Assembly: GCF_023078375.1 (NCBI RefSeq)
Contig: NZ_CP095554.1
Span: 3,402,501-3,466,500, forward strand
Length of the DNA: 64,000 nucleotides
DNA from: Roseomonas gilardii subsp. gilardii
Lineage (GTDB): Bacteria; Pseudomonadota; Alphaproteobacteria; Acetobacterales; Acetobacteraceae
Direction: 5' to 3'
Program-made: the position numbers and the translations under genes
Shown: piece by piece, positions 1-64,000 of the stretch
Layout of the letters: each line of letters begins with the position of its first letter
How positions within the stretch are numbered: position 1 is the stretch's first letter
The notes under the pieces: model-generated
What the model saw: only the letters and a program-made list of their open reading frames with translations
The model's database searches: none
Told to the model about the DNA's origin: nothing

Positions 1-1027
1 GGTCGGCCTTGGCGGGCTGCAGGCCGGGGATCGAGCCGAAGGCGCCGATGGAGAGGAACTGCGCGGTCGGGGCGGCGGCACCCTCCATCACCCGCTGGGT
101 GATCGCCTGCCGGTCGATGGCCATCGACAGCGCTTGCCGGACCTTCAGCGCCTTGAGCGGGTTCTTCTCCAGCGGCTTGCCGGCGTTGTCGGTGATGAAG
201 GGCGACTGGGCGTGGAGGTGGTCCAGGAACAGGAAGATCAGGCGCAGCCCGTCCGCCTCGCTCATCCGCACGCGGCTGTCCTTGGACAGCTTGGCGATGT
301 CGCTGGTCGGCACCTGGTCGATGAAGTCCACATCGCCCGAGAGCAGCGCCGCGGTGCGGGCGCCGTCATTGGCGATGATGCGATAGGTGACCTTCTTCCA
401 GGCCGGCTTCTCGCCGAAATAGTTCTCGTTGCGTTCGTAGAGGATGCGGTCGCCGTTCCGGTAGGAGGTGACGCGGAAGGGGCCGGTGCCGATGGCGACC
501 TTGAGGCTGTTGAAATCCTCGGTCCCCGCGCCCTGGTGCGTCTCGCGGTCCAGCATCTCGACCTGGGCGAGGTCGGTGGCGAGCAGCGGGTAGGGGCCGT
601 CCGTGTGCAGGCGGATCGTCAGCGGATCGACGATCTCCACCCGCTTCACCCCTCGCGTGTAGATGGCATAGGAGGAGGGGCTGTTGGGGACGTTGGGCAC
701 GCGTTCCAGCGTGAAGGCCACGTCCTCGGCGGTGAAATCGTTGCCGTTATGGAACTTCACCCCGGGGCGCAGCTTGAATTCCCAGACATCCTCGGCCACC
801 GGCTTCCAGCTCTCGGCCAGGCGCGGCTGCAGCCGGCCCTTCGCGTCGAAGGTCGTCAGGCTGTCGAACAGCATGTCCGCCACGGCGTAGTTCGGCGACA
901 GCGCATGGTAATGGGGGTCGAGCGAAGTGACCGGCGCGCCGACCGCGAGGTTCAGCTCCTGCGCCCGGCCGGGGCCCGTCAATGCCACAAGGGCGGCGAA
1001 ACCCGCCGCCACGAGACGAACTGTCAT
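1..1027 (-). CDS. ABC transporter solute-binding protein, family 5 (peptide/nickel type), 3' end beyond window
   Basis: Periplasmic binding protein of a dipeptide/oligopeptide/nickel-type ABC importer (SBP_bac_5 family). The 342 visible codons begin at an ATG at 1027 with a GGGAG box about 10 nt upstream. An N-terminal signal peptide ends near the Ala-Gln-Glu after residue 23. Family features follow: the SLDPHYHAL start of the mature lobe, a W-F-L-R-V-K-F-H-G-D-F-T-A-E-D-V block typical of the family near residue 80, and the ALSMAIDRQ segment near residue 300. The gene continues past base 1, so the C-terminal third and any permease genes are not visible. An Lrp-type regulator lies immediately upstream on the same strand. 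Substrate cannot be assigned. Confidence 0.9.
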   Translation of the reverse strand, partial: MTVRLVAAGFAALVALTGPGRAQELNLAVGAPVTSLDPHYHALSPNYAVADMLFDSLTTFDAKGRLQPRLAESWKPVAEDVWEFKLRPGVKFHNGNDFTAEDVAFTLERVPNVPNSPSSYAIYTRGVKRVEIVDPLTIRLHTDGPYPLLATDLAQVEMLDRETHQGAGTEDFNSLKVAIGTGPFRVTSYRNGDRILYERNENYFGEKPAWKKVTYRIIANDGARTAALLSGDVDFIDQVPTSDIAKLSKDSRVRMSEADGLRLIFLFLDHLHAQSPFITDNAGKPLEKNPLKALKVRQALSMAIDRQAITQRVMEGAAAPTAQFLSIGAFGSIPGLQPAKAD

Positions 1028-1132
1028 GTCCAAGGGAGCTCCCGACAACTTCGGACGCGAATATGTCTATGCTGCCGGGTTCTAGCAGCCCTGCAATGCG
1101 GTCGCCAGCTTTCGGACAGAACAAGGACAAAT

Positions 1133-1158
1133 TTTCGTCAAAGGATCGTTTGACGAAA
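1133..1158. promoter_or_regulatory. Perfect 10-bp inverted repeat, operator or terminator
   Basis: TTTCGTCAAA, 6-nt spacer, TTTGACGAAA: a perfect dyad in the 181-nt gap between the Lrp-type gene and the solute-binding protein gene, about 105-130 nt upstream of the latter's start. On the minus strand the right arm contains TTGACG, a possible -35 element. It could be the operator for the neighbouring AsnC-type regulator, or a hairpin ending its transcript; the run after the stem is only weakly T-rich. Confidence 0.6.
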
Positions 1159-1208
1159 CATTTCATCGTGGACACCGTCGGCCCGGCAGTCGGACCGCCT
1201 CCGGCCGG

Positions 1209-1679
1209 TCAGTCCTCGTCCGCTTCCGCCACCGGCAGGATGGATGTCTCCTTGGCCGTGGCGGTGGCCACGATGGTCTCGGTGCGCTCCACGCCGGGCA
1301 GTGTGCGGATCTCCCGGTCCACGAACTGCTCCAGGGCGGTCAGGTCGGGCAAGCGCAACTTGAGCAGCCAGGACCAGCCGCCGGTCACCGCGTGGCATTC
1401 GAGGACAGGCTCCAGGGCCTGCACGGCCTCCCGGAAATCCGCGCCGTCGCGGCCGGCGCGCATGCCCACGAAGACGAAGGAGAGGAGCGAGCAACCGATC
1501 GCGGCGGGGTCCAGGTCGGCCCGCCAGCCGCGGATGGTGTGGCGCTCCTCCAGCCGCTTGACCCGCTCAGCCGTGGCGGAGACGGAAAGGCCGGCGATCT
1601 TGGCGAGTTCCGCGAGCCCGGCCGCTCCGTCCTGCTGCACGGCGATAAGGATATTGCGGTCGATCTCGTCCATGGCCAC
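1209..1679 (-). CDS. Lrp/AsnC family transcriptional regulator
   Basis: Feast/famine-type regulator of 156 aa. Residues 1-55 form the winged helix-turn-helix (MDEIDRNILIAVQQDG, then LAELAKIAGLSVSATAERVKRLEE). The rest is the RAM/AsnC ligand and oligomerisation domain (ECHAVTGGWSWLLKLR is the typical core strand-turn). The start is either GTG 1679 or ATG 1673; neither has a convincing ribosome site. The family binds amino acids and controls transport or catabolic genes. Its position directly upstream of a family 5 binding protein and downstream of an amino-acid decarboxylase suggests control of one of them, which is inference. Confidence 0.92.
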   Translation of the reverse strand: MAMDEIDRNILIAVQQDGAAGLAELAKIAGLSVSATAERVKRLEERHTIRGWRADLDPAAIGCSLLSFVFVGMRAGRDGADFREAVQALEPVLECHAVTGGWSWLLKLRLPDLTALEQFVDREIRTLPGVERTETIVATATAKETSILPVAEADED

Positions 1680-1715
1680 AGCCTAGCCCGGCTCGTCACA
1701 TTCCGAAAAGACGAA

Positions 1716-1746
1716 CGGCCCGGCACGCCTGGGGCGCACCGGGCCG
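1716..1746. promoter_or_regulatory. 8-bp inverted repeat upstream of the Lrp-type gene
   Basis: CGGCCCGG and CCGGGCCG form an 8-bp dyad with a 15-nt loop in the 110-nt gap between the decarboxylase stop and the Lrp-type start. It could be part of the decarboxylase terminator or an autoregulatory site. No T-run follows. Confidence 0.3.
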
Positions 1747-1760
1747 CGGACCCATGGAAT

Positions 1761-1782
1761 GGGGGAGGAAGACCCCTCCCCC
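1761..1782 (-). terminator. GC hairpin after the decarboxylase gene
   Basis: GGGGGAGG and CCTCCCCC form an 8-bp perfect stem with a 6-nt loop, starting 8 nt downstream of the decarboxylase stop codon on the minus strand. The position fits an intrinsic terminator, but no poly-U tract follows, so efficiency is doubtful. Confidence 0.45.
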
Positions 1783-1789
1783 GCCCGCG

Positions 1790-2920
1790 TCAGACGTAAT
1801 GCTCGGCCAGCGGCACGAAGCCGTTGAAGCGCTGGCTGGCATAGGTCGTCACATAGGCGCCGGTGGCCAGCAGCTCGATCCGGTCCCCGGCGTCGAGGGC
1901 CAGGGGCAGGCGGTAGTTCGACTTCTCGTAGAGGGTGTCGGTGCTGTCGCAGGTCGGCCCCGCGATCGTCACCGGCCCCTCATCCTCGCCATCATGCGGG
2001 GTGCGGAAGTCGTACTTGATCGACTCGCCCTCCGTCTCGGCCAGGCCGCCGAAGCGGCCGATGTCGAGATAGACCCAGCGGACCGGGTCGTCCTCGGCCT
2101 TGCGGGAGACCAGCACGACCTCGGCGGAGACCACGCCGGCATCGCCGACGATGAAGCGGCCCGGCTCGATGACGATATCCGGCAGGGCATTGCCGAAATG
2201 CCGGGTCATCGCGCCCATGATGGCGGCGCCGAAGGCATCGATCTCCGGCACCTCGGCCCGGTAGCGGACCGGGTAGCCGCCGCCCAGGTTCACCATGCGC
2301 ACCTTCACGCCCGCTTCCCGCAGGTCCGTGAAGAGCATGGCGGCCCTGGCGATCGCCGCCTCGTAGGCGGTGGTCTTGGTCTGCTGGGAGCCGACATGGA
2401 AGGAGAGGCCGAAGGGGTCGAGACCGAGCTCGGCGGCCTGGACCATCAGCGTCTTCGCCATCTCGATCTCGCAGCCGAACTTGCGGCTGAGCGGCCATTC
2501 GGCGCCGTCATTGCCAACCAGGATGCGGCAATAGACGCGGGAGCCAGGGGCCGAGCGGGCGAGCTTCTTCAGCTCACCCTCGGAGTCGAAGGCGAACATG
2601 CGGATGCCGCGGTCGAAGGCCGCCTTGATGGCGGATTCCTTCTTGATGGTATTGCCGTAGGAGATGGTCTCCGGCGCGGCGCCCGCGTCGAGGCAGGCCG
2701 AGACCTCTTCGTAGGAGGCGGCATCGAAGCTGGAGCCCAGGCCGACCAGGCGGTCCAGGATCGGGGCGGCGGGGTTGGCCTTCACCGCATAGTAGATGCG
2801 GGCCTGCGGCATGGCGGCCTGCAGGCGGCGGTAGTTCTCCTCCACCCGGTCCACGTCGAGGACGAGGCAGGGAGTGGCCGGCGCGGCGTCGCGCAGGAAT
2901 TGGGCGATCTTGGGGGTCAT
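1790..2920 (-). CDS. Type III PLP-dependent ornithine/lysine decarboxylase
   Basis: Fold-type III (alanine-racemase-like) decarboxylase of 376 aa that makes putrescine or cadaverine from ornithine or lysine. Visible motifs: YYAVKANP with the PLP lysine at K47, SFHVGSQQ at 173-180, the glycine-rich phosphate loop GGG at 213-215, EPGR at 252-255, and the C-terminal CDSTD with the catalytic Cys at 324. The short length is that of eukaryote-type ODCs found in alphaproteobacteria, not the long E. coli SpeC form. ATG 2920 is chosen because GGGAGGG sits 8 nt upstream and the conserved domain begins soon after; the frame stays open upstream without homology-like sequence. Substrate (ornithine or lysine) cannot be fixed from sequence alone. 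Confidence 0.93.
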   Translation of the reverse strand: MTPKIAQFLRDAAPATPCLVLDVDRVEENYRRLQAAMPQARIYYAVKANPAAPILDRLVGLGSSFDAASYEEVSACLDAGAAPETISYGNTIKKESAIKAAFDRGIRMFAFDSEGELKKLARSAPGSRVYCRILVGNDGAEWPLSRKFGCEIEMAKTLMVQAAELGLDPFGLSFHVGSQQTKTTAYEAAIARAAMLFTDLREAGVKVRMVNLGGGYPVRYRAEVPEIDAFGAAIMGAMTRHFGNALPDIVIEPGRFIVGDAGVVSAEVVLVSRKAEDDPVRWVYLDIGRFGGLAETEGESIKYDFRTPHDGEDEGPVTIAGPTCDSTDTLYEKSNYRLPLALDAGDRIELLATGAYVTTYASQRFNGFVPLAEHYV

Positions 2921-3394
2921 CGCGGCACCCTCCCAGAAAGCGGCAGGGCAGCCGCCTTCCCGGCGGCCGGCCCTGTCAGTGTTGCGAACGGTCGAACGAA
3001 CCAGCGACCAAAGGTTGCCAGGACGCTTGACGTCGTTGCGTAACCACCCAGGGCCAGAGGCACGTGCGTACTGCGTTGGAGGGGCAGATAGAGGCAGCGG
3101 GGGTGCGGCACAAGTGCCAATTTCGGCCACAGCCGTTTTTTTTCCGCAGAAAAAGTTGGGGGGCCGGAAACCCCTCCCATGTTTTCCTTGGCCGTCCGGC
3201 TTATTCACCGGCCCTTCACGCTTTTCACCGGGAGTCTTCCGGTCAGACCGGCGTCTATCGCAGGCCTGTCGCGAGATGGACGCAAATCTGCCCAGGCTGC
3301 CCGGTGCCGGAGGGCCGGGAATCGGGCCGCGAGCGCGAAGCCGTTGCGGAAAAGCGGAGCCAGGAAAAGGGTGTGCCCATCCCCTGGCCGGGGT
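2921..3394. other. Intergenic region, no gene found
   Basis: The 474 bases between the decarboxylase start and the thiG stop hold only open frames that look like shadow translation (Arg/Pro/Gly-rich, no motifs). The region should carry the decarboxylase promoter. There is a T8 run followed by an A5 run near 3135-3155 and a small GCCGCC/GGCGGC dyad near 2950-2967. No RNA gene was recognised. Confidence 0.5.
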
Positions 3395-4186
3395 TCAGCG
3401 GATCAGGCCGCTGGTGGGGGAGGAAGGATCGGCGGCGTAGTTGCGCGGCATCCGGCCGGCAAGGAAGGCATGACGGCCGGCCTCCACCGCCGCCTTCATG
3501 GCGCGGGCCATGCGGACCGGGTCCTTCGCATGGGCGATGGCGCTGTTCAGCAGCACGGCGTCGCAGCCCAGTTCCATGGCGAAGGCGGCCTCCGAGGCCG
3601 TGCCGATGCCGGCATCCACCAGCACGGGGACCTTGGCCTGCTCCTTGATCGAATGGATCATGAAAGGATTGGCCACGCCCAGCCCGGAGCCGATCGGGGC
3701 GCCCAGCGGCATGATGGCGACGCAGCCCATCTCCTCCAGCCGCTTCGCCGCCACCGGGTCGTCGGCGCAATAGACCATGACCTCGAACCCATCGGCGATC
3801 AGGGCCTCGGCGGCCTCCAGCGTCGCCTTCATGTCCGGGTAGAGGAAGGGTGGCGGGCCCAGCACCTCCAGCTTCACCAGGTTCCAGCCCCCCGCCTCGC
3901 GCGCCAGGCGCAGGGTGCGGACGGCATCCTTCGCGGTGTGGCAGCCGGCGGTGTTGGGCAGGTAGGTGTAGCGGTCGGGAGGGACGAAGTCCTGCAGCAT
4001 CGGCGCGCCGGGGTCGGACAGGTTCACCCGCCGCACCGCGACCGTGACGATTTCGGCGCCGGATGCCTCGATGGCCTCGGCCGTCTCCTCCAGCGACTTG
4101 TAGCGGCCGGTGCCGACGATCAGGCGGGAGCGGAAGCGGCGGCCGGCCACCTCCCAGCCGTCATCCGCCGTCTGAATGCCGTCCAT
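3395..4186 (-). CDS. thiG: Thiazole synthase ThiG
   Basis: Builds the thiazole phosphate ring of thiamine from deoxyxylulose phosphate, dehydroglycine and the thiocarboxylate on ThiS. The 263-aa TIM-barrel protein has the usual family length. The Schiff-base lysine is K105 in [14 protein letters not shown] (77-82) and the phosphate-binding [12 protein letters not shown] are also present. It lies 5 nt downstream of thiS, so the two are co-transcribed and translationally close. No ThiE or ThiO is adjacent, and no thi-box riboswitch was found upstream of thiS. Confidence 0.97.
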
Positions 4187-4191
4187 GAGCC

Positions 4192-4428
4192 TCAGCCTCC
4201 GCCGATGAAGTGCACGATTTCCAGGGAATCCCCCGCTTCCAGGCGCGTCGCGGCATAGGTGGAGCGAGGTACGATTTCCTCGTTCCGCTCGACCGCCACC
4301 TTGCGGGTGTCGAGGCCCAGCTCGGCCAGCAGCGTGACCAGGCTGGCCCCGTGCGCCATGTGGCGTGGCTCGCCGTTGACCGTGATGCGGATCGTGTCCG
4401 GCCGGGTTGCGGAGGTGATCTCTGACAT
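4192..4428 (-). CDS. thiS: Sulfur carrier protein ThiS
   Basis: Small ubiquitin-fold sulfur carrier of 78 aa that is thiocarboxylated at its C-terminal glycine and donates sulfur to ThiG. The sequence from IRITVNGEP to the end matches the beta-grasp pattern and ends in IVHFIGGG, with the diglycine required for activation. ATG 4428 gives a 10-residue lead before the domain; the frame is open further upstream but without conserved sequence. It is the first gene of thiSG and is transcribed divergently from aroQ. Confidence 0.93.
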
Positions 4429-4592
4429 GGTCCGGATGTGGCGCGCTCCCGGGCGGGACGCAAGCGCCTCCGTGCCCTGGCGGCGCCTCGCGGGGCGCGC
4501 CGGGGCGGCCTCTCGCAGATGCGAAGATGCAGGCCGTGCTTGCCCCTTCCCTCTCACCCTGCTAGCCCCGCGCGGTTCAAGAGGTCACAACC

Positions 4593-5063
4593 TTGTCCCC
4601 GCCCCTGATCGCTGTCCTGAACGGCCCCAACCTGAACCTGCTCGGCACCCGGGAACCCAAGATCTACGGGGCCGATACGCTCGACGACATCGAGGCGCTC
4701 TGCGCCGAGGTCGCGGACCAGGAAGGGCTGGCCATCGACTTCCGCCAGACCAATGGCGAGGGCGAGCTGGTGTCCTGGGTGCAGGAATGCCGCGGGCGGG
4801 CATCCGGGATCGTGATCAACCCTGCGGGCTATTCCTTTACCTCCATCGCCCTGCTGGATGCCCTCGTGGCGGTCCGGCTGCCGGTGATCGAGGTCCACCT
4901 CACCAACATCCACCGGCGGGAGGCGTTCCGGCATGTCTCCTACGTTTCCCGCGCGGCGACCGGGGTGATCTGCGGGCTGGGACCTCAGGGCTATGCCCTG
5001 GCGCTCCGGGCCATGGCGGACATGCTGGCGACCGCACAGACCGAACTGGACGACGACGCATGA
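4593..5063 (+). CDS. aroQ: 3-dehydroquinate dehydratase, type II
   Basis: Type II dehydroquinase of the shikimate pathway, 156 aa, forming dodecamers in the family. GPNLNLLGTREPKIYG carries the catalytic Arg20 and Tyr25, followed by INPAGYSFTS and the EVHLTNIHRREAFRHVSYVS block. No ATG or GTG precedes the conserved start; TTG 4593 is the start, supported by AAGAGG about 9 nt upstream. Its stop overlaps the accB ATG, so aroQ-accB-accC form an operon, an order common in alphaproteobacteria. Confidence 0.96.
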   Translation: MSPPLIAVLNGPNLNLLGTREPKIYGADTLDDIEALCAEVADQEGLAIDFRQTNGEGELVSWVQECRGRASGIVINPAGYSFTSIALLDALVAVRLPVIEVHLTNIHRREAFRHVSYVSRAATGVICGLGPQGYALALRAMADMLATAQTELDDDA

Positions 5064-5527
5064 GCGGCCTTTCCTTCGACCCCGACGCCATCAAGGCACT
5101 CGCCGAGATCCTGCGACAGACCGATCTGACCGAGATCGAGCTGGTCGAGAAGGACAGCCGCATCCGCGTGGCGCGCGAGGTGACGGTGGCTGCCCCGGTG
5201 ATGGCCCAGATGGCGGCGCCGGCGATGCAGGCCGCCCCGGCTCCCGCACCCGCGGCGGTCGCACCCCCGCCTGCCGAGGCACCGGTGTCGCATGCCAATG
5301 CGGTGACCTCGCCGATGGTGGGCGTGGCCTATCTTTCGCCCGAGCCGGGTGCGGCGCCCTTCGTCACCCAGGGCCAGCAGGTGAGCGCCGGGCAGACCCT
5401 CCTGCTGATCGAGGCGATGAAGACCTTCAACCAGATCAAGGCCACCAAGTCCGGCACCGTGACCCGGATCCTGATCGAGAACGGGACCCCGGTGGAGTTC
5501 GGCGAGCCGCTGATGGTGATCGAGTAA
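5060..5527 (+). CDS. accB: Acetyl-CoA carboxylase biotin carboxyl carrier protein
   Basis: Biotin carrier of acetyl-CoA carboxylase, 155 aa. A short N-terminal domain is followed by an Ala/Pro-rich linker (about residues 44-77) and the biotinyl domain with EAMKTF, biotin on K121. It carries carboxybiotin from AccC to the carboxyltransferase, giving malonyl-CoA for the fatty acid genes that also occur in this window. Its ATG overlaps the aroQ stop, and accC follows after 10 nt. Confidence 0.97.
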
Positions 5528-5537
5528 GGGCGGTCAC

Positions 5538-6890
5538 GTGTTCCGCAAGATCCTGATCGCCAACCGGGGCGAGATCGCGCTCCGCATCCACCGTGCCTGC
5601 CAGGAGATGGGCATCCGCACGGTGGCGGTGCATTCCACGGCCGACGCCACGGCGATGCATGTCCGCCTGGCCGACGAGAGCGTGTGCATCGGCCCGCCCT
5701 CGCCGCGCGAGAGCTACCTGAACGTCGCCAACATCCTGGCGGCGGCCACCATCACCGGGGCGGAAGCGATCCACCCGGGCTATGGCTTCCTGTCGGAGAA
5801 TGCCCGCTTCGCCGAGATGGTGGAGGCGCATGGCCTGACCTTCATCGGCCCGACCGCGGAACATATCCGCATGATGGGCGACAAGATCGCCGCCAAGGAC
5901 GCGATGCGCCGCCTGGGCGTGCCGCTGGTGCCCGGCTCGCCGGGCGCGCTGGCCTCCATCGAGGAGGCGCGCGAGATCGCCGACCAGATCCTGTATCCGG
6001 TGCTGATCAAGGCGGCGGCGGGCGGCGGCGGGCGCGGCATGAAGGTGGCGCGTTCGGCGGACGAGCTGGAGGAAGCCTGGCAGGTGGCGCGCACCGAGGC
6101 CAAGGCGGCCTTCGGCGACGATGCCGTCTACATGGAGAAGTATCTCGACCGGCCGCGCCATATCGAGATGCAGGTCCTGGCCGACAACCACGGCAATGTG
6201 GTGCATCTGGGCGAGCGCGACTGCTCGTTGCAGCGGCGCCACCAGAAGCTCGTGGAGGAGGCCGGCAGCCCGGTGCTCACCGCCGAGGATCGCAACGCGC
6301 TGGGCACCACGGTGACGAATGCGCTGAAGCAGCTCGGCTACCGCAACGCGGGCACGCTTGAGTTCCTCTGGCAGGATGGGCAGTTCGCCTTCATCGAGAT
6401 GAACACCCGGTTGCAGGTCGAGCATCCCGTCACGGAGATGGTCTGCAACATCGACCTGGTGAAGGAGCAGATCCGAATCGCTGCCGGCGAGAAGCTTGGC
6501 TACGAGCAGAAGGACATCCGCTTCCAGGGCCATGCCATCGAGTGCCGCATCACGGCGGAGGACCCGCTGACCTTCGCGCCGAGCCCGGGGCGGGTCACGA
6601 CCTTCCACGCACCGGGCGGGCTGGGGGTGCGGATGGATAGCGCGCTCTACGCCGGCTACAACGTGCCGCCCTACTACGACAGCTTGGTGGCCAAGCTGAT
6701 CGTCTATGGCGCGAACCGGCAGGAGGCGATCGCCCGCGCCCGCCGCGCCCTGGACGAGACGGTGGTGGACGGCATCAACACGACGCTGACCCTGCACCAG
6801 AAGATCATGGACGACCCGGAATTCCAGTCCGGCGACTACACGATCCACTGGCTGGAGAAGTTCGTGGCCCGCGAATCCGAAGGGGCCTGA
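5538..6890 (+). CDS. accC: Acetyl-CoA carboxylase, biotin carboxylase subunit
   Basis: ATP-dependent carboxylation of biotin on AccB. The 450-aa protein has the full biotin carboxylase layout: N-terminal domain from [18 protein letters not shown]-grasp with the glycine-rich [12 protein letters not shown] loop, [13 protein letters not shown] with the catalytic Glu/Arg residues, and the C-terminal domain ending before WLEKFV. Start is GTG 5538, 10 nt after accB, so the two subunits are translated from one message. Confidence 0.97.
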
Positions 6891-6922
6891 CCGTTCCGCT
6901 TCCGGGCGGGCCGTCCCGGCAG

Positions 6923-6938
6923 CCACCCGAAAGGGTGG
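6923..6938 (+). terminator. Small hairpin with GAAA tetraloop after accC
   Basis: CCACCC-GAAA-GGGTGG lies 33 nt after the accC stop. A second 5-bp stem (TCCCG/CGGGA) follows at 6951-6964. They may end or protect the aroQ-accBC transcript, but no U-tract is present. Confidence 0.35.
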
Positions 6939-7014
6939 GCAAGGGGCGGCTCCCGGATTCGGGAAGCATGGCGGGTGGTGCGGTGCGGCGCCGGCCGTGC
7001 CAGGATAGGCGCCG

Positions 7015-7680
7015 ATGAGCCGGCGCGGGATCGCGATCACCCCAGACCTCGTCCTGCGTGCCTATGCCGCAGGGCTTTTCCCGATGGCGGAGGGCCGGGC
7101 TTCCGACCGGCTCTTCTGGCTGGACCCGGAGCAGCGGGGCATCCTGCCGCTGGAAAGCTTCCACCTGCCGAAGCGCCTGGCGCGCACGGTGCTGTCCGGC
7201 CGGTTCACGGTGACCGCGGACCGGGCCTTCGCCGAGGTGCTGGCGGGCTGCGCTGCCCCGGCCCCCGGGCGCGAGGACTCCTGGATCAATGCCGAGGTGG
7301 AGGCGCTCTTCAACGAGTTGCACCGGCTCGGCCATGCCCATTCCATCGAGACATGGCGGGACGGGAGGCTTGTGGGCGGCCTCTATGGCATCCGGCTCGG
7401 AGGGGCCTTTTTCGGGGAAAGCATGTTCTCCCGCGAGACGGATGCCTCCAAGACCGCCCTGGTGCATCTGGTGATCCGCCTGCGGCGCGGCGGGTTCACC
7501 CTGCTGGACACGCAGTTCCTGACCTCGCACCTCGCCCGCTTCGGCGCGGTCGAGGTGCCGCAGGCCGACTACAAGGCGCGGCTCGCCAGTTCGCTGCGGG
7601 TGCTGGCCCGGTGGGAACGCGATCTGCCCGCCGAGGAGGTCGAGTACTGGGTCCGCAGCCTGAGGTCGGGTTCCGGCTGA
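7015..7680 (+). CDS. aat: Leucyl/phenylalanyl-tRNA-protein transferase
   Basis: N-end rule enzyme that adds Leu or Phe from aminoacyl-tRNA to proteins with N-terminal Lys/Arg, marking them for ClpAP. The 221-aa protein has the family signatures: AYAAGLFPMAE near the N-terminus, SWIN near 91, HSIETW, GGLYGIRLGGAFFGESMFS, and DTQFLTSHLARFGAVEVPQADYK near the C-terminus. The last 112 nt overlap the end of otsA on the opposite strand. It is separate from accC by 124 nt and likely has its own promoter. Confidence 0.96.
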   Translation: MSRRGIAITPDLVLRAYAAGLFPMAEGRASDRLFWLDPEQRGILPLESFHLPKRLARTVLSGRFTVTADRAFAEVLAGCAAPAPGREDSWINAEVEALFNELHRLGHAHSIETWRDGRLVGGLYGIRLGGAFFGESMFSRETDASKTALVHLVIRLRRGGFTLLDTQFLTSHLARFGAVEVPQADYKARLASSLRVLARWERDLPAEEVEYWVRSLRSGSG

Positions 7681-9071
7681 GGCTCGGCCTGGGCGGAATC
7701 GGGAATCTCCAGCGCTTCCAGGAAGGCCTTGGCCCAGACGCCGACATTCTGGGTTTCCAGCCTGCGGTACATGGCGGCATGCCGCTCCCGCCGCTCCTCC
7801 AGCGGCATCTCCAGCGCGTTGTGGATGGCCGAGGCGACCCCCACCGGATCGAGCGGGTTGACCTGCAGGGCCTCCGGCATGTTCTCGGCCGCGCCGGCGA
7901 AGCGGGACAGTACGAGGACGCCAGGATTTTCCGCGTCCTGCGCCGCCACATACTCCTTGGCGACAAGGTTCATGCCGTCGCGCAGCGGCGTCACCAGCCC
8001 CACCTTGGACACCCGGTAGAAGCCGGCAAGGCAGTCGCGGGACAGGGCGCGGGCGACGTAGCGCACGGGCGTCCAGTCCGGATCGGCGTAGTCGCCATTG
8101 ATCGTGCCCGCGAGGCGGTCGATCTCCCGCCGCAGGTCGCGATAGCTCTCGATATCGTCGCGGGACTTGGCGGCGATCTGGAGATAGGTGACGTGGCCGC
8201 GATGCTGCGGGTATTCCGCCAGCAGGGCGGCGAAGGCGCGCAGCCGCTCCGGCAGGCCCTTGGTGTAGTCCAGCCGTTCCACGCCGATCACCAGGTCGCG
8301 GTGTCCCAGGCTGGCGACGAGGCGGCGGGTTTCCGAACCCCGCGCGGCGCGGGCGGCGGTCTCGTTGAACTCCCGGGTGGCGATGCCGATGGGGTGGGCC
8401 TGCAACCGCGTCTCGCGGCCGCGGAAGCGCACCGTCTCGTCCGCCGGCACCTGCATGCCGGTGCCCTGGTTCATGCAGTCGATGAGGCCCTGCAGGTCGC
8501 GGCGCGACTGCACGCCCACGAGGTCATAGGCCAGAAGGTCGTGCAGGATCCGGTCGGAATCCGGGAGGGCGGAGAAGAGCGCCCAGGGCGGGAAGGGAAT
8601 GTGGTGGAAATAGCCGATGCGCTGCTTCGCCCCCATCGCCCGCAGCTCCGCGCCGAGGGGGATGAGCTGGTAGTCATGCACCCAGATCGTGTCGTCGGGA
8701 CGCAGGAGGGGGAGGAGCCGGCGGGCGAACTCGCGGTTCACGTCCCGGTACACCTCGGCCTGCTGGCGGTCATAGGTCAGGAGGCCGAGGCGGAAGTGGA
8801 AGAGCGGCCAGAGCACGCCATTGGCATGGCCGACATAGAAGCCGCGATACTGGTCGTCATTCAGGTCGAAGACGGTGTAGTCCACGCCGGAACGCCGGAC
8901 CGTCTTGGCCGGGCCGGGCTCCTCGCCGACGACATGGCCGCTCCAGCCGAACCACATGCCGCCGCGGGCCTTGAAGGCCTCCTTGAGGGCAACCGCGAGT
9001 CCACCCGCCGCAGGGGGATCGTCCCGCTTCGGCACGGCCACACGGTTGGATACGACGACTAGGCGTCCCAC
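7569..9071 (-). CDS. otsA: Alpha,alpha-trehalose-phosphate synthase
   Basis: GT20 glycosyltransferase that joins UDP-glucose to glucose-6-phosphate. The 500-aa protein shows VVVSNRVAVP at the N-terminus, the GGLAVALK phosphate loop, WVHDYQL, GYFHHIPFPP and ERLDYTKGLPERL, all family hallmarks. Start is GTG 9071 with GGGAGGAGG upstream. The usual family C-terminus is reached near FLEALE; the last ~40 residues are Ser/Arg-rich and lie antisense to aat, so they are probably a dispensable extension. otsB lies 116 nt upstream on the same strand, giving an otsBA trehalose operon. Confidence 0.96.
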   Translation of the reverse strand: MGRLVVVSNRVAVPKRDDPPAAGGLAVALKEAFKARGGMWFGWSGHVVGEEPGPAKTVRRSGVDYTVFDLNDDQYRGFYVGHANGVLWPLFHFRLGLLTYDRQQAEVYRDVNREFARRLLPLLRPDDTIWVHDYQLIPLGAELRAMGAKQRIGYFHHIPFPPWALFSALPDSDRILHDLLAYDLVGVQSRRDLQGLIDCMNQGTGMQVPADETVRFRGRETRLQAHPIGIATREFNETAARAARGSETRRLVASLGHRDLVIGVERLDYTKGLPERLRAFAALLAEYPQHRGHVTYLQIAAKSRDDIESYRDLRREIDRLAGTINGDYADPDWTPVRYVARALSRDCLAGFYRVSKVGLVTPLRDGMNLVAKEYVAAQDAENPGVLVLSRFAGAAENMPEALQVNPLDPVGVASAIHNALEMPLEERRERHAAMYRRLETQNVGVWAKAFLEALEIPDSAQAEPQPEPDLRLRTQYSTSSAGRSRSHRASTRSELASRAL

Positions 9072-9187
9072 AGCCCCTCCTCCCTGATCTTCTTGATCGT
9101 CCCGATCGGTGAAATGAACCGCTTCCCCGGGGGAAGAACGACATGCTGACAGGCTCGGTTTCGCAACGGGGGCGACATGAGGATGCC

Positions 9188-9952
9188 TCAGCTCCTGCCG
9201 GACCGGCGCGGCCCCGGCCCCGCCTCCAGGGCATCGGCAGCCCGGGCGAGCCAGGCGCGGAAGCGCGCGGGCTGGCCGGAGAAATCCTCCGGGATACGGT
9301 ATCCGATGCCGTCCATGGCATAGGCGGCGGTGATGCCGTCCTCATCCGTCACGTCGTCGCCCACGAAGATCGGCTTGCGCCCGGCGAAGGCGGCGCGGGC
9401 CATCAGCCGGTGGACGGCCTTGCCCTTGTCGGCGAAGCGCGGGCGGACTTCGTAGGCGGCATGGGCCGGGACGACGCGGAAGTCGTCCGGCAGCTCGGCC
9501 GCCATCGCTTCCGCCAGGGCATGGGCCGCCTCGCCGGCCTCGGGCGCCAGGCGGTAGTGCAGCACGAGACCGTGGCGCTTGTGCTCGGCCAGGGCGCCGG
9601 GATGCATGGCGGCGAAGCGGTCGGCGGCCTCCCGCCAGGCGGCGGGCGGGGATGGCAGCGGCGGCGAGGCCGCGTCCGGCGGGTCGAGCACCGCTCCGTG
9701 CTCCGTGGCCACGACGAGGCCGGGCACGGGCAGGAAGCCGCGCACGACCTCCAGCCCCCGGCCGGTCACGATGGCCAGCGCGCCGTTCAGCGCGGCGGAA
9801 AGGCGCTGCAGCACCGGGGGCAGGTCGGGCGGCACCACCACGAGGTCCGGGCGCGCCGCGATCTCGACCAGCGTGCCGTCGAAATCGAGGAAGAGGGCGG
9901 ATTCGGGACCTGGGAGAGGCGGCAGGCCGGCCTCTGGAATCACGTCAGCCAT
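9188..9952 (-). CDS. otsB: Trehalose-6-phosphate phosphatase
   Basis: HAD-superfamily phosphatase releasing trehalose from its 6-phosphate, 254 aa. The nucleophile motif LFLDFDGTLVEI is at residues ~20-31, with VTGR as motif II, the lysine in RFADKGKAV, and GDDVTDEDG as motif IV. It precedes otsA in the same orientation, so both steps of the OtsAB pathway are encoded together. Trehalose made here would serve in osmotic, drying or heat tolerance. Confidence 0.96.
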   Translation of the reverse strand: MADVIPEAGLPPLPGPESALFLDFDGTLVEIAARPDLVVVPPDLPPVLQRLSAALNGALAIVTGRGLEVVRGFLPVPGLVVATEHGAVLDPPDAASPPLPSPPAAWREAADRFAAMHPGALAEHKRHGLVLHYRLAPEAGEAAHALAEAMAAELPDDFRVVPAHAAYEVRPRFADKGKAVHRLMARAAFAGRKPIFVGDDVTDEDGITAAYAMDGIGYRIPEDFSGQPARFRAWLARAADALEAGPGPRRSGRS

Positions 9953-10025
9953 GAGGCGTCCCTCTTCCGGGGGAACTGTGGCGGGCGCAAGGCGAATGCG
10001 GCAGGAATGACAGATTCTTGTAGGG

Positions 10026-10862
10026 TCAGACCGTGAATTGTTCCGCGACGATACGCTCGCTGAGACCGTGATCGGGATCGAAGAGCATGGTCAGCGCCAC
10101 GCTCCTGTCCTCGCGCACCTCGACACGGATCACCTCGCGGACCTCGGTGTAGTCGGCCACCGCGGCGACGGGGCGCTTCTCGTGCTCCAGGATGTCGAAG
10201 ATCACCACGGACTCGGAGGGCAGCAGCGCGCCGCGCCAGCGGCGCGGGCGGAAGGCGCTGATCGGCGTGAGCGGCAGGAGGTTGGCGCCGAGCGGCACGA
10301 TGGGGCCATGCGCGGAAAGGTTGTAGGCGGTGCTGCCGGCCGGGGTGGAGACGAGGATACCGTCGCAGATCAGCTCGGCGAGGCGGATCTTGCCGTCCAC
10401 GGTGATGCGGATCTTGGCCGCCTGACGCGTTTCGCGCAGCAGGTTGACGTCGTTGATGGCAAGTCCCGTCTGGACCTCGCCCCTGGCATCGGTGGCCAGC
10501 ATGCGCAGCGGATGCAGCACCGCCGCCTGGGCGGCGGCGAGGCGCTCCGGCAGGTCGTCCTCGCGGAACTCGTTCATCAGGAAGCCGACGCTGCCGCAGT
10601 TCATGCCATAGACGGGCAGGTTGCGGCCCAGCAGCCTGTGCTGCGTTTCCAGCATGCAGCCATCGCCGCCCAGTGCCACCACCACGGCGGCCTCGTCGGG
10701 CGTCGCGTCGCCATAGCGGGCGATCAGGCGGGCGCGGGCGATGACGGCCTTCTCCGACCCGGCGCAGAGGAAGGAGATCCGGCCCCTCAGGTCGGACGGC
10801 AGGGGAGAGACGGATTCGGCGCCGGGCAGAGCGGGATTCGGCAGGCCATGGTCGGGGCCCAT
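10026..10862 (-). CDS. nadK: NAD kinase
   Basis: Phosphorylates NAD to [16 protein letters not shown] (62-71) holds the GGDG motif, followed by [14 protein letters not shown] and the donor-site [27 protein letters not shown] 10862 gives 278 aa, with a ~27-residue lead before the conserved RISFLCAG strand. No good ribosome site precedes this ATG, so the true start may be a little different. The next gene upstream is 175 nt away. Confidence 0.94.
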
Positions 10863-11037
10863 GTCAGCGGACCCGGATGTCCAGGCGGAAGCGGCATCCG
10901 GGCGACGGCGATCGGCGCATGGTCGGGATCCTTCGCTCCTGCGGGAGAGACATAGGACGCCGCCCGGACGGCGCCGGCAAGCCCGGAGGGAGGCGGAGGA
11001 TGGCCGGCGAAATGGGCCGCGGGGACTGGATGCCTTC

Positions 11038-12042
11038 TCAAAGGGCCTTCCAGAACAGGGTCGTGCCGTGCGGCACGCCCTGGGCGTCGAGCGCATAGCC
11101 CGGGATGCGTCCCGCCTCGGTCCAGCCCATCTCGCGGTAGAGCGCCTCGGCCGGGCCGTCGCTCCGTGTGTCGAGGGTCAGCAGCCTGCGGCCGACGCCG
11201 CGCGCCGCCTGCTCGGCCTTGCGCATCAGGGCGCGGGCGATGCCCCGGCGGCGGAAGGCCGGGTCCACCAGCAGCTTGGCCACCTCGGCCCGGTGCGGCT
11301 GGTTGGCTGGCGTGTCGAGGACGAGCTGCACCGTGCCGGCGATCTGCCCCTCCGACCAGGCGACGAGGAGGAGGCGCTTGCCGGTGGCGACATCGGAGGA
11401 CACGTTGCGCCAGAAGGAGCGTGCCGTCTCCCTGGGCAGGGGCGGCCGGAAGGAGACCGAGGCGCCGGCGTCGACGCAGGCCACCAGGATGGCGGCGAGG
11501 CGGCGCTCGGCGCTGGTGGCCGCGGCGGCGTCCAGGGCCTCCACGACGAGGCTGCGCGCCGGCTTGGCGTAGCGGAATTCCAGCGACTTGGAGATGTCGT
11601 CCAGGATGCGGATCGAGCCGGAGCGGACATAGCCACGCTTCTCGTAGAAGGCATGCGCCGTGTCGAAGCGCGTGTCCGTCCAGAGCACGAGGCGTTCCGC
11701 CCCGGCATCGAGCGCGCGCTTCTCCCCGATGTCGAGCAGCCGGTGCGCCAGCCCGGTGCCGCGATGGTCGCGGCGGACATAGACGCGGCAGATCTCCCAG
11801 GCATTGTCGGAGCCGAGCGGGCGGACGGCGACCATGCCGACGACCTCGCCGCCCTGCTCCGCCGTCCAGACGGCGCCGCCCACCTTGTCGAAATGCGTGA
11901 CCAGGGCGCGGAGCTCGGGATTCTCGCCGTCCACGTCCAGGATGCAGTTCGGGTACTCCGCCCAGGCATCGCCGATCAGGCGGATGAAGCCTTCCGCGTC
12001 GCTGTCGGCACCCGGGCGGATGATGGCGCCGCCGTCGATCAC
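11038..12042 (-). CDS. Tandem GNAT-domain N-acetyltransferase
   Basis: Two GNAT acetyltransferase domains in one 334-aa chain. The first (about 7-160) has the acetyl-CoA loop [14 protein letters not shown]; the second (about 190-334) has [18 protein letters not shown] and [18 protein letters not shown]. Both keep the R/Q-x-x-G-x-G/A pyrophosphate loop, so both could be active. The GTG start at 12042 overlaps the stop of the upstream aminotransferase (GTGA), showing translational coupling. Acceptor substrate is unknown; the coupling suggests an amino-acid-related small molecule, which is inference. Confidence 0.88.
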
Positions 12043-13241
12043 GAAAGGCCCCGGCAGAAGCGGTCGATGCGGGCGCAGGCCTCGGCGAGCTGTTCCATGC
12101 CCGTGGCATAGGACAGGCGCAGATAGGGGCTCATGCCATAGGCCGCGCCGGCGACGGTGGCGACATGCTGTTCCTCCAGCAGGGCCATGGCGAAGTCCGT
12201 ATCCGTTTCCAGCCGCCTGCCGCCCGCCGTGGTGCGGCCGAGGCAGCCGGCGATGTTGGGGAAGAGGTAGAAGGCGCCTTCGGGCTTGTGGCAGGCGATG
12301 CCGGGGATGGCGTTCAGCCGCTCCACCAGGAAGTCGCGGCGTTCGCGATAGGCCTTCGCCCGCTCCGCCACCAGGTCCTGCGGCCCGTCCAGCGCGGCGA
12401 CGGCGGCGGCCTGGCCGACGGTGGAGACGCCGCCGGTGAGGTGGCCCTGCATCGTCACCATGGCCTTGATCAGCGGCGCCGGGCCACCGGCATAGCCGAT
12501 GCGCCAGCCGGTCATCGCATAGGTCTTGGACACGCCGTTCAGCGTCAGCACGCGGTCCTTCAGGCGCGGCTCGACCTCGGCGATGGTGCAGAACTCGAAG
12601 CCGTCATAGACGAGGTGCTCGTACATGTCGTCGGACATGATCCAGACCTGCGGATGGCGCAGCAGGACCTCGGCCAGCGCCTGCATCTCGGCGCGCGAGC
12701 AGGCGGCGCCGGTCGGGTTGTTCGGGAAGTTGAGGACCAGCCACTTGGTCTTCGGCGTGATCGCCGCCTCCAGATCCTCCGGCCGCAGCTTGAAGCCGTT
12801 GTTCTGCGGGCAGGAGACGAAACTCGCGTCGGCGCCGGCCAGCTTCGCCTGCATGGCGTAGCTGATCCAGTAAGGCGAGGGGATCAGCACCTCGTCCCCC
12901 GCATCGCAGGTGGCGAGGAAGGCGTTGGTGATGATCTGCTTGCCGCCATTGGCGACCATGATCTCGTTCAGCGCGTAGTCGAGCTTGTTCTCGCGGCGGA
13001 ACTTGCGCTGGATCGCCTGCTTCAGCGCGGCGATCCCGTCCTGCGGCGGGTACTTGGTCAGCCCTTCGAGCGCGGCGCGGTTCGCGGCCTCGATGGCATG
13101 CGGGGGCGTGGCGAAGTCGGGCTCCCCGACGGTGAGGCTGATGACCCGGTGGCCCTGGTCCTTCATCTCGCGCGCCTTGATGGACATGGCCACGGAGGGG
13201 GCGACCGGGATTTCCGTCAGGCGGGTGGCAAGGGCGGGCAT
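12039..13241 (-). CDS. Pyridoxal-phosphate aspartate aminotransferase, copy 1
   Basis: Class I/II aminotransferase of 400 aa, subfamily I-gamma type as found in alphaproteobacteria. Family marks: SLTVGEPDF, NFPNNPTGAA, PLP lysine K239 in [15 protein letters not shown], and RLSYAT near the C-terminus for the carboxylate-binding Arg. It is colinear with the next gene upstream (also 400 aa, K239 at the same place, KQ-I/V-I motifs shared), so the pair is a tandem duplication. Differences such as YPPQDGI against YTDVAGT at 64-70 suggest altered substrate preference. It is coupled to the double-GNAT gene. Confidence 0.94.
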   Translation of the reverse strand: MPALATRLTEIPVAPSVAMSIKAREMKDQGHRVISLTVGEPDFATPPHAIEAANRAALEGLTKYPPQDGIAALKQAIQRKFRRENKLDYALNEIMVANGGKQIITNAFLATCDAGDEVLIPSPYWISYAMQAKLAGADASFVSCPQNNGFKLRPEDLEAAITPKTKWLVLNFPNNPTGAACSRAEMQALAEVLLRHPQVWIMSDDMYEHLVYDGFEFCTIAEVEPRLKDRVLTLNGVSKTYAMTGWRIGYAGGPAPLIKAMVTMQGHLTGGVSTVGQAAAVAALDGPQDLVAERAKAYRERRDFLVERLNAIPGIACHKPEGAFYLFPNIAGCLGRTTAGGRRLETDTDFAMALLEEQHVATVAGAAYGMSPYLRLSYATGMEQLAEACARIDRFCRGLS

Positions 13242-13282
13242 GGTCGGGATCAGTCTCGGCAGGGGGCGGTTGTGAACGGGCG

Positions 13283-13348
13283 CCGCACCGCATCCCGGTG
13301 GCGGAGGATGCGGTGCGGGTCCCGGGGGAGACCGGCGGGACCCGCACC
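13283..13348 (-). terminator. Two overlapping, mutually exclusive hairpins between the aminotransferase genes
   Basis: Segment A (13283-13295) pairs perfectly over 13 bp with 13306-13318, while 13312-13323 pairs over 12 bp with segment C (13337-13348). The middle segment is shared, so only one hairpin can form at a time. On the transcribed minus strand the C:B hairpin would form first. The array sits 31 nt after the stop of copy 2 and 42 nt before the start of copy 1, and may be a terminator, attenuator or mRNA stability element. No poly-U tract follows. Confidence 0.6.
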
Positions 13349-13379
13349 CTGAGCGGGGCGGATCGCGCCGGGCATGGAG

Positions 13380-15455
<2,076 letters not shown>

Positions 15456-15463
<8 letters not shown>

Positions 15464-16292
15464 CCCGCCCCAGCCGCTGGAAGATCAGGATGGGCAGGAG
15501 GAGGAGCGCCAGCAGGGCGCAGGCCAGGGCGGCGGCCACCGGCCAGTCGCGGTTCTGGAAGAACTCGGTGAAAAGGGCGCGGCCCAGCGGCAGGGCCCCA
15601 GGCGGGCCGAGCAGTTCCGGGACGACGTATTCGCCGGCGGCGGGGATGAAGACCAGCAGGAAGGCCGCCAGCGCCCCGGGCAGGACCAGCGGCAGGGTCA
15701 CGGTGAGGAAGGCGCGGGTCGGACCGGCGCCGAGATCGGCGGCGGCTTCCTCCAGCGACGGGTCCATGCGGGCGAAGGCGGCATAGAGCGCCAGCACCGC
15801 GAAGGGCAGGTAGGCATGGACCATGCCGAGATAGAGGGCGAGCGGGGTATAGAGCAGGGCAACGGGCTGATCGGTCAGGCCGAGCCCGCGGAGGAGGCCG
15901 TTGATCCAGCCCTCGTCCCGCAGCAGCCCGATCCAGGCGCCGACGCGCAGCAGGAATCCCGTCCAGAGCGGCAGGAGCACGAGGCCCAGCAGCAGGCGGG
16001 ACCGGCGGGCCCGGGCGATGGCGAGCGCCATGGGCAGGGCGACCAGCAGGCAGAGCGCGGCGGTGACGCTGGCCAGTTCCAGCGATTGCCAGAAGGCGGC
16101 GCGGTAATAGGGATCGCCCAGGATCAGGGCGAAGTTGTCCGTGTCGATGCCCTGGCCGTTCCAGGGCGGGTCGAAGGGAGGCAGGCCCTCGCTCTGCCAG
16201 GACAGGGCCAGGGCCAGCAGGAGAAGCAGCGGCGCCGCGACCAGCAGGGCGAGCCAGAGCGCGATGGGGGGCAGGAAGAGGCGGCGCATCAC
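15456..16292 (-). CDS. Spermidine/putrescine-type ABC transporter permease, PotH-like
   Basis: First permease of the transporter, 278 aa, with about six membrane spans and the EAA loop LEEAAADLGAGPTRAFLTVTLPL. VFIPAAGEYVVPELLGP is the typical PotB/PotH segment. Its start overlaps the stop of the ATPase gene by 4 nt and its end overlaps the PotI-like start by 8 nt, so the three proteins are translationally coupled. Confidence 0.93.
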
Positions 16293-17335
16293 TCGGCCAG
16301 CGGGACCACGGCGGCGGCATCCCAGCCCAGGCGGAGGATCGTGCCGCGTTCCGGCGGCAGGCCGGGCAACGCGGCGCGGAGCGTGGCGCCGCCGGGCAGG
16401 CGGAGCAGGACCAGGCTGTCGCCACCGCGGAAGGCGGCTTCCTCGACCCGGCCGGTGGCGGTGTTCTCGCCCTCTCCCTCCGTGGGGCGCAGGCTTTCCG
16501 GGCGCAGGGCGCAGGCGGCGGTGCCCTCCGGCAGCGGCGCCGGAGCGCGCAGGGTCGCGGCGGCGGCGGGGCTGTCCAGCGCGCCGTCGGGGGTGCGGTG
16601 GCCTTCCAGGATATTGGCGGCCCCGAGGAAGCCCGCGACGAAGCGCGTGGCGGGGCGGGCATAGACCTCGGCGGGCGGGCCGATCTGCGCGATGCGCCCC
16701 TGGGCCAGGACGGCGACCCGGTCCGCGAGGGACAGGGCCTCCGACTGGTCATGCGTGACCATGATGAAGCCGGCGCCGGTCTCGCGCTGAAGGGCGCGGA
16801 GCTCGAAGCCCGTGCGCTCCCGCAGGTTGGCGTCGAGGGCGGCCAGGGGCTCATCGAGCAGCAGCAGGCGCGGGCGGCGGGCCAGGGCACGGGCCAGGGC
16901 GACGCGCTGGCGCTGCCCGCCGGACAGGGCCTCGGGGCGCCGCCCTTCCAGCCCCTGGAGGTGCAGCAGGGCCACGAGGCGTTCCACGCGCCCCGCGATG
17001 GCGGCCCTGCCCTGCCCTTCCCGCCGCAACCCATAGGCGATGTTGTCGAAGACGCTGAGATGCGGGAACAGCGCATAGGACTGGAACATCATGTTCACCG
17101 GGCGCCGGTGGGGCGGCAGCGGGGCGAGGTCCGCGCCATCCAGCAGCACGCTGCCGGAATCCGCGCGCTCGAAGCCGGCGATCACGCGCAGCAGCGTGGA
17201 TTTCCCGGAGCCGGAGCCGCCCAGCAGGGTCAGGAACTCGCCCGCCGGCATGTCGAGGTCCAGCCCGTCCAGCGCCGCCAGCGCGCCGAAGCGGCGGGTG
17301 ACGCCGGACAGGCGCAGCAGCAATGGCGCGCTCAA
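16289..17335 (-). CDS. Spermidine/putrescine-type ABC transporter ATPase, PotG-like
   Basis: ATP-binding subunit of 348 aa. Walker A GGSGSGKST is at 39-47, the Q-loop in FQSYALFPH, the signature LSGGQ at 137-141, Walker B LLLLDEP at 157-163 and the switch His in VTHDQSEA. A C-terminal TOBE-type domain (about 250-348) is the usual regulatory part of this class. It follows the binding protein gene by 11 nt and overlaps the first permease gene. Confidence 0.95.
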   Translation of the reverse strand: MSAPLLLRLSGVTRRFGALAALDGLDLDMPAGEFLTLLGGSGSGKSTLLRVIAGFERADSGSVLLDGADLAPLPPHRRPVNMMFQSYALFPHLSVFDNIAYGLRREGQGRAAIAGRVERLVALLHLQGLEGRRPEALSGGQRQRVALARALARRPRLLLLDEPLAALDANLRERTGFELRALQRETGAGFIMVTHDQSEALSLADRVAVLAQGRIAQIGPPAEVYARPATRFVAGFLGAANILEGHRTPDGALDSPAAAATLRAPAPLPEGTAACALRPESLRPTEGEGENTATGRVEEAAFRGGDSLVLLRLPGGATLRAALPGLPPERGTILRLGWDAAAVVPLAE

Positions 17336-17346
17336 CCTGGCCTCTC

Positions 17347-18477
17347 TCAGCGTCCGGCCTTGAAGCGGGTCCAGAGCCGGGCGCGGGCGCGCTCGGCAGC
17401 GGGGGGCGGGGCGGTGACGGTGAAGGTGCGGGCGATCATCTCCGGCGTCGGGATGACGTTCGGATCGTTTAGCACCGCCTGGCTGAGATGGGCGCGCGAG
17501 GCAGGCACGGCATTGGGATAGCGCACCTGGTTGGTGACGCCGGCGATCACCTCGGGCCGCAGCAGGAAGTCGATGAAGCGCTGCGCATCCTCCGGATGCG
17601 GTGCATCGGCGGGAATGGCCAGCATGTCGAACCAGAGCTGCGCGCCCTGCTTCGGCTGCACATAGGCCAGCCCGTCGGCACGGCCGCCGGCCTCGGCCCG
17701 GACGCGGGCCTGGATGACGTCGCCGGAATAGCCGAAGACGGCGCAGTACTCGCCATTCGCCAAAGCGTCGGCGAGGGCGCCGGAGGAGATGATGGCGCGC
17801 ACATGCGGGCGGATGGCCAGCAGCGCCTTCTCCGCCGCCGCGAGATCCTCGGCCGCACCGGAATTCGGATCCTTCCCGAGCCAGTGCAGCACGGAGGGGA
17901 TGACGTCGATGCCACTGTCCATGAAGGCGATGCCGCAGCCGGCGATGCGCTTCGCGTTCTCCGGCTTCAGCAGCAGGTCGAGGCTGTCGAGCGGCGCGTC
18001 GGGCGCCAGGGCGCGGATCCTGTCCGGCCGCAGGCCCATGCCGATCGTGCCCCAGAGATAGATGGCGCCATGGGCGTTGCCGGGATCGCTGCTGGCGACG
18101 CGCTGGAGCAATGCCGGGTCCTGGTTGGCGAAGTTCGGGATCTGCGCGCGGTCGAGCCTGCGCAGCGCCCCGGCGCGCACGAGGCGGGCGAAGGTGGGTT
18201 CCGAGGTCGGGACCACCACGTCATAGCCGGATCGGCCGGCGGAGAGCTTGGCCTCCAGCGTTTCCAGGCTGTCGAAGACATCGTAGCGGACGGTGATGCC
18301 GGTCTCCGCCTGGAAGCGCCCGATGGCCTTGGGATCGATATAGTCGGTCCAGTTGTAGACATTGATCACGCGTTCCTGCGCCCATGCCGCCGTGAAAGGG
18401 GCCGCCGCGGGAAGGGCCAGCATGGCCAGCAGGGGCAGGAACAGGCCGAGGCGGCGTCGGCGCACAGGCAGGCGCAT
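17347..18477 (-). CDS. Spermidine/putrescine-type ABC transporter substrate-binding protein, PotF-like
   Basis: Periplasmic polyamine-binding protein of 376 aa. The Arg-rich start, hydrophobic core and AWA at 31-33 form a signal peptide with cleavage before QERV. VYNWTDYIDP at 40-49 is the PotD/PotF mature start. ATG 18477 is chosen since it begins exactly at the signal peptide; the frame opens further upstream without sense. First gene of the operon, divergent from the phage tail cassette, so its promoter must lie in 18478-18729. Together with the decarboxylase near 1.8 kb it points to polyamine turnover. Confidence 0.94.
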   Translation of the reverse strand: MRLPVRRRRLGLFLPLLAMLALPAAAPFTAAWAQERVINVYNWTDYIDPKAIGRFQAETGITVRYDVFDSLETLEAKLSAGRSGYDVVVPTSEPTFARLVRAGALRRLDRAQIPNFANQDPALLQRVASSDPGNAHGAIYLWGTIGMGLRPDRIRALAPDAPLDSLDLLLKPENAKRIAGCGIAFMDSGIDVIPSVLHWLGKDPNSGAAEDLAAAEKALLAIRPHVRAIISSGALADALANGEYCAVFGYSGDVIQARVRAEAGGRADGLAYVQPKQGAQLWFDMLAIPADAPHPEDAQRFIDFLLRPEVIAGVTNQVRYPNAVPASRAHLSQAVLNDPNVIPTPEMIARTFTVTAPPPAAERARARLWTRFKAGR

Positions 18478-18565
18478 CAGGCGGAAGGCTCCGTGGTCTG
18501 GGGATGCGGAGGCGAGCCTAGAACAGCGCCGGGCCGGGCGGAACTGCGCGGATCGTAGGAATAAA

Positions 18566-18597
18566 TTCGTTGACATAGGAACGAAGTTCTTCTAGGG
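18566..18597 (+). promoter_or_regulatory. Possible promoter and operator ahead of the tail cassette
   Basis: GTTGAC at 18569-18574 and CTAGGG at 18592-18597, 17 nt apart, resemble the alphaproteobacterial pattern CTTGAC/CTATAT, with a poor -10. A TTCGTT-N8-AACGAA dyad (18566-18585) covers the -35, and GAAC-GAA-GTTC (18579-18589) overlaps it. The site could serve the tail genes or regulate the divergent potF-like gene. Confidence 0.35.
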
Positions 18598-18729
18598 AGG
18601 AGCGGCCAACGGGCGAGCCATGTCCGCCCGGTCCCCCCACCCGCCGCCGCCTTTCCCCGCCATCCGGAGCGCAGCCCGCGCCCCGGATGGCGGCGCGTGG
18701 CCGCGCGGCTTCTCGCCCAGGGAGCGCCG

Positions 18730-19035
18730 ATGTCCTTCGATGCCAGCTCGCTCACCGCACTGGTCAGTGCGGGTTCCTTCTCGATCTGGGACTACCGCAC
18801 CGGCGACAGCCGGGCCGCCGTGCTGGCGGGCGGCTATTTCGCGGCCGCCGCGGACCGGCTGCTGCCGGGGCATGTGGTGATCCTGCATTCGGCGGACGGG
18901 ATGTCCTTCCTGCCGATGCGCGACGGGGGAGCCGTGGGCAACGGGCTGGTGCTGGATTCGGTTTCCGCGCCGCTGCGGCTGAGCCGCACGGCGGCCGGCC
19001 GCTTCGGCCTGTCGGTCACCGCCCGCCTGTCCTGA
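18730..19035 (+). CDS. Small phage-type structural protein, paralogue of the next gene
   Basis: 101-aa protein of unknown function. It aligns end to end with the first 100 residues of the next protein at about half identity: shared blocks are SSL, YRT-D-R, GYFAAA, ADG-S-LP, AVG-GLVLD, APL-LS and RFGL-VTA. No signal peptide or membrane segment. It is the first gene of the phage tail-spike cassette, so it may be a spike-associated or capping protein. The ATG at 18730 is preceded by GGGAG. Function is not known and is not inferred beyond context. Confidence 0.7.
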   Translation: MSFDASSLTALVSAGSFSIWDYRTGDSRAAVLAGGYFAAAADRLLPGHVVILHSADGMSFLPMRDGGAVGNGLVLDSVSAPLRLSRTAAGRFGLSVTARLS

Positions 19036-19175
19036 CCCGTCCCGCCTGACCCCCGGCGGGCCGGGTCCTTCACGCCTTCCCGGGCCTTTCCCTGGGCCTC
19101 CGGCAGGCCCGCCCCGTCCCGGACGGGCACGGGGCCGTGCCGTGGCACGCCCGCCCCGCCGCAAGAGGAGATCGC

Positions 19176-19823
19176 ATGGCCTTCGCCAGTTCCAGCCTGC
19201 TCACGCTCGCCAGCACGGGCAGCATGACGCTCTGGTACTACAGGACCGCCGACACGCGGAACATGGTGCTGTCCGCCGGCTATTTCGCCGCGGCCAGCGC
19301 GCTGCGGAGCGGCGACGTGATCCTGCTCCAGGGCGCCGACGGGCTTTCGCTGCTGCCGGTCCGGAGCGGCAACGCGGTGGGCGCCGGGCTGGTGCTGGAT
19401 ACGGGCATCGCGCCGCTGGCCCTGTCGCTGGCGGCGTCGATGCGCTTCGGCCTCGGCGTCACGGCGGCCCCCGTGCTGCGCGCGATCCGGATCGACGGCC
19501 TCGCCTCGCTCATCCCCTGGGGCCCGGCGATGAGCCTGGGCGCGAGCGTGGAGGGGCCGGTCGCCGGCCTGGTCTTCCGGGTGGTCGATGCCGGCGGCGG
19601 CACGGTCTCCGGCCCCGTCAGGGTGGCGGTGAATGCCGGCCGGGCGGTGGCGAGCCTGGACAGTCCGCCGATCGGCACGGGCTACCGCCTCCGCGCCGAG
19701 GATGCGGCGGATGCCGCGCTGTTCCTGCTGTCCCCGGCCTTTTCCGTGAGCCTGGGCCCCGGCCTACTCGCCGAGGCCGGCGGCACGCTCCTGACCGAAA
19801 GCGGCACCCGCCTGCTGCTCTGA
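19176..19823 (+). CDS. Phage-type structural protein with duplicated N-terminal domain
   Basis: 215-aa protein. Residues 1-100 are a paralogue of the preceding 101-aa protein; the second half (about 100-215) is a beta-rich domain beginning LRAIRIDGLASLIPWGPAM with Gly/Ala/Val repeats. The ATG at 19176 has AAGAGGAG at ideal distance. Codon use and GC match the neighbours. The gene sits directly before the tail spike, so a role in fibre or spike assembly is plausible but unproven. Confidence 0.72.
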   Translation: MAFASSSLLTLASTGSMTLWYYRTADTRNMVLSAGYFAAASALRSGDVILLQGADGLSLLPVRSGNAVGAGLVLDTGIAPLALSLAASMRFGLGVTAAPVLRAIRIDGLASLIPWGPAMSLGASVEGPVAGLVFRVVDAGGGTVSGPVRVAVNAGRAVASLDSPPIGTGYRLRAEDAADAALFLLSPAFSVSLGPGLLAEAGGTLLTESGTRLLL

Positions 19824-19870
19824 CCCCCGCCCCTCCCCGCGACATCCCCTCCCCCCGCACAGGAGCCCCC

Positions 19871-22330
19871 ATGCCCGACGCGAAGATCAGCCAGCTCCCC
19901 GCCGCCACCCTCTTCTCCGACAGCGACTTCAGCCCGGTGGTCCAGGGCGCGACGCCGGAAACGCGGCGTGCCACGGTGGCGCAGTGGCGCAGCGCCATGC
20001 AGGCGGACCGGCCGCTGCATGTCCGCGACTACGGCGCCAAGGGCGATGGCGCGACCGACGATGCCGCCGCGATCCAGGCGGCGATCGATGCCGCCGCCGC
20101 CCAGGGCGGAGGCACGGTGCTGCTGGGGCCCCGGCGCTATCTCCTCGCGGGCGCCGGGCTGGACATCAAGCCGAACGTGGTGCTCTCGGGGGCGCTCTCC
20201 ACGGGCGCGCAGCGCGCGGCGGGCGATTATGGCAGCGTCCCCTACGCCTTCCTGCTCGATCCTGCGCAGACCATCCGGCTGCGCCGCAATGCCGGGCTGA
20301 AGGGCGTGGCGATCCTGCGCACCGGCCTCGCCGCGCCGGCCGACATGCGCGCCGGCATCAACCTCGTGGCGGGCTTCGCCGGCACCGCGGTCACGGTCGG
20401 CGACGGCACGAACGGCAACGGTTCCGACGTGCGCCTGTCCAACCTGCTGATCCTGGGCTTCGACCTCGCCGTGCTCAGCGACTACAACGCGCGGCTTCGG
20501 ATCGACGATATCGCGGGCGACAACCGCAACGGGCTGCGGCTGCGGCACTCCTACGACATCACCCGCGTGCACAACGTGCATTTCTGGCCCTTCCTCACGG
20601 GCAATATCGACGGCGTGGCACTGAACAGCCGCGATGTGTCGGCCATCGCCAACAACGGCTCGGGCACGATCCGCGTCTCCACCGGCACGGCGCACGGGCT
20701 GGCGACGGGCGATGTGGTGAACCTGACCGGATGCCTGGGCCTGGCCGCGGCGAACGGACGATTCACGGTGACGGTCGCCTCGGCCACCAGCTTCGACCTC
20801 AACGGCTCGGCCTATGCCGGGGGCTATACCGGCGGCGGCAAGGTCTGGATCTGGAACAACCGGCGCACGGGCACGGCCTTCCATCTCGAATATGCCGATG
20901 TGGCGGAGTTCACCAACTGCTTCGCCTATGGCTACGACACGGGTTTCAACCTGGGCCACAACGTGCAGGCGACGCAGTGCATCGACTGCTCGGTGGACAA
21001 CCACCTGGACGTGGCTGATCCGCTGACCGTGGGGTTGCGCATCACGGGCGGCGGCGTCACCGCCTCCGATGGCAGCAGCACGATCGGCGCCTTCCGCACC
21101 AAGTGGATCGGCGGCTTCCTGTCCTCCCAGGGGCGGACGGTGCTGCTGGACCCGGTCTCCTCCACCGAGCAGCACCACATCGTCGGCACGGTGGTGAATG
21201 GCGGCACGCTGCGCACCATCGACCTGCAGCGCGGCGCGCTGACGCTGGAGGCCTGCGACCTCACCACCGGCGGCAACCTGTACGGCACGGGCAACCCGAA
21301 CGTCGTGTATCTCGGCAGCGAGGCGCAGAACCTGACTCTGCTGGGCTGCGACCTGCGGAGCGCGACCTTCCAGGCCGCCAGCGACGCGGCCATGCAGCGC
21401 CTGAGCATGAGCGGCAACCGCGACTCCTCCGGCGTGGCGAAGCTCGCGGGCGGCAGCCTGGAGCTGCACACCGTGCCGAGCGCGAGCGCGGGGCCGACCC
21501 GGCGGCTGGACATCGCGGCCGATGGCACGATGACGGTGCGGCGCCGCTCCAGCAGCCTTGGGGCGCGCATCAACCTCGCCAACCCCTCGGACCAGGCGGC
21601 CTATTTCATCTCCGCCGGGCAGGCGGGCGGCAATCTCGGCCTGGGCGGCGATCCGGGCGTGAACCCGAATGGCGGGATCGACCTGGGCACCACCGGCAAC
21701 GCCACCGCGCCGATGGTGGTGCAGATCCGGCGGATCTCCGCCAGCCCGGCGGCCAGCGACCGCCTGGGCTATCTCCACTTCAACGGCATGAACAGCGGCG
21801 CGGTGGAGACCACCTATGCCCGGCTGACCGGCATCTCCGACAGCATCGCCGCCGGCGCGGAATCCGGCACGCTGGTGCTGGAGTTGCGCCAGGGCACGTC
21901 CATGGTCGAGCGGCTGCGCCTCTCGGCCGATGGCACGCTGCTGCTGACCGCGGCGCCGACCGCGGCGATGCACGCGGCCACCAAGAGCTATGTGGACGGG
22001 CAGTTCACCGAAAGGCGGCTGCCGCAGGTGGTGCTTTCCGCCGCCACGGCGCTGGGCTTCGCCGCGCACAACAACCGGCTGCTGCTGGCCAATGCGGGGG
22101 CCAGCCTGAGCATCGACTACAACGCGGTCGGGCTCGGCTTCTCCTGCATGGTGGTCAATCGCAGCGGTGCCGACCTGGCGCTGGCGCTGGCCAACTTCAC
22201 CGGCACCGCGCCGGTCAGCGCGGAGGGCTACACGAAGATCAAGGCGAATGGGGTGGCGAGCCTGCTGACCTACTCGCCCGATGGCGGCGCCACGCGGTAC
22301 TGCCATCTCAGCGGGGCGGGCGCGACCTGA
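19871..22330 (+). CDS. Phage tail spike/fibre protein with pectate-lyase-like beta-helix
   Basis: 819-aa protein. The N-terminus KISQLPAATLFSDSDFSPVV with RATVAQ is the virion-anchoring segment seen in many tail fibres. VRDYGAKGDGATDDAAAIQ at about 53-71 begins a right-handed beta-helix of the pectate lyase superfamily, as in receptor-degrading tailspikes. Near the C-terminus AATKSYVDG is the fibre repeat that precedes a trimerisation/tip domain. ATG 19871 with AGGAG upstream is the start, although the frame is open from 19142. It would bind or depolymerise a cell-surface glycan; the target is unknown. Confidence 0.88.
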   Translation: MPDAKISQLPAATLFSDSDFSPVVQGATPETRRATVAQWRSAMQADRPLHVRDYGAKGDGATDDAAAIQAAIDAAAAQGGGTVLLGPRRYLLAGAGLDIKPNVVLSGALSTGAQRAAGDYGSVPYAFLLDPAQTIRLRRNAGLKGVAILRTGLAAPADMRAGINLVAGFAGTAVTVGDGTNGNGSDVRLSNLLILGFDLAVLSDYNARLRIDDIAGDNRNGLRLRHSYDITRVHNVHFWPFLTGNIDGVALNSRDVSAIANNGSGTIRVSTGTAHGLATGDVVNLTGCLGLAAANGRFTVTVASATSFDLNGSAYAGGYTGGGKVWIWNNRRTGTAFHLEYADVAEFTNCFAYGYDTGFNLGHNVQATQCIDCSVDNHLDVADPLTVGLRITGGGVTASDGSSTIGAFRTKWIGGFLSSQGRTVLLDPVSSTEQHHIVGTVVNGGTLRTIDLQRGALTLEACDLTTGGNLYGTGNPNVVYLGSEAQNLTLLGCDLRSATFQAASDAAMQRLSMSGNRDSSGVAKLAGGSLELHTVPSASAGPTRRLDIAADGTMTVRRRSSSLGARINLANPSDQAAYFISAGQAGGNLGLGGDPGVNPNGGIDLGTTGNATAPMVVQIRRISASPAASDRLGYLHFNGMNSGAVETTYARLTGISDSIAAGAESGTLVLELRQGTSMVERLRLSADGTLLLTAAPTAAMHAATKSYVDGQFTERRLPQVVLSAATALGFAAHNNRLLLANAGASLSIDYNAVGLGFSCMVVNRSGADLALALANFTGTAPVSAEGYTKIKANGVASLLTYSPDGGATRYCHLSGAGAT

Positions 22331-23574
22331 TGCTGGGAATCGTCGCCGCCGCGCTGGGGGTGGAGGCGGGAGCCGGTGCCTCCTGGCTCACCCTGATCGG
22401 ACCGCGCGGCCTGCACGGCTCCCTTGCCGTCACGCGCAATTCCACCGCCGGCGGCTACGATGCCGCCGGCAACTACCTGGAACTGGCCGCCAACCAGCCG
22501 CGCTTCGACACGGCGGGCGGGCTGATCGTGGAGGAGGCGCGGAGCAACGCGATCCGCAACCCGCGGATCGAGGGCGCCGTGGCGGGTTCGCCCGGGACGG
22601 TGCCGGCCTACTGGACCGTCACCGCCATCGCGGGCCTGACCCGGACCCTGTCCGTGGGGACGGAGGCCGGGGCGCCCTATCTGGACTGCAACTTCTCCGG
22701 CACCAGCACGGCGGCGGGCTATTGCGTCATCATGCCGGAACAGGTGGGCGCCGTCGCCGCGGCCGCCGGCCAGAACTGGACCTGCGCGGTGAACGTCGCC
22801 CTGGTGGCGGGGAGCATCCCGGGCGGCGGCAATCTCCGCCTGAGGGTGCAGGAGCGCGGCGACAGCACCTCGCCCGCCACGGATGTCAGCATCGCCGCGA
22901 CGGCAGGCACGCAGCGTGTCGCCTGCACGCGGCTCCTCACGGCCGGCGGCACGACCAGCATCGTCCCTTCGGTGCTGGCTTATGTGCCGAGCGGCGTCGG
23001 CATGGACTTCACCCTGCGGGTATCCCTGCCGCAGATGGAGCAGGCCGGCTTCGCCACCACGCCGGTCCTGCCGCCCGCGGGCAGCCGGGCGGCGCAGGCC
23101 CGTGCGGCGGACCAGGTGCTGCGGCAGCCGGCGGGGGGCTATGGCAGCGCCGGCACCGTGCTGGTCGCCGCCAGCATTCCGCAGGCCTCGCCCGCGGGCG
23201 TGCCCCAGGGCCTGTGGCAGATCGATGACGGCACGGACGCGAACCGGCTGATCCTGCGCAACACCGGCACGGCGCTGACCGCCGAGATCGAGCGCGGCGG
23301 CGCCAGCGGCGCGGTGATGACGCTGGGCGGCATCGCGCCGGGCACCGCCTTCCGGGCGGGTTTCGCCTGGGCACCCGGAAGCCAGTCGGCCTGCATGGCC
23401 GGCGGCTCCGTCCAGACGGCGGCGGCCACCTTGCCCGCCGGGCTGGCGCGGCTGCTGCCCGGGCATGGATCGGGGAGCTGGAACCGGGCGCTGAACGGCT
23501 CGGTCCGGCTGCTGCAGTACCTCCCCGCGCGGCTGCCGGACACGCAGTTGCAGGGCCTCGTCAACCAGAGCTGA
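22330..23574 (+). CDS. Phage spike/fibre-like protein with carbohydrate-binding-type beta domains
   Basis: 414-aa protein whose ATG overlaps the tailspike stop (ATGA). GGLIVEEARSNAIRNPRIEG followed by PAYW is the start motif of the jelly-roll domain in phage head-spike fibre proteins; a second beta domain (about 265-414) begins GYGSAGTVLVAAS and resembles a concanavalin-like fold. No signal peptide. Translational coupling suggests near-equal amounts with the tailspike, perhaps as a second adhesin or adaptor. Assignment is from motif recall, not a search. Confidence 0.75.
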   Translation: MLGIVAAALGVEAGAGASWLTLIGPRGLHGSLAVTRNSTAGGYDAAGNYLELAANQPRFDTAGGLIVEEARSNAIRNPRIEGAVAGSPGTVPAYWTVTAIAGLTRTLSVGTEAGAPYLDCNFSGTSTAAGYCVIMPEQVGAVAAAAGQNWTCAVNVALVAGSIPGGGNLRLRVQERGDSTSPATDVSIAATAGTQRVACTRLLTAGGTTSIVPSVLAYVPSGVGMDFTLRVSLPQMEQAGFATTPVLPPAGSRAAQARAADQVLRQPAGGYGSAGTVLVAASIPQASPAGVPQGLWQIDDGTDANRLILRNTGTALTAEIERGGASGAVMTLGGIAPGTAFRAGFAWAPGSQSACMAGGSVQTAAATLPAGLARLLPGHGSGSWNRALNGSVRLLQYLPARLPDTQLQGLVNQS

Positions 23575-23588
23575 GAAAGGGCTTCTCC

Positions 23589-23963
23589 ATGAGCGACCTG
23601 ACGAACTATGCCCGCGACATGCTGGCCCGCACCCTGTGCGGCCGGGCGCCGACCCCGCCGGGCGCGGTCTATGCCGCGCTGGGCAGCGGCGGCAGCGCCA
23701 CGGGCGGCGTGACAGGGGAGCCTGCGGGCACCGGCTATGCCCGCCAGCGCGTCACCTTCAACGGCACGGGCAGCCAGGCCAATGCGGAGGCGCTGCGCTT
23801 CACCTTCACCGCCGCCGCCGGCACGCTGAGCCATCTCGGCCTGTTCGATGCTGCCTCGGGGGGCAATCCCCTCACCTTCATGGCGCTGTCGCAGCCGGTG
23901 GTGATGTCGGGGCCCGGCACGGTCACCATCGCCGCGAGCGGGCTGGTGGTGGCGCCGGACTGA
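23589..23963 (+). CDS. Small phage tail fibre-type protein
   Basis: 124-aa protein (MSDLTNYARDMLARTLCGRA start) resembling small phage structural proteins that follow fibre genes: an N-terminal helix, then a Gly/Thr/Ala-rich beta domain with FNGTGSQANAEALRFTFTAA and LSHLGLFDAASGGNPLTF. A ribosome site lies 14 nt after the previous stop. It is the last gene of the cassette; convergent chromosomal genes follow. Confidence 0.7.
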   Translation: MSDLTNYARDMLARTLCGRAPTPPGAVYAALGSGGSATGGVTGEPAGTGYARQRVTFNGTGSQANAEALRFTFTAAAGTLSHLGLFDAASGGNPLTFMALSQPVVMSGPGTVTIAASGLVVAPD

Positions 23964-23974
23964 CCATTCCCGAA

Positions 23975-24003
23975 CTGCCGTGGGGGCCTCGCCCCTACGG
24001 CAG
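23975..24003. terminator. Convergent terminator hairpin
   Basis: CTGCCGTGGGGG, 5-nt loop, CCCCTACGGCAG: a 12-bp stem with one G-U pair, between the convergent tail cassette and MAPEG gene. It overlaps the MAPEG stop codon and probably serves both directions, though T-tracts are lacking. Confidence 0.55.
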
Positions 24004-24387
24004 CAGCACCGCCAGCAGGACCAGGGCGAGGCCCAGCATCGAGACCGCCCAGACGATGCTGCGCAGCCAGGGGACGCCGGCGGCGTAGAGCGGCAGGTAC
24101 ACGACCCGCCCCCAGAAGTAGATCTGGGCGCCCCAGGCCGTCATCGCCCCCTCCCGCCCGGCGAGATGGGCGGCGAGGATCACAGCGGCGAAGAAGGGGA
24201 AGGTCTCCATCAGGTTGGACTGCGCGCGGTGCAGCCGGGCCGCGACGCCCTCGGGCGGCCGCTTCTCGTCCCTCGCCCCGGCGGACCAGGCCAGGCCGTT
24301 CTGCGCCGTGGTCGCCATGGCCGCCAGCAGGAGCTGGACAATGCCCAGTACCACCGTCCAAGCCAGAAGCCTCAGTTCCAGTGTCAT
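23995..24387 (-). CDS. MAPEG family membrane protein
   Basis: 130-aa membrane protein with four hydrophobic helices. ARLHRAQSNLMETFPFFAAVILA is the MAPEG hallmark region (R-x-x-R-A-x-x-N-x-x-E). Family members in bacteria are glutathione- or lipid-related membrane proteins of mostly unknown substrate. It lies between the phage cassette and the diguanylate cyclase gene and is probably monocistronic. Confidence 0.9.
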   Translation of the reverse strand: MTLELRLLAWTVVLGIVQLLLAAMATTAQNGLAWSAGARDEKRPPEGVAARLHRAQSNLMETFPFFAAVILAAHLAGREGAMTAWGAQIYFWGRVVYLPLYAAGVPWLRSIVWAVSMLGLALVLLAVLLP

Positions 24388-24456
24388 GCCCGCATCCCAC
24401 CTTGCCGGCCCTGCAACGCGCGAAACCCCGGCCGCGTCACCACGGGGGCGACGGTT

Positions 24457-26163
24457 CTATTTCAACCGGGCAACCTCCAGCCGTGGTGCCTCGGCAGCGC
24501 CTTCCGGCCTCAGCGGCCGGGCCACTTGCACCCGGTCGCGCCCCGCCTGCTTGGCTATATAGAGGGCCTCGTCGGCGGCCTTCAGCACCATGGCGATGGT
24601 CTGCCCATGGGTCGGCATGTCCGCCACCCCGGCGGAGATGGTGACACGGGGCAGCACCGTATCCGTCTCCTGGTGCAGCGCCCGCACCCGCTCGCGGATC
24701 TCCTCCAGCCGCCGGCAGGCGTTCTCCGCGTCGCAATCCGGCATCAGCAGCACGATCTCCTCCCCGCCGTAGCGGCAGGCGACATCGCCCCGGCGGAGGT
24801 CGCCCTGGATCAGCACGGCCAGGGCGCGCAGCACCGCGTCACCCGTGGCATGGCCATGGCGGTCGTTGACCTGCTTGAAGTGGTCCACATCGATCATGAC
24901 CACGGCGACGGGGGTGCCCCGGCGGTCGGCCTGGCCGGCGAAGCGCTCCGACACTTCCTCCAGGAAGCGGCGGTTGTAGAGCCCGGTCAGCGAATCGCGC
25001 AGGGCCTGGTTCCGCAGCTTCTCGCGCAGGGACAGGTTGGCCAGGGCCATGGAAACGCCGTCCGCCAGCGCCACCGCCAGGTCGCGCTGCGGCTCGGGCG
25101 CATCGGGCAGGCCGGACACGGCGGCGCCGAACTGCATGACGCCATAGACCTCGCCCCGCGCCGTCATCGGGATTTCCAGCCCGGGAAGGCCCGGCGCGAC
25201 GTGTTCGCAGGGGATGTCGGCGCCGGGGCCATGGCGGTGCGGGCGCCCGCGCTTGAGCGCCCAGCAGTTCTCCGGCGAGAAATGGTCGGCACTGGCCAAT
25301 TTCGTCCCCTCGGGCCAGACCGCCGCGCAGTCCAGCCGGTCGCGGCTGTTGTTGAAGACATAGAGCGCCCCGGGCACACCCGGCAGCACCTCCTGCGCCG
25401 TGTGCAGCACGACGCACCGGATGTCCTGCTCGGTCTGGCAGGCCTGGAGCATGTCGCTCATGCGCAGCAGGCTGCGGATCTCCGCGCCGCGGGAATCCAT
25501 CTCCCGCCGGATGGCCTGCTCCGCCCGGCCGTGGCGCGCGATCTGCCACCAGGCGATGGCCAGGGCCCCCAGGCAGAGCCCCGCCCCCATCATCACCAGG
25601 ACCAGGATCCGCGCCTGGACCTGCTGCATGTCCCGGGCGACCTGCTCGACCTGCCCGGCCCGCAGGCGGACGAAGCGCTCCAGGGCGAGGCGGACCACGT
25701 CGCCCTGGGCCTGCAGGATGCCGCTGCGCCCTTCCTCGATCACCGTGTCGCGCTCCCCGGCCTGCAACCGGTCGAGGATGTCCTTCCGGGTGGCGACGAT
25801 CCGCGTGATCGGGCCCAGGATCGGCGGGCTGCCGGTTTCCGCCTGGCTGGAATCCACCAGGCTGGCGATGCGGCGGAACTCCCCGCTTTCCAGTTGCTCC
25901 GCCGCCCGGCTGAAGCGGAGCTGGTCCTGCACCAGGCCGAAGAGCGCATAGGCACGCAGGGCGGATTCGCTGTCCAGCAGGGCGATGGTCAGTTGCCGGA
26001 CCTGGGCGCCTTCCGTCCGCAGCCTTTCCATCTCCCGTTCCAGGGAAAGGCTCTGCCGGTTGCCCAGCGAGGCCGCCACGGCGCCGGCCAGTACCGCGAT
26101 GGCCGCGGAAAGCAGCAGCCAGCCGGCGAAACGGGTCGGGGAGGCGCGGAGCTTGGTCACCAT
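24457..26163 (-). CDS. Membrane-bound diguanylate cyclase (GGDEF) with GAF-like domain
   Basis: 568 aa. TM1 at about 12-33, a periplasmic helical CHASE3-like region (35-185), TM2 at about 186-206, a GAF-like domain (about 238-380), then GGDEF. The active site is RYGGEEIV (GGEEI at 466-470, a functional variant) with DVDHFKQVND upstream. An RxxD inhibitory site (RRGD, 457-460) lies exactly five residues before it, so product inhibition by c-di-GMP is expected. ATG 26163 starts right before TM1. The upstream DNA is AT-rich with a palindrome. It would raise c-di-GMP in response to an external or redox/ligand signal. Confidence 0.92.
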   Translation of the reverse strand: MVTKLRASPTRFAGWLLLSAAIAVLAGAVAASLGNRQSLSLEREMERLRTEGAQVRQLTIALLDSESALRAYALFGLVQDQLRFSRAAEQLESGEFRRIASLVDSSQAETGSPPILGPITRIVATRKDILDRLQAGERDTVIEEGRSGILQAQGDVVRLALERFVRLRAGQVEQVARDMQQVQARILVLVMMGAGLCLGALAIAWWQIARHGRAEQAIRREMDSRGAEIRSLLRMSDMLQACQTEQDIRCVVLHTAQEVLPGVPGALYVFNNSRDRLDCAAVWPEGTKLASADHFSPENCWALKRGRPHRHGPGADIPCEHVAPGLPGLEIPMTARGEVYGVMQFGAAVSGLPDAPEPQRDLAVALADGVSMALANLSLREKLRNQALRDSLTGLYNRRFLEEVSERFAGQADRRGTPVAVVMIDVDHFKQVNDRHGHATGDAVLRALAVLIQGDLRRGDVACRYGGEEIVLLMPDCDAENACRRLEEIRERVRALHQETDTVLPRVTISAGVADMPTHGQTIAMVLKAADEALYIAKQAGRDRVQVARPLRPEGAAEAPRLEVARLK

Positions 26164-26189
26164 GATGCGAGAGTAAACCAATTTTACAT

Positions 26190-26202
26190 CAACTTTAAGT
26201 TG
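26190..26202. promoter_or_regulatory. 13-nt palindrome in AT-rich leader of the cyclase gene
   Basis: CAACTT-T-AAGTTG, a perfect 6-bp dyad around one T, lies 27-39 nt upstream of the diguanylate cyclase start in an unusually AT-rich stretch (26170-26225). It has the size of a repressor or activator half-site pair; the regulator is unknown. Confidence 0.4.
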
Positions 26203-26329
26203 GTATTCATAAATTCGTTTCCACTTCGGTTCAAAATAGCCCCGGCCGGGCTTTCCGGCCCCGTTTGACACGACTCTGTCATGCGCCAGCTTTCGCGCCG
26301 CCGCCGGACGCGCTAACCCCGCAGCCATC

Positions 26330-27595
26330 ATGAACGCCATGCCCGACAGCGCCTCCGTCCAGCTCGCCGATGCCGCCCGTGAGGCCCGTGCCGCCGCGCG
26401 GGTGCTGGCGCGCCTGCCAGGGCCGGCACGGAACGCAGCGCTGCGTTCCGCGGCACAGGCGCTGCGGCACAGGCAGGCTGCCATCCTGGAAGCCAATGCC
26501 GCCGACCTGGAAACCGCGCAGGGGCTGAGCGAGGCCTTCCGCGACCGGTTGATCCTCACCTCCGCCCGGGTCGAGGCCATGGCCCAGGGGCTGGAGGAGA
26601 TCGCGGCGCAGCCCGATCCGGTCGGCCGCGTGATCAGCGAATGGACCCGGCCGAACGGGCTGCTGATCCGCCGCGTGGCGCAGCCGATGGGCGTCATCGG
26701 CATGATCTATGAGAGCCGGCCCAATGTCGGCGCCGATGCGGCGGGGATCTGCCTGAAGGCGGGTTCGGCCGTGATCCTGCGCGGCGGCAGCGAGAGCCTG
26801 CGCTCCGCCCGCGCGATCCACGCCGCCATCGCGGAGGGGCTGCGCACGGCCGGGCTGCCGGAAGCGGCGGTGCAGATCGCGCCTTCCGCCGACCGGGCCT
26901 TCGTGGGCGCCATGCTGCGCGCCTCGGGCCAGATCGACCTGATCATCCCGCGCGGCGGCAAGGGGCTGGTGACCCGGGTGATGGAGGAGGCGCGGGTGCC
27001 CGTCCTCGCCCATGCCGAAGGTCTCTGCCACACCTATGTCCACGAGGCCGCCGACCCGGCGATGGCGCGCGGCATCCTGGCCAATGCCAAGATGCGCCGC
27101 ACCGGCATCTGCGGCGCCACCGAGACCCTGCTGATCGACGCCGCCGTGGCGCCCTCCCTGCTGCCGCTGCTGGTCGGCGACCTGCGGGCGCTGGGCTGCG
27201 ACTTCCGCGCCGACGAGCGGGCGCGGGCCATCCTGCCGGAGCTGAAGCCCGCCACAGAGGCGGATTTCGCCACGGAATGGCTGGATGCGGTGCTGTCGGT
27301 GAAGGTGGTGGACGGGGTGGAGGACGCGATCTCCCATATCGCCCGCTATGGCAGCGAGCATACCGAGGCCATCGTGACACAGGACGAGGCCGCGGCGCAC
27401 CGGTTCCTGGACGGGATCGGCTCGGCGGTGGGGATGTGGAACGCCTCCACCCAGTTCTGCGACGGCGGCGAATTCGGCTTCGGCGCCGAGATCGGCATCG
27501 CCACCGGCCGGCTGCACGCCCGTGGCCCGATCGGGGCGGAACAGCTCTGCACCTGGCGCTACCAGGTCCTGGGCAACGGCCAGACCCGGGCCTGA
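26330..27595 (+). CDS. proA: Gamma-glutamyl phosphate reductase
   Basis: Second step of proline synthesis, reducing glutamyl-5-phosphate to the semialdehyde with NADPH. The 421-aa protein has the full ALDH-like layout: RRVAQPMGVIGMIYESRPNV, LRGGSESLRSARAI, LIIPRGGKGLV and the catalytic Cys in RRTGICGATETLL, ending with GPIGAEQLCTWRY. ATG 26330. No proB is adjacent; nadD follows about 110 nt downstream and may be co-transcribed. Confidence 0.97.
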   Translation: MNAMPDSASVQLADAAREARAAARVLARLPGPARNAALRSAAQALRHRQAAILEANAADLETAQGLSEAFRDRLILTSARVEAMAQGLEEIAAQPDPVGRVISEWTRPNGLLIRRVAQPMGVIGMIYESRPNVGADAAGICLKAGSAVILRGGSESLRSARAIHAAIAEGLRTAGLPEAAVQIAPSADRAFVGAMLRASGQIDLIIPRGGKGLVTRVMEEARVPVLAHAEGLCHTYVHEAADPAMARGILANAKMRRTGICGATETLLIDAAVAPSLLPLLVGDLRALGCDFRADERARAILPELKPATEADFATEWLDAVLSVKVVDGVEDAISHIARYGSEHTEAIVTQDEAAAHRFLDGIGSAVGMWNASTQFCDGGEFGFGAEIGIATGRLHARGPIGAEQLCTWRYQVLGNGQTRA

Positions 27596-27706
27596 TCCAG
27601 GCTCCGTCCGGCCCACCCGATTTCACGATACGCTCCCGATGCCTCCACCACCCCGGCACGCCTATGCGCCCATGCCGCCCTCCCCAGCCGCCGGGGAGCG
27701 ACGGCC

Positions 27707-28345
27707 CTGAGACGGCAACTGGCGGAGCCGGGGGCCTGGGGCGACAGCCGGCGCCGGCGCATCGGGCTGCTCGGCGGCTCCTTCAACCCGGCGCATCAGG
27801 GGCACGAGCATGTCGCCCGGATCGCGCTGCGGGCGCTGCGGCTGGATGCGGTCTGGCTGCTGGTCTCGCCGGGCAACCCGCTGAAGCCGCCGCGCGGCAT
27901 GGCGCCCTTCCAGCAGCGCCTCGCTTCGGCGCGGGCCATCGCCGATGGCGCCCAGGTGATCGCCACGGGGATCGAGGCGAAGCTGGGCTACCGGCGCACC
28001 GAGCGCACCCTGGGCAAGCTGCGGCGGCGCTTCCCCCGCGCCCGCTTCGTCTTCGTGATCGGGGCGGACAATCTGTGGCAGTTGCCGCGCTGGGGCGGGT
28101 GGCAGAGGCTCGCCCGGCACACGCCGCTGGCGGTGCTGCCGCGTCCGGGCTGGACACGCAAGGCTTTGCACGGCAAGGCAGCCTCCGTGCTACGCCACTG
28201 GCGGCGCCCGCCGGGACAGCTCCTGGCCGGACCGCCGGGACGGCATGCCGGCTGGACGCTGGTCCCAGCGCGGGAGAATGCCCTGAGCTCCACGGATCTG
28301 CGGAGCAACGGCCATCACCCGGGCTGGCCCGCCGGCGGCGACTGA
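27707..28345 (+). CDS. nadD: Nicotinate-nucleotide adenylyltransferase
   Basis: Makes deaminated NAD from nicotinate mononucleotide. IGLLGGSFNPAHQGHEHVA carries the nucleotide-binding HxGH-type motif (HQGH) and FVIGADNLWQLPRW is the second family block; SSTDLR near the end matches the SSTxIR motif. No ATG, GTG or TTG occurs in frame for well over 60 nt upstream of the essential GGSFNP motif. CTG 27707, with GGGGAG 8 nt upstream, is the best start and gives 212 aa; the first in-frame ATG (27899) would delete the active site. A sequencing error upstream is the alternative. Confidence 0.85.
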   Translation: MRRQLAEPGAWGDSRRRRIGLLGGSFNPAHQGHEHVARIALRALRLDAVWLLVSPGNPLKPPRGMAPFQQRLASARAIADGAQVIATGIEAKLGYRRTERTLGKLRRRFPRARFVFVIGADNLWQLPRWGGWQRLARHTPLAVLPRPGWTRKALHGKAASVLRHWRRPPGQLLAGPPGRHAGWTLVPARENALSSTDLRSNGHHPGWPAGGD

Positions 28346-28384
28346 AGGATGCGGGATGGATGCTGGTGCCGGGACGGGACCAGC

Positions 28385-29632
28385 ATGGCGTTTCCGCTGG
28401 ATGACCCCGATGACGGAGAGGAGGCGGCCATAGCCCGCACCCCCAGGAACGAAAACGAGACCGGGGCCGCCAAGGCACCCGCGACGCGCCGCAAGGCCCC
28501 GGCGACGGAGAAGGCCGCCGTGACCAAGGCCGCCTCCGCCGGAGCCGCTCCGGCGAAGAAGGCGCCGGCGAAAGCGGCGGCGACGAAGGCCGTTGGGACA
28601 AAGGCCACCGCGGCAAAGGCCACGGTGACCAAGACCAAGGCGACCGGAACCACCGCGGCGAAGGCAGCGGCGCCGAAGACGGCTGCCGCGACCTCCCGCA
28701 AGGCACAGGTCGCGGCCGGCCCGGCCCCCGTGGCACGCGCCAGGGCACCGCGCAAGAAGGTCGCGCCGCCGGTGCTGGAACGGCTGGTGACGGCCGCCGT
28801 GACCTCGCTGGAGGATGACAAGGCGGAGAATGTGGTGGTGCTGGACATCGCCACCCGCTCCTCCTTCGCCGACCGGATGATCGTGGCGACCGGCCTGGCC
28901 GACCGCCAGATCCAGGCCATGGCCACGCATGTCGAGGAAGCGCTGGAGAAGGAGGGGGTGAAGCGCATCCGCTCCGAGACCTCGCCCGACTGGGTGCTGC
29001 TCGATGCGGGGGATCTGGTGATCCACCTGTTCAAGCCGGAGGCGCGCGAAACCTACGCCATCGAGCGCATGTGGGGACCGCACAGCCCCGACCACGAGGA
29101 GGCCTCCCCCGCCGGGGAGGGGGTAAACGGCCCGCCCGCCGCTGCTGCTGGCGGTCGGCAGGGCGAAGCCGGGTCCGGAAGCGGCGCTCTTCGCGCAGCA
29201 CAATGCCCGGCTGCGGCCCTCCCTGGTGCTGAAGGAATTCGCCGAGGGCAGCGGCAGCCCGGCGGAGATGCGGCGGCGGGAGGGCGAGGCCCTGCTCGCC
29301 GCCCTGCCCGACGGCGCCCTGGCCGTGGCGCTGGACCTGGGCGGAGACATGCCGGACAGCGAGACGCTGGCCCGGCTGACCGCGCGCTGGGAGGAGGCCG
29401 CCCGGCCGCTGGCTTTCCTGATCGGCGGGGCGGAGGGGCTGGACCCCGCCGTACTGGCGCGGGCGGACCACCGGATCTCGCTGGGGCGGCTGACCTGGCC
29501 GCACATGCTGGTGCGCGGCCTGCTGGCCGAGGCGCTGTTCCGGGCCCAGTGCATCCGCACGGGCCATCCCTATCACCGCGCCTGGCGGCCCTGATCAGAC
29601 GAGGAACGCATGTCCGCCACCGACGAGGATGA
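28385..29632 (+). CDS. rsfS: Ribosomal silencing factor RsfS with long Ala/Lys-rich N-terminus; frame lacks a normal stop
   Basis: RsfS binds L14 on the 50S subunit and blocks subunit joining in starvation. The core domain is at about 130-231 (LERLVTAAVTSLEDDKAENV, ADRMIVATGLADRQIQAMA, DWVLLDAGDLVIHLF, YAIERMWG). Before it lies a ~100-residue Ala/Lys/Thr-rich tail like a histone H1 or AlgP repeat, absent from ordinary RsfS (105-130 aa). After residue ~245 the frame runs on through rlmH as meaningless Gly/Ala/Arg-rich sequence to a TGA at 29630. The natural stop is probably the TAA at 29124-29126, one base out of frame after a G-rich run, so a 1-nt indel or frameshift is likely. ATG 28349 is an alternative start. 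Confidence 0.85.
   Translation: MAFPLDDPDDGEEAAIARTPRNENETGAAKAPATRRKAPATEKAAVTKAASAGAAPAKKAPAKAAATKAVGTKATAAKATVTKTKATGTTAAKAAAPKTAAATSRKAQVAAGPAPVARARAPRKKVAPPVLERLVTAAVTSLEDDKAENVVVLDIATRSSFADRMIVATGLADRQIQAMATHVEEALEKEGVKRIRSETSPDWVLLDAGDLVIHLFKPEARETYAIERMWGPHSPDHEEASPAGEGVNGPPAAAAGGRQGEAGSGSGALRAAQCPAAALPGAEGIRRGQRQPGGDAAAGGRGPARRPARRRPGRGAGPGRRHAGQRDAGPADRALGGGRPAAGFPDRRGGGAGPRRTGAGGPPDLAGAADLAAHAGARPAGRGAVPGPVHPHGPSLSPRLAALIRRGTHVRHRRG
29127..29594 (+). CDS. rlmH: 23S rRNA pseudouridine-1915 N3-methyltransferase RlmH
   Basis: SPOUT methyltransferase acting on 70S ribosomes, about 155 aa. LLLAVGRAKPGPEAALF is the N-terminal strand, LDLGGDMPDSETLA follows, and the knot region holds LAFLIGGAEGLDP with ISLGRLTWPHMLVRGLLAEALFRAQ and a C-terminal GHPYHR. 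The frame begins right after an in-frame TAA at 29124. No ATG, GTG or TTG precedes the first conserved strand: ACG 29127 (GGAGG 6 nt upstream) or one of three CTG codons at 29142-29150 would have to serve. The first ordinary codon, GTG 29226, would remove about 33 residues including the first strand. Confidence 0.82.
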   Translation, partial: TARPPLLLAVGRAKPGPEAALFAQHNARLRPSLVLKEFAEGSGSPAEMRRREGEALLAALPDGALAVALDLGGDMPDSETLARLTARWEEAARPLAFLIGGAEGLDPAVLARADHRISLGRLTWPHMLVRGLLAEALFRAQCIRTGHPYHRAWRP

Positions 29633-30143
29633 CGAGGACGAGGCCCCGCCCGGCATGCCGCCGGGCACGCCCTTCTACATGACGCCCACCGGCCATGCGG
29701 CGTTGCGCGAGGAGCTGCGGCGGCTCTGGGACGAGGAGCGGCCGAAGGTGGTCGAGGTGGTCTCCTGGGCCGCCTCGCTGGGCGACCGCAGCGAGAACGC
29801 GGACTACCAGTACGGCAAGCGGCGCCTGCGCGAGATCGACCGGCGCGTCCGCTTCCTGCGCAAGCGGCTGGAGAAGGCCCAGGTGGTCGATCCGGCGGCG
29901 CAGGCGCGGCGCGACCAGGTCTTCTTCGGCGCCACCGTCACCTATGCGCGCGAGGACGACACGGAGGTCACCGTGACCATCGTGGGGGTGGACGAGACCG
30001 ATCTCTCCCAGGGGCGGATCAGCTGGGTCTCGCCCGTGGCGCGCGCCCTGCTCGGCAGGCGGGTCGGCGACCTGCCGCGCCTGCGCACGCCCCAGGGCAG
30101 CGAGGAGATCGAGGTGGTGGCGATCCGCTATCCCGACCGCTGA
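29610..30143 (+). CDS. greB: Transcription elongation factor GreB
   Basis: Rescues backtracked RNA polymerase by stimulating transcript cleavage. The 177-aa protein has an acidic lead of 10-12 residues (DEDDEDE), then the coiled coil with SLGDRSENADYQYGKRRLRE, where the SENADYxYGKRRLREIDRR form is GreB-specific, and the C-terminal FKBP-like domain (ISWVSPVARALLGRRVGD). ATG 29610 lies 15 nt after the rlmH stop with GAGGAA upstream. Confidence 0.93.
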   Translation: MSATDEDDEDEAPPGMPPGTPFYMTPTGHAALREELRRLWDEERPKVVEVVSWAASLGDRSENADYQYGKRRLREIDRRVRFLRKRLEKAQVVDPAAQARRDQVFFGATVTYAREDDTEVTVTIVGVDETDLSQGRISWVSPVARALLGRRVGDLPRLRTPQGSEEIEVVAIRYPDR

Positions 30144-30161
30144 TCGCGTCCCGGCCCGGCC

Positions 30162-30596
30162 TCAGCCCGGCAGGCAGCGCAGGGTGTCGGCGTGGCCGCG
30201 TGCCAGGACCGGCTTCGTGCCCTCGGGGCAGGCCAGTTGCTGCCGCCGCGCCGGGGGCAGGCCCTGGAACCATTCATACACCGAGCCGCCATCGCCGCCG
30301 CCTTGGCCGCCCTGGCCCGGGCCGGTCGCCAGGCGGCTGCCGCGCCCGTCGCAACGCCCCGGATGGCCGGGCATGGGGCGGCCGCCATGCGGACAGAGCC
30401 AGCGTTGCAGGGCCTGCATCTCGGACGGCGAGAGCCGCAGGGTCCGGGCCGTGCGGTCGCGCGGCGCCGCCTCCGCCATGCCCAGGCCCGGGAGGGGCGA
30501 GAGCAGGGCGAGGAGGAGCAGGCTGGCGGAGCCAGTCCGGCGGAGCGGGAGAAGGGCGGGAGGGGGCACGGCGCGGCCGGTGATACCATCCGGCAC
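30162..30596 (-). CDS. Hypothetical secreted protein
   Basis: 144-aa protein from GTG 30596. An N-terminal hydrophobic segment (SASLLLLALLSPLPGLGMAEA, about 23-43) ends in a possible signal-peptidase site. The mature part has four cysteines (LCPHG, RCDG, ACPEG, RCLPG), suggesting two disulfides, and a Gly-rich centre. Not a family I recognise. It is convergent with greB and lies 24 nt after the asmA-like stop on the same strand. Confidence 0.55.
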   Translation of the reverse strand: MPDGITGRAVPPPALLPLRRTGSASLLLLALLSPLPGLGMAEAAPRDRTARTLRLSPSEMQALQRWLCPHGGRPMPGHPGRCDGRGSRLATGPGQGGQGGGDGGSVYEWFQGLPPARRQQLACPEGTKPVLARGHADTLRCLPG

Positions 30597-30620
30597 CGCC
30601 GGGCGGAAACCGCCCTCCCC

Positions 30621-32579
30621 TCAGCCGCCCTTCCTGCCCCGCGCGATGAGGCCCTGGCAACGGTTGTCGTCGCCGACGCCGAACTGGATCGTCGGCAGGA
30701 TCGCCAGCGGCGCGGCGAGGAAGCCAAGCCCGACGGCGGCACCGGCACGGATGCCGCCCTCGGCCGGGTCGATCCCCACGGAAGGGTCGCGGAAGGTGCC
30801 GCCGATCAGGATCGGCGCCGGCAACTGCCCGATGGTGAAATGCTTGGAATCGCTGCGGAGGCGGTAGTCCAGCCTTTCCCGCCCCAGATCCACCGTGCCC
30901 TTGCCGGCGATCAGCACATCCTCCGTGTCCAGCAGCAGGGCGCGGGTGTCGAGCACGCCGCGGCGCAGGGTGAAGTCGCCGACGAAGCATTCCACCTGCG
31001 TCCGGTCCGGCAGCTTGAGCAGGGACAGGACCGCATTGCCCAGCCGCAGGCCGGACAGGTCCACCAGCAGGGCGCTGAGATTGCCGCCCCCCGCCATGCT
31101 CAGGGTCAGGGAGCCGTTGCCGCTGCCCAGGATCTCGGCGAGCGACTTGCCGGTGCCGTCGATGACCGCGCGGCCGCCGATCAGGCCGGAGCCCTGGAAG
31201 CCGGTGGGCTGCATCAGCCGCGACAGGTCCACGCGCTGGAACTGGATGTCCGCCCGCGCGCCCAGGGCGCCGTTCGCCTGCGGCGTCAGGGCGATCACGC
31301 CGGCGATGCGGCCCTTGCCGACATCGAAGCTGACCGGGTTGAGCCGCACGGCGCCATTGTCGATCGTCATGTCCACGGCCATGCCATCGAAGGGGATCTG
31401 GCGGCCCCGGATACTGTCGGCGCGGTAGTTCAGCTTCACATCCGCCATGTTCAGCTTGGGCAGGCTGACCGGCGTGTCCGGCAGGACGCGGCTGCTGCGC
31501 TCGTCGCGGGCCAGTTCCCGGCGCTGCTGCGCGGTCTGGCCGGGGGTGGAGGCGCGGCCCGGGGTCTCGCCGATGAAGCCGCCGAGGTCGGCGAGGTCCA
31601 CCTGCTTCGAATGCAGATCCGCTTCGACCTGCGGCTTGGCGCCTCCGGTGGTGACGGCAATGGTGCCGGACAGGTCGCTGCTGCCGACGCGGCCGTCGAA
31701 GTCGCGGAAGCGCACCCGGCCCTGGGCATAGTCGAGGTTGCCCGACACCCGGTAGTTCGGCGTGCGGGCGAAGGGGATGCCCGTCAGCGGCTGCAGCAGC
31801 GCCATGTCCGGCCCCTGCAGCACCAGGTTCACATCGGCGCCCTGCATGGCCAGGGGGTTCTGCACCGTGCCCTTCAGCGACACATTGGTCGGCCCGTTGA
31901 CGAGCTTCATCTCGATCGGCCAGGGGCGGCTCTGGTCCTGCAGATAGGCGGGGCCGCCGGCCAGGGCCTCGCCGGTGATGCGCTGGCCCGCATAGGTGCC
32001 GTCCGCCGTCACGGCGATGCGCGGGTCCGGCGTCTCCTCGTCCCGCGTGGCGATGCCGAGCTGGAAATCCGCCTTCAGCGCCGGGTTCACCACATGCGCC
32101 CGGCCATCGACGATCCGCAGCACGCCGATGCGCGGGGCGCTGGCGGCCTTGTCCTGCTTCGGTGCGTCCTCGCCGGCCGGCTTGCCGACATCGAAGGCGT
32201 AGTTGGTGCGGCCATCCGCATGGGCCAGCGCGGCGACCTGCGGGTGCTCCACCGTCACCGAGGGAATGGCGATGGCGCGGTGGTGCCAGTATTCCATGAC
32301 ATCGACCTGCACGGTGGTGCGCGGCACCTGGGCGAAGGGCTCCTCCGCCTCGAACCCGTCCGGATTGGCGACGCGCAGGTCATCCACCACGATCTCGGTG
32401 ATCCGGCCGGGACGCACATGCAGGTGCGCGATCGTCACCTTTCGGCCCAGCGCGGCCGAAGCCTGGCGTTCGGCCAGGGGGATGAACCAGTCCCAGGACC
32501 AGAAGGCGACGATCAGGGCCAGCAGGACGAGCGGGACGCCGATCCAGAAGGGCCACCGGGGGAAACGCCGCTGCGCCAT
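30621..32579 (-). CDS. AsmA family protein
   Basis: 652-aa inner-membrane anchored periplasmic protein of the AsmA/TamB-like superfamily, which shuttles or organises lipids between membranes. One N-terminal membrane helix (about 9-28, WPFWIGVPLVLLALIVAF) precedes the AsmA N-terminal domain (GRKVTIAHLHVRPGRITEIVV, then VANPDGF). The C-terminal part has the repeating beta-strand pattern typical of the long groove, with VSFDVGKGRIAG and SGNGSLTLSMAGG. ATG 32579. Probably monocistronic or leading the downstream secreted protein gene. Confidence 0.88.
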   Translation of the reverse strand: MAQRRFPRWPFWIGVPLVLLALIVAFWSWDWFIPLAERQASAALGRKVTIAHLHVRPGRITEIVVDDLRVANPDGFEAEEPFAQVPRTTVQVDVMEYWHHRAIAIPSVTVEHPQVAALAHADGRTNYAFDVGKPAGEDAPKQDKAASAPRIGVLRIVDGRAHVVNPALKADFQLGIATRDEETPDPRIAVTADGTYAGQRITGEALAGGPAYLQDQSRPWPIEMKLVNGPTNVSLKGTVQNPLAMQGADVNLVLQGPDMALLQPLTGIPFARTPNYRVSGNLDYAQGRVRFRDFDGRVGSSDLSGTIAVTTGGAKPQVEADLHSKQVDLADLGGFIGETPGRASTPGQTAQQRRELARDERSSRVLPDTPVSLPKLNMADVKLNYRADSIRGRQIPFDGMAVDMTIDNGAVRLNPVSFDVGKGRIAGVIALTPQANGALGARADIQFQRVDLSRLMQPTGFQGSGLIGGRAVIDGTGKSLAEILGSGNGSLTLSMAGGGNLSALLVDLSGLRLGNAVLSLLKLPDRTQVECFVGDFTLRRGVLDTRALLLDTEDVLIAGKGTVDLGRERLDYRLRSDSKHFTIGQLPAPILIGGTFRDPSVGIDPAEGGIRAGAAVGLGFLAAPLAILPTIQFGVGDDNRCQGLIARGRKGG

Positions 32580-32793
32580 GGAACCTCGCGGGGATGCTGC
32601 GGGCCGGCCGTGCCGGCGCGGTGTCAGGAGCGGTTTGATCGGTAAAGCGCCGGCTTCCTCCCCAGGGTTCGTCGCATGGCGCCACTTTCTCGTGAGGCGT
32701 CGGTTCCGGGGTTGAAACGGCTCAACGCAATGTGAGGCGGTGCCGGCATCCGGGGTGGAGGCGGCAGCCGGGAGGGCGGGCTATGGCGGATGG

Positions 32794-33708
32794 GTGCGCA
32801 AGCTCCTGATCCTGGCGATTCTCCTCCTTCCCACGGCCTGCGCCACCCCTCCCCCCACCGCCGCCCCGCCCGAAAGGCTGATCCCCGAGGTCCGCGACCC
32901 CGGCCGCGCGCCGCTGGTCCATGCCGCGGTCCGCGAATGGGAGGCCTGGGGGAAGCTGGTGCTCACGGGGTGGGAGCCGGTGCTGGACGGCCATGCGATC
33001 CCCTCCCCCGCCAACTTCCCCCGCGTCCTCGCCTATTGGGAGGCGGTGCCGGGCAACCGTGGCGTGGCGCGGCAGCACCAGCGGCTGCATGACGCGCTGA
33101 TGCTGGCCATGGCCCAGGACGGGCAGGAGCCGGTGGAGCCCGCCATCTCGCTCTGGGCCTATCCCTTCTGGTCCGCCGCCTTCATCAGCTACGTGATGGA
33201 ACAGGCCGGGATCGGCGAGGCGGACTTCACCCCCTCCGCCCGGCATGCCGCCTATATCGATGGGCTGCTGGCGCGCGCCTCCTGGGACCCGGAGGGCGCG
33301 GCCTTCCGGCCCCGCGCGCCGGAGGAATACGCGCCGCAGCCGGGCGACCTGCTCTGCGCCGACCGCTCCACCGGCAACCAGTTGCTGAGCTGGGCCGAGC
33401 GGATGGCGGAAACGGGGGCCTTCCGGCCGATGCATTGCGACGTGGTGGTGTCGGGCCAGCCAGGGCTGGTGCAGGCGATCGGCGGCAATGTGCGCGACGC
33501 GGTGGTGCTGCGCCGCCTGCCGGCGGATGAGAAGGGCCGGGTGAAACCGGCGCCGTACGGGGAGGCTGGATTCTTCGTGGTGTTCGAGAACCGGTTGGGA
33601 CAGCGCGGCATGGCGCGGCATGAGGGCAGGCCGGCGCCGGCCTCTCCGGATGGGCTGGCGACCCTCTCCGCCGCGGCGCCTTCCGACGGCCTCATGGAGG
33701 ATCGCTGA
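32794..33708 (+). CDS. DUF2272 family lipoprotein
   Basis: About 304 aa from GTG 32794. The start is placed at VRKLLILAILLLPTACATP, a lipoprotein signal with the acylated Cys after Thr-Ala; the longer frame from 32740 would put 18 charged/Gly residues in front of it. The rest matches the DUF2272 pattern of Rhodospirillales: WEAWGKLVL, PAISLWAYPFWSAAFISYVMEQAG, and QPGDLLCADRS, which resembles an NlpC/P60-like peptidase fold. A role in cell-wall turnover is possible but unproven. Confidence 0.82.
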   Translation: MRKLLILAILLLPTACATPPPTAAPPERLIPEVRDPGRAPLVHAAVREWEAWGKLVLTGWEPVLDGHAIPSPANFPRVLAYWEAVPGNRGVARQHQRLHDALMLAMAQDGQEPVEPAISLWAYPFWSAAFISYVMEQAGIGEADFTPSARHAAYIDGLLARASWDPEGAAFRPRAPEEYAPQPGDLLCADRSTGNQLLSWAERMAETGAFRPMHCDVVVSGQPGLVQAIGGNVRDAVVLRRLPADEKGRVKPAPYGEAGFFVVFENRLGQRGMARHEGRPAPASPDGLATLSAAAPSDGLMEDR

Positions 33709-33759
33709 GGCGGGGAGGCCGAGAGCGTACGCCAGCGCGGGGAACTCCTGGCCGCGAAG

Positions 33760-33954
33760 GTGGCCTATCTCGTACTCGGCACGCATTCGCGGCAGATCGA
33801 GGGGGAGATCTTCGGGATGAAGCTGGCCGCCGGCGGCTGGATGCTGGAGATGGAGCGGCCCGCGATCCTCCACCTCCATGAGCGGGGGCCCCATGTGACC
33901 GTGGATGGCGTCCAGGGCTGGCGGAATCTCTCCCTTTGCCCCATGCCCGCCTGA
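33760..33954 (+). CDS. Small hypothetical protein
   Basis: 64 aa from GTG 33760, ending in a Met-Pro-Ala. The frame is the same as the preceding gene and is open back to its stop at 33708, so the true start may lie upstream at an unusual codon. The composition (VAYLVLGTHSRQIEGEIFGM, GGWMLEMERPAILHLHERGP) looks like real protein rather than shadow sequence. No family recognised. Confidence 0.45.
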   Translation: MAYLVLGTHSRQIEGEIFGMKLAAGGWMLEMERPAILHLHERGPHVTVDGVQGWRNLSLCPMPA

Positions 33955-34020
33955 CCGCGCGGCGGCGGCTCCTGTTCCCCGCGACCCGGCGCCGGACGGC
34001 CGCCGTTGAGCCGCACGCTG

Positions 34021-34050
34021 TTGACAGGGAGGGGACGAGGCCGCTACCCG
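34021..34050 (+). promoter_or_regulatory. Possible fabD promoter
   Basis: TTGACA at 34021-34026, with TACCCG 18 nt further on as a weak -10, lies 44 nt before fabD. Only the -35 is convincing. Confidence 0.35.
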
Positions 34051-34093
34051 CCTCCCCTTCCTGATGATCCCTCACACCACAGGTGCGTGAACC

Positions 34094-35053
34094 ATGGCCC
34101 TCGCCTTCGTGTTTCCGGGACAGGGCAGCCAGGCTGTCGGCATGGGCCGGGAGCTGGCCGCCGCCTTCGCGCCGGCGCGCGAGGTCTTCGAGGCGGTGGA
34201 CGAGACGCTGAAGCAGAACCTCTCGCGCCTGATGTTCGAGGGGCCGATCGAGGAGCTGACGCTGACCGCCAATGCCCAGCCGGCGCTGATGGCCGTCTCG
34301 CTGGCGGCCCTGCGGGTGCTGGAGAGCGAGGGCGGCTTCGCGCTGCGTGACAAGGCGGCGCTGGTGGCCGGGCATTCGCTCGGCGAGTACAGCGCCCTGG
34401 CCGCCGCCGGCAGCTTCGACGTGCCGACCGCCGCGCGGCTGCTGCGCCTGCGTGGCGAGGCCATGCAGAAGGCGGTGCCGGCGGGGATCGGCGCCATGGC
34501 GGCCCTGCTGGGCGCCGAGGCGGAGCAGGCCCGCGCGATCTGCGAGCGCGCCGCCGCCGATCCGGAGACGGGCCGGCGCGAGGTGGCCGAGATGGCCAAC
34601 GACAATGGTGGCGGCCAGGTGGTGATCTCCGGCCACAAGGGCGCCATCGAGCGGGCCATCGAGATCGCGAAGGCCGAAGGGATCAAGCGCGCCATGCTGC
34701 TCCCCGTTTCCGCGCCCTTCCACTGCTCCCTGATGGCCCCGGCCGCGGATGCGATGGGTGAGGCGCTGGAGCGCGCCACCGTGAACGCCCCCGCCGTGCC
34801 GGTGGTGGCCAATGTGACCGCCGCCAAGGTGACGGCCCCGGCGCAGATCCGCGAGCTGCTGGTGAAGCAGGTCACCGGCTCGGTGCGCTGGCGCGAAAGC
34901 GTGGCGGCGATGGTGGCCATGGGCTGCGACCGCTTCGTCGAGATCGGCGCCGGCAAGGTGCTGACCGGGCTGATGAAGCGCAACGCGCCGGACGCCACGG
35001 CCATGGCCTGCGGCACGCCGGCGGAGATCGAGGCGGTGCTGAAGGCCCTCTGA
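34094..35053 (+). CDS. fabD: Malonyl-CoA:ACP S-malonyltransferase
   Basis: Moves malonyl from CoA to ACP at the start of fatty acid synthesis. The 319-aa protein begins FVFPGQGSQAVGMG; the nucleophile is S95 in GHSLGEYS, with the catalytic His at 210 in SAPFHCSLM. Full family length. It opens a fabD-fabG-acpP-fabF cluster; gaps of 171 and 294 nt to the next genes leave room for internal promoters. Confidence 0.97.
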   Translation: MALAFVFPGQGSQAVGMGRELAAAFAPAREVFEAVDETLKQNLSRLMFEGPIEELTLTANAQPALMAVSLAALRVLESEGGFALRDKAALVAGHSLGEYSALAAAGSFDVPTAARLLRLRGEAMQKAVPAGIGAMAALLGAEAEQARAICERAAADPETGRREVAEMANDNGGGQVVISGHKGAIERAIEIAKAEGIKRAMLLPVSAPFHCSLMAPAADAMGEALERATVNAPAVPVVANVTAAKVTAPAQIRELLVKQVTGSVRWRESVAAMVAMGCDRFVEIGAGKVLTGLMKRNAPDATAMACGTPAEIEAVLKAL

Positions 35054-35224
35054 GGGCCGGCCCCAGCCCGTTCGCGGGCCATGGGGCCGACACGGAATTG
35101 TTTCGGCGCCACCATGGCACCCTCCCGCTCCCGGAGGGGGATGCCGCCCTGGACGGGCGGCGCGCCAGGGGCACAGGCAGGATCGACCCGCGCGGCGGGT
35201 TCCGGACTGAGGAGAGCGGTTACC

Positions 35225-35962
35225 ATGTTCCGACTGGACGGAAAGGCGGCGCTGGTCACGGGCGCCACGGGCGGCATCGGTGCCGCGATCGCGCGGGCGC
35301 TGCATGCCCAGGGCGCGGAAGTGGCGCTGACCGGCCGGCGGGAGAGCGAACTCGCCGCCCTGGCCGAGGCGCTGGGCGAACGGGTGACGGTGATCCCGGC
35401 CGACCTTTCCGACCCCGAGGCGCCGGCGGCGCTGGTGGAGAAGGTCGAGGCCGAGCTCGGCGGGCTGGACATCCTGGTGAACAACGCCGGGCTGACCCGC
35501 GACGGGCTGGCGCTGCGCATGGGCGACAAGGACTGGTCGGATGTCCTGGAGGTGGACCTGACGGCGCCCTTCCGCCTAGCGCGGGCCTCGCTGCGCGGGA
35601 TGATGAAGCGCCGCGCGGGGCGGATCGTCTCCATCGCCTCCATCGTCGGCGTCACCGGCAATCCGGGCCAGGCGAACTACGCGGCGGCCAAGGCCGGGCT
35701 GATCGGCATGAGCAAGTCCCTGGCCCAGGAGGTCGCCACCCGCGGCGTGACCGTGAACGTGGTCGCGCCGGGCTTCGTGAAGACCGCCATGACCGATGCG
35801 CTGAACGAGGCACAGAAGGGCGCCATCATGGCCCGCATCCCCATGCAGAAGATGGGCCTGCCCGAGGATATCGCCGCCGCCGTGGCCTATCTGGCCTCCG
35901 ACGAGGCCGGCTGGGTGACCGGCCAGACCCTGCATGTGAATGGCGGGATGGCGATGATCTGA
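35225..35962 (+). CDS. fabG: 3-oxoacyl-ACP reductase
   Basis: SDR reductase of the elongation cycle, 245 aa, NADPH-dependent. The TGATGGIG cofactor loop is at 12-19, NNAG near 86-89, and the triad is S139, Y152, K156 in ASIVGVTGNPGQANYAAAK. VAPGFVKTAMTDAL and the C-terminal GGMAMI are characteristic of FabG. ATG 35225 follows GAGGAGAGCG. It lies between fabD and acpP, the conserved fab order. Confidence 0.96.
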   Translation: MFRLDGKAALVTGATGGIGAAIARALHAQGAEVALTGRRESELAALAEALGERVTVIPADLSDPEAPAALVEKVEAELGGLDILVNNAGLTRDGLALRMGDKDWSDVLEVDLTAPFRLARASLRGMMKRRAGRIVSIASIVGVTGNPGQANYAAAKAGLIGMSKSLAQEVATRGVTVNVVAPGFVKTAMTDALNEAQKGAIMARIPMQKMGLPEDIAAAVAYLASDEAGWVTGQTLHVNGGMAMI

Positions 35963-36256
35963 AGCCGCGCGGGCGGGCACTGTGGCGGGACTCCATCCGG
36001 GCCGCCCTCCCCGCCTCGCCGCCCTTTCCCGATTCGGAGTGGCACGGGATGGGGCAAGGCTGCCACGCTGGACCGGGATGATGGCAGGGGAATGGCGTTC
36101 GGCGCTTTCTATCCCCTAGGCCACCCGAAACTTACGTGATAAGGCCCCCCGCCTGCGCCGCACCGATTGTCCCCGGTTCATTTCCGGGACAGGTTTCCGG
36201 CCGGCACGGAATTCAGGCGGGTGCCATCCCGCCGCCTACAGAGAGAGCAGCCGCGC

Positions 36257-36496
36257 ATGAGCGAAACCGCCGACAAGGTGAAGAAGATCGTTGTCGAGCA
36301 CCTGGGCGTCGAGGAGTCCAAGGTGAACGAGGGCGCCTCCTTCATCGACGACCTGGGCGCTGACAGCCTCGACACCGTCGAGCTGGTGATGGCCTTTGAG
36401 GAGGCTTTCGGCGTCGAGATCCCCGACGACGCGGCCGAGAAGATCACCACCGTCGGTGACGCCATCAAGTACATCGAGGAGCACAAGACCGCCTGA
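36257..36496 (+). CDS. acpP: Acyl carrier protein
   Basis: 79-aa acidic carrier of growing acyl chains. The phosphopantetheine site is S37 in [13 protein letters not shown]. The 294-nt leader upstream probably holds a strong separate promoter, as ACP is among the most abundant proteins. A perfect hairpin spans the stop codon, 28 nt before fabF. Confidence 0.98.
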
Positions 36497-36504
36497 GGCG
36501 GTCT
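36486..36504 (+). terminator. Hairpin with the acpP stop codon as its loop
   Basis: AGACCGCC-TGA-GGCGGTCT: 8-bp perfect arms around the TGA stop of acpP, 20 nt before the fabF start. It is followed by GGGTTCTCC, not a true U-tract. It may protect the acpP 3' end or act as a partial terminator that lowers fabF relative to acpP. Confidence 0.6.
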
Positions 36505-36524
36505 GGGTTCTCCGGGGAATCGCA

Positions 36525-37808
36525 GTGCTCGGTCAGTTGAATGAGCCCCGGCGGGTGGTCGTCACCGGCATGGGGATCGCCAGCCCGCTCGGGCTCGGCG
36601 TGGAACATGTCTGGAAGCGCCTGCTCGCGGGCGAGAGCGGCATCGGCCCGATCAGTTCCTTCGACGCGAAGGACCTGCCGGCCCGCATCGCCGGCCAGGT
36701 CCCGGCCGGCACGCGCGCCGAGGGCGGCCTGGATCTGAACGAATGGATCCCGGTCAAGGACCAGAAGAAGATGGATCGCTTCATCCATCTGGCGATGGTC
36801 GCGGCGGCCGAGGCGGTCGAGGACAGCGGCTGGGCGCCCCAGACCGACGAGGACCGCTGGGGCACCGGCGTGATGATCGGCTCGGGCATCGGCGGGCTGC
36901 CCGCCATCTACGAGACCTCGCTGCTGATCAGCCAGGGCAAGGCCAAGCGGATCTCGCCCTTCTTCATCCCCTCCGCGCTGATCAACCTGGCCTCCGGCCA
37001 TGTCTCGATCCGCTACGGCTTCCAGGGGCCGAACCACAGCGCGGTGACCGCCTGCGCCACGGGCGTGCATGCCCTGGGCGATGCGGCGCGCCTCATCGCG
37101 CTGGGTGATGCCGAGGTGATGGTGGCCGGCGGGACGGAAGCGGCGGTGGCCGAGATCGGCGTGGCCGGTTTCTGCGCCGCCCGGGCCCTCTCCACCGGCT
37201 TCAACGACCGCCCCACCGAGGCCTCGCGCCCCTGGGACAAGGACCGCGACGGCTTCGTCATGGGCGAGGGCGCGGGCGTCCTGGTCCTGGAGGAGCTGGA
37301 GCACGCGAAGAAGCGCGGCGCGAAGATCTATGGCGAGGTGATCGGCTACGGCATGTCCGGCGACGCCCATCACATCACCGCCCCGGCCGAGGGCCATGAC
37401 GGCGCCTACCGCGCCATGAAGGCCTGCCTGCGCTCGGCGCGGATGACGCCTGGCGACATCCAGTACATCAACGCCCACGGCACCAGCACGCCCATGGGCG
37501 ACGACCTGGAGCTGGAGGCGGTGGAGCGCATGTGGGGCGGGGCGGCGGAGCGGGTGGCGATGTCCTCCACCAAGTCGGCCATCGGCCATCTGCTCGGCGC
37601 GGCGGGCGCGGTGGAGGGGATCTTCTCGCTCCTCGCCATCCGGGACAATGTCGCCCCGCCGACGCTGAACCTGCATGAGCCCTCGAAGCCCAGCGCGATC
37701 AACCGCGTGCCGCTGGCGGCGCAAGAGCGGCGGATCGACGTGGCGCTGTCGAACTCCTTCGGTTTCGGTGGCACCAACGCCTCGATCCTGTTCCGCAGGG
37801 CCCCCTGA
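36525..37808 (+). CDS. fabF: 3-oxoacyl-ACP synthase II
   Basis: Condensing enzyme of fatty acid elongation, 427 aa. VVVTGMGIASPLG opens the thiolase fold; the active Cys is C177 in VTACATGVHALGDA, with the catalytic His residues in INAHGTSTP and SAIGHLLGAAGA. GTG 36525 is the start: the earlier frame belongs to acpP overlap and no ATG lies before the first strand. The C-terminal SFGFGGTNASILF is the family end. Confidence 0.97.
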   Translation: MLGQLNEPRRVVVTGMGIASPLGLGVEHVWKRLLAGESGIGPISSFDAKDLPARIAGQVPAGTRAEGGLDLNEWIPVKDQKKMDRFIHLAMVAAAEAVEDSGWAPQTDEDRWGTGVMIGSGIGGLPAIYETSLLISQGKAKRISPFFIPSALINLASGHVSIRYGFQGPNHSAVTACATGVHALGDAARLIALGDAEVMVAGGTEAAVAEIGVAGFCAARALSTGFNDRPTEASRPWDKDRDGFVMGEGAGVLVLEELEHAKKRGAKIYGEVIGYGMSGDAHHITAPAEGHDGAYRAMKACLRSARMTPGDIQYINAHGTSTPMGDDLELEAVERMWGGAAERVAMSSTKSAIGHLLGAAGAVEGIFSLLAIRDNVAPPTLNLHEPSKPSAINRVPLAAQERRIDVALSNSFGFGGTNASILFRRAP

Positions 37809-38024
37809 GGCGCTGCGGGACCTGACAGCCCGGCCCCTCTCCGTGAGGGGCCACCGGGCGGCCGGGCCGCATGGCCCGGCCCCTGCCGCGTTACCGGCAT
37901 GTTTCTTTGCCGGCGCGGCCCTTTTTCTCCCCGCCCTGCTCCACTAGCTTCCGGCCCATCGGCGCCGGACCGGCGCCCATGGGCGGCCGCACGGGAACCG
38001 GGCCGCCCTCCCCCCAGAACGAGG

Positions 38025-39041
38025 TTGGGCCGCCGCTTGCGTCTCCTGCGTATCCTCCTGCTGTCCCTGCTCGTGCTGGCCCTCCTTGGCGGGGGCGCGG
38101 GCTGGTGGGCCTGGAACCGCTATCAGGCACCGGGGCCACTGGCCGATGCCCGTGCCATCGTGATCCCGCCGGGCGGCACCCAGGCCATCGCGGATACGCT
38201 GCGCGACGCCGGGGCGATCGGTGACGAGCGCGGCTTCGCCCTGGCCGCCTGGGCCACGCGGCAGGAGGGGCCGTTGCGAGCCGGGGAATATCTCTTTCCG
38301 GCGCATGGCTCGCTGCGCGAGGTGCTGGGGGTGCTGCGCGAGGCGAAGCCGGTGCAGCGCCGCCTGACCATCCCCGAGGGGCTGAACGCCAGCCAGATCG
38401 CCGCCCTGATCAACGCCGCCGAGGGGATGACCGGCGATGTCCCACCGCTGGAGGAAGGGGCGGTGCTGCCGGACACCTATGCCTATCAGTGGGGCGACAG
38501 CCGGGCCGGGCTGCTGCGCCGGGCGGAACGGGCCATGCGGCAGGCCCTGGCGGAAGCCTGGGAGAAGCGGGCGCCGGACCTGCCCCTGGCCACGCCGCGC
38601 GAGGCCCTGATCCTGGCCAGCATCGTCGAGCGGGAGACCGGCAGGGCGGATGAGCGGGCCAGGGTGGCGGGGGTCTTCATCAACCGGCTGCGCCGCGGCA
38701 TGCCGCTGCAATCCGACCCGACCGTGGCCTATGCGGCGGCGGATGGCGGGGTTCTGGATCGCGGCCTGACCCGTGCGGACCTGGAGCGGGACCACCCGTT
38801 CAACACCTACCGGAACCGGGGGCTGACACCGGCGCCGATCGCTTCGCCCGGCCTCGCCTCGATCCAGGCGGTGCTGCATCCGGAGGATACGGACGCGCTG
38901 TACTTCGTCGCGGACGGCACGGGGGGTCATGTCTTCGCCCGCAGCCTGGAGGAACACAACCGCAATGTCGCCCGCTGGCGGGCGCTGACGCGGACGCCGC
39001 CCGGTTCCCCCGCCGCCGTCCCGGGCACCGCCGACCCCTGA
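38025..39041 (+). CDS. mltG: Endolytic peptidoglycan transglycosylase MltG
   Basis: YceG/MltG-type enzyme that cuts nascent glycan strands and sets their length. One N-terminal membrane helix (LRLLRILLLSLLVLALLGGGAG) is followed by a LysM-like region and the catalytic domain: ILASIVERETG with the active Glu, VFINRLRRGMPLQSDPTV, and NTYRNRGLTPAPIASPGLAS. The gene follows fabF, as in many proteobacteria. Start is TTG 38025 or TTG 38037; no ATG fits, and upstream sequence reads as a Pro/Arg-rich shadow. Confidence 0.94.
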   Translation: MGRRLRLLRILLLSLLVLALLGGGAGWWAWNRYQAPGPLADARAIVIPPGGTQAIADTLRDAGAIGDERGFALAAWATRQEGPLRAGEYLFPAHGSLREVLGVLREAKPVQRRLTIPEGLNASQIAALINAAEGMTGDVPPLEEGAVLPDTYAYQWGDSRAGLLRRAERAMRQALAEAWEKRAPDLPLATPREALILASIVERETGRADERARVAGVFINRLRRGMPLQSDPTVAYAAADGGVLDRGLTRADLERDHPFNTYRNRGLTPAPIASPGLASIQAVLHPEDTDALYFVADGTGGHVFARSLEEHNRNVARWRALTRTPPGSPAAVPGTADP

Positions 39042-39168
39042 GCGGCAAGGCCGCCTGTCGAACCGCCTGCCGCCGGAGAAGCGCCGCTCGGCGTGGCCGA
39101 GGGTATCCAAGGGCTTCGCCTGTGTCGCCACAGCCTTCGCGGCGGCGGCGGAGCTGCCGGGAAGGCGG

Positions 39169-39951
39169 CTACCCCCGCCCCTTCGCCGGAGCCGCGCTGA
39201 GCCAGCGGACCGGGAGGGCGCCCGCCAGCCGCGCCCCCGCATAGAGGAACCAGGGATAGGCGATCCGGCCGCGCCCCCGGGCGATGCCGTCCAGGGCCTT
39301 CCGGGCCGCCTCCCCGGGCGTCATCAGCCCCGGCATGAGGAAGTCGTTGCGGGCCGTCATGGGGGTGCGGATGAAGCCCGGGCAGAGCGCATGCACCCGG
39401 AGGCCATCCCGGCGGGCGGTGGCGTCCGTGGCCTCCGCCCATCGCTGCAGGGCCGCCTTGGAGGCGCAATAGGCCGGAGCGCCCGGCGAGGCCACGAAGG
39501 CGGCGATGGAGGCCACCACCGCCACGCGCCCCCGGATACCACCGGGGCCGGGCGGCTGGGCCCGCATCCGTTCCAGAGCCGGCAAAGCGGTGTTGAGCGC
39601 GCCGGTGAGGTTGACCGCGAAGATCCGCGCGACCGCCCCGGCCTCCTCGCCACCGTCCCTGCCCGGGCCCGCCGAGACGCCGGCATTGGCGATCGCGAGG
39701 TCCAGCGGGCCGGCGGAGGCGATCCATTCCCGCGCGGCATCGGCATCGCGTACGTCGAAAGCCGCCTCCATCACCACGGCCCCCGCGGCGCGGCAGCGCT
39801 CCGCCACGGCGGCGAGGCGCGCGGGGTCGCGGCCGGCCAGATGCAGCCTCCGCCCAGGCTGGGCCAGCGCCAGGGCGAAAGCCGTGCCCAGGCCCGAGGA
39901 GGCGCCGGTGAGCGCCACGGACGGCCAGTTCCAGGCGTCGTTCCGTCCCAT
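39169..39951 (-). CDS. SDR family oxidoreductase
   Basis: 260-aa short-chain dehydrogenase. VALTGASSGLGTAFALAL is the NAD(P)-binding loop, NAG is in IANAGVS, and the catalytic pair is Y-x-x-x-K in PAYCASKAALQRWAE, after VASIAAFVASPG with the Ser. LCPGFIRTPMTARNDF and a C-terminal hydrophobic segment (YPWFLYAGARLAGALPVRWL) suggest membrane association, as in DltE/YciK-like proteins. ATG 39951; divergent from yicC. Substrate unknown. Confidence 0.9.
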   Translation of the reverse strand: MGRNDAWNWPSVALTGASSGLGTAFALALAQPGRRLHLAGRDPARLAAVAERCRAAGAVVMEAAFDVRDADAAREWIASAGPLDLAIANAGVSAGPGRDGGEEAGAVARIFAVNLTGALNTALPALERMRAQPPGPGGIRGRVAVVASIAAFVASPGAPAYCASKAALQRWAEATDATARRDGLRVHALCPGFIRTPMTARNDFLMPGLMTPGEAARKALDGIARGRGRIAYPWFLYAGARLAGALPVRWLSAAPAKGRG

Positions 39952-40085
39952 CGCGCGTGATCCTTCCACCGCTGGTTCCACCCCATTCTTCCGCCTGGTG
40001 CCCGGCCCTTTCCGCATGGCGGATTCCGCCCGCGGACTCGGCACCAAGCTTGCACCGGGCGCGGCGGCGCGTCATGGACGGCGCC

Positions 40086-40979
40086 ATGTCCATCAACTCC
40101 ATGACCGGTTTCGCCCGCACCGACGGCACGCTGCCGGATGGCGCCAGCCTTGCCTGGGAAGTGCGCAGCGTGAACGGGCGCGGACTCGACCTGCGCCTAC
40201 GCATGCCCAACGGGTTCGAGGGGCTGGAGACCCGGCTGCGGGAACAGGCGGCGCGGCGCTTCGGGCGCGGCAATATCAGCGCCACGCTGGTGGTGAAGCG
40301 GGAGGACCGCTCGCTCCGGCTGATCCCGGACCCGGAGGCGCTGGAGCGGGTGCTGCGGCTGGCACAGGAGCTGGCGGCGCGCATCCCCGGCGCCCCGCCG
40401 CCCCGGCCGGAGGCGCTGCTGGCCCTGCCCGGCGTGTTGCGGACCGAAGCCGCGGAACAGGACGAGGCCGCCGACGAGGCGAAGCGGGCCCTGGTGGCGA
40501 AAGCCTTCGAGGCGGCGCTGGACGGGCTGTGGGAAGCACGCCGCGCCGAGGGGCGGAAGCTCCACGCCATCCTGTCCACCCTGCTCGACGAAATCGCCGC
40601 GCTGCGCGAGCAGGCGGTGGAGGAGGCGGCGAAGCAGCCCGGGGCGCAGAAGGCGCGGCTGATGGCGACGCTGTCGGAGCTGCTGGAGGGCGAGCGCCGG
40701 GTGCCGGAGGACCGGCTGGCCGCCGAGGTGGCGCTGCTGGCCAGCCGCTCCGATGTCCGGGAGGAGCTGGACCGGCTCGGCGCCCATGTCGAGGCGGCGC
40801 GGGCCCTGCTGCGGGAAACCGTGCCGATCGGGCGCCGGCTGGAGTTCCTGACGCAGGAATTCGGTCGCGAGGCGAACACGCTGGGGGCGAAATCGGCCTC
40901 GCTGGCGCTGACGCGCCTGTCCCTGGAACTGAAGGCCGCCGTGGAGCGGCTGCGCGAGCAGGCCGCCAATGTCGAGTGA
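40086..40979 (+). CDS. yicC: YicC family endoribonuclease
   Basis: 297-aa protein with both family domains: SINSMTGFART at the N-terminus and the C-terminal DUF1732 region ending TQEFGREANTLGAKSASLAL before the coiled end. YicC-type proteins are RNases that cleave small RNAs and are linked to stationary-phase fitness. ATG 40086 places the conserved MTGF motif at the N-terminus. It overlaps gmk by 11 nt, an order (yicC-gmk) widespread in alphaproteobacteria. Confidence 0.95.
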   Translation: MSINSMTGFARTDGTLPDGASLAWEVRSVNGRGLDLRLRMPNGFEGLETRLREQAARRFGRGNISATLVVKREDRSLRLIPDPEALERVLRLAQELAARIPGAPPPRPEALLALPGVLRTEAAEQDEAADEAKRALVAKAFEAALDGLWEARRAEGRKLHAILSTLLDEIAALREQAVEEAAKQPGAQKARLMATLSELLEGERRVPEDRLAAEVALLASRSDVREELDRLGAHVEAARALLRETVPIGRRLEFLTQEFGREANTLGAKSASLALTRLSLELKAAVERLREQAANVE

Positions 40980-41658
40980 GTCCGGGGTGATGCGCGGGGG
41001 GGCGGGGATGGCGGTGAAACGTTTGCGGCGCGGGATCTGCCTGGTGCTGGTGGCGCCTTCCGGGGCGGGCAAGACCTCCGTCTCCCGCGCCCTGCTGGAG
41101 CAGGAGGAGGCGCTGTCCCTTTCCATCAGCGCCACCACCCGGGTGCCGCGCCCTGGCGAGGAGGAAGGGGTGCACTACCACTTCCGCACACCCGAGCAGT
41201 TCGAGGCGATGGAGCGGGCCGGCGAGATGCTGGAAAGCGCCACCGTCTATGGCCGCCGCTACGGCACCCCGCGCGCCCCGGTGCTGGAGGCGCTGGCCGC
41301 CGGGCGCGACGTGCTGTTCGACGTGGACTGGCAGGGGCACAGGCTGATCCGGGCCGCGCTGCCGGATGACGTGGTCGGCGTCTTCCTGCTGCCGCCGAGC
41401 CTGCCGGAGCTGGAACGCCGGCTGCGCGGCCGGGGCCAGGACAGCGATGCGGAGATCGCCCGGCGCATGGAAGCGGCGCTGGAGGATGCGTCGCACTGGC
41501 GCGATTTCGACCATGTGCTGGTGAACGACCACTTCGCCGACACGCTGGCCGTGGTGCGCGGCATCCTGGCGGCGGCGCGGACGCGGCGGGAGCGCAATCC
41601 CTGGCTCGGCGATTTCGTGGCCGAACTCGGCGGCCCGGATCCTGCTAGGGCCGGTTAG
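40969..41658 (+). CDS. gmk: Guanylate kinase
   Basis: Phosphorylates GMP to GDP. The P-loop is APSGAGKTS (29-37), followed by SISATTRVPRPGEEEGVHYHF, the GMP-binding segment, then YGRRYGTPRAPV and DVDWQGHRLI. The 229-aa length includes a ~20-residue lead; M14 or M8 could be alternative starts. It overlaps yicC and ends in a small tandem repeat that also forms a hairpin. Confidence 0.96.
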   Translation: MSSESGVMRGGAGMAVKRLRRGICLVLVAPSGAGKTSVSRALLEQEEALSLSISATTRVPRPGEEEGVHYHFRTPEQFEAMERAGEMLESATVYGRRYGTPRAPVLEALAAGRDVLFDVDWQGHRLIRAALPDDVVGVFLLPPSLPELERRLRGRGQDSDAEIARRMEAALEDASHWRDFDHVLVNDHFADTLAVVRGILAAARTRRERNPWLGDFVAELGGPDPARAG

Positions 41659-41676
41659 GGCCAGTTAGGACCGGCC
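41646..41676. repeat. Three 10-bp tandem units forming a hairpin across the gmk stop
   Basis: Three consecutive decamers start TAGG: TAGGGCCGGT, TAGGGCCAGT and TAGGACCGGC. The outer ones also pair: GGCCGGT (41649-41655) with ACCGGCC (41670-41676). The second unit supplies the gmk TAG stop. It may act as a terminator between gmk and the next gene or be a slippage product. Confidence 0.5.
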
Positions 41677-41723
41677 GCTGCCGGGATGGATGGAATGGCG
41701 ATGACGGAGATGCCGCGGGCGCG

Positions 41724-42656
41724 ATGACTGTTGTTTTCTCGATCATCGGCCCGGTCTTCGTCACCATCCTCCTCGGCTACCTGGCCCGGCTGACCAACCG
41801 GATCTCCGCCGAGGGCGTGCGCGGGCTGAACGACTTCGTCTTCATGCTCGCCCTGCCGGCGCTGCTTTTCGAGGGGGCCTCGAGCTCCGGCGGGCTGGGG
41901 CCGACACTGGCGGTCTCGATCGCCTATTTCTCCGCCTGCCTGCCCGTCTATGCGCTGGCCGTGGTGCTGGCGCGGCGGCTGCGTGGGCTGCGGCTGCAGG
42001 AAGCGGGGCTGGTGGCGCTGGATGCCAGCTTCGGCAACCTGTCGATGGTGGGCATTCCGCTGATCCTGTCCGCCTTCGGGCCGGAGGGGCTGCGGAACCT
42101 GCTGGCGATCCTGGCCTTCCATTCCATCCTGATCCTGCCCGTCGCCACGGTGATCGCGGAGATCGGGATGAACGCGAAGGCCTCGCCCTTCGTCATCCTG
42201 CGTTCCACCCTGACCTCCCTCGTGCGGAACCCGATGCTGCTGGCGGTGGCGCTGGGCGGGCTGTGGTCGGTCTTCCTGCCCCCGCCACCCGAGATGATCC
42301 AGCGGCTGCTGCACCTGCTGGGGCAGGCGGGCTCGCCGGTGGCGCTGTTCTGCCTGGGCGCCAGCCTGACCAGCTTCAACCTGCGCCGCGACTGGCCCGA
42401 TGCGGTGCTGGGCGTGACCATCAAGCTGCTGGTGCTGCCGCTGGCGGTCTGGGGGGCGGCGCTGTTCTTCCAGTTGCCGCCGCTGGGCACGGCGGTGGCG
42501 GTGATCGCGGCCGCCATGCCGACCGGTGCCACGGCCTTCATCCTGGCGCGGCGCTATGCCACGGGCATGGACCGCTCGGGCGCCACGGTGCTGCTGGCCT
42601 CGGCCCTCTCGGTGGCCACACTGAGTGCGCTGATCGCCTTCTTTCACCCCCACTGA
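41724..42656 (+). CDS. AEC family transporter
   Basis: 310-aa membrane protein with about ten helices of the auxin efflux carrier (PIN/MleP-like) family. The central break with polar residues is visible in SFGNLSMVGIPLILSAFGPEG, and the second half repeats the pattern (GSPVALFCLGASLTSF, AAAMPTGATAFILARRY). Family members export malate, malonate or auxin-like acids. It is isolated between gmk and an SDR gene. Confidence 0.9.
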   Translation: MTVVFSIIGPVFVTILLGYLARLTNRISAEGVRGLNDFVFMLALPALLFEGASSSGGLGPTLAVSIAYFSACLPVYALAVVLARRLRGLRLQEAGLVALDASFGNLSMVGIPLILSAFGPEGLRNLLAILAFHSILILPVATVIAEIGMNAKASPFVILRSTLTSLVRNPMLLAVALGGLWSVFLPPPPEMIQRLLHLLGQAGSPVALFCLGASLTSFNLRRDWPDAVLGVTIKLLVLPLAVWGAALFFQLPPLGTAVAVIAAAMPTGATAFILARRYATGMDRSGATVLLASALSVATLSALIAFFHPH

Positions 42657-42679
42657 CGGCCGCCCCCGCCGGTTCATGC

Positions 42680-42718
42680 CGCGGGATCATCCCGCGACTG
42701 TGCGGGCGCCCGCCCGCA
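42680..42718. terminator. Two consecutive short hairpins
   Basis: CGCGGGA-TCA-TCCCGCG (42680-42696) and TGCGGGC-GCCC-GCCCGCA (42701-42718), each with a 7-bp stem, lie 24-62 nt after the transporter stop. They probably end its transcript, though U-tracts are absent. Confidence 0.45.
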
Positions 42719-42792
42719 ACCCCGGAACCCGGCCATGTGTTCGCAGGCCGTGAGTCCGTAGCCCTCAGGTGGCGGCATGGAAGGGGAGCGCG

Positions 42793-43824
42793 ATGGCGCG
42801 GGAGATGGTGACGGGCGCCCGGAGCGTGGTGATCACGGGGGCCTCGGCGGGCGTGGGGCGGGCGACGGCGCTGGCCTTCGCCCGGCGCGGCTGGAACATC
42901 GCCCTGATTGCGCGGGAGGCCGAGGGGCTGGAGGATGCCCGGCGCGAGGTGGCGGTGGCGGGCGCGCGCCGGGTGATCACGCTGCCGCTCGACGTGGCGG
43001 ATGCGGCGGCCGTGGACGCGGCGGCCCAGCAGGTGGCGGAGCGGTTCGGGGGCATCGATGTCTGGGTGAACAACGCGATGGTGACGGTGATGTCCCCTGT
43101 CGCGGAGATGACGCCGGAGGAGTTCCGCCGCGTCACCGAAGTCACCTATCTTGGCCAGGTGCATGGGGCCATGGCGGCGCTGCGGCAGATGCGCCGGCAT
43201 GACCAGGGCGTGATCGTGGCGGTCGGCTCCGCCCTTTCCTACCGCGCCATCCCGCTGCAATCGGCCTATTGCGCCGCCAAGTTCGCGGTGCGGGGGTTCA
43301 TGGATTCCCTGCGCTGCGAGCTGGGACATGACCGCAGCCGCATCCGGCTGACGATGGTGCAGCTTCCGGCGGTCAACACGCCGCAGTTCGAATGGGCGCG
43401 CAACCGCATGGGCGAGCGTGCCCAGCCGGTGCCGCCGATCCATCAGCCCGAGGCCGTGGGCGAGGCGATCTTCGCGGCGGCGATGCGGCCGAAGCGGGAG
43501 GTCTGGCTCGGCTGGCCGACCCTGAAGGCGATCCTGGGCGGCATGGCGGTGCCCGGGCTGGCGGACCGCATCCTGGCGGATCGCGGCTATTCCAGCCAGA
43601 TGACGGGCGAGCCCCTGCCCGCCGGGCGGCGGGACAACCTGTTCCGGCCGGTGGCGGGTCCGCACCGGACGCGCGGTCGGTTCAGCAGCCGTGCAGCCAA
43701 CCGGGTGCATGCGATCGAGCCGACCCTGCTGCGGGCGGCGATCGGAGGCGCGATCCTCGCCCTGCCCGCCCTGGCCTGGATGGCGGGGCGCCGCTCCGGG
43801 ACGCGGAACCGGATCGGAGGCTGA
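42793..43824 (+). CDS. SDR family oxidoreductase with C-terminal membrane helix
   Basis: 343 aa. ITGASAGVGRATALAFARRG is the cofactor loop; the Ser and Tyr/Lys are in VGSALSYRAIPLQSAYCAAKFAV; NNA is present in VWVNNAM. The C-terminal extension (about 250-343) ends in a single hydrophobic helix (LLRAAIGGAILALPALAWMAG), which anchors it to the membrane. ATG 42793 is chosen over GTG 42769 because AAGGGGAG lies 5-12 nt upstream. It is followed after 10 nt by the GH15 gene, a pairing that suggests one operon. Confidence 0.9.
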   Translation: MAREMVTGARSVVITGASAGVGRATALAFARRGWNIALIAREAEGLEDARREVAVAGARRVITLPLDVADAAAVDAAAQQVAERFGGIDVWVNNAMVTVMSPVAEMTPEEFRRVTEVTYLGQVHGAMAALRQMRRHDQGVIVAVGSALSYRAIPLQSAYCAAKFAVRGFMDSLRCELGHDRSRIRLTMVQLPAVNTPQFEWARNRMGERAQPVPPIHQPEAVGEAIFAAAMRPKREVWLGWPTLKAILGGMAVPGLADRILADRGYSSQMTGEPLPAGRRDNLFRPVAGPHRTRGRFSSRAANRVHAIEPTLLRAAIGGAILALPALAWMAGRRSGTRNRIGG

Positions 43825-43834
43825 CCGCGCCATC

Positions 43835-45787
43835 ATGCCAGGACGGATCGAGGACTACGCGCTGATCGGCGACCTGGCGACAGCGGCGCTGGTGGGCCGC
43901 GACGGGTCGATCGACTGGCTCTGCTGGCCGCGCTTCGATTCCGATGCGGTCTTCGCCGCGCTGCTCGGCACGCCGGAAAACGGACGCTGGCAGATCGCGC
44001 CGGACTGGGAAGCGGGCGGCGAGCCGCCCCGCATCCGGCGGGGCTATCGCGACGGCACGCTGGTGCTGGATACGGAGTTCCGCACCGGCGGCGGCGCCGT
44101 CCGGCTCACCGATTTCATGAATGTGCGCGACGACGGCGTCTCGAACCTCGTGCGGATCGTCACCGGGCTGCGCGGCGAGGTCGCGATGCGCGGGGAGCTG
44201 GTGATGCGCTTCGACAACGGGCGCGTCGTTCCCTGGGTGTCGCGCCTGCCCGACCGTTCCGGCATCCGGGCGGTGGCGGGGCCGGATCTCGCGGTGCTGC
44301 GGGCCAGCGTGCCCGTGCATGGCGAGGACATGCGCAGCGTCTCCCGCTTCACGGTGAAGGCGGGGGAGAGCGCCTCTTTCGTCCTGTCCTATGGCGCCTC
44401 GCACCTGCCGCCCCCGCCTCCGCTGGCTCCGGAGGAACGGCTGGCGGAGACGGAGGCGGGGTGGCGGCAATGGGCCGCCGGCTGCGCCGAGGCCGGGCCC
44501 TGGACGGAAGCCGTGCGCCGTTCCGTGGTGACGCTGAAGGCCCTCACCTATCGCCCGACCGGGGGCATCGTGGCCGCGCCCACCACCTCCCTGCCGGAGA
44601 AGCTGGGCGGGTCGCGGAACTGGGACTACCGCTTCTGCTGGCTGCGCGATTCGACCCTGACCCTGATGGCGCTGCTGCGCGCCGGCTATGTGGAGGATGC
44701 CGCGGCCTGGCGGGACTGGCTGCTCCGTGCCGTGGCGGGGAGCCCGGACCAGATCCAGATCATGTACGGCTTGTCCGGCGAGCGCCGACTGACCGAATGC
44801 GAGGCGGACTGGCTGCCCGGCTATGAGGATTCGCGGCCGGTGCGGCTTGGCAATGCGGCCTACCGGCAATTGCAGCTCGACGTCTTCGGCGAGGTGGCGA
44901 GCACGTTGTACCTGGCGCACCGGCACGGGATGCCCTTTGACCGGCAGGCATGGTCGCTGCAACGCGCGCTGACCGACCATCTGGCGAAGATCTGGAAACA
45001 GCCGGACGAGGGCATGTGGGAAGTCCGCAGCGGGCCGGAGCAGTTCACCTTCTCCAAGGTCGCCGCCTGGGCGGCGGTGGACCGGGCGGTGCGCAGCATC
45101 GAGCGCTTCGGCCTGCGCGGCCCGCTGAAGCGGTGGCAGGCGCTGCGGCGGAGCATCCATGAGGATGTCTGCCGGCGTGGCTTCGACACGTCGCTGGGCA
45201 GCTTCACCCGCGCCTATGGCTCGGGCGATGTGGATGCGAATCTGCTGCTGCTGCCCGCGGTGGGCTTCCTGCCCTATGACGATCCACGCGTGCTCGGCAC
45301 CATCGCGGCGGTGGAGAAGCGGCTGCTGCGGGGCGGGTTCCTGCTGCGCTATGCCACCGAGGAGACCCGGGACGGGCTGCCGGGCGATGAGGGCGTGTTC
45401 CTGGCCTGCTCCTTCTGGCTGGCCAATGCCTATCAGCGCACGGGGCGCAGGAAGGAGGCGCTGGATCTCTTCGAACGGCTGCTGGACCTGCGCAACGATG
45501 TCGGCCTGCTATCGGAGGAGTACGACCCGAAGGCGCGTCGCCTGATCGGCAACTTCCCGCAGGCCTTCTCCCACATCGCCCTGGTCAACTCGGCCTATGA
45601 GCTGAGCGGCCGTCCGGGCGGCCGTGGCGCGGATGACGCCCCGGCCCCGGTGAAGAAGGCGGGCCGTTCCCGGGCGGCGGCGCTGGCGCCCGGCGGCGGC
45701 AAGGCGGCGGGTGGATCGGGGAATGGCCCCGCGGCCGGGCAGGCGCAGGCGGACAGGCTTCGCCCTGCCCCGGCCCGGGATCGCTAG
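43835..45787 (+). CDS. Glycoside hydrolase family 15 (glucoamylase/trehalase-like)
   Basis: 650-aa protein of the bacterial GH15 group that includes glucoamylases, glucodextranases and trehalases. Start RIEDYALIGDLATAALVGRD is the typical N-terminal domain opening; the (alpha/alpha)6 barrel carries SRNWDYRFCWLRDSTLTL, WEVRSGPEQFTFSK and the catalytic base region near LLSEEYDP. The last ~50 residues are Ala/Gly/Pro-rich and disordered. No signal peptide, so it is cytoplasmic. With otsBA in the same window a trehalase role is worth testing, but glucan hydrolysis is equally possible. Confidence 0.9.
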   Translation: MPGRIEDYALIGDLATAALVGRDGSIDWLCWPRFDSDAVFAALLGTPENGRWQIAPDWEAGGEPPRIRRGYRDGTLVLDTEFRTGGGAVRLTDFMNVRDDGVSNLVRIVTGLRGEVAMRGELVMRFDNGRVVPWVSRLPDRSGIRAVAGPDLAVLRASVPVHGEDMRSVSRFTVKAGESASFVLSYGASHLPPPPPLAPEERLAETEAGWRQWAAGCAEAGPWTEAVRRSVVTLKALTYRPTGGIVAAPTTSLPEKLGGSRNWDYRFCWLRDSTLTLMALLRAGYVEDAAAWRDWLLRAVAGSPDQIQIMYGLSGERRLTECEADWLPGYEDSRPVRLGNAAYRQLQLDVFGEVASTLYLAHRHGMPFDRQAWSLQRALTDHLAKIWKQPDEGMWEVRSGPEQFTFSKVAAWAAVDRAVRSIERFGLRGPLKRWQALRRSIHEDVCRRGFDTSLGSFTRAYGSGDVDANLLLLPAVGFLPYDDPRVLGTIAAVEKRLLRGGFLLRYATEETRDGLPGDEGVFLACSFWLANAYQRTGRRKEALDLFERLLDLRNDVGLLSEEYDPKARRLIGNFPQAFSHIALVNSAYELSGRPGGRGADDAPAPVKKAGRSRAAALAPGGGKAAGGSGNGPAAGQAQADRLRPAPARDR

Positions 45788-46068
45788 TGCAGGGTGAACT
45801 GGCCACCGACATAGCGGAACTCGGCGGGGCGCCAGAGCGCCGCCGAGGCGACCCGCACCGAATGCAGCGGCCCTTCGATCTCGCGCTGCCAGAAATCGAT
45901 GAAGCGGTGCAGTTCCGGGAAGCCGGGGGCGCGATCGACCTTCTGCCAGACGAAGCTCTGCAGCACGGAAGGGTGATCAGGCAGGCGATAGAGCAGCTCG
46001 GCGGTGGTGATGCGGGGTTCCGGGAAGCGGACGAGGTTCCCGATTTCTCGCAGGATCATGCGAAGCAT
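45784..46068 (-). CDS. Usg family protein
   Basis: 94-aa alphaproteobacterial protein of unknown function, named for its place upstream of trp genes in other species. ITTAELLYRLPDHPSVLQSFVWQ, FIDFWQREIEGPLHSVRVA and the C-terminal ALWRPAEFRYV region are diagnostic. ATG 46068 with GAGGAG upstream. Its TAG stop shares the palindrome CTAG with the stop of the convergent GH15 gene, a 4-nt overlap. It is divergent from groES. Confidence 0.9.
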   Translation of the reverse strand: MLRMILREIGNLVRFPEPRITTAELLYRLPDHPSVLQSFVWQKVDRAPGFPELHRFIDFWQREIEGPLHSVRVASAALWRPAEFRYVGGQFTLH

Positions 46069-46159
46069 CTCTCCTCAGGCCGCGTCTCGTTGCGGCCGTC
46101 ATCATCCTGCCATATGCGGAGACCCCGGGATCAAGAAAAAATCCACCGTTATCAACAGA

Positions 46160-46186
46160 TTAGCACTCATTTACCGGAATTGCTGC
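46160..46186 (+). promoter_or_regulatory. Second, degenerate CIRCE-like element
   Basis: A perfect left arm TTAGCACTC at 46160-46168, 9-nt spacer, and AATTGCTGC, which keeps 5 of 9 right-arm positions. It lies upstream of the groES promoter -35. It could be an auxiliary HrcA site or the relic of a duplicated element. Confidence 0.5.
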
Positions 46187-46193
46187 CGAACAT

Positions 46194-46223
46194 CTTGACG
46201 GAAGGCGGGGGGTGGCCCTAGAT
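46194..46223 (+). promoter_or_regulatory. groESL promoter, housekeeping sigma type
   Basis: CTTGAC at 46194-46199 and CTAGAT at 46218-46223, 18 nt apart, match the alphaproteobacterial sigma-70-like consensus CTTGAC/CTATAT at 11 of 12 positions. The CIRCE element begins 2 nt downstream and would cover the transcription start. Confidence 0.75.
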
Positions 46224-46225
46224 CG

Positions 46226-46252
46226 CTGGCACTCGGTGGGGGTGAGTGCTAA
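46226..46252 (+). promoter_or_regulatory. CIRCE element (HrcA operator)
   Basis: CTGGCACTC, 9-nt spacer, GAGTGCTAA: the right arm is perfect and the left has 7 of 9 consensus bases (TTAGCACTC). Spacing is exact. HrcA repressor binds here and releases on heat shock. The hrcA gene is not in the window. Confidence 0.92.
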
Positions 46253-46319
46253 CAGCCCCGCATCCCGCCGGAGCTATGAATCCGAGACCACGGTTTCCAA
46301 AGGCTTAGGAGCGTTCCTG

Positions 46320-46607
46320 ATGAACTTCCGCCCTCTGCACGACCGCGTTCTCGTCCGCCGCGTGACGGCTGACGAGAAGACCGCTGGCGGCATCATCATC
46401 CCCGACACCGCCAAGGAGAAGCCGCAGGAAGGCGAGATCGTCTCCGTCGGCACCGGCACGGTGAACGACAAGGGTGAGGTCCGCCCGCTCGACGTCAAGG
46501 CCGGCGACCGCATCCTGTTCGGCAAGTGGTCGGGCACCGAGGTGAAGCTGAACGGTGAGGACCTCCTGATCATGAAGGAGTCCGACATCATGGGTGTGAT
46601 CGGCTGA
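46320..46607 (+). CDS. groES: Co-chaperonin GroES
   Basis: 95-aa lid of the GroEL chamber. [22 protein letters not shown] includes the start of the mobile loop ([16 protein letters not shown]), and the C-terminal [15 protein letters not shown] is canonical. It lies 68 nt after CIRCE and 54 nt before groEL, so both are made from the HrcA-controlled promoter. Confidence 0.98.
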
Positions 46608-46655
46608 CGCCGCACGCTTTCGTCGCTTCCCTTCCCCATTCAAATACAGAGGTAG

Positions 46656-48299
<1,644 letters not shown>

Positions 48300-48322
48300 T
48301 CCTTCCAGGATCGGGGTTCGGG

Positions 48323-48357
48323 AAGGGGCGGTCCGCAAGGGCCGCCCCTTTTCCTTT
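48323..48357 (+). terminator. Intrinsic terminator after groEL
   Basis: AAGGGGCGGTCC-GCAA-GGGCCGCCCCTT: a 12-bp stem (one G-U pair) capped by a GCAA tetraloop, followed by TTTCCTTTT. Begins 24 nt after the groEL stop. Textbook form. Confidence 0.93.
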
Positions 48358-48392
48358 TGCGGACGGGGCTTTGAGGACGGGGAGGAGCGGCG

Positions 48393-48623
48393 GTGGGGAG
48401 GCTGACGGGGCGGGTGATCTGGTACCAGCCGGCCAAGGGCTATGGCTTCATCCAGGCGGATGACGGCGGGCCGGATGTGATGGTGCATGCCACGGCGCTG
48501 CGGGCGGCAGCGCTGGAGGGGTTGGAGAAGGGGCAGCGCGTCTCCTTCGAGGTCGAGGACCGCGATGGCCGCCGGGGTGCAGTCGCGATCCGGGCGATCG
48601 GGGACGAGGCGGGGGAGCGCTAG
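48393..48623 (+). CDS. Cold-shock domain protein
   Basis: 76-aa single-strand nucleic-acid-binding protein. GRVIWYQPAKGYGFIQADDGGPD carries the RNP1-like KGYGFI motif and VMVHATAL the RNP2-like strand; QRVSFEVEDRDGRRGAVAI completes the OB fold. Start is GTG 48393, with GGAGGAG upstream. It is a divergent member of the CspA family rather than a close CspA copy. Confidence 0.9.
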   Translation: MGRLTGRVIWYQPAKGYGFIQADDGGPDVMVHATALRAAALEGLEKGQRVSFEVEDRDGRRGAVAIRAIGDEAGER

Positions 48624-48675
48624 CCCCACTGGACGAGCGGCATGCCCGCCAAGGGTATCATCTGCGACGCCTGGT

Positions 48676-49221
48676 TCAGGCGGAGGGAGCTTCCTCCCAG
48701 ACCTTGAGGGCGGAGGTCCGCTCCAGGATGCTGCGGGCGCGTTCCGCCTGATCCACATTGGCGGGCTTCACCACGACGATGGCCTCCGCATGCTCGGTGG
48801 CGGCGGTGCCTTCCGTGCCGCTGGCCTGGGAGGCCAGCTCGCTGAGGCCGCCCGCCCCTGCCCCGGCCGCGAGGGCCGCGCCGACCGCGGGGATCGCGGC
48901 ACCGCCGGTCGCCACGACCACGCCTGCTGCCGCCATGCCGGCCGCGGCGGCGGCCATGCTGTTGCGCATGGTGCGGAGGTTGCGGTGCTCGTCTTTGCGC
49001 AGCGGTTCCTCGCCGGTGTCCTCGGGCATGGTCTCGCCCTGCGCCGCCGCTCCGGCCCCGGCGGAGGGCGGCGGCGTCACGGGATCGGCGTGGCGGACGG
49101 AGATCTGGGCGCGGGGGATGGCCTCGCCCTCCAGATAGGAGAGGGCCGCCTCGACCGCCGCCTTGTCGCGGAAGCTGGCCAGGATCGTGGGCTGGGCCGG
49201 CGTGGCGGATGTCTCGCTCAT
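48676..49221 (-). CDS. Hypothetical protein with Gly/Ala-zipper core
   Basis: 181 aa, function unknown. Residues 11-45 (TILASFRDKAAVEAALSYLEGEAIPRAQISV) resemble the small alpha/beta domain of general-stress proteins; residues ~85-150 are a glycine/alanine-rich hydrophobic stretch (AAAAAGMAAAGVVVATGGAA) typical of glycine-zipper membrane insertion; the end returns to a VVVKPANVDQAERARSILE strand-helix. ATG 49221. Similar proteins in Acetobacteraceae are uncharacterised. Confidence 0.7.
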   Translation of the reverse strand: MSETSATPAQPTILASFRDKAAVEAALSYLEGEAIPRAQISVRHADPVTPPPSAGAGAAAQGETMPEDTGEEPLRKDEHRNLRTMRNSMAAAAAGMAAAGVVVATGGAAIPAVGAALAAGAGAGGLSELASQASGTEGTAATEHAEAIVVVKPANVDQAERARSILERTSALKVWEEAPSA

Positions 49222-49315
49222 GGTTCTGCTCTCCCGCGCTTGGACGGAAGGCAAACGCCCTTCGGCGGGCAACCGTTGCGGAGGCCCGGCATTCCGCCGC
49301 CCGCCGGCGCGGGGG

Positions 49316-49759
49316 TCAGATGACCTGGTAGCGGGCCTTGGCGGCGCGCTCGATGGCACCGGCCACGAGGCGGTCGATATCCAGGCCGATGCGGAAATCC
49401 TGCAGGAAGCGCAGCTCGTCCTGGGTGGCGTCGCCATCGGCGGCGACGATCTCACAGGCGAGGAGATAGGCGGTCTCGCGCAGGCGCTGCGGCAGGGCGT
49501 CGCGGATCAGCGCGACCACCTCGTCCAGCCCGTCCGTGTCGCCCAGCAGGTTCAGCACGATCTCGGTGACGGTCTCGATACCGCTCACATGGAAGTCGCT
49601 GAAGACCGGCAGTTCCTTGACCAGGCGCGACATGGTGGCGAGTTCCGCGTCGGTCATCTGGCCGTCACAGGCGCTCATCACCACCATGGCGCCGACCAGG
49701 GCCTCCTGGGCGGAGAGGCGGACGGGGGTTGCCTGCGGTGAACTCATGTCGAGGGGCAT
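49316..49759 (-). CDS. TerB family protein
   Basis: 147-aa helical protein of the TerB/tellurite-resistance-like family. SACDGQMTDAELATMSRLVKELP and ACEIVAADGDATQDELRFLQDF are the two metal-binding DG-x-x-x-x-E helices characteristic of the fold. ATG 49759 with AGGAG upstream is favoured over ATG 49747. No other ter genes are nearby, so a tellurite role is not implied. Confidence 0.88.
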   Translation of the reverse strand: MPLDMSSPQATPVRLSAQEALVGAMVVMSACDGQMTDAELATMSRLVKELPVFSDFHVSGIETVTEIVLNLLGDTDGLDEVVALIRDALPQRLRETAYLLACEIVAADGDATQDELRFLQDFRIGLDIDRLVAGAIERAAKARYQVI

Positions 49760-49878
49760 ATCCGTTGAGGCTCCTATAGCCGGATCGTCTCGCAGCATGA
49801 GGCACATCCCGTCAATGGCGGCCGCATCAAGGGGCCGCGAGCCGTGCGGAAAGCCATGCCCAGCACCCCGGCCGGGCC

Positions 49879-52654
49879 TCAGCCCGCCAGGAATTCGCGG
49901 GTCCGGCGGGTGGCTTCGGCGAGGCCGACGCGGTGGGTCACGACGCCATCCGGCAGGCCCGCGAGGAGGCGCGAGGGCGCCCGCGAGTCGAGCAGCACGA
50001 AGACCCCCCGGTCGTCGGCGCGGCGGACGAGGCGGCCGAAGGCCTGGCGCAGCCGGTGGCGGGCGACGGCATCGTCCCATTCCTTCGGCCGGCCGCCGGA
50101 CAGGTGCAGGCGGCGCTCGCGGTGCAGGATGGTGGGGCGTGGCCAGGGCACGCGGTCGAAGACCAGCAGGCGCAGGGAGCGGCCGGGCACGTCCACACCG
50201 TCGCGCAGCGCATCGGTGCCGAGCAGGCAGGAATCCTCCTCCGCGCGGAAGACATCGACCAGGGTGGAGTTGTCCATCGCGTCCACATGCTGGGCGTAGA
50301 GCGGGATGCCCGCCTTCTCCAGCCCGGGCGCGATGCGGTCATAGGTGTTGCGCAGGCGGCGGATGGCGGTGAAGAGGCCCAGCGCGCCGCCGCCGGAGGC
50401 ACGGAACAGCGCCTCCATCGCGGCGGCCTGCTGGCCGGTGTCGCGGCCGATATCGGTCACCACCAGGGAGAGGGTCTGGGCGCCGTAGTCGAAGGTGGAG
50501 GGCACGGCGGCCCGCACCGCCGGCAGCGGCAGGTGGGAGGCGCCGGTGCGGGCCTCGGCGGCCTCCCAGGCGCTCTCGGGGTCGGGCTGGCCATCCGCGC
50601 CCAGCACCACGTCGCGCAGCGTGGCGGAGGTGATCAGCAGCCCGTGCGCGGGCGCGGCCACTGCCAGGGCGAAGGGCTCGGTGGGGTCGAGGTGGTGGCG
50701 GTGCATGGCGGCATCGACCTCCCGCCCCTCGCGCCGCGTGATGGCGAGCCAGTCCACATGCACCGGGCGGATGCCGGGCTCGGGCGCCGGGGCGGCGAGG
50801 CGGCGGAGCATGGCGCCCCAGGCCACCAGCGGCACCACGGCGCGTCGGTCGAGGTTGCGGCGGGCGGTGTCGAGGCGGATGCGGTCGCCCACCTCCAGCT
50901 CGGCCTCCGGGTCCTCCAGCAGGGCGGTCAGGCGCTCGTGCAGCCCGCGCAGCGGGGCGAGGAGACGTTCGAGGCCGGTGAGGAGTTCCGCCCCGGCCTC
51001 GGGCAGGCCGGGATTGAGCGGGTGCAGGTCGCATTCGGCGTCGTAGAGCGGGTCGGCTTCGGCGGTGCGGGCCAGAACCTGCCGGCGGACCTCGGCCATG
51101 AAGCGTTCCGCGGCGTTGCGGGGGGCGCCGTCATGCAGGCGGGTGGGCCAGCCGGGGGCAGGCAGGACATTGCCGGCCTCCAGTGCCGCATCGACCAGGG
51201 GCGAGAGGGCGGGATGGTCGGACAGGACTTCCTCCAACCGGCGGCGCAGGCCCCGGGCGCGGCCCCTACCCCCTCGGCGCCCAGCAGCCAGCGGCGCAGC
51301 TCGGACATCTCGGCGCCGGAAAGTTCGGCGGAGAAGGCGGCGTCGGCAGCGTCGAAGACATGGTGGCCCTCGTCGAAGACGTAGCGCACGGCAGGGCCGT
51401 CCTCGCCGCCGCCCAGCGCGGCCTGGACCATGACCAGGGCATGGTTGGCCACGACCAGCTTCGCCCCGGCGGCACGGCGGATGGAATGCTCCACGAAGCA
51501 GCGGCGCCAGTGCGGGCAGCCGGAATGGATGCATTCGCCGCGCCGGTCGGTGAGGTTGGCGACGGCGCCGAAGGGGAAGAGCTCGGCGATCCAGCCGGGG
51601 AAGTCGCCGCCCTGCATGTCGCCGTCCCGCGTCGCGAGCGACCAGCGCGAAACCAGGGCGATGGCCAGGAGGCGGGAGGGCATGAGGCCCGCCGTGGCTT
51701 CCTCCAGGTTCAGCAGGCAGAGGTAGTTCTCCCGTCCCTTGCGGATCACGACCTGGCGCTTGCGCTCCTCCGGGTCCGGATAGAGGCGGGCCAGTTCCCC
51801 GTCGATCTGGCGCTGGAGGTTGCGGGTGTAGGTGGAAATCCAGACCGGGGCGCCGTTGCGCTCGGCCCAGAGCGAGGCCGGGGCGACATAGCCCAGCGTC
51901 TTGCCCGTGCCGGTGCCGGCCTCGGCCAGAACGACATGCGGAGCGCCGGGCATCTCCCGCGCCGCGAAGGCCAGGGCGGCGGCCGAGGCGAAATCCGCCT
52001 GGGCGGGGCGCTGCTCGGCATCCGGGCCCAGGATCTCGGCCAGCCGGGTGCGGGCCTCGGCGGCGGAGACGGGCAGCGAGCCGGGGGCGTGGGCGGAGCG
52101 CTGTCCTCCCAGTCCGGCAGGCGGCGCCAGACCTTCAGCGGATCGGAGGACGGGCGCGCATCCTCCTTGCCCAGCGCCGCCATCACGGAACCAGCCCAGG
52201 GCCAGTCCATTCCCTCCCGCAGCCGGGCGGCGAGGATGGCGGCGTCGCGGTTCAGCGGCACGTTCCGCGCGGTGGAAAGGCGGCGGAGGATCAGCGTGGC
52301 CAGTTCGGGCAGCAGGATGGCGGCGGATTCGTCATCCGCCGGCATCTCCTGCCCCAGCGCCATGGCGAGGCCGCGCGGCGTCGGCGCGGCGGGCTGGGCC
52401 GGCAGGGCGAAGGCGAAGAGTTCCAGCAGGTCATAGGCCACCGGGAAGGGCGGCAGGCCGAGGCGGCGCGCCGTGGCCGGGGCATGGACGAGCATCGGCG
52501 GCGGCAGGTCGGCCAGGCGCCGGGGCAGGTCGGCGGCGGAAACCGTGTCCAGTTCGCCATCCGGGGTCAGGATCGTGGCGTGGCCGAGGCCCGCGACCAG
52601 GGCCGGTGCCTCAGGCAGCAGGAGGCGAGGCACGCCCATGCGGGAGGAGTTCAC
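49879..52654 (-). pseudogene. DinG-type ATP-dependent helicase, interrupted by two frameshifts
   Basis: A ~925-codon XPD/DinG-like helicase spread over three frames. Frame 1 (52654 to about 52090) holds the N-terminal part through KVWRRLPDWED. Frame 2 (about 52090-51270) holds Walker A LAEAGTGTGKTLGYV, the Fe-S-type Cys cluster (CLLNLEE, CIHSGCPHWRRC) and the DEGH motif. Frame 3 (51270-49879) holds LLITSATL and the C-terminal QAFGRLVRRADDRGVF. Each break needs one base added, at a 5-C/5-G run near 52083-52087 and a 5-C/5-G run at 51269-51273. All helicase motifs are otherwise intact, so either sequence errors or a very recent pseudogene. Confidence 0.85.
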
Positions 52655-52715
52655 CCTTTGATCCTAGCAGGACCCGGCGGCGGCGTCTTCTGCGGGGCGA
52701 AGGGGGCGGCTCCGC

Positions 52716-53069
52716 TCAGGCTGCCCGTGCCGCCTCCCCTTCCACCTTCCCTTCCTGGCGGCGGTCATAGGCGCGCTGGGCCTCGACCACGTCGCCGATA
52801 TGGGTCTCGGCCCAGATCCGCAGGGCATCCACCGTGTCCGCCAGGGTCCGGCCCAGGGGGGTGATGGCGTACTCGACCGTGACCGGGACGGTGGGGAAGG
52901 CCCGGCGCGAGACGAGGCCATCACGCTCCAGGCTGCGCAGGGTCTGGGCCAGCATCTTCTGGGAGATACCCTCGATCCCGCGCCGGAGCTGGTTGAAGCG
53001 CCGGGGCTCCGTTTCCAGCAGGATGAGGATCAGCACGGCCCATTTGTCACCGATGCGGTCCAGCACCAT
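52716..53069 (-). CDS. HxlR family transcriptional regulator
   Basis: Winged-helix regulator of 117 aa from ATG 53069: LDRIGDKWAVLILILLETEPRRFNQLRR, then GISQKMLAQTLRSLERDGLVSR. HxlR proteins often sense electrophiles through a conserved Cys just upstream of IGDKW; here TGCCCG (Cys-Pro) is in frame just before this ATG, but only CTG codons could include it, e.g. 53129 with GGAG upstream. It is divergent from an NAD(P)H-binding oxidoreductase, its likely target. Confidence 0.9.
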   Translation of the reverse strand: MVLDRIGDKWAVLILILLETEPRRFNQLRRGIEGISQKMLAQTLRSLERDGLVSRRAFPTVPVTVEYAITPLGRTLADTVDALRIWAETHIGDVVEAQRAYDRRQEGKVEGEAARAA

Positions 53070-53236
53070 GCGGGTCGGGCAGGTTGGGCTGAAGCTGTTT
53101 CCCCTCAGGGGGACAGGCCGGTCCGTCAGGGCGGTTTCTCCGAGGTGATCTGCGTCCCTGAAAGTGCCTTCTTTTCAGAAGGTTTCCAATGGTGATCTGG
53201 TGTCCAACGGAAATTGCTGAAAAGGGAGTCTTGGGC

Positions 53237-53848
53237 ATGAGAATCGCGTTGATCGGGGCCACCGGGCAGGCGGGGTCGGAGATCCTGGCCGAGTTGTCGC
53301 GGCGTGGGCATGCGGTGACGGCGATCGTGCGGCACCCGGAAAAGGTCCCCCCACTGCCGGGCGTGACCGCGGCGAAGGGCGATGTCTTCGACCGCGCGGG
53401 ACTGGCGGCGCTGCTGCGCGGGCATGATGCCGTGGTGAGTTCGGTGCACTTCACCCAGAGCGATCCGGAGATCCTGATCGCGGCCGTGAAGGAGGCCGGG
53501 GTGGGGCGCTATCTCGTGGTGGGCGGAGCCGGCAGCCTGGAGGTGGCGCCGGGGGTGCGGCTGATCGCGACTCCGGAATTCCCCGCGGCCTATCGCGCCG
53601 AGGCGCAGGCCGGGGCGGATTTCCTCGACCGTCTGCGTCGGGAGGAAGAGCTGGACTGGACCTTCCTGTCCCCCTCCGCCCTTTTCTTCGCCGGGCCAAG
53701 GACCGGAACGTTCCGGCTGGGCCAGGACCGGTTGCTGGTGGCCGGGGACGGGAAGAGCAGCATCTCCTTCGCCGATTTCGCCATCGCCATGGCGGACGAG
53801 ATCGAGGCGCCGAAGCATTCGCGGAGCCGCTTCACGGTGGGCTACTGA
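53237..53848 (+). CDS. NAD(P)H-binding oxidoreductase (NmrA/SDR-a type)
   Basis: 203-aa Rossmann protein: MRIALIGATGQAGSEILAEL is the dinucleotide loop and YLVVGGAGSLEVAPG the following strand and turn. The family includes NADH-flavin reductases and NmrA-like proteins. ATG 53237 has AAAGGGAG upstream. It is divergent from the HxlR gene, with the 167-nt gap holding both promoters, a standard regulator-target arrangement. Confidence 0.9.
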   Translation: MRIALIGATGQAGSEILAELSRRGHAVTAIVRHPEKVPPLPGVTAAKGDVFDRAGLAALLRGHDAVVSSVHFTQSDPEILIAAVKEAGVGRYLVVGGAGSLEVAPGVRLIATPEFPAAYRAEAQAGADFLDRLRREEELDWTFLSPSALFFAGPRTGTFRLGQDRLLVAGDGKSSISFADFAIAMADEIEAPKHSRSRFTVGY

Positions 53849-54048
53849 GATCACAGGGCGATGAGGGAGGGGGAATCCCCTCCCCTGCTCCTCGCCCCTG
53901 CTTCTGGGCCGGTGCAGCCCCCGCGATCCCGGCCTAGGCGGGACGGGTCGTGGCGCCTAAACCGATGACGCTCCGCGGCAGCAACGCGGGCCGGGCCTCC
54001 TTTGGGGGCTTCCTTTGACCGTTCCTTCGCCGGTATCAGCGTCCCGCC

Positions 54049-55713
54049 ATGTCACACAGCTCCGATCCCCATCTCCGCGGCACCCGCGCCTGGCCCTTCG
54101 AGGAGGCGGCGAAGGTCGCCGACCGCGTGGCGGCCTCCGGCAAAGGCGCGGCGCTGTTCGAGACGGGCTATGGCCCCTCCGGCCTGCCGCATATCGGGAC
54201 CTTCGGCGAGGTGGCGCGGACCACCTGGGTGCGGCGCGCCTTCGAGGCGATGACCGGCCTGCCCTCCCGCCTGCTGGCCTTCAGCGACGACATGGACGGG
54301 CTGCGCAAGGTGCCGGACAACGTGCCGAACGGGGAGATGCTGCGGCAGTATCTCGGCCGGCCGCTGACCCGGATTCCCGACCCCTTCGGCACGCATGACA
54401 GTTTCGGGGCGCACAACAACGCCCGGTTGCGCGCCTTCCTCGACAGCTTCGGCTTCGAGTATGAATTCGCCTCCTCCACCGACTATTACACCTCCGGCCG
54501 CTTCGACGCCGCGCTGATCCGCATGGCGGAGGAGCACGAGGCGGTGCTCCGGGTGATCCTGCCGACGCTGGGGCCGGACCGGCGGGCGACCTATTCGCCC
54601 TTCCTGCCGATCCATCCGAAGACCGGCGTGGTGATGCAGGTGCCGATGGAGGAGGTGCGCCCCGCCGACCGTACCCTGGTCTGGCGCGACCCCGAGAGCG
54701 GCGAGCGGTTCGAGACGCTGCTGACCGGCGGGCACTGCAAGGCGCAGTGGAAGGCCGACTGGGCGCTGCGCTGGTACGCGCTGGGCGTGGACTACGAGAT
54801 GTCGGGCAAGGACCTGATCGACAGCGTGAAGCTGTCCTCGCAGATCTGCCGCATCCTGGGGGCCGAGCCGCCGGTGGGCTTCACCTACGAGCTGTTCCTC
54901 GATGCCGGGGGGCAGAAGATCAGCAAGTCCAAGGGCAACGGCCTGACCATCGAGGAATGGCTGGAATACGGGCCGCCGGAATCCCTGTCACTCTTCATGT
55001 ACAACTCGCCGAAGAGCGCCAAGCGGCTGCATTTCGACGTGATCCCGCGCGCCACGGACGACTATCTGGCGCATCTGGAGAAGCTGCGCGCGAACCCGGA
55101 CCCGGCGAACCCGGCCTGGCACATCCAGGGCGGCAAGGCGCCGAACATGGGGGCGAGCCCGATCCCCTTCTCCATGCTGCTGAACCTCGCCGTGGTGGCG
55201 AATGCCGAGACGCCGGAGATGCTCTGGGGCTTCGTGCGCCGCTACCAGCCCGAGGCGACTCCGGAGAGCGAGCCGATGCTGGCGCGGCTGGTCGAGCATG
55301 CCCTGGCCTATTACCGGGACTTCGTGAAGCCGACCAAGCGCTACCGCGCCGCGACGCCGGGCGAGCGGGCGGCGCTGGAGGTGCTGGCGGAGCTGCTGCG
55401 CGAGAACCGGGAGCGGCTGGAGGCCGTGCCCGCCGCCGAGCGTGGGGCGGCGATCCAGGACCTCGTCTATGACGCCGGACGGCGGGAGCCCTTCCTGCAG
55501 ACGGGCAAGGACGGGCGGCCGGGCGTGTCGATCGCCTGGTTCGAGGCGCTGTACCAGGTGCTGCTGGGGCAGCAGAAGGGACCACGCTTCGGCGGCTTCG
55601 TGGCGCTCTACGGCATTCCGGAAACGATCGCGCTGATCGGGGAGGCGCTGGCGCGGCCCGCGCCGGAGGCCGGCGACGGGGCTGGGGCCGAAGGGGAGAA
55701 GGCAGGGGCGTGA
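54049..55713 (+). CDS. lysK: Lysyl-tRNA synthetase, class I
   Basis: Class I LysRS of 554 aa, the archaeal-type enzyme that replaces class II LysRS in many alphaproteobacteria. [17 protein letters not shown] holds the HIGH motif (HIGT, 48-51) and [12 protein letters not shown] the KMSKS motif (KISKS, 290-294). The C-terminal anticodon-binding helical part is complete, ending in an Ala/Gly/Glu-rich tail. Its TGA overlaps the GTG of the next gene, so translation is coupled to the MprF-like protein. Confidence 0.95.
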
Positions 55714-57665
55714 AGATCCCGGCGGTCGTCAGGAAGCACGGGGCGACGGCGTTCGGCCTCATCCTGCTCATCGTGGCGGTCTATGTCGTGCTGCGGGAGT
55801 TCCGGGACCTGAAGGTCGCGGACGTGCTCACCGCGCTGGAGGCGACCTCCGGCCACAAGCTGTGGCTGGCGCTGGGCTGGACGCTGCTCGCCTTCGCCGT
55901 GCTGACGGTCTACGACCGGCTGGGCAGCGTCTATGCGGGCAAGCCGATCTCCTACAGCCGGACGGCGCTGGCCGCCTTCTGCGCCTATACGCTGGCGCAT
56001 AATATCGGCTTCGCGGCGGTGTCGGGGGCGGCGGTGCGCTACCGCTTCTATGCCGCCTGGGGGCTGACCTCGGCGGAGATCGCGCGGGTGATCGCCTTCA
56101 CCAGCCTGACCTTCGGGCTGGGCGGCTTCGCTCTCGGCGGCATCGTGCTGATGACGCATCCCGAGGTGCTGCCCTGGGTGGGCGATGGCGAGCTGATCCC
56201 GAGCTGGGCGGCGCAGTTCGTGGCGGTGCTGATGTGGCTGATCGTCGGCGCCTATATCGTGCTGGCGCGCTTCGTGCCGCATTTCCATCTCTTCGGGCAC
56301 AAGGTGGACCTGCCGGGGTTGAAGCTGGCGGTGGCGCAGGTGCTGCTGGCCAGCGTCGATGTCGCGGTCACGGCGATGATCTTCTATGTGCTGCTGCCGG
56401 CGCCGATGCCGGGGGCGCCGCCGCTCACCTTCCTGATGTTCATGGGCATCTATGTCGCCGGCTATACCGCCGGGCTGGCGGCGAGCGTGCCGGGGGGGCT
56501 CGGCGTCTTCGACGGCTTCATGCTGCTGAGCCTGAGCCCCTGGATGCCGACGCCGGAGGCGCTGAGCGCGCTGCTGCTGTTCCGGCTCTACTACTACATC
56601 GTGCCGCTCTTCGTGGCCGGGGTGCTGTTCCTGGGCTTCGAGCTGGCGCAGCGGCGCGCCAAGGGCCTGCCGCGCATCCAGGTGGAGGCGAGGATCGCCG
56701 ACTCCCTGGAGGCGCCGGCGCTCGCCATGCTGACCGGGCTCTGCGGCCTGCTGCTGCTCTTCGTCGGGGCCCTGCCGGTGCATGCGGGCAACGAGGCGAT
56801 CGCGCGCTGGCTGGGCGAATGGGTGGCGCTGGCCAACCAGTTCGCCGCCTCGGTGGTGGGGACGCTGCTGATCGCGGTCTCCTGGGGCCTGGTGCGGCGG
56901 CTGCGGCTGGCCTGCTACGCCGGGCTGTTCCTGCTGCTGAACGGCGGCGCGATCCTGTTCGTGCGCAACGATCCCTGGCCGGTGATCGGGGCGGTGCTGC
57001 TGGTCTTCGTGCTGCTCGCCGCCATGAACCGCAGCTTCTACCGCGATGCGCGGCTGACCGGGGAACCGCTCAAGGGCAGCCGCATCCTGTCGCTGGTCGC
57101 GGGCATCGTCTGCGGCCTGGCCCTGGCGACGGTCGCCTATCGGGAGCCGGTCAGCACCTCCTCCTGGTGGGAGGTGGTGCTCTCGGCGTCCATGCCTTCG
57201 CCGCTGCGCTTCGCCGTGGGCGTTTCCGCCGCGCTGATGCTCTATGCGGTGTTCCGGCTGCTGCGCCCGGCCCGGGTGCGGCCCGCCGACTACGACATGA
57301 CGAGCCAGCAGAAGCTGCGTTCGCTCGGGGCGAGGCTGCCGCGCCAGGGGGCGCAGCAGGAGCTGGGGGCGGTCTTCGCCGAAGGCGGCAAGGCTGGCTT
57401 CGCCTTCCGCCGCTATCCCGATCTCTGGCTGGGGCTGGGCGATCCGCAGGGCGAGGAGCAGGCCCGGGTCGCGGCGATCTGGCGGTTTCGGGATCTCTGT
57501 GACGCCGCGGGCGTGGAGCCGGCCTTCGCCGATATCGGGTCCGGGCTGCAGCGCACCTATGAGGATGCGGGGCTGACCATCGTTCCCCTGCCGGATGGCC
57601 GCAGCATCGCCTGCATCGCCGACCGCGATCCGGAGCGCGTCATCGCCCTGGCCGAGACCGTCTGA
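55710..57665 (+). CDS. MprF-like membrane protein with truncated DUF2156 domain
   Basis: 651 aa from GTG 55710. About 14 hydrophobic helices form the lysylphosphatidylglycerol synthase transmembrane (flippase) region, with [15 protein letters not shown] as the UPF0104 hallmark. The last ~130 residues (from [20 protein letters not shown]) begin the DUF2156 aminoacyl-transferase fold but stop where the second GNAT-like half should start; full MprF is about 850 aa. Coupling to lysK suggests it uses or senses Lys-tRNA supply. With the catalytic half missing, lipid flipping or another role is more likely than lysyl transfer. Confidence 0.85.
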
Positions 57666-57725
57666 CCCGGTCCGGAAGGCCGCCGCATCCGGCGATGCGT
57701 GGCGTGGGAGGCCGGGCCGGCCTTC

Positions 57726-58373
57726 CTACTGGCTGGCCCAGACGATGCGGTGCATCCAGGTGATCTCGGCCAGGTCGAAGCTGTAGTTGGGATGCGCCGG
57801 GTTCAGGCTGGCCAGTTCGACCTTCCGGGCGGATTGTCGCAGCAGTTCCTTGGCCATGACCTCCCCTCCCCGGGTGCGGACCACCACGCGGTCGCCCCGC
57901 CGGATCGGAGCGGCGGGCGAGACGATGATGGTGTCGCCGTCGCGGAACACCGGCTCCATGGAATCGCCCGAGATCTCCAGCGCATAGGCGTTAGGGTCGG
58001 GGATTTCCGGCACGCTGATCTCGTCCCATCCAGCGCCGGAGGGGAAGCCGCCATCGTCGAAGTAGCCGGCGCTGCCGGCCTGGGCGAGGCCGATCAGCGG
58101 GATGCGCCGCACCGGCCGCACGGCGGCGGCGCGGAAGTTCATCGGCGTGCCGGTCACCAGGCTGGCGAAGGCATCCAGGCTGGTGCCGGTGGCGTCCAGC
58201 ACCTTGGCGACGCTTTCCGTCGATGGCCATCGTGCGCGGCCATCCGGCCCGGTGCGTTTGGAGGGGTTGAAGGCGGTGGGGTCGAGCCCCGCCTTGCGCG
58301 CCAGACCCGAGGCCGACAGGCCGTTCTCGGCTGCCAGCGCATCGATGGCGCGCCAGATGTCGTAGTGCTGCAT
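57726..58373 (-). CDS. Phage-type repressor, S24 peptidase family
   Basis: 215 aa. Residues 1-70 form a helix-turn-helix (GLSASGLARKAGLDPTAFNPSK). The C-terminal LexA-like domain has the scissile Ala-Gly at 99-100 (LAQAG), the catalytic Ser138 in GDSMEPVF and Lys175 in VMAKELL, so RecA-assisted self-cleavage is expected. It faces the divergent phage gene across a 125-nt promoter region, the classic cI-like layout. Some such proteins in alphaproteobacteria are chromosomal regulators, which cannot be excluded. Confidence 0.9.
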   Translation of the reverse strand: MQHYDIWRAIDALAAENGLSASGLARKAGLDPTAFNPSKRTGPDGRARWPSTESVAKVLDATGTSLDAFASLVTGTPMNFRAAAVRPVRRIPLIGLAQAGSAGYFDDGGFPSGAGWDEISVPEIPDPNAYALEISGDSMEPVFRDGDTIIVSPAAPIRRGDRVVVRTRGGEVMAKELLRQSARKVELASLNPAHPNYSFDLAEITWMHRIVWASQ

Positions 58374-58379
58374 GAGGCA

Positions 58380-58408
58380 ATTATCCTAGGCAGAGATTCT
58401 GCTGGCAA
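58380..58408 (-). promoter_or_regulatory. Repressor promoter predicting a leaderless transcript
   Basis: On the minus strand TTGCCA (58408-58403), 17-nt spacer, GATAAT (58385-58380). Transcription would start about 7 nt further on, at the A of the repressor ATG (58373). Confidence 0.55.
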
Positions 58409-58431
58409 TAGGAAATATCTCTTAACTGAAC

Positions 58432-58460
58432 GTTGACGCTTCCCGTTTGGAGGGTAATAT
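58432..58460 (+). promoter_or_regulatory. Promoter of the first rightward phage gene
   Basis: GTTGAC (58432-58437), 17-nt spacer, TAATAT (58455-58460), with the start codon at 58499. It lies in an AT-rich stretch back to back with the repressor promoter, so the repressor probably binds between them. Confidence 0.6.
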
Positions 58461-58498
58461 TCACATTTAGTTCAACCATAAGGCGAGGACAGCCCCCG

Positions 58499-58939
58499 AT
58501 GACCAACGCCGCTTCCGACAACCGCTTCCCGCCCAGGCGCCTGTCGCTTCCGAAGACAGAGCCCTTCCGCCATGCCGAGGAGGCGTGGTTCTGGACCATG
58601 TCGGCCCTGATCGCCCGCCGCGACGGCGCGCGCATCGTGGCCGGGCGCGGCCTGGTGCAGCGCCCCTGCGAGCCGGACGATGTGGTGAAGTGCCTGGACA
58701 GGCTCTATCGCCAGCGCCGGATCGACCTGACGCATGCGCGGATCCTCCGGATCTGGGGGGAGCGGGGACAGGCGCCGGACCCACGCTCCGCCCGCGAGAA
58801 GCACGATCATCGCCTGTGGCGCGAAGCACTGGAGCGGCTGGAATGGCCGCTGCGGATCAAGGGCATCGTAGCCGGCGAGGCCGGGGCCCTGGGGAGTGGT
58901 GCGGAGGTGGTGCACCTGGACGGGCTTTCCCGGCCCTGA
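58499..58939 (+). CDS. Hypothetical phage-associated protein
   Basis: 146 aa, basic, probably DNA-associated. RIDLTHARILRIWGERGQAPDPRS and WREALERLEWPLRIKGIV are recognisable as a small protein repeatedly seen next to T7-like head genes in Acetobacteraceae, but it has no assigned function. ATG 58499 with AAGGCGAGG upstream. First gene transcribed away from the repressor. Confidence 0.75.
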   Translation: MTNAASDNRFPPRRLSLPKTEPFRHAEEAWFWTMSALIARRDGARIVAGRGLVQRPCEPDDVVKCLDRLYRQRRIDLTHARILRIWGERGQAPDPRSAREKHDHRLWREALERLEWPLRIKGIVAGEAGALGSGAEVVHLDGLSRP

Positions 58940-59426
58940 CCCGCATGCGGACCGGAACCGCCTGCACCACCTTACGGCAACCCCCGGGAGAGGTCCCGGG
59001 GCTGCGCCACGGCGGCTCTCGCATCGGCGCGCTGGCGGGGAACAGGAGCTCTGGCTGGGCTTCGGTGGCCGTGCGGACCAAGCCTGGCTTCGTCTGCTGC
59101 GGCCGGGCTTCCGGCACTGCTTCGCGGCGTTGCGCGATGGTGGCGGGTGGACGGTGATCGATCCCTTGTCGGGCCGGCTGCTGGTGACGAGGCTGGAGGT
59201 AGGCACGGATTTCGACCTGCCGGGTTTCTGGCGGCGCGCTGGCTGCCGTGTCCTGGGTCCCTTCGCCCCCTCCGATCCGGCTCCCGGCCTGCCATGGCTT
59301 TCGCCTCTCTCCTGCGTCTCGTTGTGCCGGGCCCTGTTGGGGCCACACGCGCCATTCGCGCTGACCCCTTATAAACTCTACCTAAGATTGCAGAAAAATT
59401 TTCTTGTTATGGGAAAATATTCTTGA
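58896..59426 (+). CDS. Hypothetical phage-associated protein with AT-rich 3' end
   Basis: Up to 176 aa from GTG 58896, overlapping the previous gene by 44 nt. Only the part from about residue 48 (GGEQELWLGFGGRADQAWLR, then LLRPGFRHCFAALRDGGGW) looks conserved; it resembles small proteins next to phage connector genes. No ATG, GTG or TTG lies closer to that point, so the start is uncertain. The last 20 codons (TPYKLYLRLQKNFLVMGKYS) are strikingly AT-rich and unlike the rest. Confidence 0.65.
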   Translation: MVRRWCTWTGFPGPDPHADRNRLHHLTATPGRGPGAAPRRLSHRRAGGEQELWLGFGGRADQAWLRLLRPGFRHCFAALRDGGGWTVIDPLSGRLLVTRLEVGTDFDLPGFWRRAGCRVLGPFAPSDPAPGLPWLSPLSCVSLCRALLGPHAPFALTPYKLYLRLQKNFLVMGKYS

Positions 59427-59450
59427 CTTCTAAGGCTAAGTGCATGTAAA
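59422..59450 (+). promoter_or_regulatory. Candidate promoter of the phage head operon
   Basis: CTTGAC (59422-59427), 17-nt spacer, TGTAAA (59445-59450). It overlaps the stop of the preceding gene and lies about 60 nt upstream of a strong terminator. Confidence 0.5.
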
Positions 59451-59507
59451 CATCGCGTCATCAACGGGCGATTTGCGTCCGAAGGAATTTCTTCCCTAGC
59501 CTGGTTT

Positions 59508-59541
59508 AAAGGCCCGCGCCGGACTCCCGGCGCGGGCCTTT
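59508..59541 (+). terminator. Strong intrinsic terminator with 15-bp perfect stem
   Basis: AAAGGCCCGCGCCGG-ACTC-CCGGCGCGGGCCTTT, 15-bp perfect stem and 4-nt loop, A/T-flanked so that it could act in both directions. It lies after the AT-rich gene end and the candidate promoter, and 37 nt before the first head gene. Confidence 0.85.
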
Positions 59542-59577
59542 CGCTTTGGCGGGATCTTCTCAGGAGAGTGCGAACAG

Positions 59578-59808
59578 ATGGGTGGCCTCTTCAGCGTGCC
59601 GAAGCCGGTGGTCGTCACCACCCCCGCCCTCCCCCAGCAGGCCATGGCCGATTCCTCGGCAGCGGTCGCCGGTGCCAGCGCCGTCCAGGCGCGGCAGGAC
59701 GATGCCGAACGGCACCGGCGCGGGCTGGCGGGCACTATCGCCACCTCGGAGCGGGGCGTCCTGTCGCCCCTGCCGGTGGCGGCGCGCAAGACGCTGCTGG
59801 GGGAGTGA
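59578..59808 (+). CDS. Small phage protein upstream of the connector
   Basis: 76 aa: a Pro/Val-rich start (GGLFSVPKPVVVTTPALPQQ), an Ala/Gln-rich helix, and TIATSERGVLSPLP. Podophages often encode such a small virion or scaffold-associated protein just before the connector; T7 gp7.3 is a positional analogue only. ATG 59578; ends 4 nt before the next ATG. Confidence 0.7.
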   Translation: MGGLFSVPKPVVVTTPALPQQAMADSSAAVAGASAVQARQDDAERHRRGLAGTIATSERGVLSPLPVAARKTLLGE

Positions 59809-59812
59809 AGGG

Positions 59813-61309
59813 ATGAAGCCCGAGGATATCCTCCAGCGCCATGCCCGTGCCCTGGAGGCCCGGCGCCCCTGGGAAGGGGTCTGGCGCGAATGCTACGAGC
59901 ATGTTCTGGCGACGGTGCCGGGCACGGGCGGCCCCACCCTGTTCGACGGCACCGCGGCGGATGCGGCGGAGCAGTTGGCGGCCTCCCTCCTGGCCGAGCT
60001 GACGCCACCCTGGTCGCGCTGGTTCGGCCTGACGCCGGGCCGGGCGCTGGCCGGGCAGGATGGCCCCGCGGCCGAGGCCCAGGCCGCCACGGAGGCGCTG
60101 GAACAGGCCGCCGACACGCTGCAGGGGCATCTGGACCGCTCCTCCTTCGCGCTGGAGATGCACCAGGCCTTCCTTGACCTGGTGGTGGCGGGGACGGGCG
60201 TGCTGCTGGTGGAGGAGGCCGCGCCCGGCGAGGCCTCGGCGCTGCGCTTCCAGGCGGTGCCGCTGCGCGAATGCGTGCTGGAGGAAGGCCCTTCCGGCCG
60301 GCTGGAGACGGTCTATCGCGCCGCGCGGCTGGACCGGACCGCGATCGCCGCGCGCTGGCCGGGCGCGGGCCTGCCACCCGCCGATGCCGCGGAAACGGAT
60401 GGCAGGCTGCTGGTGGTCGAGGCGGTCTGGCCGGACGGGCCGGGCCATGCCTATGCCGCGGTGCTGGACGGCGTGGACGGGCAGGCGCGGATGCTGGCGA
60501 GCGGCCGTTTCGCCCGCAGCCCCTTCATCGCCTTCCGCTGGATGAAGGCGCCGGGCGAGAGCTATGGCCGTGGGCCGGTGATGCGGGCGCTGCCGGATAT
60601 CCGCACCGCCAACAAGGTGGTGGAACTGGTGCTGAAGAACGCCTCCATCGCCGCCACCGGCATCTGGCAGGCGGATGATGACGGGGTGCTGAACCCGGCG
60701 ACGGTGCGCCTCGTGCCGGGGGCGATCATCCCCAAGGCGCCCGGCTCCTCCGGTCTGACGCCGCTGGCGGCGCCGGGAAATTTCGACGTGTCGCAGCTCG
60801 TGCTCTCGGACATGCGGGGGCGCATCCGCTCGGCCCTGCTCGCGGACCGGCTGGGGCCGCCGCAGGAGGCGCGGATGACGGCCACGGAGGTGCTGGAACG
60901 CTCGGCTCAGGCGGCGCGGCTGCTGGGTGCCACCTATGGGCGCCTGCAGGCGGAACTGCTGACGCCGCTGATCGCCCGCTGCCTGTCCATCCTGCGGCGG
61001 CGTGGCGAGGTGCCGCCGATCCTGCTGGACGGGCATGAGGCGAGCCTGAGCTACCAGTCCCCGCTGGCACGGCTGCAGGGCCGTTCGGATGCGGCGAACA
61101 TGCTGCTCTTCCTGCAGGCCGTCGCGGCGCTGGGGCCGGAGGCAACGGCCCAGGTGGACCGTGCCGCCGCCACCCGGCACCTGGCGAAGATCCTCGCCGC
61201 GCCGGCCGGGATCCTGAACGCCGTGCCCGCCACGCCGCAACCGTCATCGCAGCCGGGTTCCAGCCCGGCTGCCGTCCTCGGCCCCGTCAGGGCCGCCATC
61301 GAGGAGTGA
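59813..61309 (+). CDS. T7-like head-to-tail connector (portal) protein
   Basis: 498-aa portal of the podovirus head-tail connector family. ARALEARRPWEGVWRECYEHVL matches the N-terminal helix pattern; LFDGTAADAAEQLAASLLAELTPP, WMKAPGESYGRGPVMRALPDI and ATEVLERSAQAARLLGATYGRL are further blocks. It forms the ring through which DNA passes and the scaffold assembles. ATG 59813 with AAGGG upstream. The next gene overlaps by 4 nt. Confidence 0.88.
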   Translation: MKPEDILQRHARALEARRPWEGVWRECYEHVLATVPGTGGPTLFDGTAADAAEQLAASLLAELTPPWSRWFGLTPGRALAGQDGPAAEAQAATEALEQAADTLQGHLDRSSFALEMHQAFLDLVVAGTGVLLVEEAAPGEASALRFQAVPLRECVLEEGPSGRLETVYRAARLDRTAIAARWPGAGLPPADAAETDGRLLVVEAVWPDGPGHAYAAVLDGVDGQARMLASGRFARSPFIAFRWMKAPGESYGRGPVMRALPDIRTANKVVELVLKNASIAATGIWQADDDGVLNPATVRLVPGAIIPKAPGSSGLTPLAAPGNFDVSQLVLSDMRGRIRSALLADRLGPPQEARMTATEVLERSAQAARLLGATYGRLQAELLTPLIARCLSILRRRGEVPPILLDGHEASLSYQSPLARLQGRSDAANMLLFLQAVAALGPEATAQVDRAAATRHLAKILAAPAGILNAVPATPQPSSQPGSSPAAVLGPVRAAIEE

Positions 61310-62082
61310 TCACACGCATGTCCGAGAGCCTGTTGGATGCGGCCCTGGCACCGGCCGGGAAGGCCGACACACCGGATGCGGCCACGGTTCCCGAAAGTGC
61401 CACGCGGCCGCCCGAGGTGCCCGAGAAGTTCTGGGATGCGGAGGCCGGCCGGGTCCGGCTGGACAGCCTGCTGAAATCCTATCGCGAGCTGGAGCGGAAG
61501 CTGTCGCAGCGCCTGGCGCGCCCGGGGGCCGAGGCGCCGGAGGACGAGCACCGGCGCTTCGCCCGGCTGCTGGGCGCACCGGAGGAGCCGGATGGCTACC
61601 GGATCGCCGAGCGGCACGCGCTGTGCTGCTCCGATCCGGAGGTGAACACGCGGCTGCACGCGGCGGGCTTCACGCAGGATCAGGCGCAGCTCGTCTATGA
61701 CCTGGCGGCGGAGAAGCTGCTGCCGGTGATCGCGGAGGCCGCGGCGCAATACGAGGCGCAGCGCCAGCTCGACCGGCTGCGCGAGGAGTTCGGCGGCGAG
61801 GAGCGTTTCGCGCAACTGTCGCGCCAGATCTCCGCCTGGGGCCGCGCGAACCTGCCACCCGAGGTCTTCGCCGCCCTGTCCACCACCGCCGAGGGGGTGA
61901 AGGCGCTGCACGCCATGATGCGGAAGGGAGAGCCGGCCATGGCGCGTTCCGCCGAGGAGCCGTCGGGCATGGACGAGGCGGGGCTGCGCCGGATGATGCG
62001 CGATCCACGCTACTGGCGCTCCCGCGAGCCGGAGTTCGTGCGCCGCGTCACCGAGGGTTTCCGCCGCCTCACGGGCGGTTGA
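61306..62082 (+). CDS. Capsid assembly scaffolding protein
   Basis: 258 aa from GTG 61306 (overlapping the connector stop) or ATG 61318. An acidic, Ala/Pro/Glu-rich N-terminal half with PEVPEKFWDAEAGRVRLDSLL, the start motif seen in T7-like scaffolds, then a helical, charged C-terminal half ending in basic residues that would bind the coat protein. It guides procapsid assembly and is released before DNA packing. Confidence 0.82.
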   Translation: MITRMSESLLDAALAPAGKADTPDAATVPESATRPPEVPEKFWDAEAGRVRLDSLLKSYRELERKLSQRLARPGAEAPEDEHRRFARLLGAPEEPDGYRIAERHALCCSDPEVNTRLHAAGFTQDQAQLVYDLAAEKLLPVIAEAAAQYEAQRQLDRLREEFGGEERFAQLSRQISAWGRANLPPEVFAALSTTAEGVKALHAMMRKGEPAMARSAEEPSGMDEAGLRRMMRDPRYWRSREPEFVRRVTEGFRRLTGG

Positions 62083-62488
62083 TGCAGAGAAATGCTGACA
62101 AGAGGCCAACCGGCGTGATGGAGTCGCGTTAGCCGGTTGACCCACTGCGGCGAGGCCGATCCCGGTCCTTCCTCTACTTCCCCCTCGGGAAGGCCGGAAA
62201 CCTCGCTGCGCCGGAACCATCCCTTCCCCCCAACGGGATGGCCCGGCACCACAGGGGCGGGTGACGCCACTATCCCCCTCGGCGCCGCCCGCCCCTGTCC
62301 TCTTTCCAGCGCTTCCTCTTTCCAGCCCTTTCCGGCAGGCCCAACCCGGCCCGCACCGTGCTCCGGCGATCTTCGCGGGCCCGGAGCGGCGGCGGGCGCC
62401 TGCCGTCTGTGCCGCAGGACCCGGCCCCCAGCAGGGGGGAACCGGGCTTTCGGCGTTTCCTTCCAACCTTCCCCAATGGAGAAGATGC
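62083..62488. other. Long gap between scaffold and capsid genes
   Basis: 406 nt, unusual inside a compact phage operon. It holds an 8-bp dyad CAACCGGC/GCCGGTTG (62107-62114 and 62132-62139), a 13-nt direct repeat TCCTCTTTCCAGC at 62298 and 62314, and C/T-rich tracts. No coding sequence stands out. It may hold a promoter, terminator or RNA element that raises capsid expression. Confidence 0.55.
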
Positions 62489-63319
62489 GTGGGTCAGATC
62501 GACGCCGCTTTCGTGAAGCAGTTCGAGGCCGAGGTGCACGAGGCCTACCAGCGCCAGGGCAGCAAGCTGCGCCCGACCGTGCGCTCCAAGACAGGGGTGC
62601 GCGGCGCCTCCACGGTCTTCCCACGGGTCGGCAAGGGCACGGCCGCGGCCAAATCCCGTGCTGGTCAGGTGCCGCTGATGAACCTCGACCACGCCACGGT
62701 CGAATGCTTCCTGCAGGACTACTATGCCGGCGAGTGGATCGACCGGCTGGACGAGGTCAAGCTCTCCTTTGACGAGCAGACGGTGGTGGCGCATGCCGGC
62801 GCCTATGCGCTCGGCCGCAAGACCGACGAGCTGATCATCGCCGCCCTGGACACCGCGACGCAGACCGCCTCCGGCACCGGGACGGGCCTGACCGATGCGG
62901 ATGGGCTGACCCGCGCCAAGGTGCTGCGGGCCTTCGAGATGCTGGGCGCGGCGGATGTCCCCGATGACGGCCAGCGCTATGCCGTGGTCGGCTGGAAGCA
63001 GTGGTCGCAACTGCTGCAGATCGAGGAGTTCGCCAACTCCAACTACATCGGCGATGCCGATCTGCCCTGGAAGGGGACCCAGGCGAAGAAGTGGCTGGGC
63101 GCGACCTGGCTGCCGCATTCCGGGCTGACGCTGGATGGGGCGGTGCGCAACTGCTTCTTCTATCACCGCACCTCGGTCGGCCATGCGGTGGCGCAGGAGG
63201 TCACCACCGACATCACCTGGCACGGCGACCGCGCGGCGCATTTCGTCAACAACATGATGAGCCAGGGCGCCGTGCTGATCGACCCGACCGGCGTGGTGCG
63301 GATGCGCGCGGCGGAGTGA
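62489..63319 (+). CDS. Major capsid protein
   Basis: 276 aa from GTG 62489 (AATGGAGAAG upstream). VGQIDAAFVKQFEAEVHEAYQRQG is the N-arm; TVVAHAGAYALGRKTDELIIAALD, the E-loop and spine region, and VVGWKQWSQLLQIEEFANSNYIGDADLPW are typical of capsid proteins in T7-like prophages. An HK97-type fold is expected. The frame runs upstream to 62261, but that stretch is Pro/Arg shadow sequence. Position after connector and scaffold supports the call. Confidence 0.88.
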   Translation: MGQIDAAFVKQFEAEVHEAYQRQGSKLRPTVRSKTGVRGASTVFPRVGKGTAAAKSRAGQVPLMNLDHATVECFLQDYYAGEWIDRLDEVKLSFDEQTVVAHAGAYALGRKTDELIIAALDTATQTASGTGTGLTDADGLTRAKVLRAFEMLGAADVPDDGQRYAVVGWKQWSQLLQIEEFANSNYIGDADLPWKGTQAKKWLGATWLPHSGLTLDGAVRNCFFYHRTSVGHAVAQEVTTDITWHGDRAAHFVNNMMSQGAVLIDPTGVVRMRAAE

Positions 63320-63701
63320 GGGCCGCAGCCCCGGCCGGCCGCCCCGCCGGGGGATGCCTTTCCGGCACGGTCCTTCGCGAAGGGGACCGTCCGGGCGGGC
63401 ATGGCCGGTCCGGGATGCGGCACGGGGCGGGCTGGCGGCCATCGCCGGGCCTGGCAAGGCTGTCTTCCCAGGCCCCTTTCCACGGCGGGGCCGCCCCGCA
63501 TCGGCACCGGGAGTGGCGGTTCGCGCCCTTCCGGGCCGATGGTCCGCGAGGACCCGGAGACCAGCCTGGGGTTGCGCCGCGATTCCTCACGGATCGGCGA
63601 TTCGTGATGAAATGGAAACGGGAATGTTCCGCCGATCAAGCCCCGGAGGGGCTCCGTCCGGCCCATCCCACCCTATCCTCTCCTTCTCAGGAATTCCTTC
63701 G
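63320..63701. other. Gap between capsid and tail-tube genes
   Basis: 382 nt with no convincing gene. It contains CGGTCC...GGACCG around the palindrome TTCGCGAA (about 63370-63391), usable as a capsid-gene terminator, and AGCCCC-GGA-GGGGCT near 63643-63657. A T7-like late terminator after the capsid gene would be expected here. Confidence 0.5.
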
Positions 63702-64000
63702 ATGGCGCTTTCCGCCCTCGTTCTCTGCTCGCGCGCCCTGCTCCGCATCGGAGCGCAGCCGATCGCCTCTTTCGAGGAAGGGACGGCCGAAGCGGAAGTC
63801 GCCGCCAGCCTCTATCCGGCGGCGCGCGACGCGCTGCTCGCGGCCCATCCCTGGTCCTTCGCCACCGGGCAGATGGTGCTGCCCCGGTTGCTGGACGTGC
63901 CGGTCGCGGACATGGCGTATGCCTTCCAACTGCCTCCGCGCTGCCTGCGCGTGCTCTCCGCCGGCAGCGGCCGGCGCGGGCGCGGGCTGGAATACCGGCT
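63702..64000 (+). CDS. Tail tubular protein A-like (gp11), 5' part
   Basis: First 99 codons visible. VLCSRALLRIGAQPIASFEEGTAEAEVAASLYPAARDALLAAHPWSFA is the conserved start of T7 gp11-type head-tail adaptors (many acquire the pattern Y-x-x-x-R-D-x-x-L-x-x-x-P-W). Start ATG 63702. The gene and presumably gp12, internal virion and terminase genes continue beyond the window. Confidence 0.82.
   Translation, partial: MALSALVLCSRALLRIGAQPIASFEEGTAEAEVAASLYPAARDALLAAHPWSFATGQMVLPRLLDVPVADMAYAFQLPPRCLRVLSAGSGRRGRGLEYR

Follow-up and report, generated by a model that had tools for sequence, protein, structure and literature searches.

A tail-fibre cassette beside potD and a podovirus-type head-tail cluster in Roseomonas gilardii: probably two loci of one vertically inherited element resembling a gene transfer agent

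Tail-spike genes surrounded by housekeeping DNA raise the question of which particle, if any, their products serve. In the 64,000-nt stretch of Roseomonas gilardii DNA analysed here (the window), five co-oriented, intact ORFs, all with a positive coding score, lie between potD of a polyamine transporter operon and a MAPEG gene (both on the – strand), as a first-pass annotation of the sequence had correctly described:

18730..19035, + strand: P1 (101 aa), small virion-protein domain, phrog_18004
19176..19823, + strand: P2 (215 aa), P1 paralogue with a C-terminal extension
19871..22330, + strand: P3 (819 aa), beta-helix tailspike
22330..23574, + strand: P4 (414 aa), fibre-type tail protein
23589..23963, + strand: P5 (124 aa), Gp80 / podophage fibre I family

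P1 and P2 are paralogues, as had been proposed, and share 56% identity over their common part; the predicted model of P2 has a mean pLDDT of 76.8 and a pTM of 0.48. The N-terminus of P3 is of the pectate-lyase/tailspike type (PF12708 and phrog tail-spike families), its first 250 residues being conserved and the remainder differing from genus to genus, and P4, which matches phrog_5939 (tail protein), is found in only a subset of relatives. P5 is a member of the Gp80 family (PF23140, podophage GP4 fibre I; E 1.8e-19, 70.7 bits, Pfam curated cut-off 27) but does not significantly match the solved GP4-like chain in sequence (E 0.89). The P3/P4 junction, earlier read as an ATGA coupling, is in fact TGATG, with stop and start overlapping by one base, and is kept in two other genomes (G102 and G159). 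The dN/dS relative to two congeners is below 1 for all five genes, at 0.10–0.24 for P1, P3 and P5 and 0.35–0.59 for P4 and P2, the fast-evolving genes of the cassette.

The cassette had been regarded as an orphan with no tail, packaging or lysis gene near. This view is contradicted by a podovirus-type head-tail cluster that begins at 57.7 kb in the same window and runs past the window end to about 72.3 kb, its portal gene (59.8 kb) lying ~36 kb downstream of the cassette. The cluster encodes a LexA-like repressor, small proteins, portal, scaffold, capsid, tail tubes, a spike, terminase and a cell-wall hydrolase:

57726..58373, – strand: S24rep (215 aa), HTH and S24 peptidase, LexA/cI-like regulator
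58374..58498, no strand assigned: promoter region between the divergent S24rep and g58.5, containing TAGGAW boxes (motif present in 17 of the 18 genomes inspected)
58499..58939, + strand: g58.5 (146 aa), strongly conserved, no family assigned, candidate regulator
59049..59426, + strand: g59.2, a small and conserved gene (called at 59154-59426, the open frame reaching further upstream)
59578..59808, + strand: g59.6 (76 aa), phrog_831
59813..61309, + strand: portal / head-tail connector, PF12236, E 1.8e-120
61318..62082, + strand: scaffold, PF05396, T7 capsid assembly
62489..63319, + strand: major capsid protein, PF19821, E 3.6e-84
63702..64000, + strand: tail tube A, phrog_394 (the gene ends at 64271, past the window)
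past the window end, to 72327 for the hydrolase: genes for tube B, an internal virion protein, a second spike, a small protein (phrog_31793) and the large terminase subunit, then two small genes without a name and the cell-wall hydrolase PF07486, followed by DUF952

No integrase or replication family occurs among the called genes of the cluster that have a family match; four small genes match no family, so that an unrecognised mobility gene is possible. S24rep has the residues typical of self-cleaving repressors (Ala-Gly, Ser and Lys) and matches the LexA and cI models weakly, under the curated cut-off, and g58.5 gave no convincing match. A gene transfer agent (GTA) is considered below. A tailocin, one of the particles considered earlier, does not fit a partner cluster with portal, capsid, scaffold and terminase, and its contractile form is rejected for this genome, in which the tail sheath PF04984 has 0 matches (control: detected in 3 of 14). 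An element of the RcGTA type is also rejected, as PF04860, which we take to be the RcGTA-type portal family, has 0 matches in this genome, and the same model detects Caulobacter.

The two loci carry a common promoter and 5' leader:

18555..18598, + strand: cassette promoter, with box GTAGGAA (18555-18561), –35 TTGACA (18570-18575) and –10-like TAGGGA (18593-18598, the –10 read by eye)
18603..18626, + strand: cassette leader box / hairpin CGGCCAACGGGCGAGCCATGTCCG, score 17/22, single-strand fold –12.3 kcal/mol
59409..59451, + strand: cluster promoter, with box ATGGGAA (59409-59415, differing from the pattern at one position), –35 TTGACT (59423-59428) and –10-like GTAAAC
59458..59481, + strand: cluster leader box / hairpin TCATCAACGGGCGATTTGCGTCCG, score 22/22

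In relatives, the same promoter layout is present 5' of the first cassette gene. With search patterns partly derived from the genomes then searched, box plus –35 gave 27 matches genome-wide (13 at cassettes, 8 ahead of the portal gene and 6 at other sites), and the leader pattern 28 in 24 genomes (19 at clusters, 7 at cassettes, 2 elsewhere) against 1 for its reversed control; for the box alone, the reversed-pattern control yields 20 matches. The leader lies above the shuffled maximum at 73 of 80 named loci and scores at least 17 at 21 of 23 cassettes, versus 5 of 460 shuffles. A third locus was sought via the leader, and both stray matches (G011:C2 and G102:C1) fall in or beside ordinary genes. 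The promoter box and leader hairpin are common to cassette and cluster and nearly confined to them.

Both loci are kept in place and inherited together. The order from portal to terminase is identical in 19 of 20 relatives fetched from 48 portal-positive genomes, the remaining one ending at a contig edge, and in each of another 20 fetched genomes the cassette adjoins potD. Among 20 loci fetched for P4, the cassette adjoins potD in 8; ten have the P1/P2-P3-P5 set and ten are without P1, P2 or P5. Many P4 matches are not the cassette. In 200 genomes the portal occurs in 45, the P3 spike in 43 and both in 37 (Fisher p 3e-26), and by genus both occur in 18, of 23 and 19 respectively, among 102, shared ancestry being ignored in both counts. 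Distances of cluster, cassette and pot operon correlate in 17 genomes (r 0.82, 0.79 and 0.66; 0 of 2000 permutations each), and nearly all genes have a dS of 0.11–0.43 and a dN/dS of 0.02–0.34, with flanking genes alike: both loci diverge at the pace of host genes. On order, potD site, selection and tree congruence these are vertically inherited, chromosomal, phage-derived structural genes, which is one of the marks of a GTA. The earlier proposal of a host-kept recognition module for a distant GTA-type particle is supported by the potD site across many genera, the flank-like evolution, and the promoter and leader held in common with the head-tail cluster.

In some genomes one of the two loci is missing or broken. 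The cassette occurs without detected portal or capsid in G124 (100% complete), G106, G115 and G087, and the portal without detected P5 in G038, G045, G097, G154 and G197; only a weak P5 is seen in the portal-bearing G050 and G176. In G072, stops fall within the portal pieces and the capsid, and Azospirillum TSH64, a Magnetospirillum MAG and the locus L238 have the 5' part of the cluster only, followed by host genes. Such broken copies, the patchy distribution, the genomes in which one locus has gone and the phage-type gene content are what an old defective prophage could leave, the cassette being another remnant of that phage and both simply persisting. We consider this unlikely in view of the intact order in the fetched genomes, the purifying selection resembling that of host genes, the congruent trees, and a promoter and leader common to the loci and kept across many genera.

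The retention of the cassette in the four genomes without detected portal or capsid, together with the pectate-lyase-like start of P3, could alternatively mean that it serves the cell alone, as a secreted or surface complex binding or degrading glycans, its link to the cluster being historical; for these few genomes, the free secreted adhesin considered earlier may hold. As a general reading this is improbable given the common promoter and leader, the podophage fibre family to which P5 belongs (its gene here lying apart from the head-tail genes) and the position of the P1/P2 domain elsewhere. Of 385 genomes, 45, belonging to 28 families, have a portal match with an E-value no higher than 1e-160. 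All 20 distant homologous clusters have g59.2, 19 have S24rep, 19 the scaffold, 16 the capsid and 15 g58.5; in 13 of these 20, in the MAG L237 and in phage Hodr, the P1/P2 domain is encoded directly after the capsid gene. The remaining 100 scanned loci do not have it there, and it was not found in the scanned Acetobacteraceae clusters. At a score of at least 17 the leader is present in 0 of the 20 distant clusters, and it would therefore be a feature of the Acetobacteraceae.

Among viruses, the nearest full-length phage is Pelagibacter phage EXVC031P Hodr (OQ414635), a free 34-kb genome with 33% (portal) and 43% (capsid) identity; no replication genes were seen in the present element, which sits in the chromosome. 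The whole cassette was found in no phage: P2 gave no match, P3 two weak and partial ones, P4 only Azospirillum phage Cd (32%), and P5 12 records, each at most 39%. A plasmid origin of P3 was rejected, with no match. Two IMG/VR contigs (L033 and L034) carry P3-P4-P5, one of them also P2, with a lysozyme-like gene next and no portal match within the stretches examined. An active temperate podovirus or satellite, moving among Acetobacteraceae and integrating at preferred sites, is very improbable: lytic podoviruses do have homologous structural genes and many copies are entered as viral contigs in IMG/VR, but the best 80 such contigs are 3.5–16.2 kb long (none above 20 kb), the called genes gave no match to an integrase or replication family, the nearest annotated phage is as distant as Hodr, and the trees are congruent.

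The two loci therefore probably form a single, vertically inherited podovirus-type element resembling a GTA, with the cassette as its fibre or host-recognition locus, the head, short-tail, packaging and lysis genes in the second locus, and a host-kept regulator over both. S24rep, LexA-like and probably self-cleaving, would control both loci, perhaps together with g58.5, via the common promoter box and leader hairpin, so that upon its release the transcripts of cassette and cluster would be made together. Heads would then assemble on portal and scaffold and be filled with DNA by the terminase; we infer that P1/P2, P3, P4 and P5 decorate this particle, and the cell would lyse at the end. GTA (viriform) particles mostly package random host DNA, which is then transferred, and the DNA packaged here, and its transfer, may be of this kind. 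Judged from its genes, the element would most likely work as a GTA, since no replication or integration gene is seen and it is inherited with the chromosome.

With RcGTA and CcGTA it shares a chromosomal head-tail cluster of ~14–15 kb, vertical descent and accessory loci elsewhere, and differs from them in its PF12236 portal, PF19821 capsid and T7-type terminase. As with S24rep here, a LexA-like regulator with HTH and S24 domains, RogA (213 aa), is described in Caulobacter; in that description RogA is without the catalytic residues, which S24rep retains (PMC9632790). FpGTA of Faecalibacterium, likened here by its published description, is also podovirus-like and in two loci, the second with fibre, receptor-binding and lysis genes (PMC12946183), but its host is a Firmicute, whereas the present portal is spread throughout the Alphaproteobacteria. 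BaGTA of Bartonella, as outlined in PMC3610622 and PMC9662315, is likewise a conserved phage-derived cluster with host-like Ka/Ks, some of its particles being reported as short-tailed or tailless; it is set apart by published gene sizes and order, with a 1863-nt portal adjoining the terminase, against a 1497-nt portal and a terminase at the far end here.

More tentatively, the distribution of these genes suggests that the element may represent a separate, ancient podovirus-type GTA lineage of Alphaproteobacteria that predates the split of many families, with a self-cleaving repressor and its partner gene g58.5 kept in more than two dozen families, and that in the Acetobacteraceae the fibre genes and those near the capsid gene may have moved to a second locus, under a copy of the promoter and leader. 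Particles containing host DNA have reportedly been seen in relatives such as Azospirillum lipoferum, and this lineage could be their so far unassigned source.

If the GTA reading holds, the alphaproteobacterial GTAs best known so far would gain an unrelated, short-tailed second counterpart, whose fibre genes sit apart from the main cluster and are tied to it through a copied promoter and hairpin, and a testable candidate source for the Azospirillum particles would be at hand. It would be a clean case of a domesticated virus with scattered yet co-regulated parts, as well as a warning that viral-contig catalogues enter pieces of such elements as viruses, and it would give Roseomonas and many of its relatives a DNA-based route for exchanging genes.

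The five co-oriented genes that the first-pass annotation had described as a tail-spike cassette, between a polyamine transporter operon and a MAPEG gene, were found in that arrangement:

18730-23963, between potD and MAPEG: cassette of five co-oriented genes
P1 and P2: paralogues, phrog_18004
P3: 819 aa, tailspike-type protein
P4: match to phrog_5939 tail protein
P5: Gp80, the podophage GP4 fibre I family

The junction of the two large genes, previously read as an ATGA coupling, is TGATG, a one-base P3/P4 overlap that is the same in two compared genomes (G102 and G159). The longest potD frame (17347-18576) covers the cassette promoter; since the alignment of potD relatives begins only at about residue 65, the potD start is probably Met34 or downstream, and the true intergenic region would be longer than the annotated frame implies. 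A lysozyme-like gene lies 3' of P5 in 3 of 37 loci, two viral contigs and genome G107 (L033 4171-4626; L034 5083-5502; L040), and thus a lysis gene is sometimes part of the cassette.

The claim that no tube, packaging or lysis gene is near the cassette does not hold, as a head-tail, terminase and hydrolase cluster begins in the same window. In this genome (4.62 Mb, two contigs) the phage genes at the far end of the window, called with a gene finder trained on the window, are completed by the downstream sequence to a compact podovirus-type unit, which carries a second spike of its own and has the following order:

S24rep, minus strand: LexA/cI-like regulator gene
g58.5, 58499-58939 (also loci L159-L238, L429-L448): small protein
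g59.2, then g59.6: small genes
portal, PF12236
scaffold, PF05396
capsid, PF19821
tail tube A, phrog_394, then tail tube B, phrog_376
internal virion protein, phrog_418
second spike, then small gene, phrog_31793
terminase large subunit, phrog_38
two unnamed small genes, cell-wall hydrolase PF07486, DUF952: cluster end

The closest named record of the portal is from Roseomonas mucosa ATCC BAA-692 (93%), on which basis Roseomonas is assumed as host. One inspection of the called genes of this single cluster, narrower than an integrase search, gave no match to an integrase or replication family; the PF04860 portal is absent from this genome, and the contractile sheath, already reported as missing near the cassette, was found nowhere in it. 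A tRNA-Ser(GCT), possibly an old integration site, lies about 2 kb past the cluster (L056 19323-19422, about 74.8 kb in window numbering).

Among 200 family genomes the portal is present in 48 at E 1e-10 (45 at 1e-100) and P3 in 43 at E 1e-20, with both in 37. The order from portal through scaffold, capsid, tubes, internal protein and spike to terminase is identical in 19 of 20 fetched portal loci, and the twentieth meets a contig edge after the scaffold. In all 20 further P3 loci potD, on the opposite strand, adjoins P2 and P3, and P5 is present in 19, the remaining contig ending before its position. P3 is similar over its full length only in nearer genera, and in most of the rest the match is confined to the first 250 residues, as expected for a docking N-terminal end and a changing receptor end. 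Distances over 17 genomes correlate for each pair of loci (r 0.82 for the cassette against the cluster, 0.79 for the cluster against the pot operon, 0.66 for the cassette against the pot operon), and all three values exceed those of 2000 permutations. The dN/dS values against two congeners (capsid 0.02-0.05, portal about 0.13, terminase 0.12-0.15, P3 0.15, P5 0.10-0.12) are comparable to those of flanking genes (0.07-0.27), and are higher for g59.6 (0.50), P2 (0.57-0.59) and P4 (0.35-0.43). These comparisons indicate that cassette and cluster are both old and inherited together.

The two loci also share upstream elements. Of 23 genomes, 15 have an NTAGGAW box upstream of the first cassette gene, usually 14-15 nt ahead of a TTGAC -35 element, and the box occurs in 17/18 S24rep-g58.5 intergenic regions vs 69/638 other upstream regions. 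A search for TAGGAW-N7-9-TTGAC across 14 genomes chosen for their cassette site, portal-side sites playing no part in the choice, gave 27 matches (13 cassette, 8 about 0.4 kb 5' of the portal, 6 elsewhere), against 20 for the reversed-pattern control. Downstream of both promoters is a leader, CCAACGGGCGANNTGCGYCC, able to form a six-pair hairpin. Its 28 matches in 24 genomes (control, 1) fall at 19 clusters, 7 cassettes and 2 other places; five of the cluster matches (G024, G036, G063, G121, G186) are in genomes whose clusters were not used for pattern building. The leader score exceeds the best of 80 shuffles in 73 of 80 named portal loci, and is at least 17 (of 22) at 21/23 cassettes vs 5/460 shuffles; 20 of 351 upstream regions of cassette loci reach this value, 19 being cassette starts. 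At three G-C pairs of the stem, G-U-keeping changes number 32 vs 2 A-C breaks, and the outer C-G pair is swapped to G-C in 12/78; the cassette leader of this genome retains the stem with its right arm shifted. The Ala-Gly, Ser and Lys residues of S24rep are kept in 89, 88 and 89 of 92 sequences, so that self-cleavage, and with it DNA-damage control, is possible. The box is a putative S24rep operator, and through the same box and leader one common switch would act on both loci. g58.5, without a family match, accompanies S24rep and the portal at every locus in which it was seen, with F23, W30, W32, C57 and W107 among its invariant residues (35 sequences); it is a candidate activator or antiterminator.

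The P1/P2-domain profile has two matches directly 3' of a capsid gene, one in L237, a Rhodospirillaceae MAG (E 3e-15), and one in Pelagibacter phage Hodr (E 4e-7), and finds no further copy in 101 cluster loci, a set in which 48 of 49 long named loci include capsid and tube A. Capsid and tube A also flank the domain in 13 of 20 clusters from other parts of the class. The domain being capsid-adjacent there, the cassette would supply a particle part; on the simplest reading, the gene would have moved in Acetobacteraceae to the potD locus together with the fibre genes.

Some genomes hold one locus or broken copies. Portal and capsid were not detected in G124, G106, G115 and G087, although the cassette is present (apparently intact in G124 and G106); G177 has a capsid match only (38%) and the G072 copy is broken. 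The portal occurs without P5 in G038, G045, G097, G154 and G197, and G059, though missing from the P3 matches of the 200-genome search, carries both P5 and a P3-like gene. Clusters that end after the scaffold, followed by host genes (Azospirillum TSH64, a Magnetospirillum MAG and L238; loci L234, L235 and L238), or whose capsid is about 10 kb further on (G377, L437), are read as split or decaying. Some genomes have a second, diverged portal of podovirus type (35-37% where given; G059:C259, G047:C74, G044:C45, G222:C22, G319:C18, G332:C6), probably that of a real prophage.

At E 1e-60 the portal has relatives in 66 of the 385 genomes of the class, from 42 families (45 and 28 at E 1e-160). Twenty class-wide loci hold S24rep (19), g58.5 (15), g59.2 (20), scaffold (19), capsid (16), tubes A and B (15) and terminase (13), and none has a leader score of 17 or more. 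At least 355 relatives were confirmed in a viral contig collection, the best 80 being 3.5-16.2 kb long, with 54 of at least 11 kb (median 12.7 kb). Among full-length annotated phages Hodr is the closest (portal 33%, capsid 43%); identities are higher, 50% and 55%, for an unannotated 5-kb faecal contig. In PMC3899980, Azospirillum lipoferum is cited as forming particles of about 10 kb with host DNA, an RcGTA-like region being suggested as a possible source. A podovirus-type element in Acetobacteraceae was not found in the literature searched, preprints and most subscription papers lying outside it, nor in the available parts of PMC12946183, PMC3899980, PMC9662315, PMC9632790, PMC11150451, PMC6899734, PMC3610622 and PMC10386132.

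The first-pass reading of an orphan cassette serving a distant particle is kept as to the served, GTA-type particle, as far as genes can tell, and not as to the orphan state, the cluster beginning in the same window and being co-inherited. The cassette is, on this evidence, best read as the fibre locus of a two-locus, vertically kept, podovirus-type element, known here from its genes alone, which is most likely a gene transfer agent.
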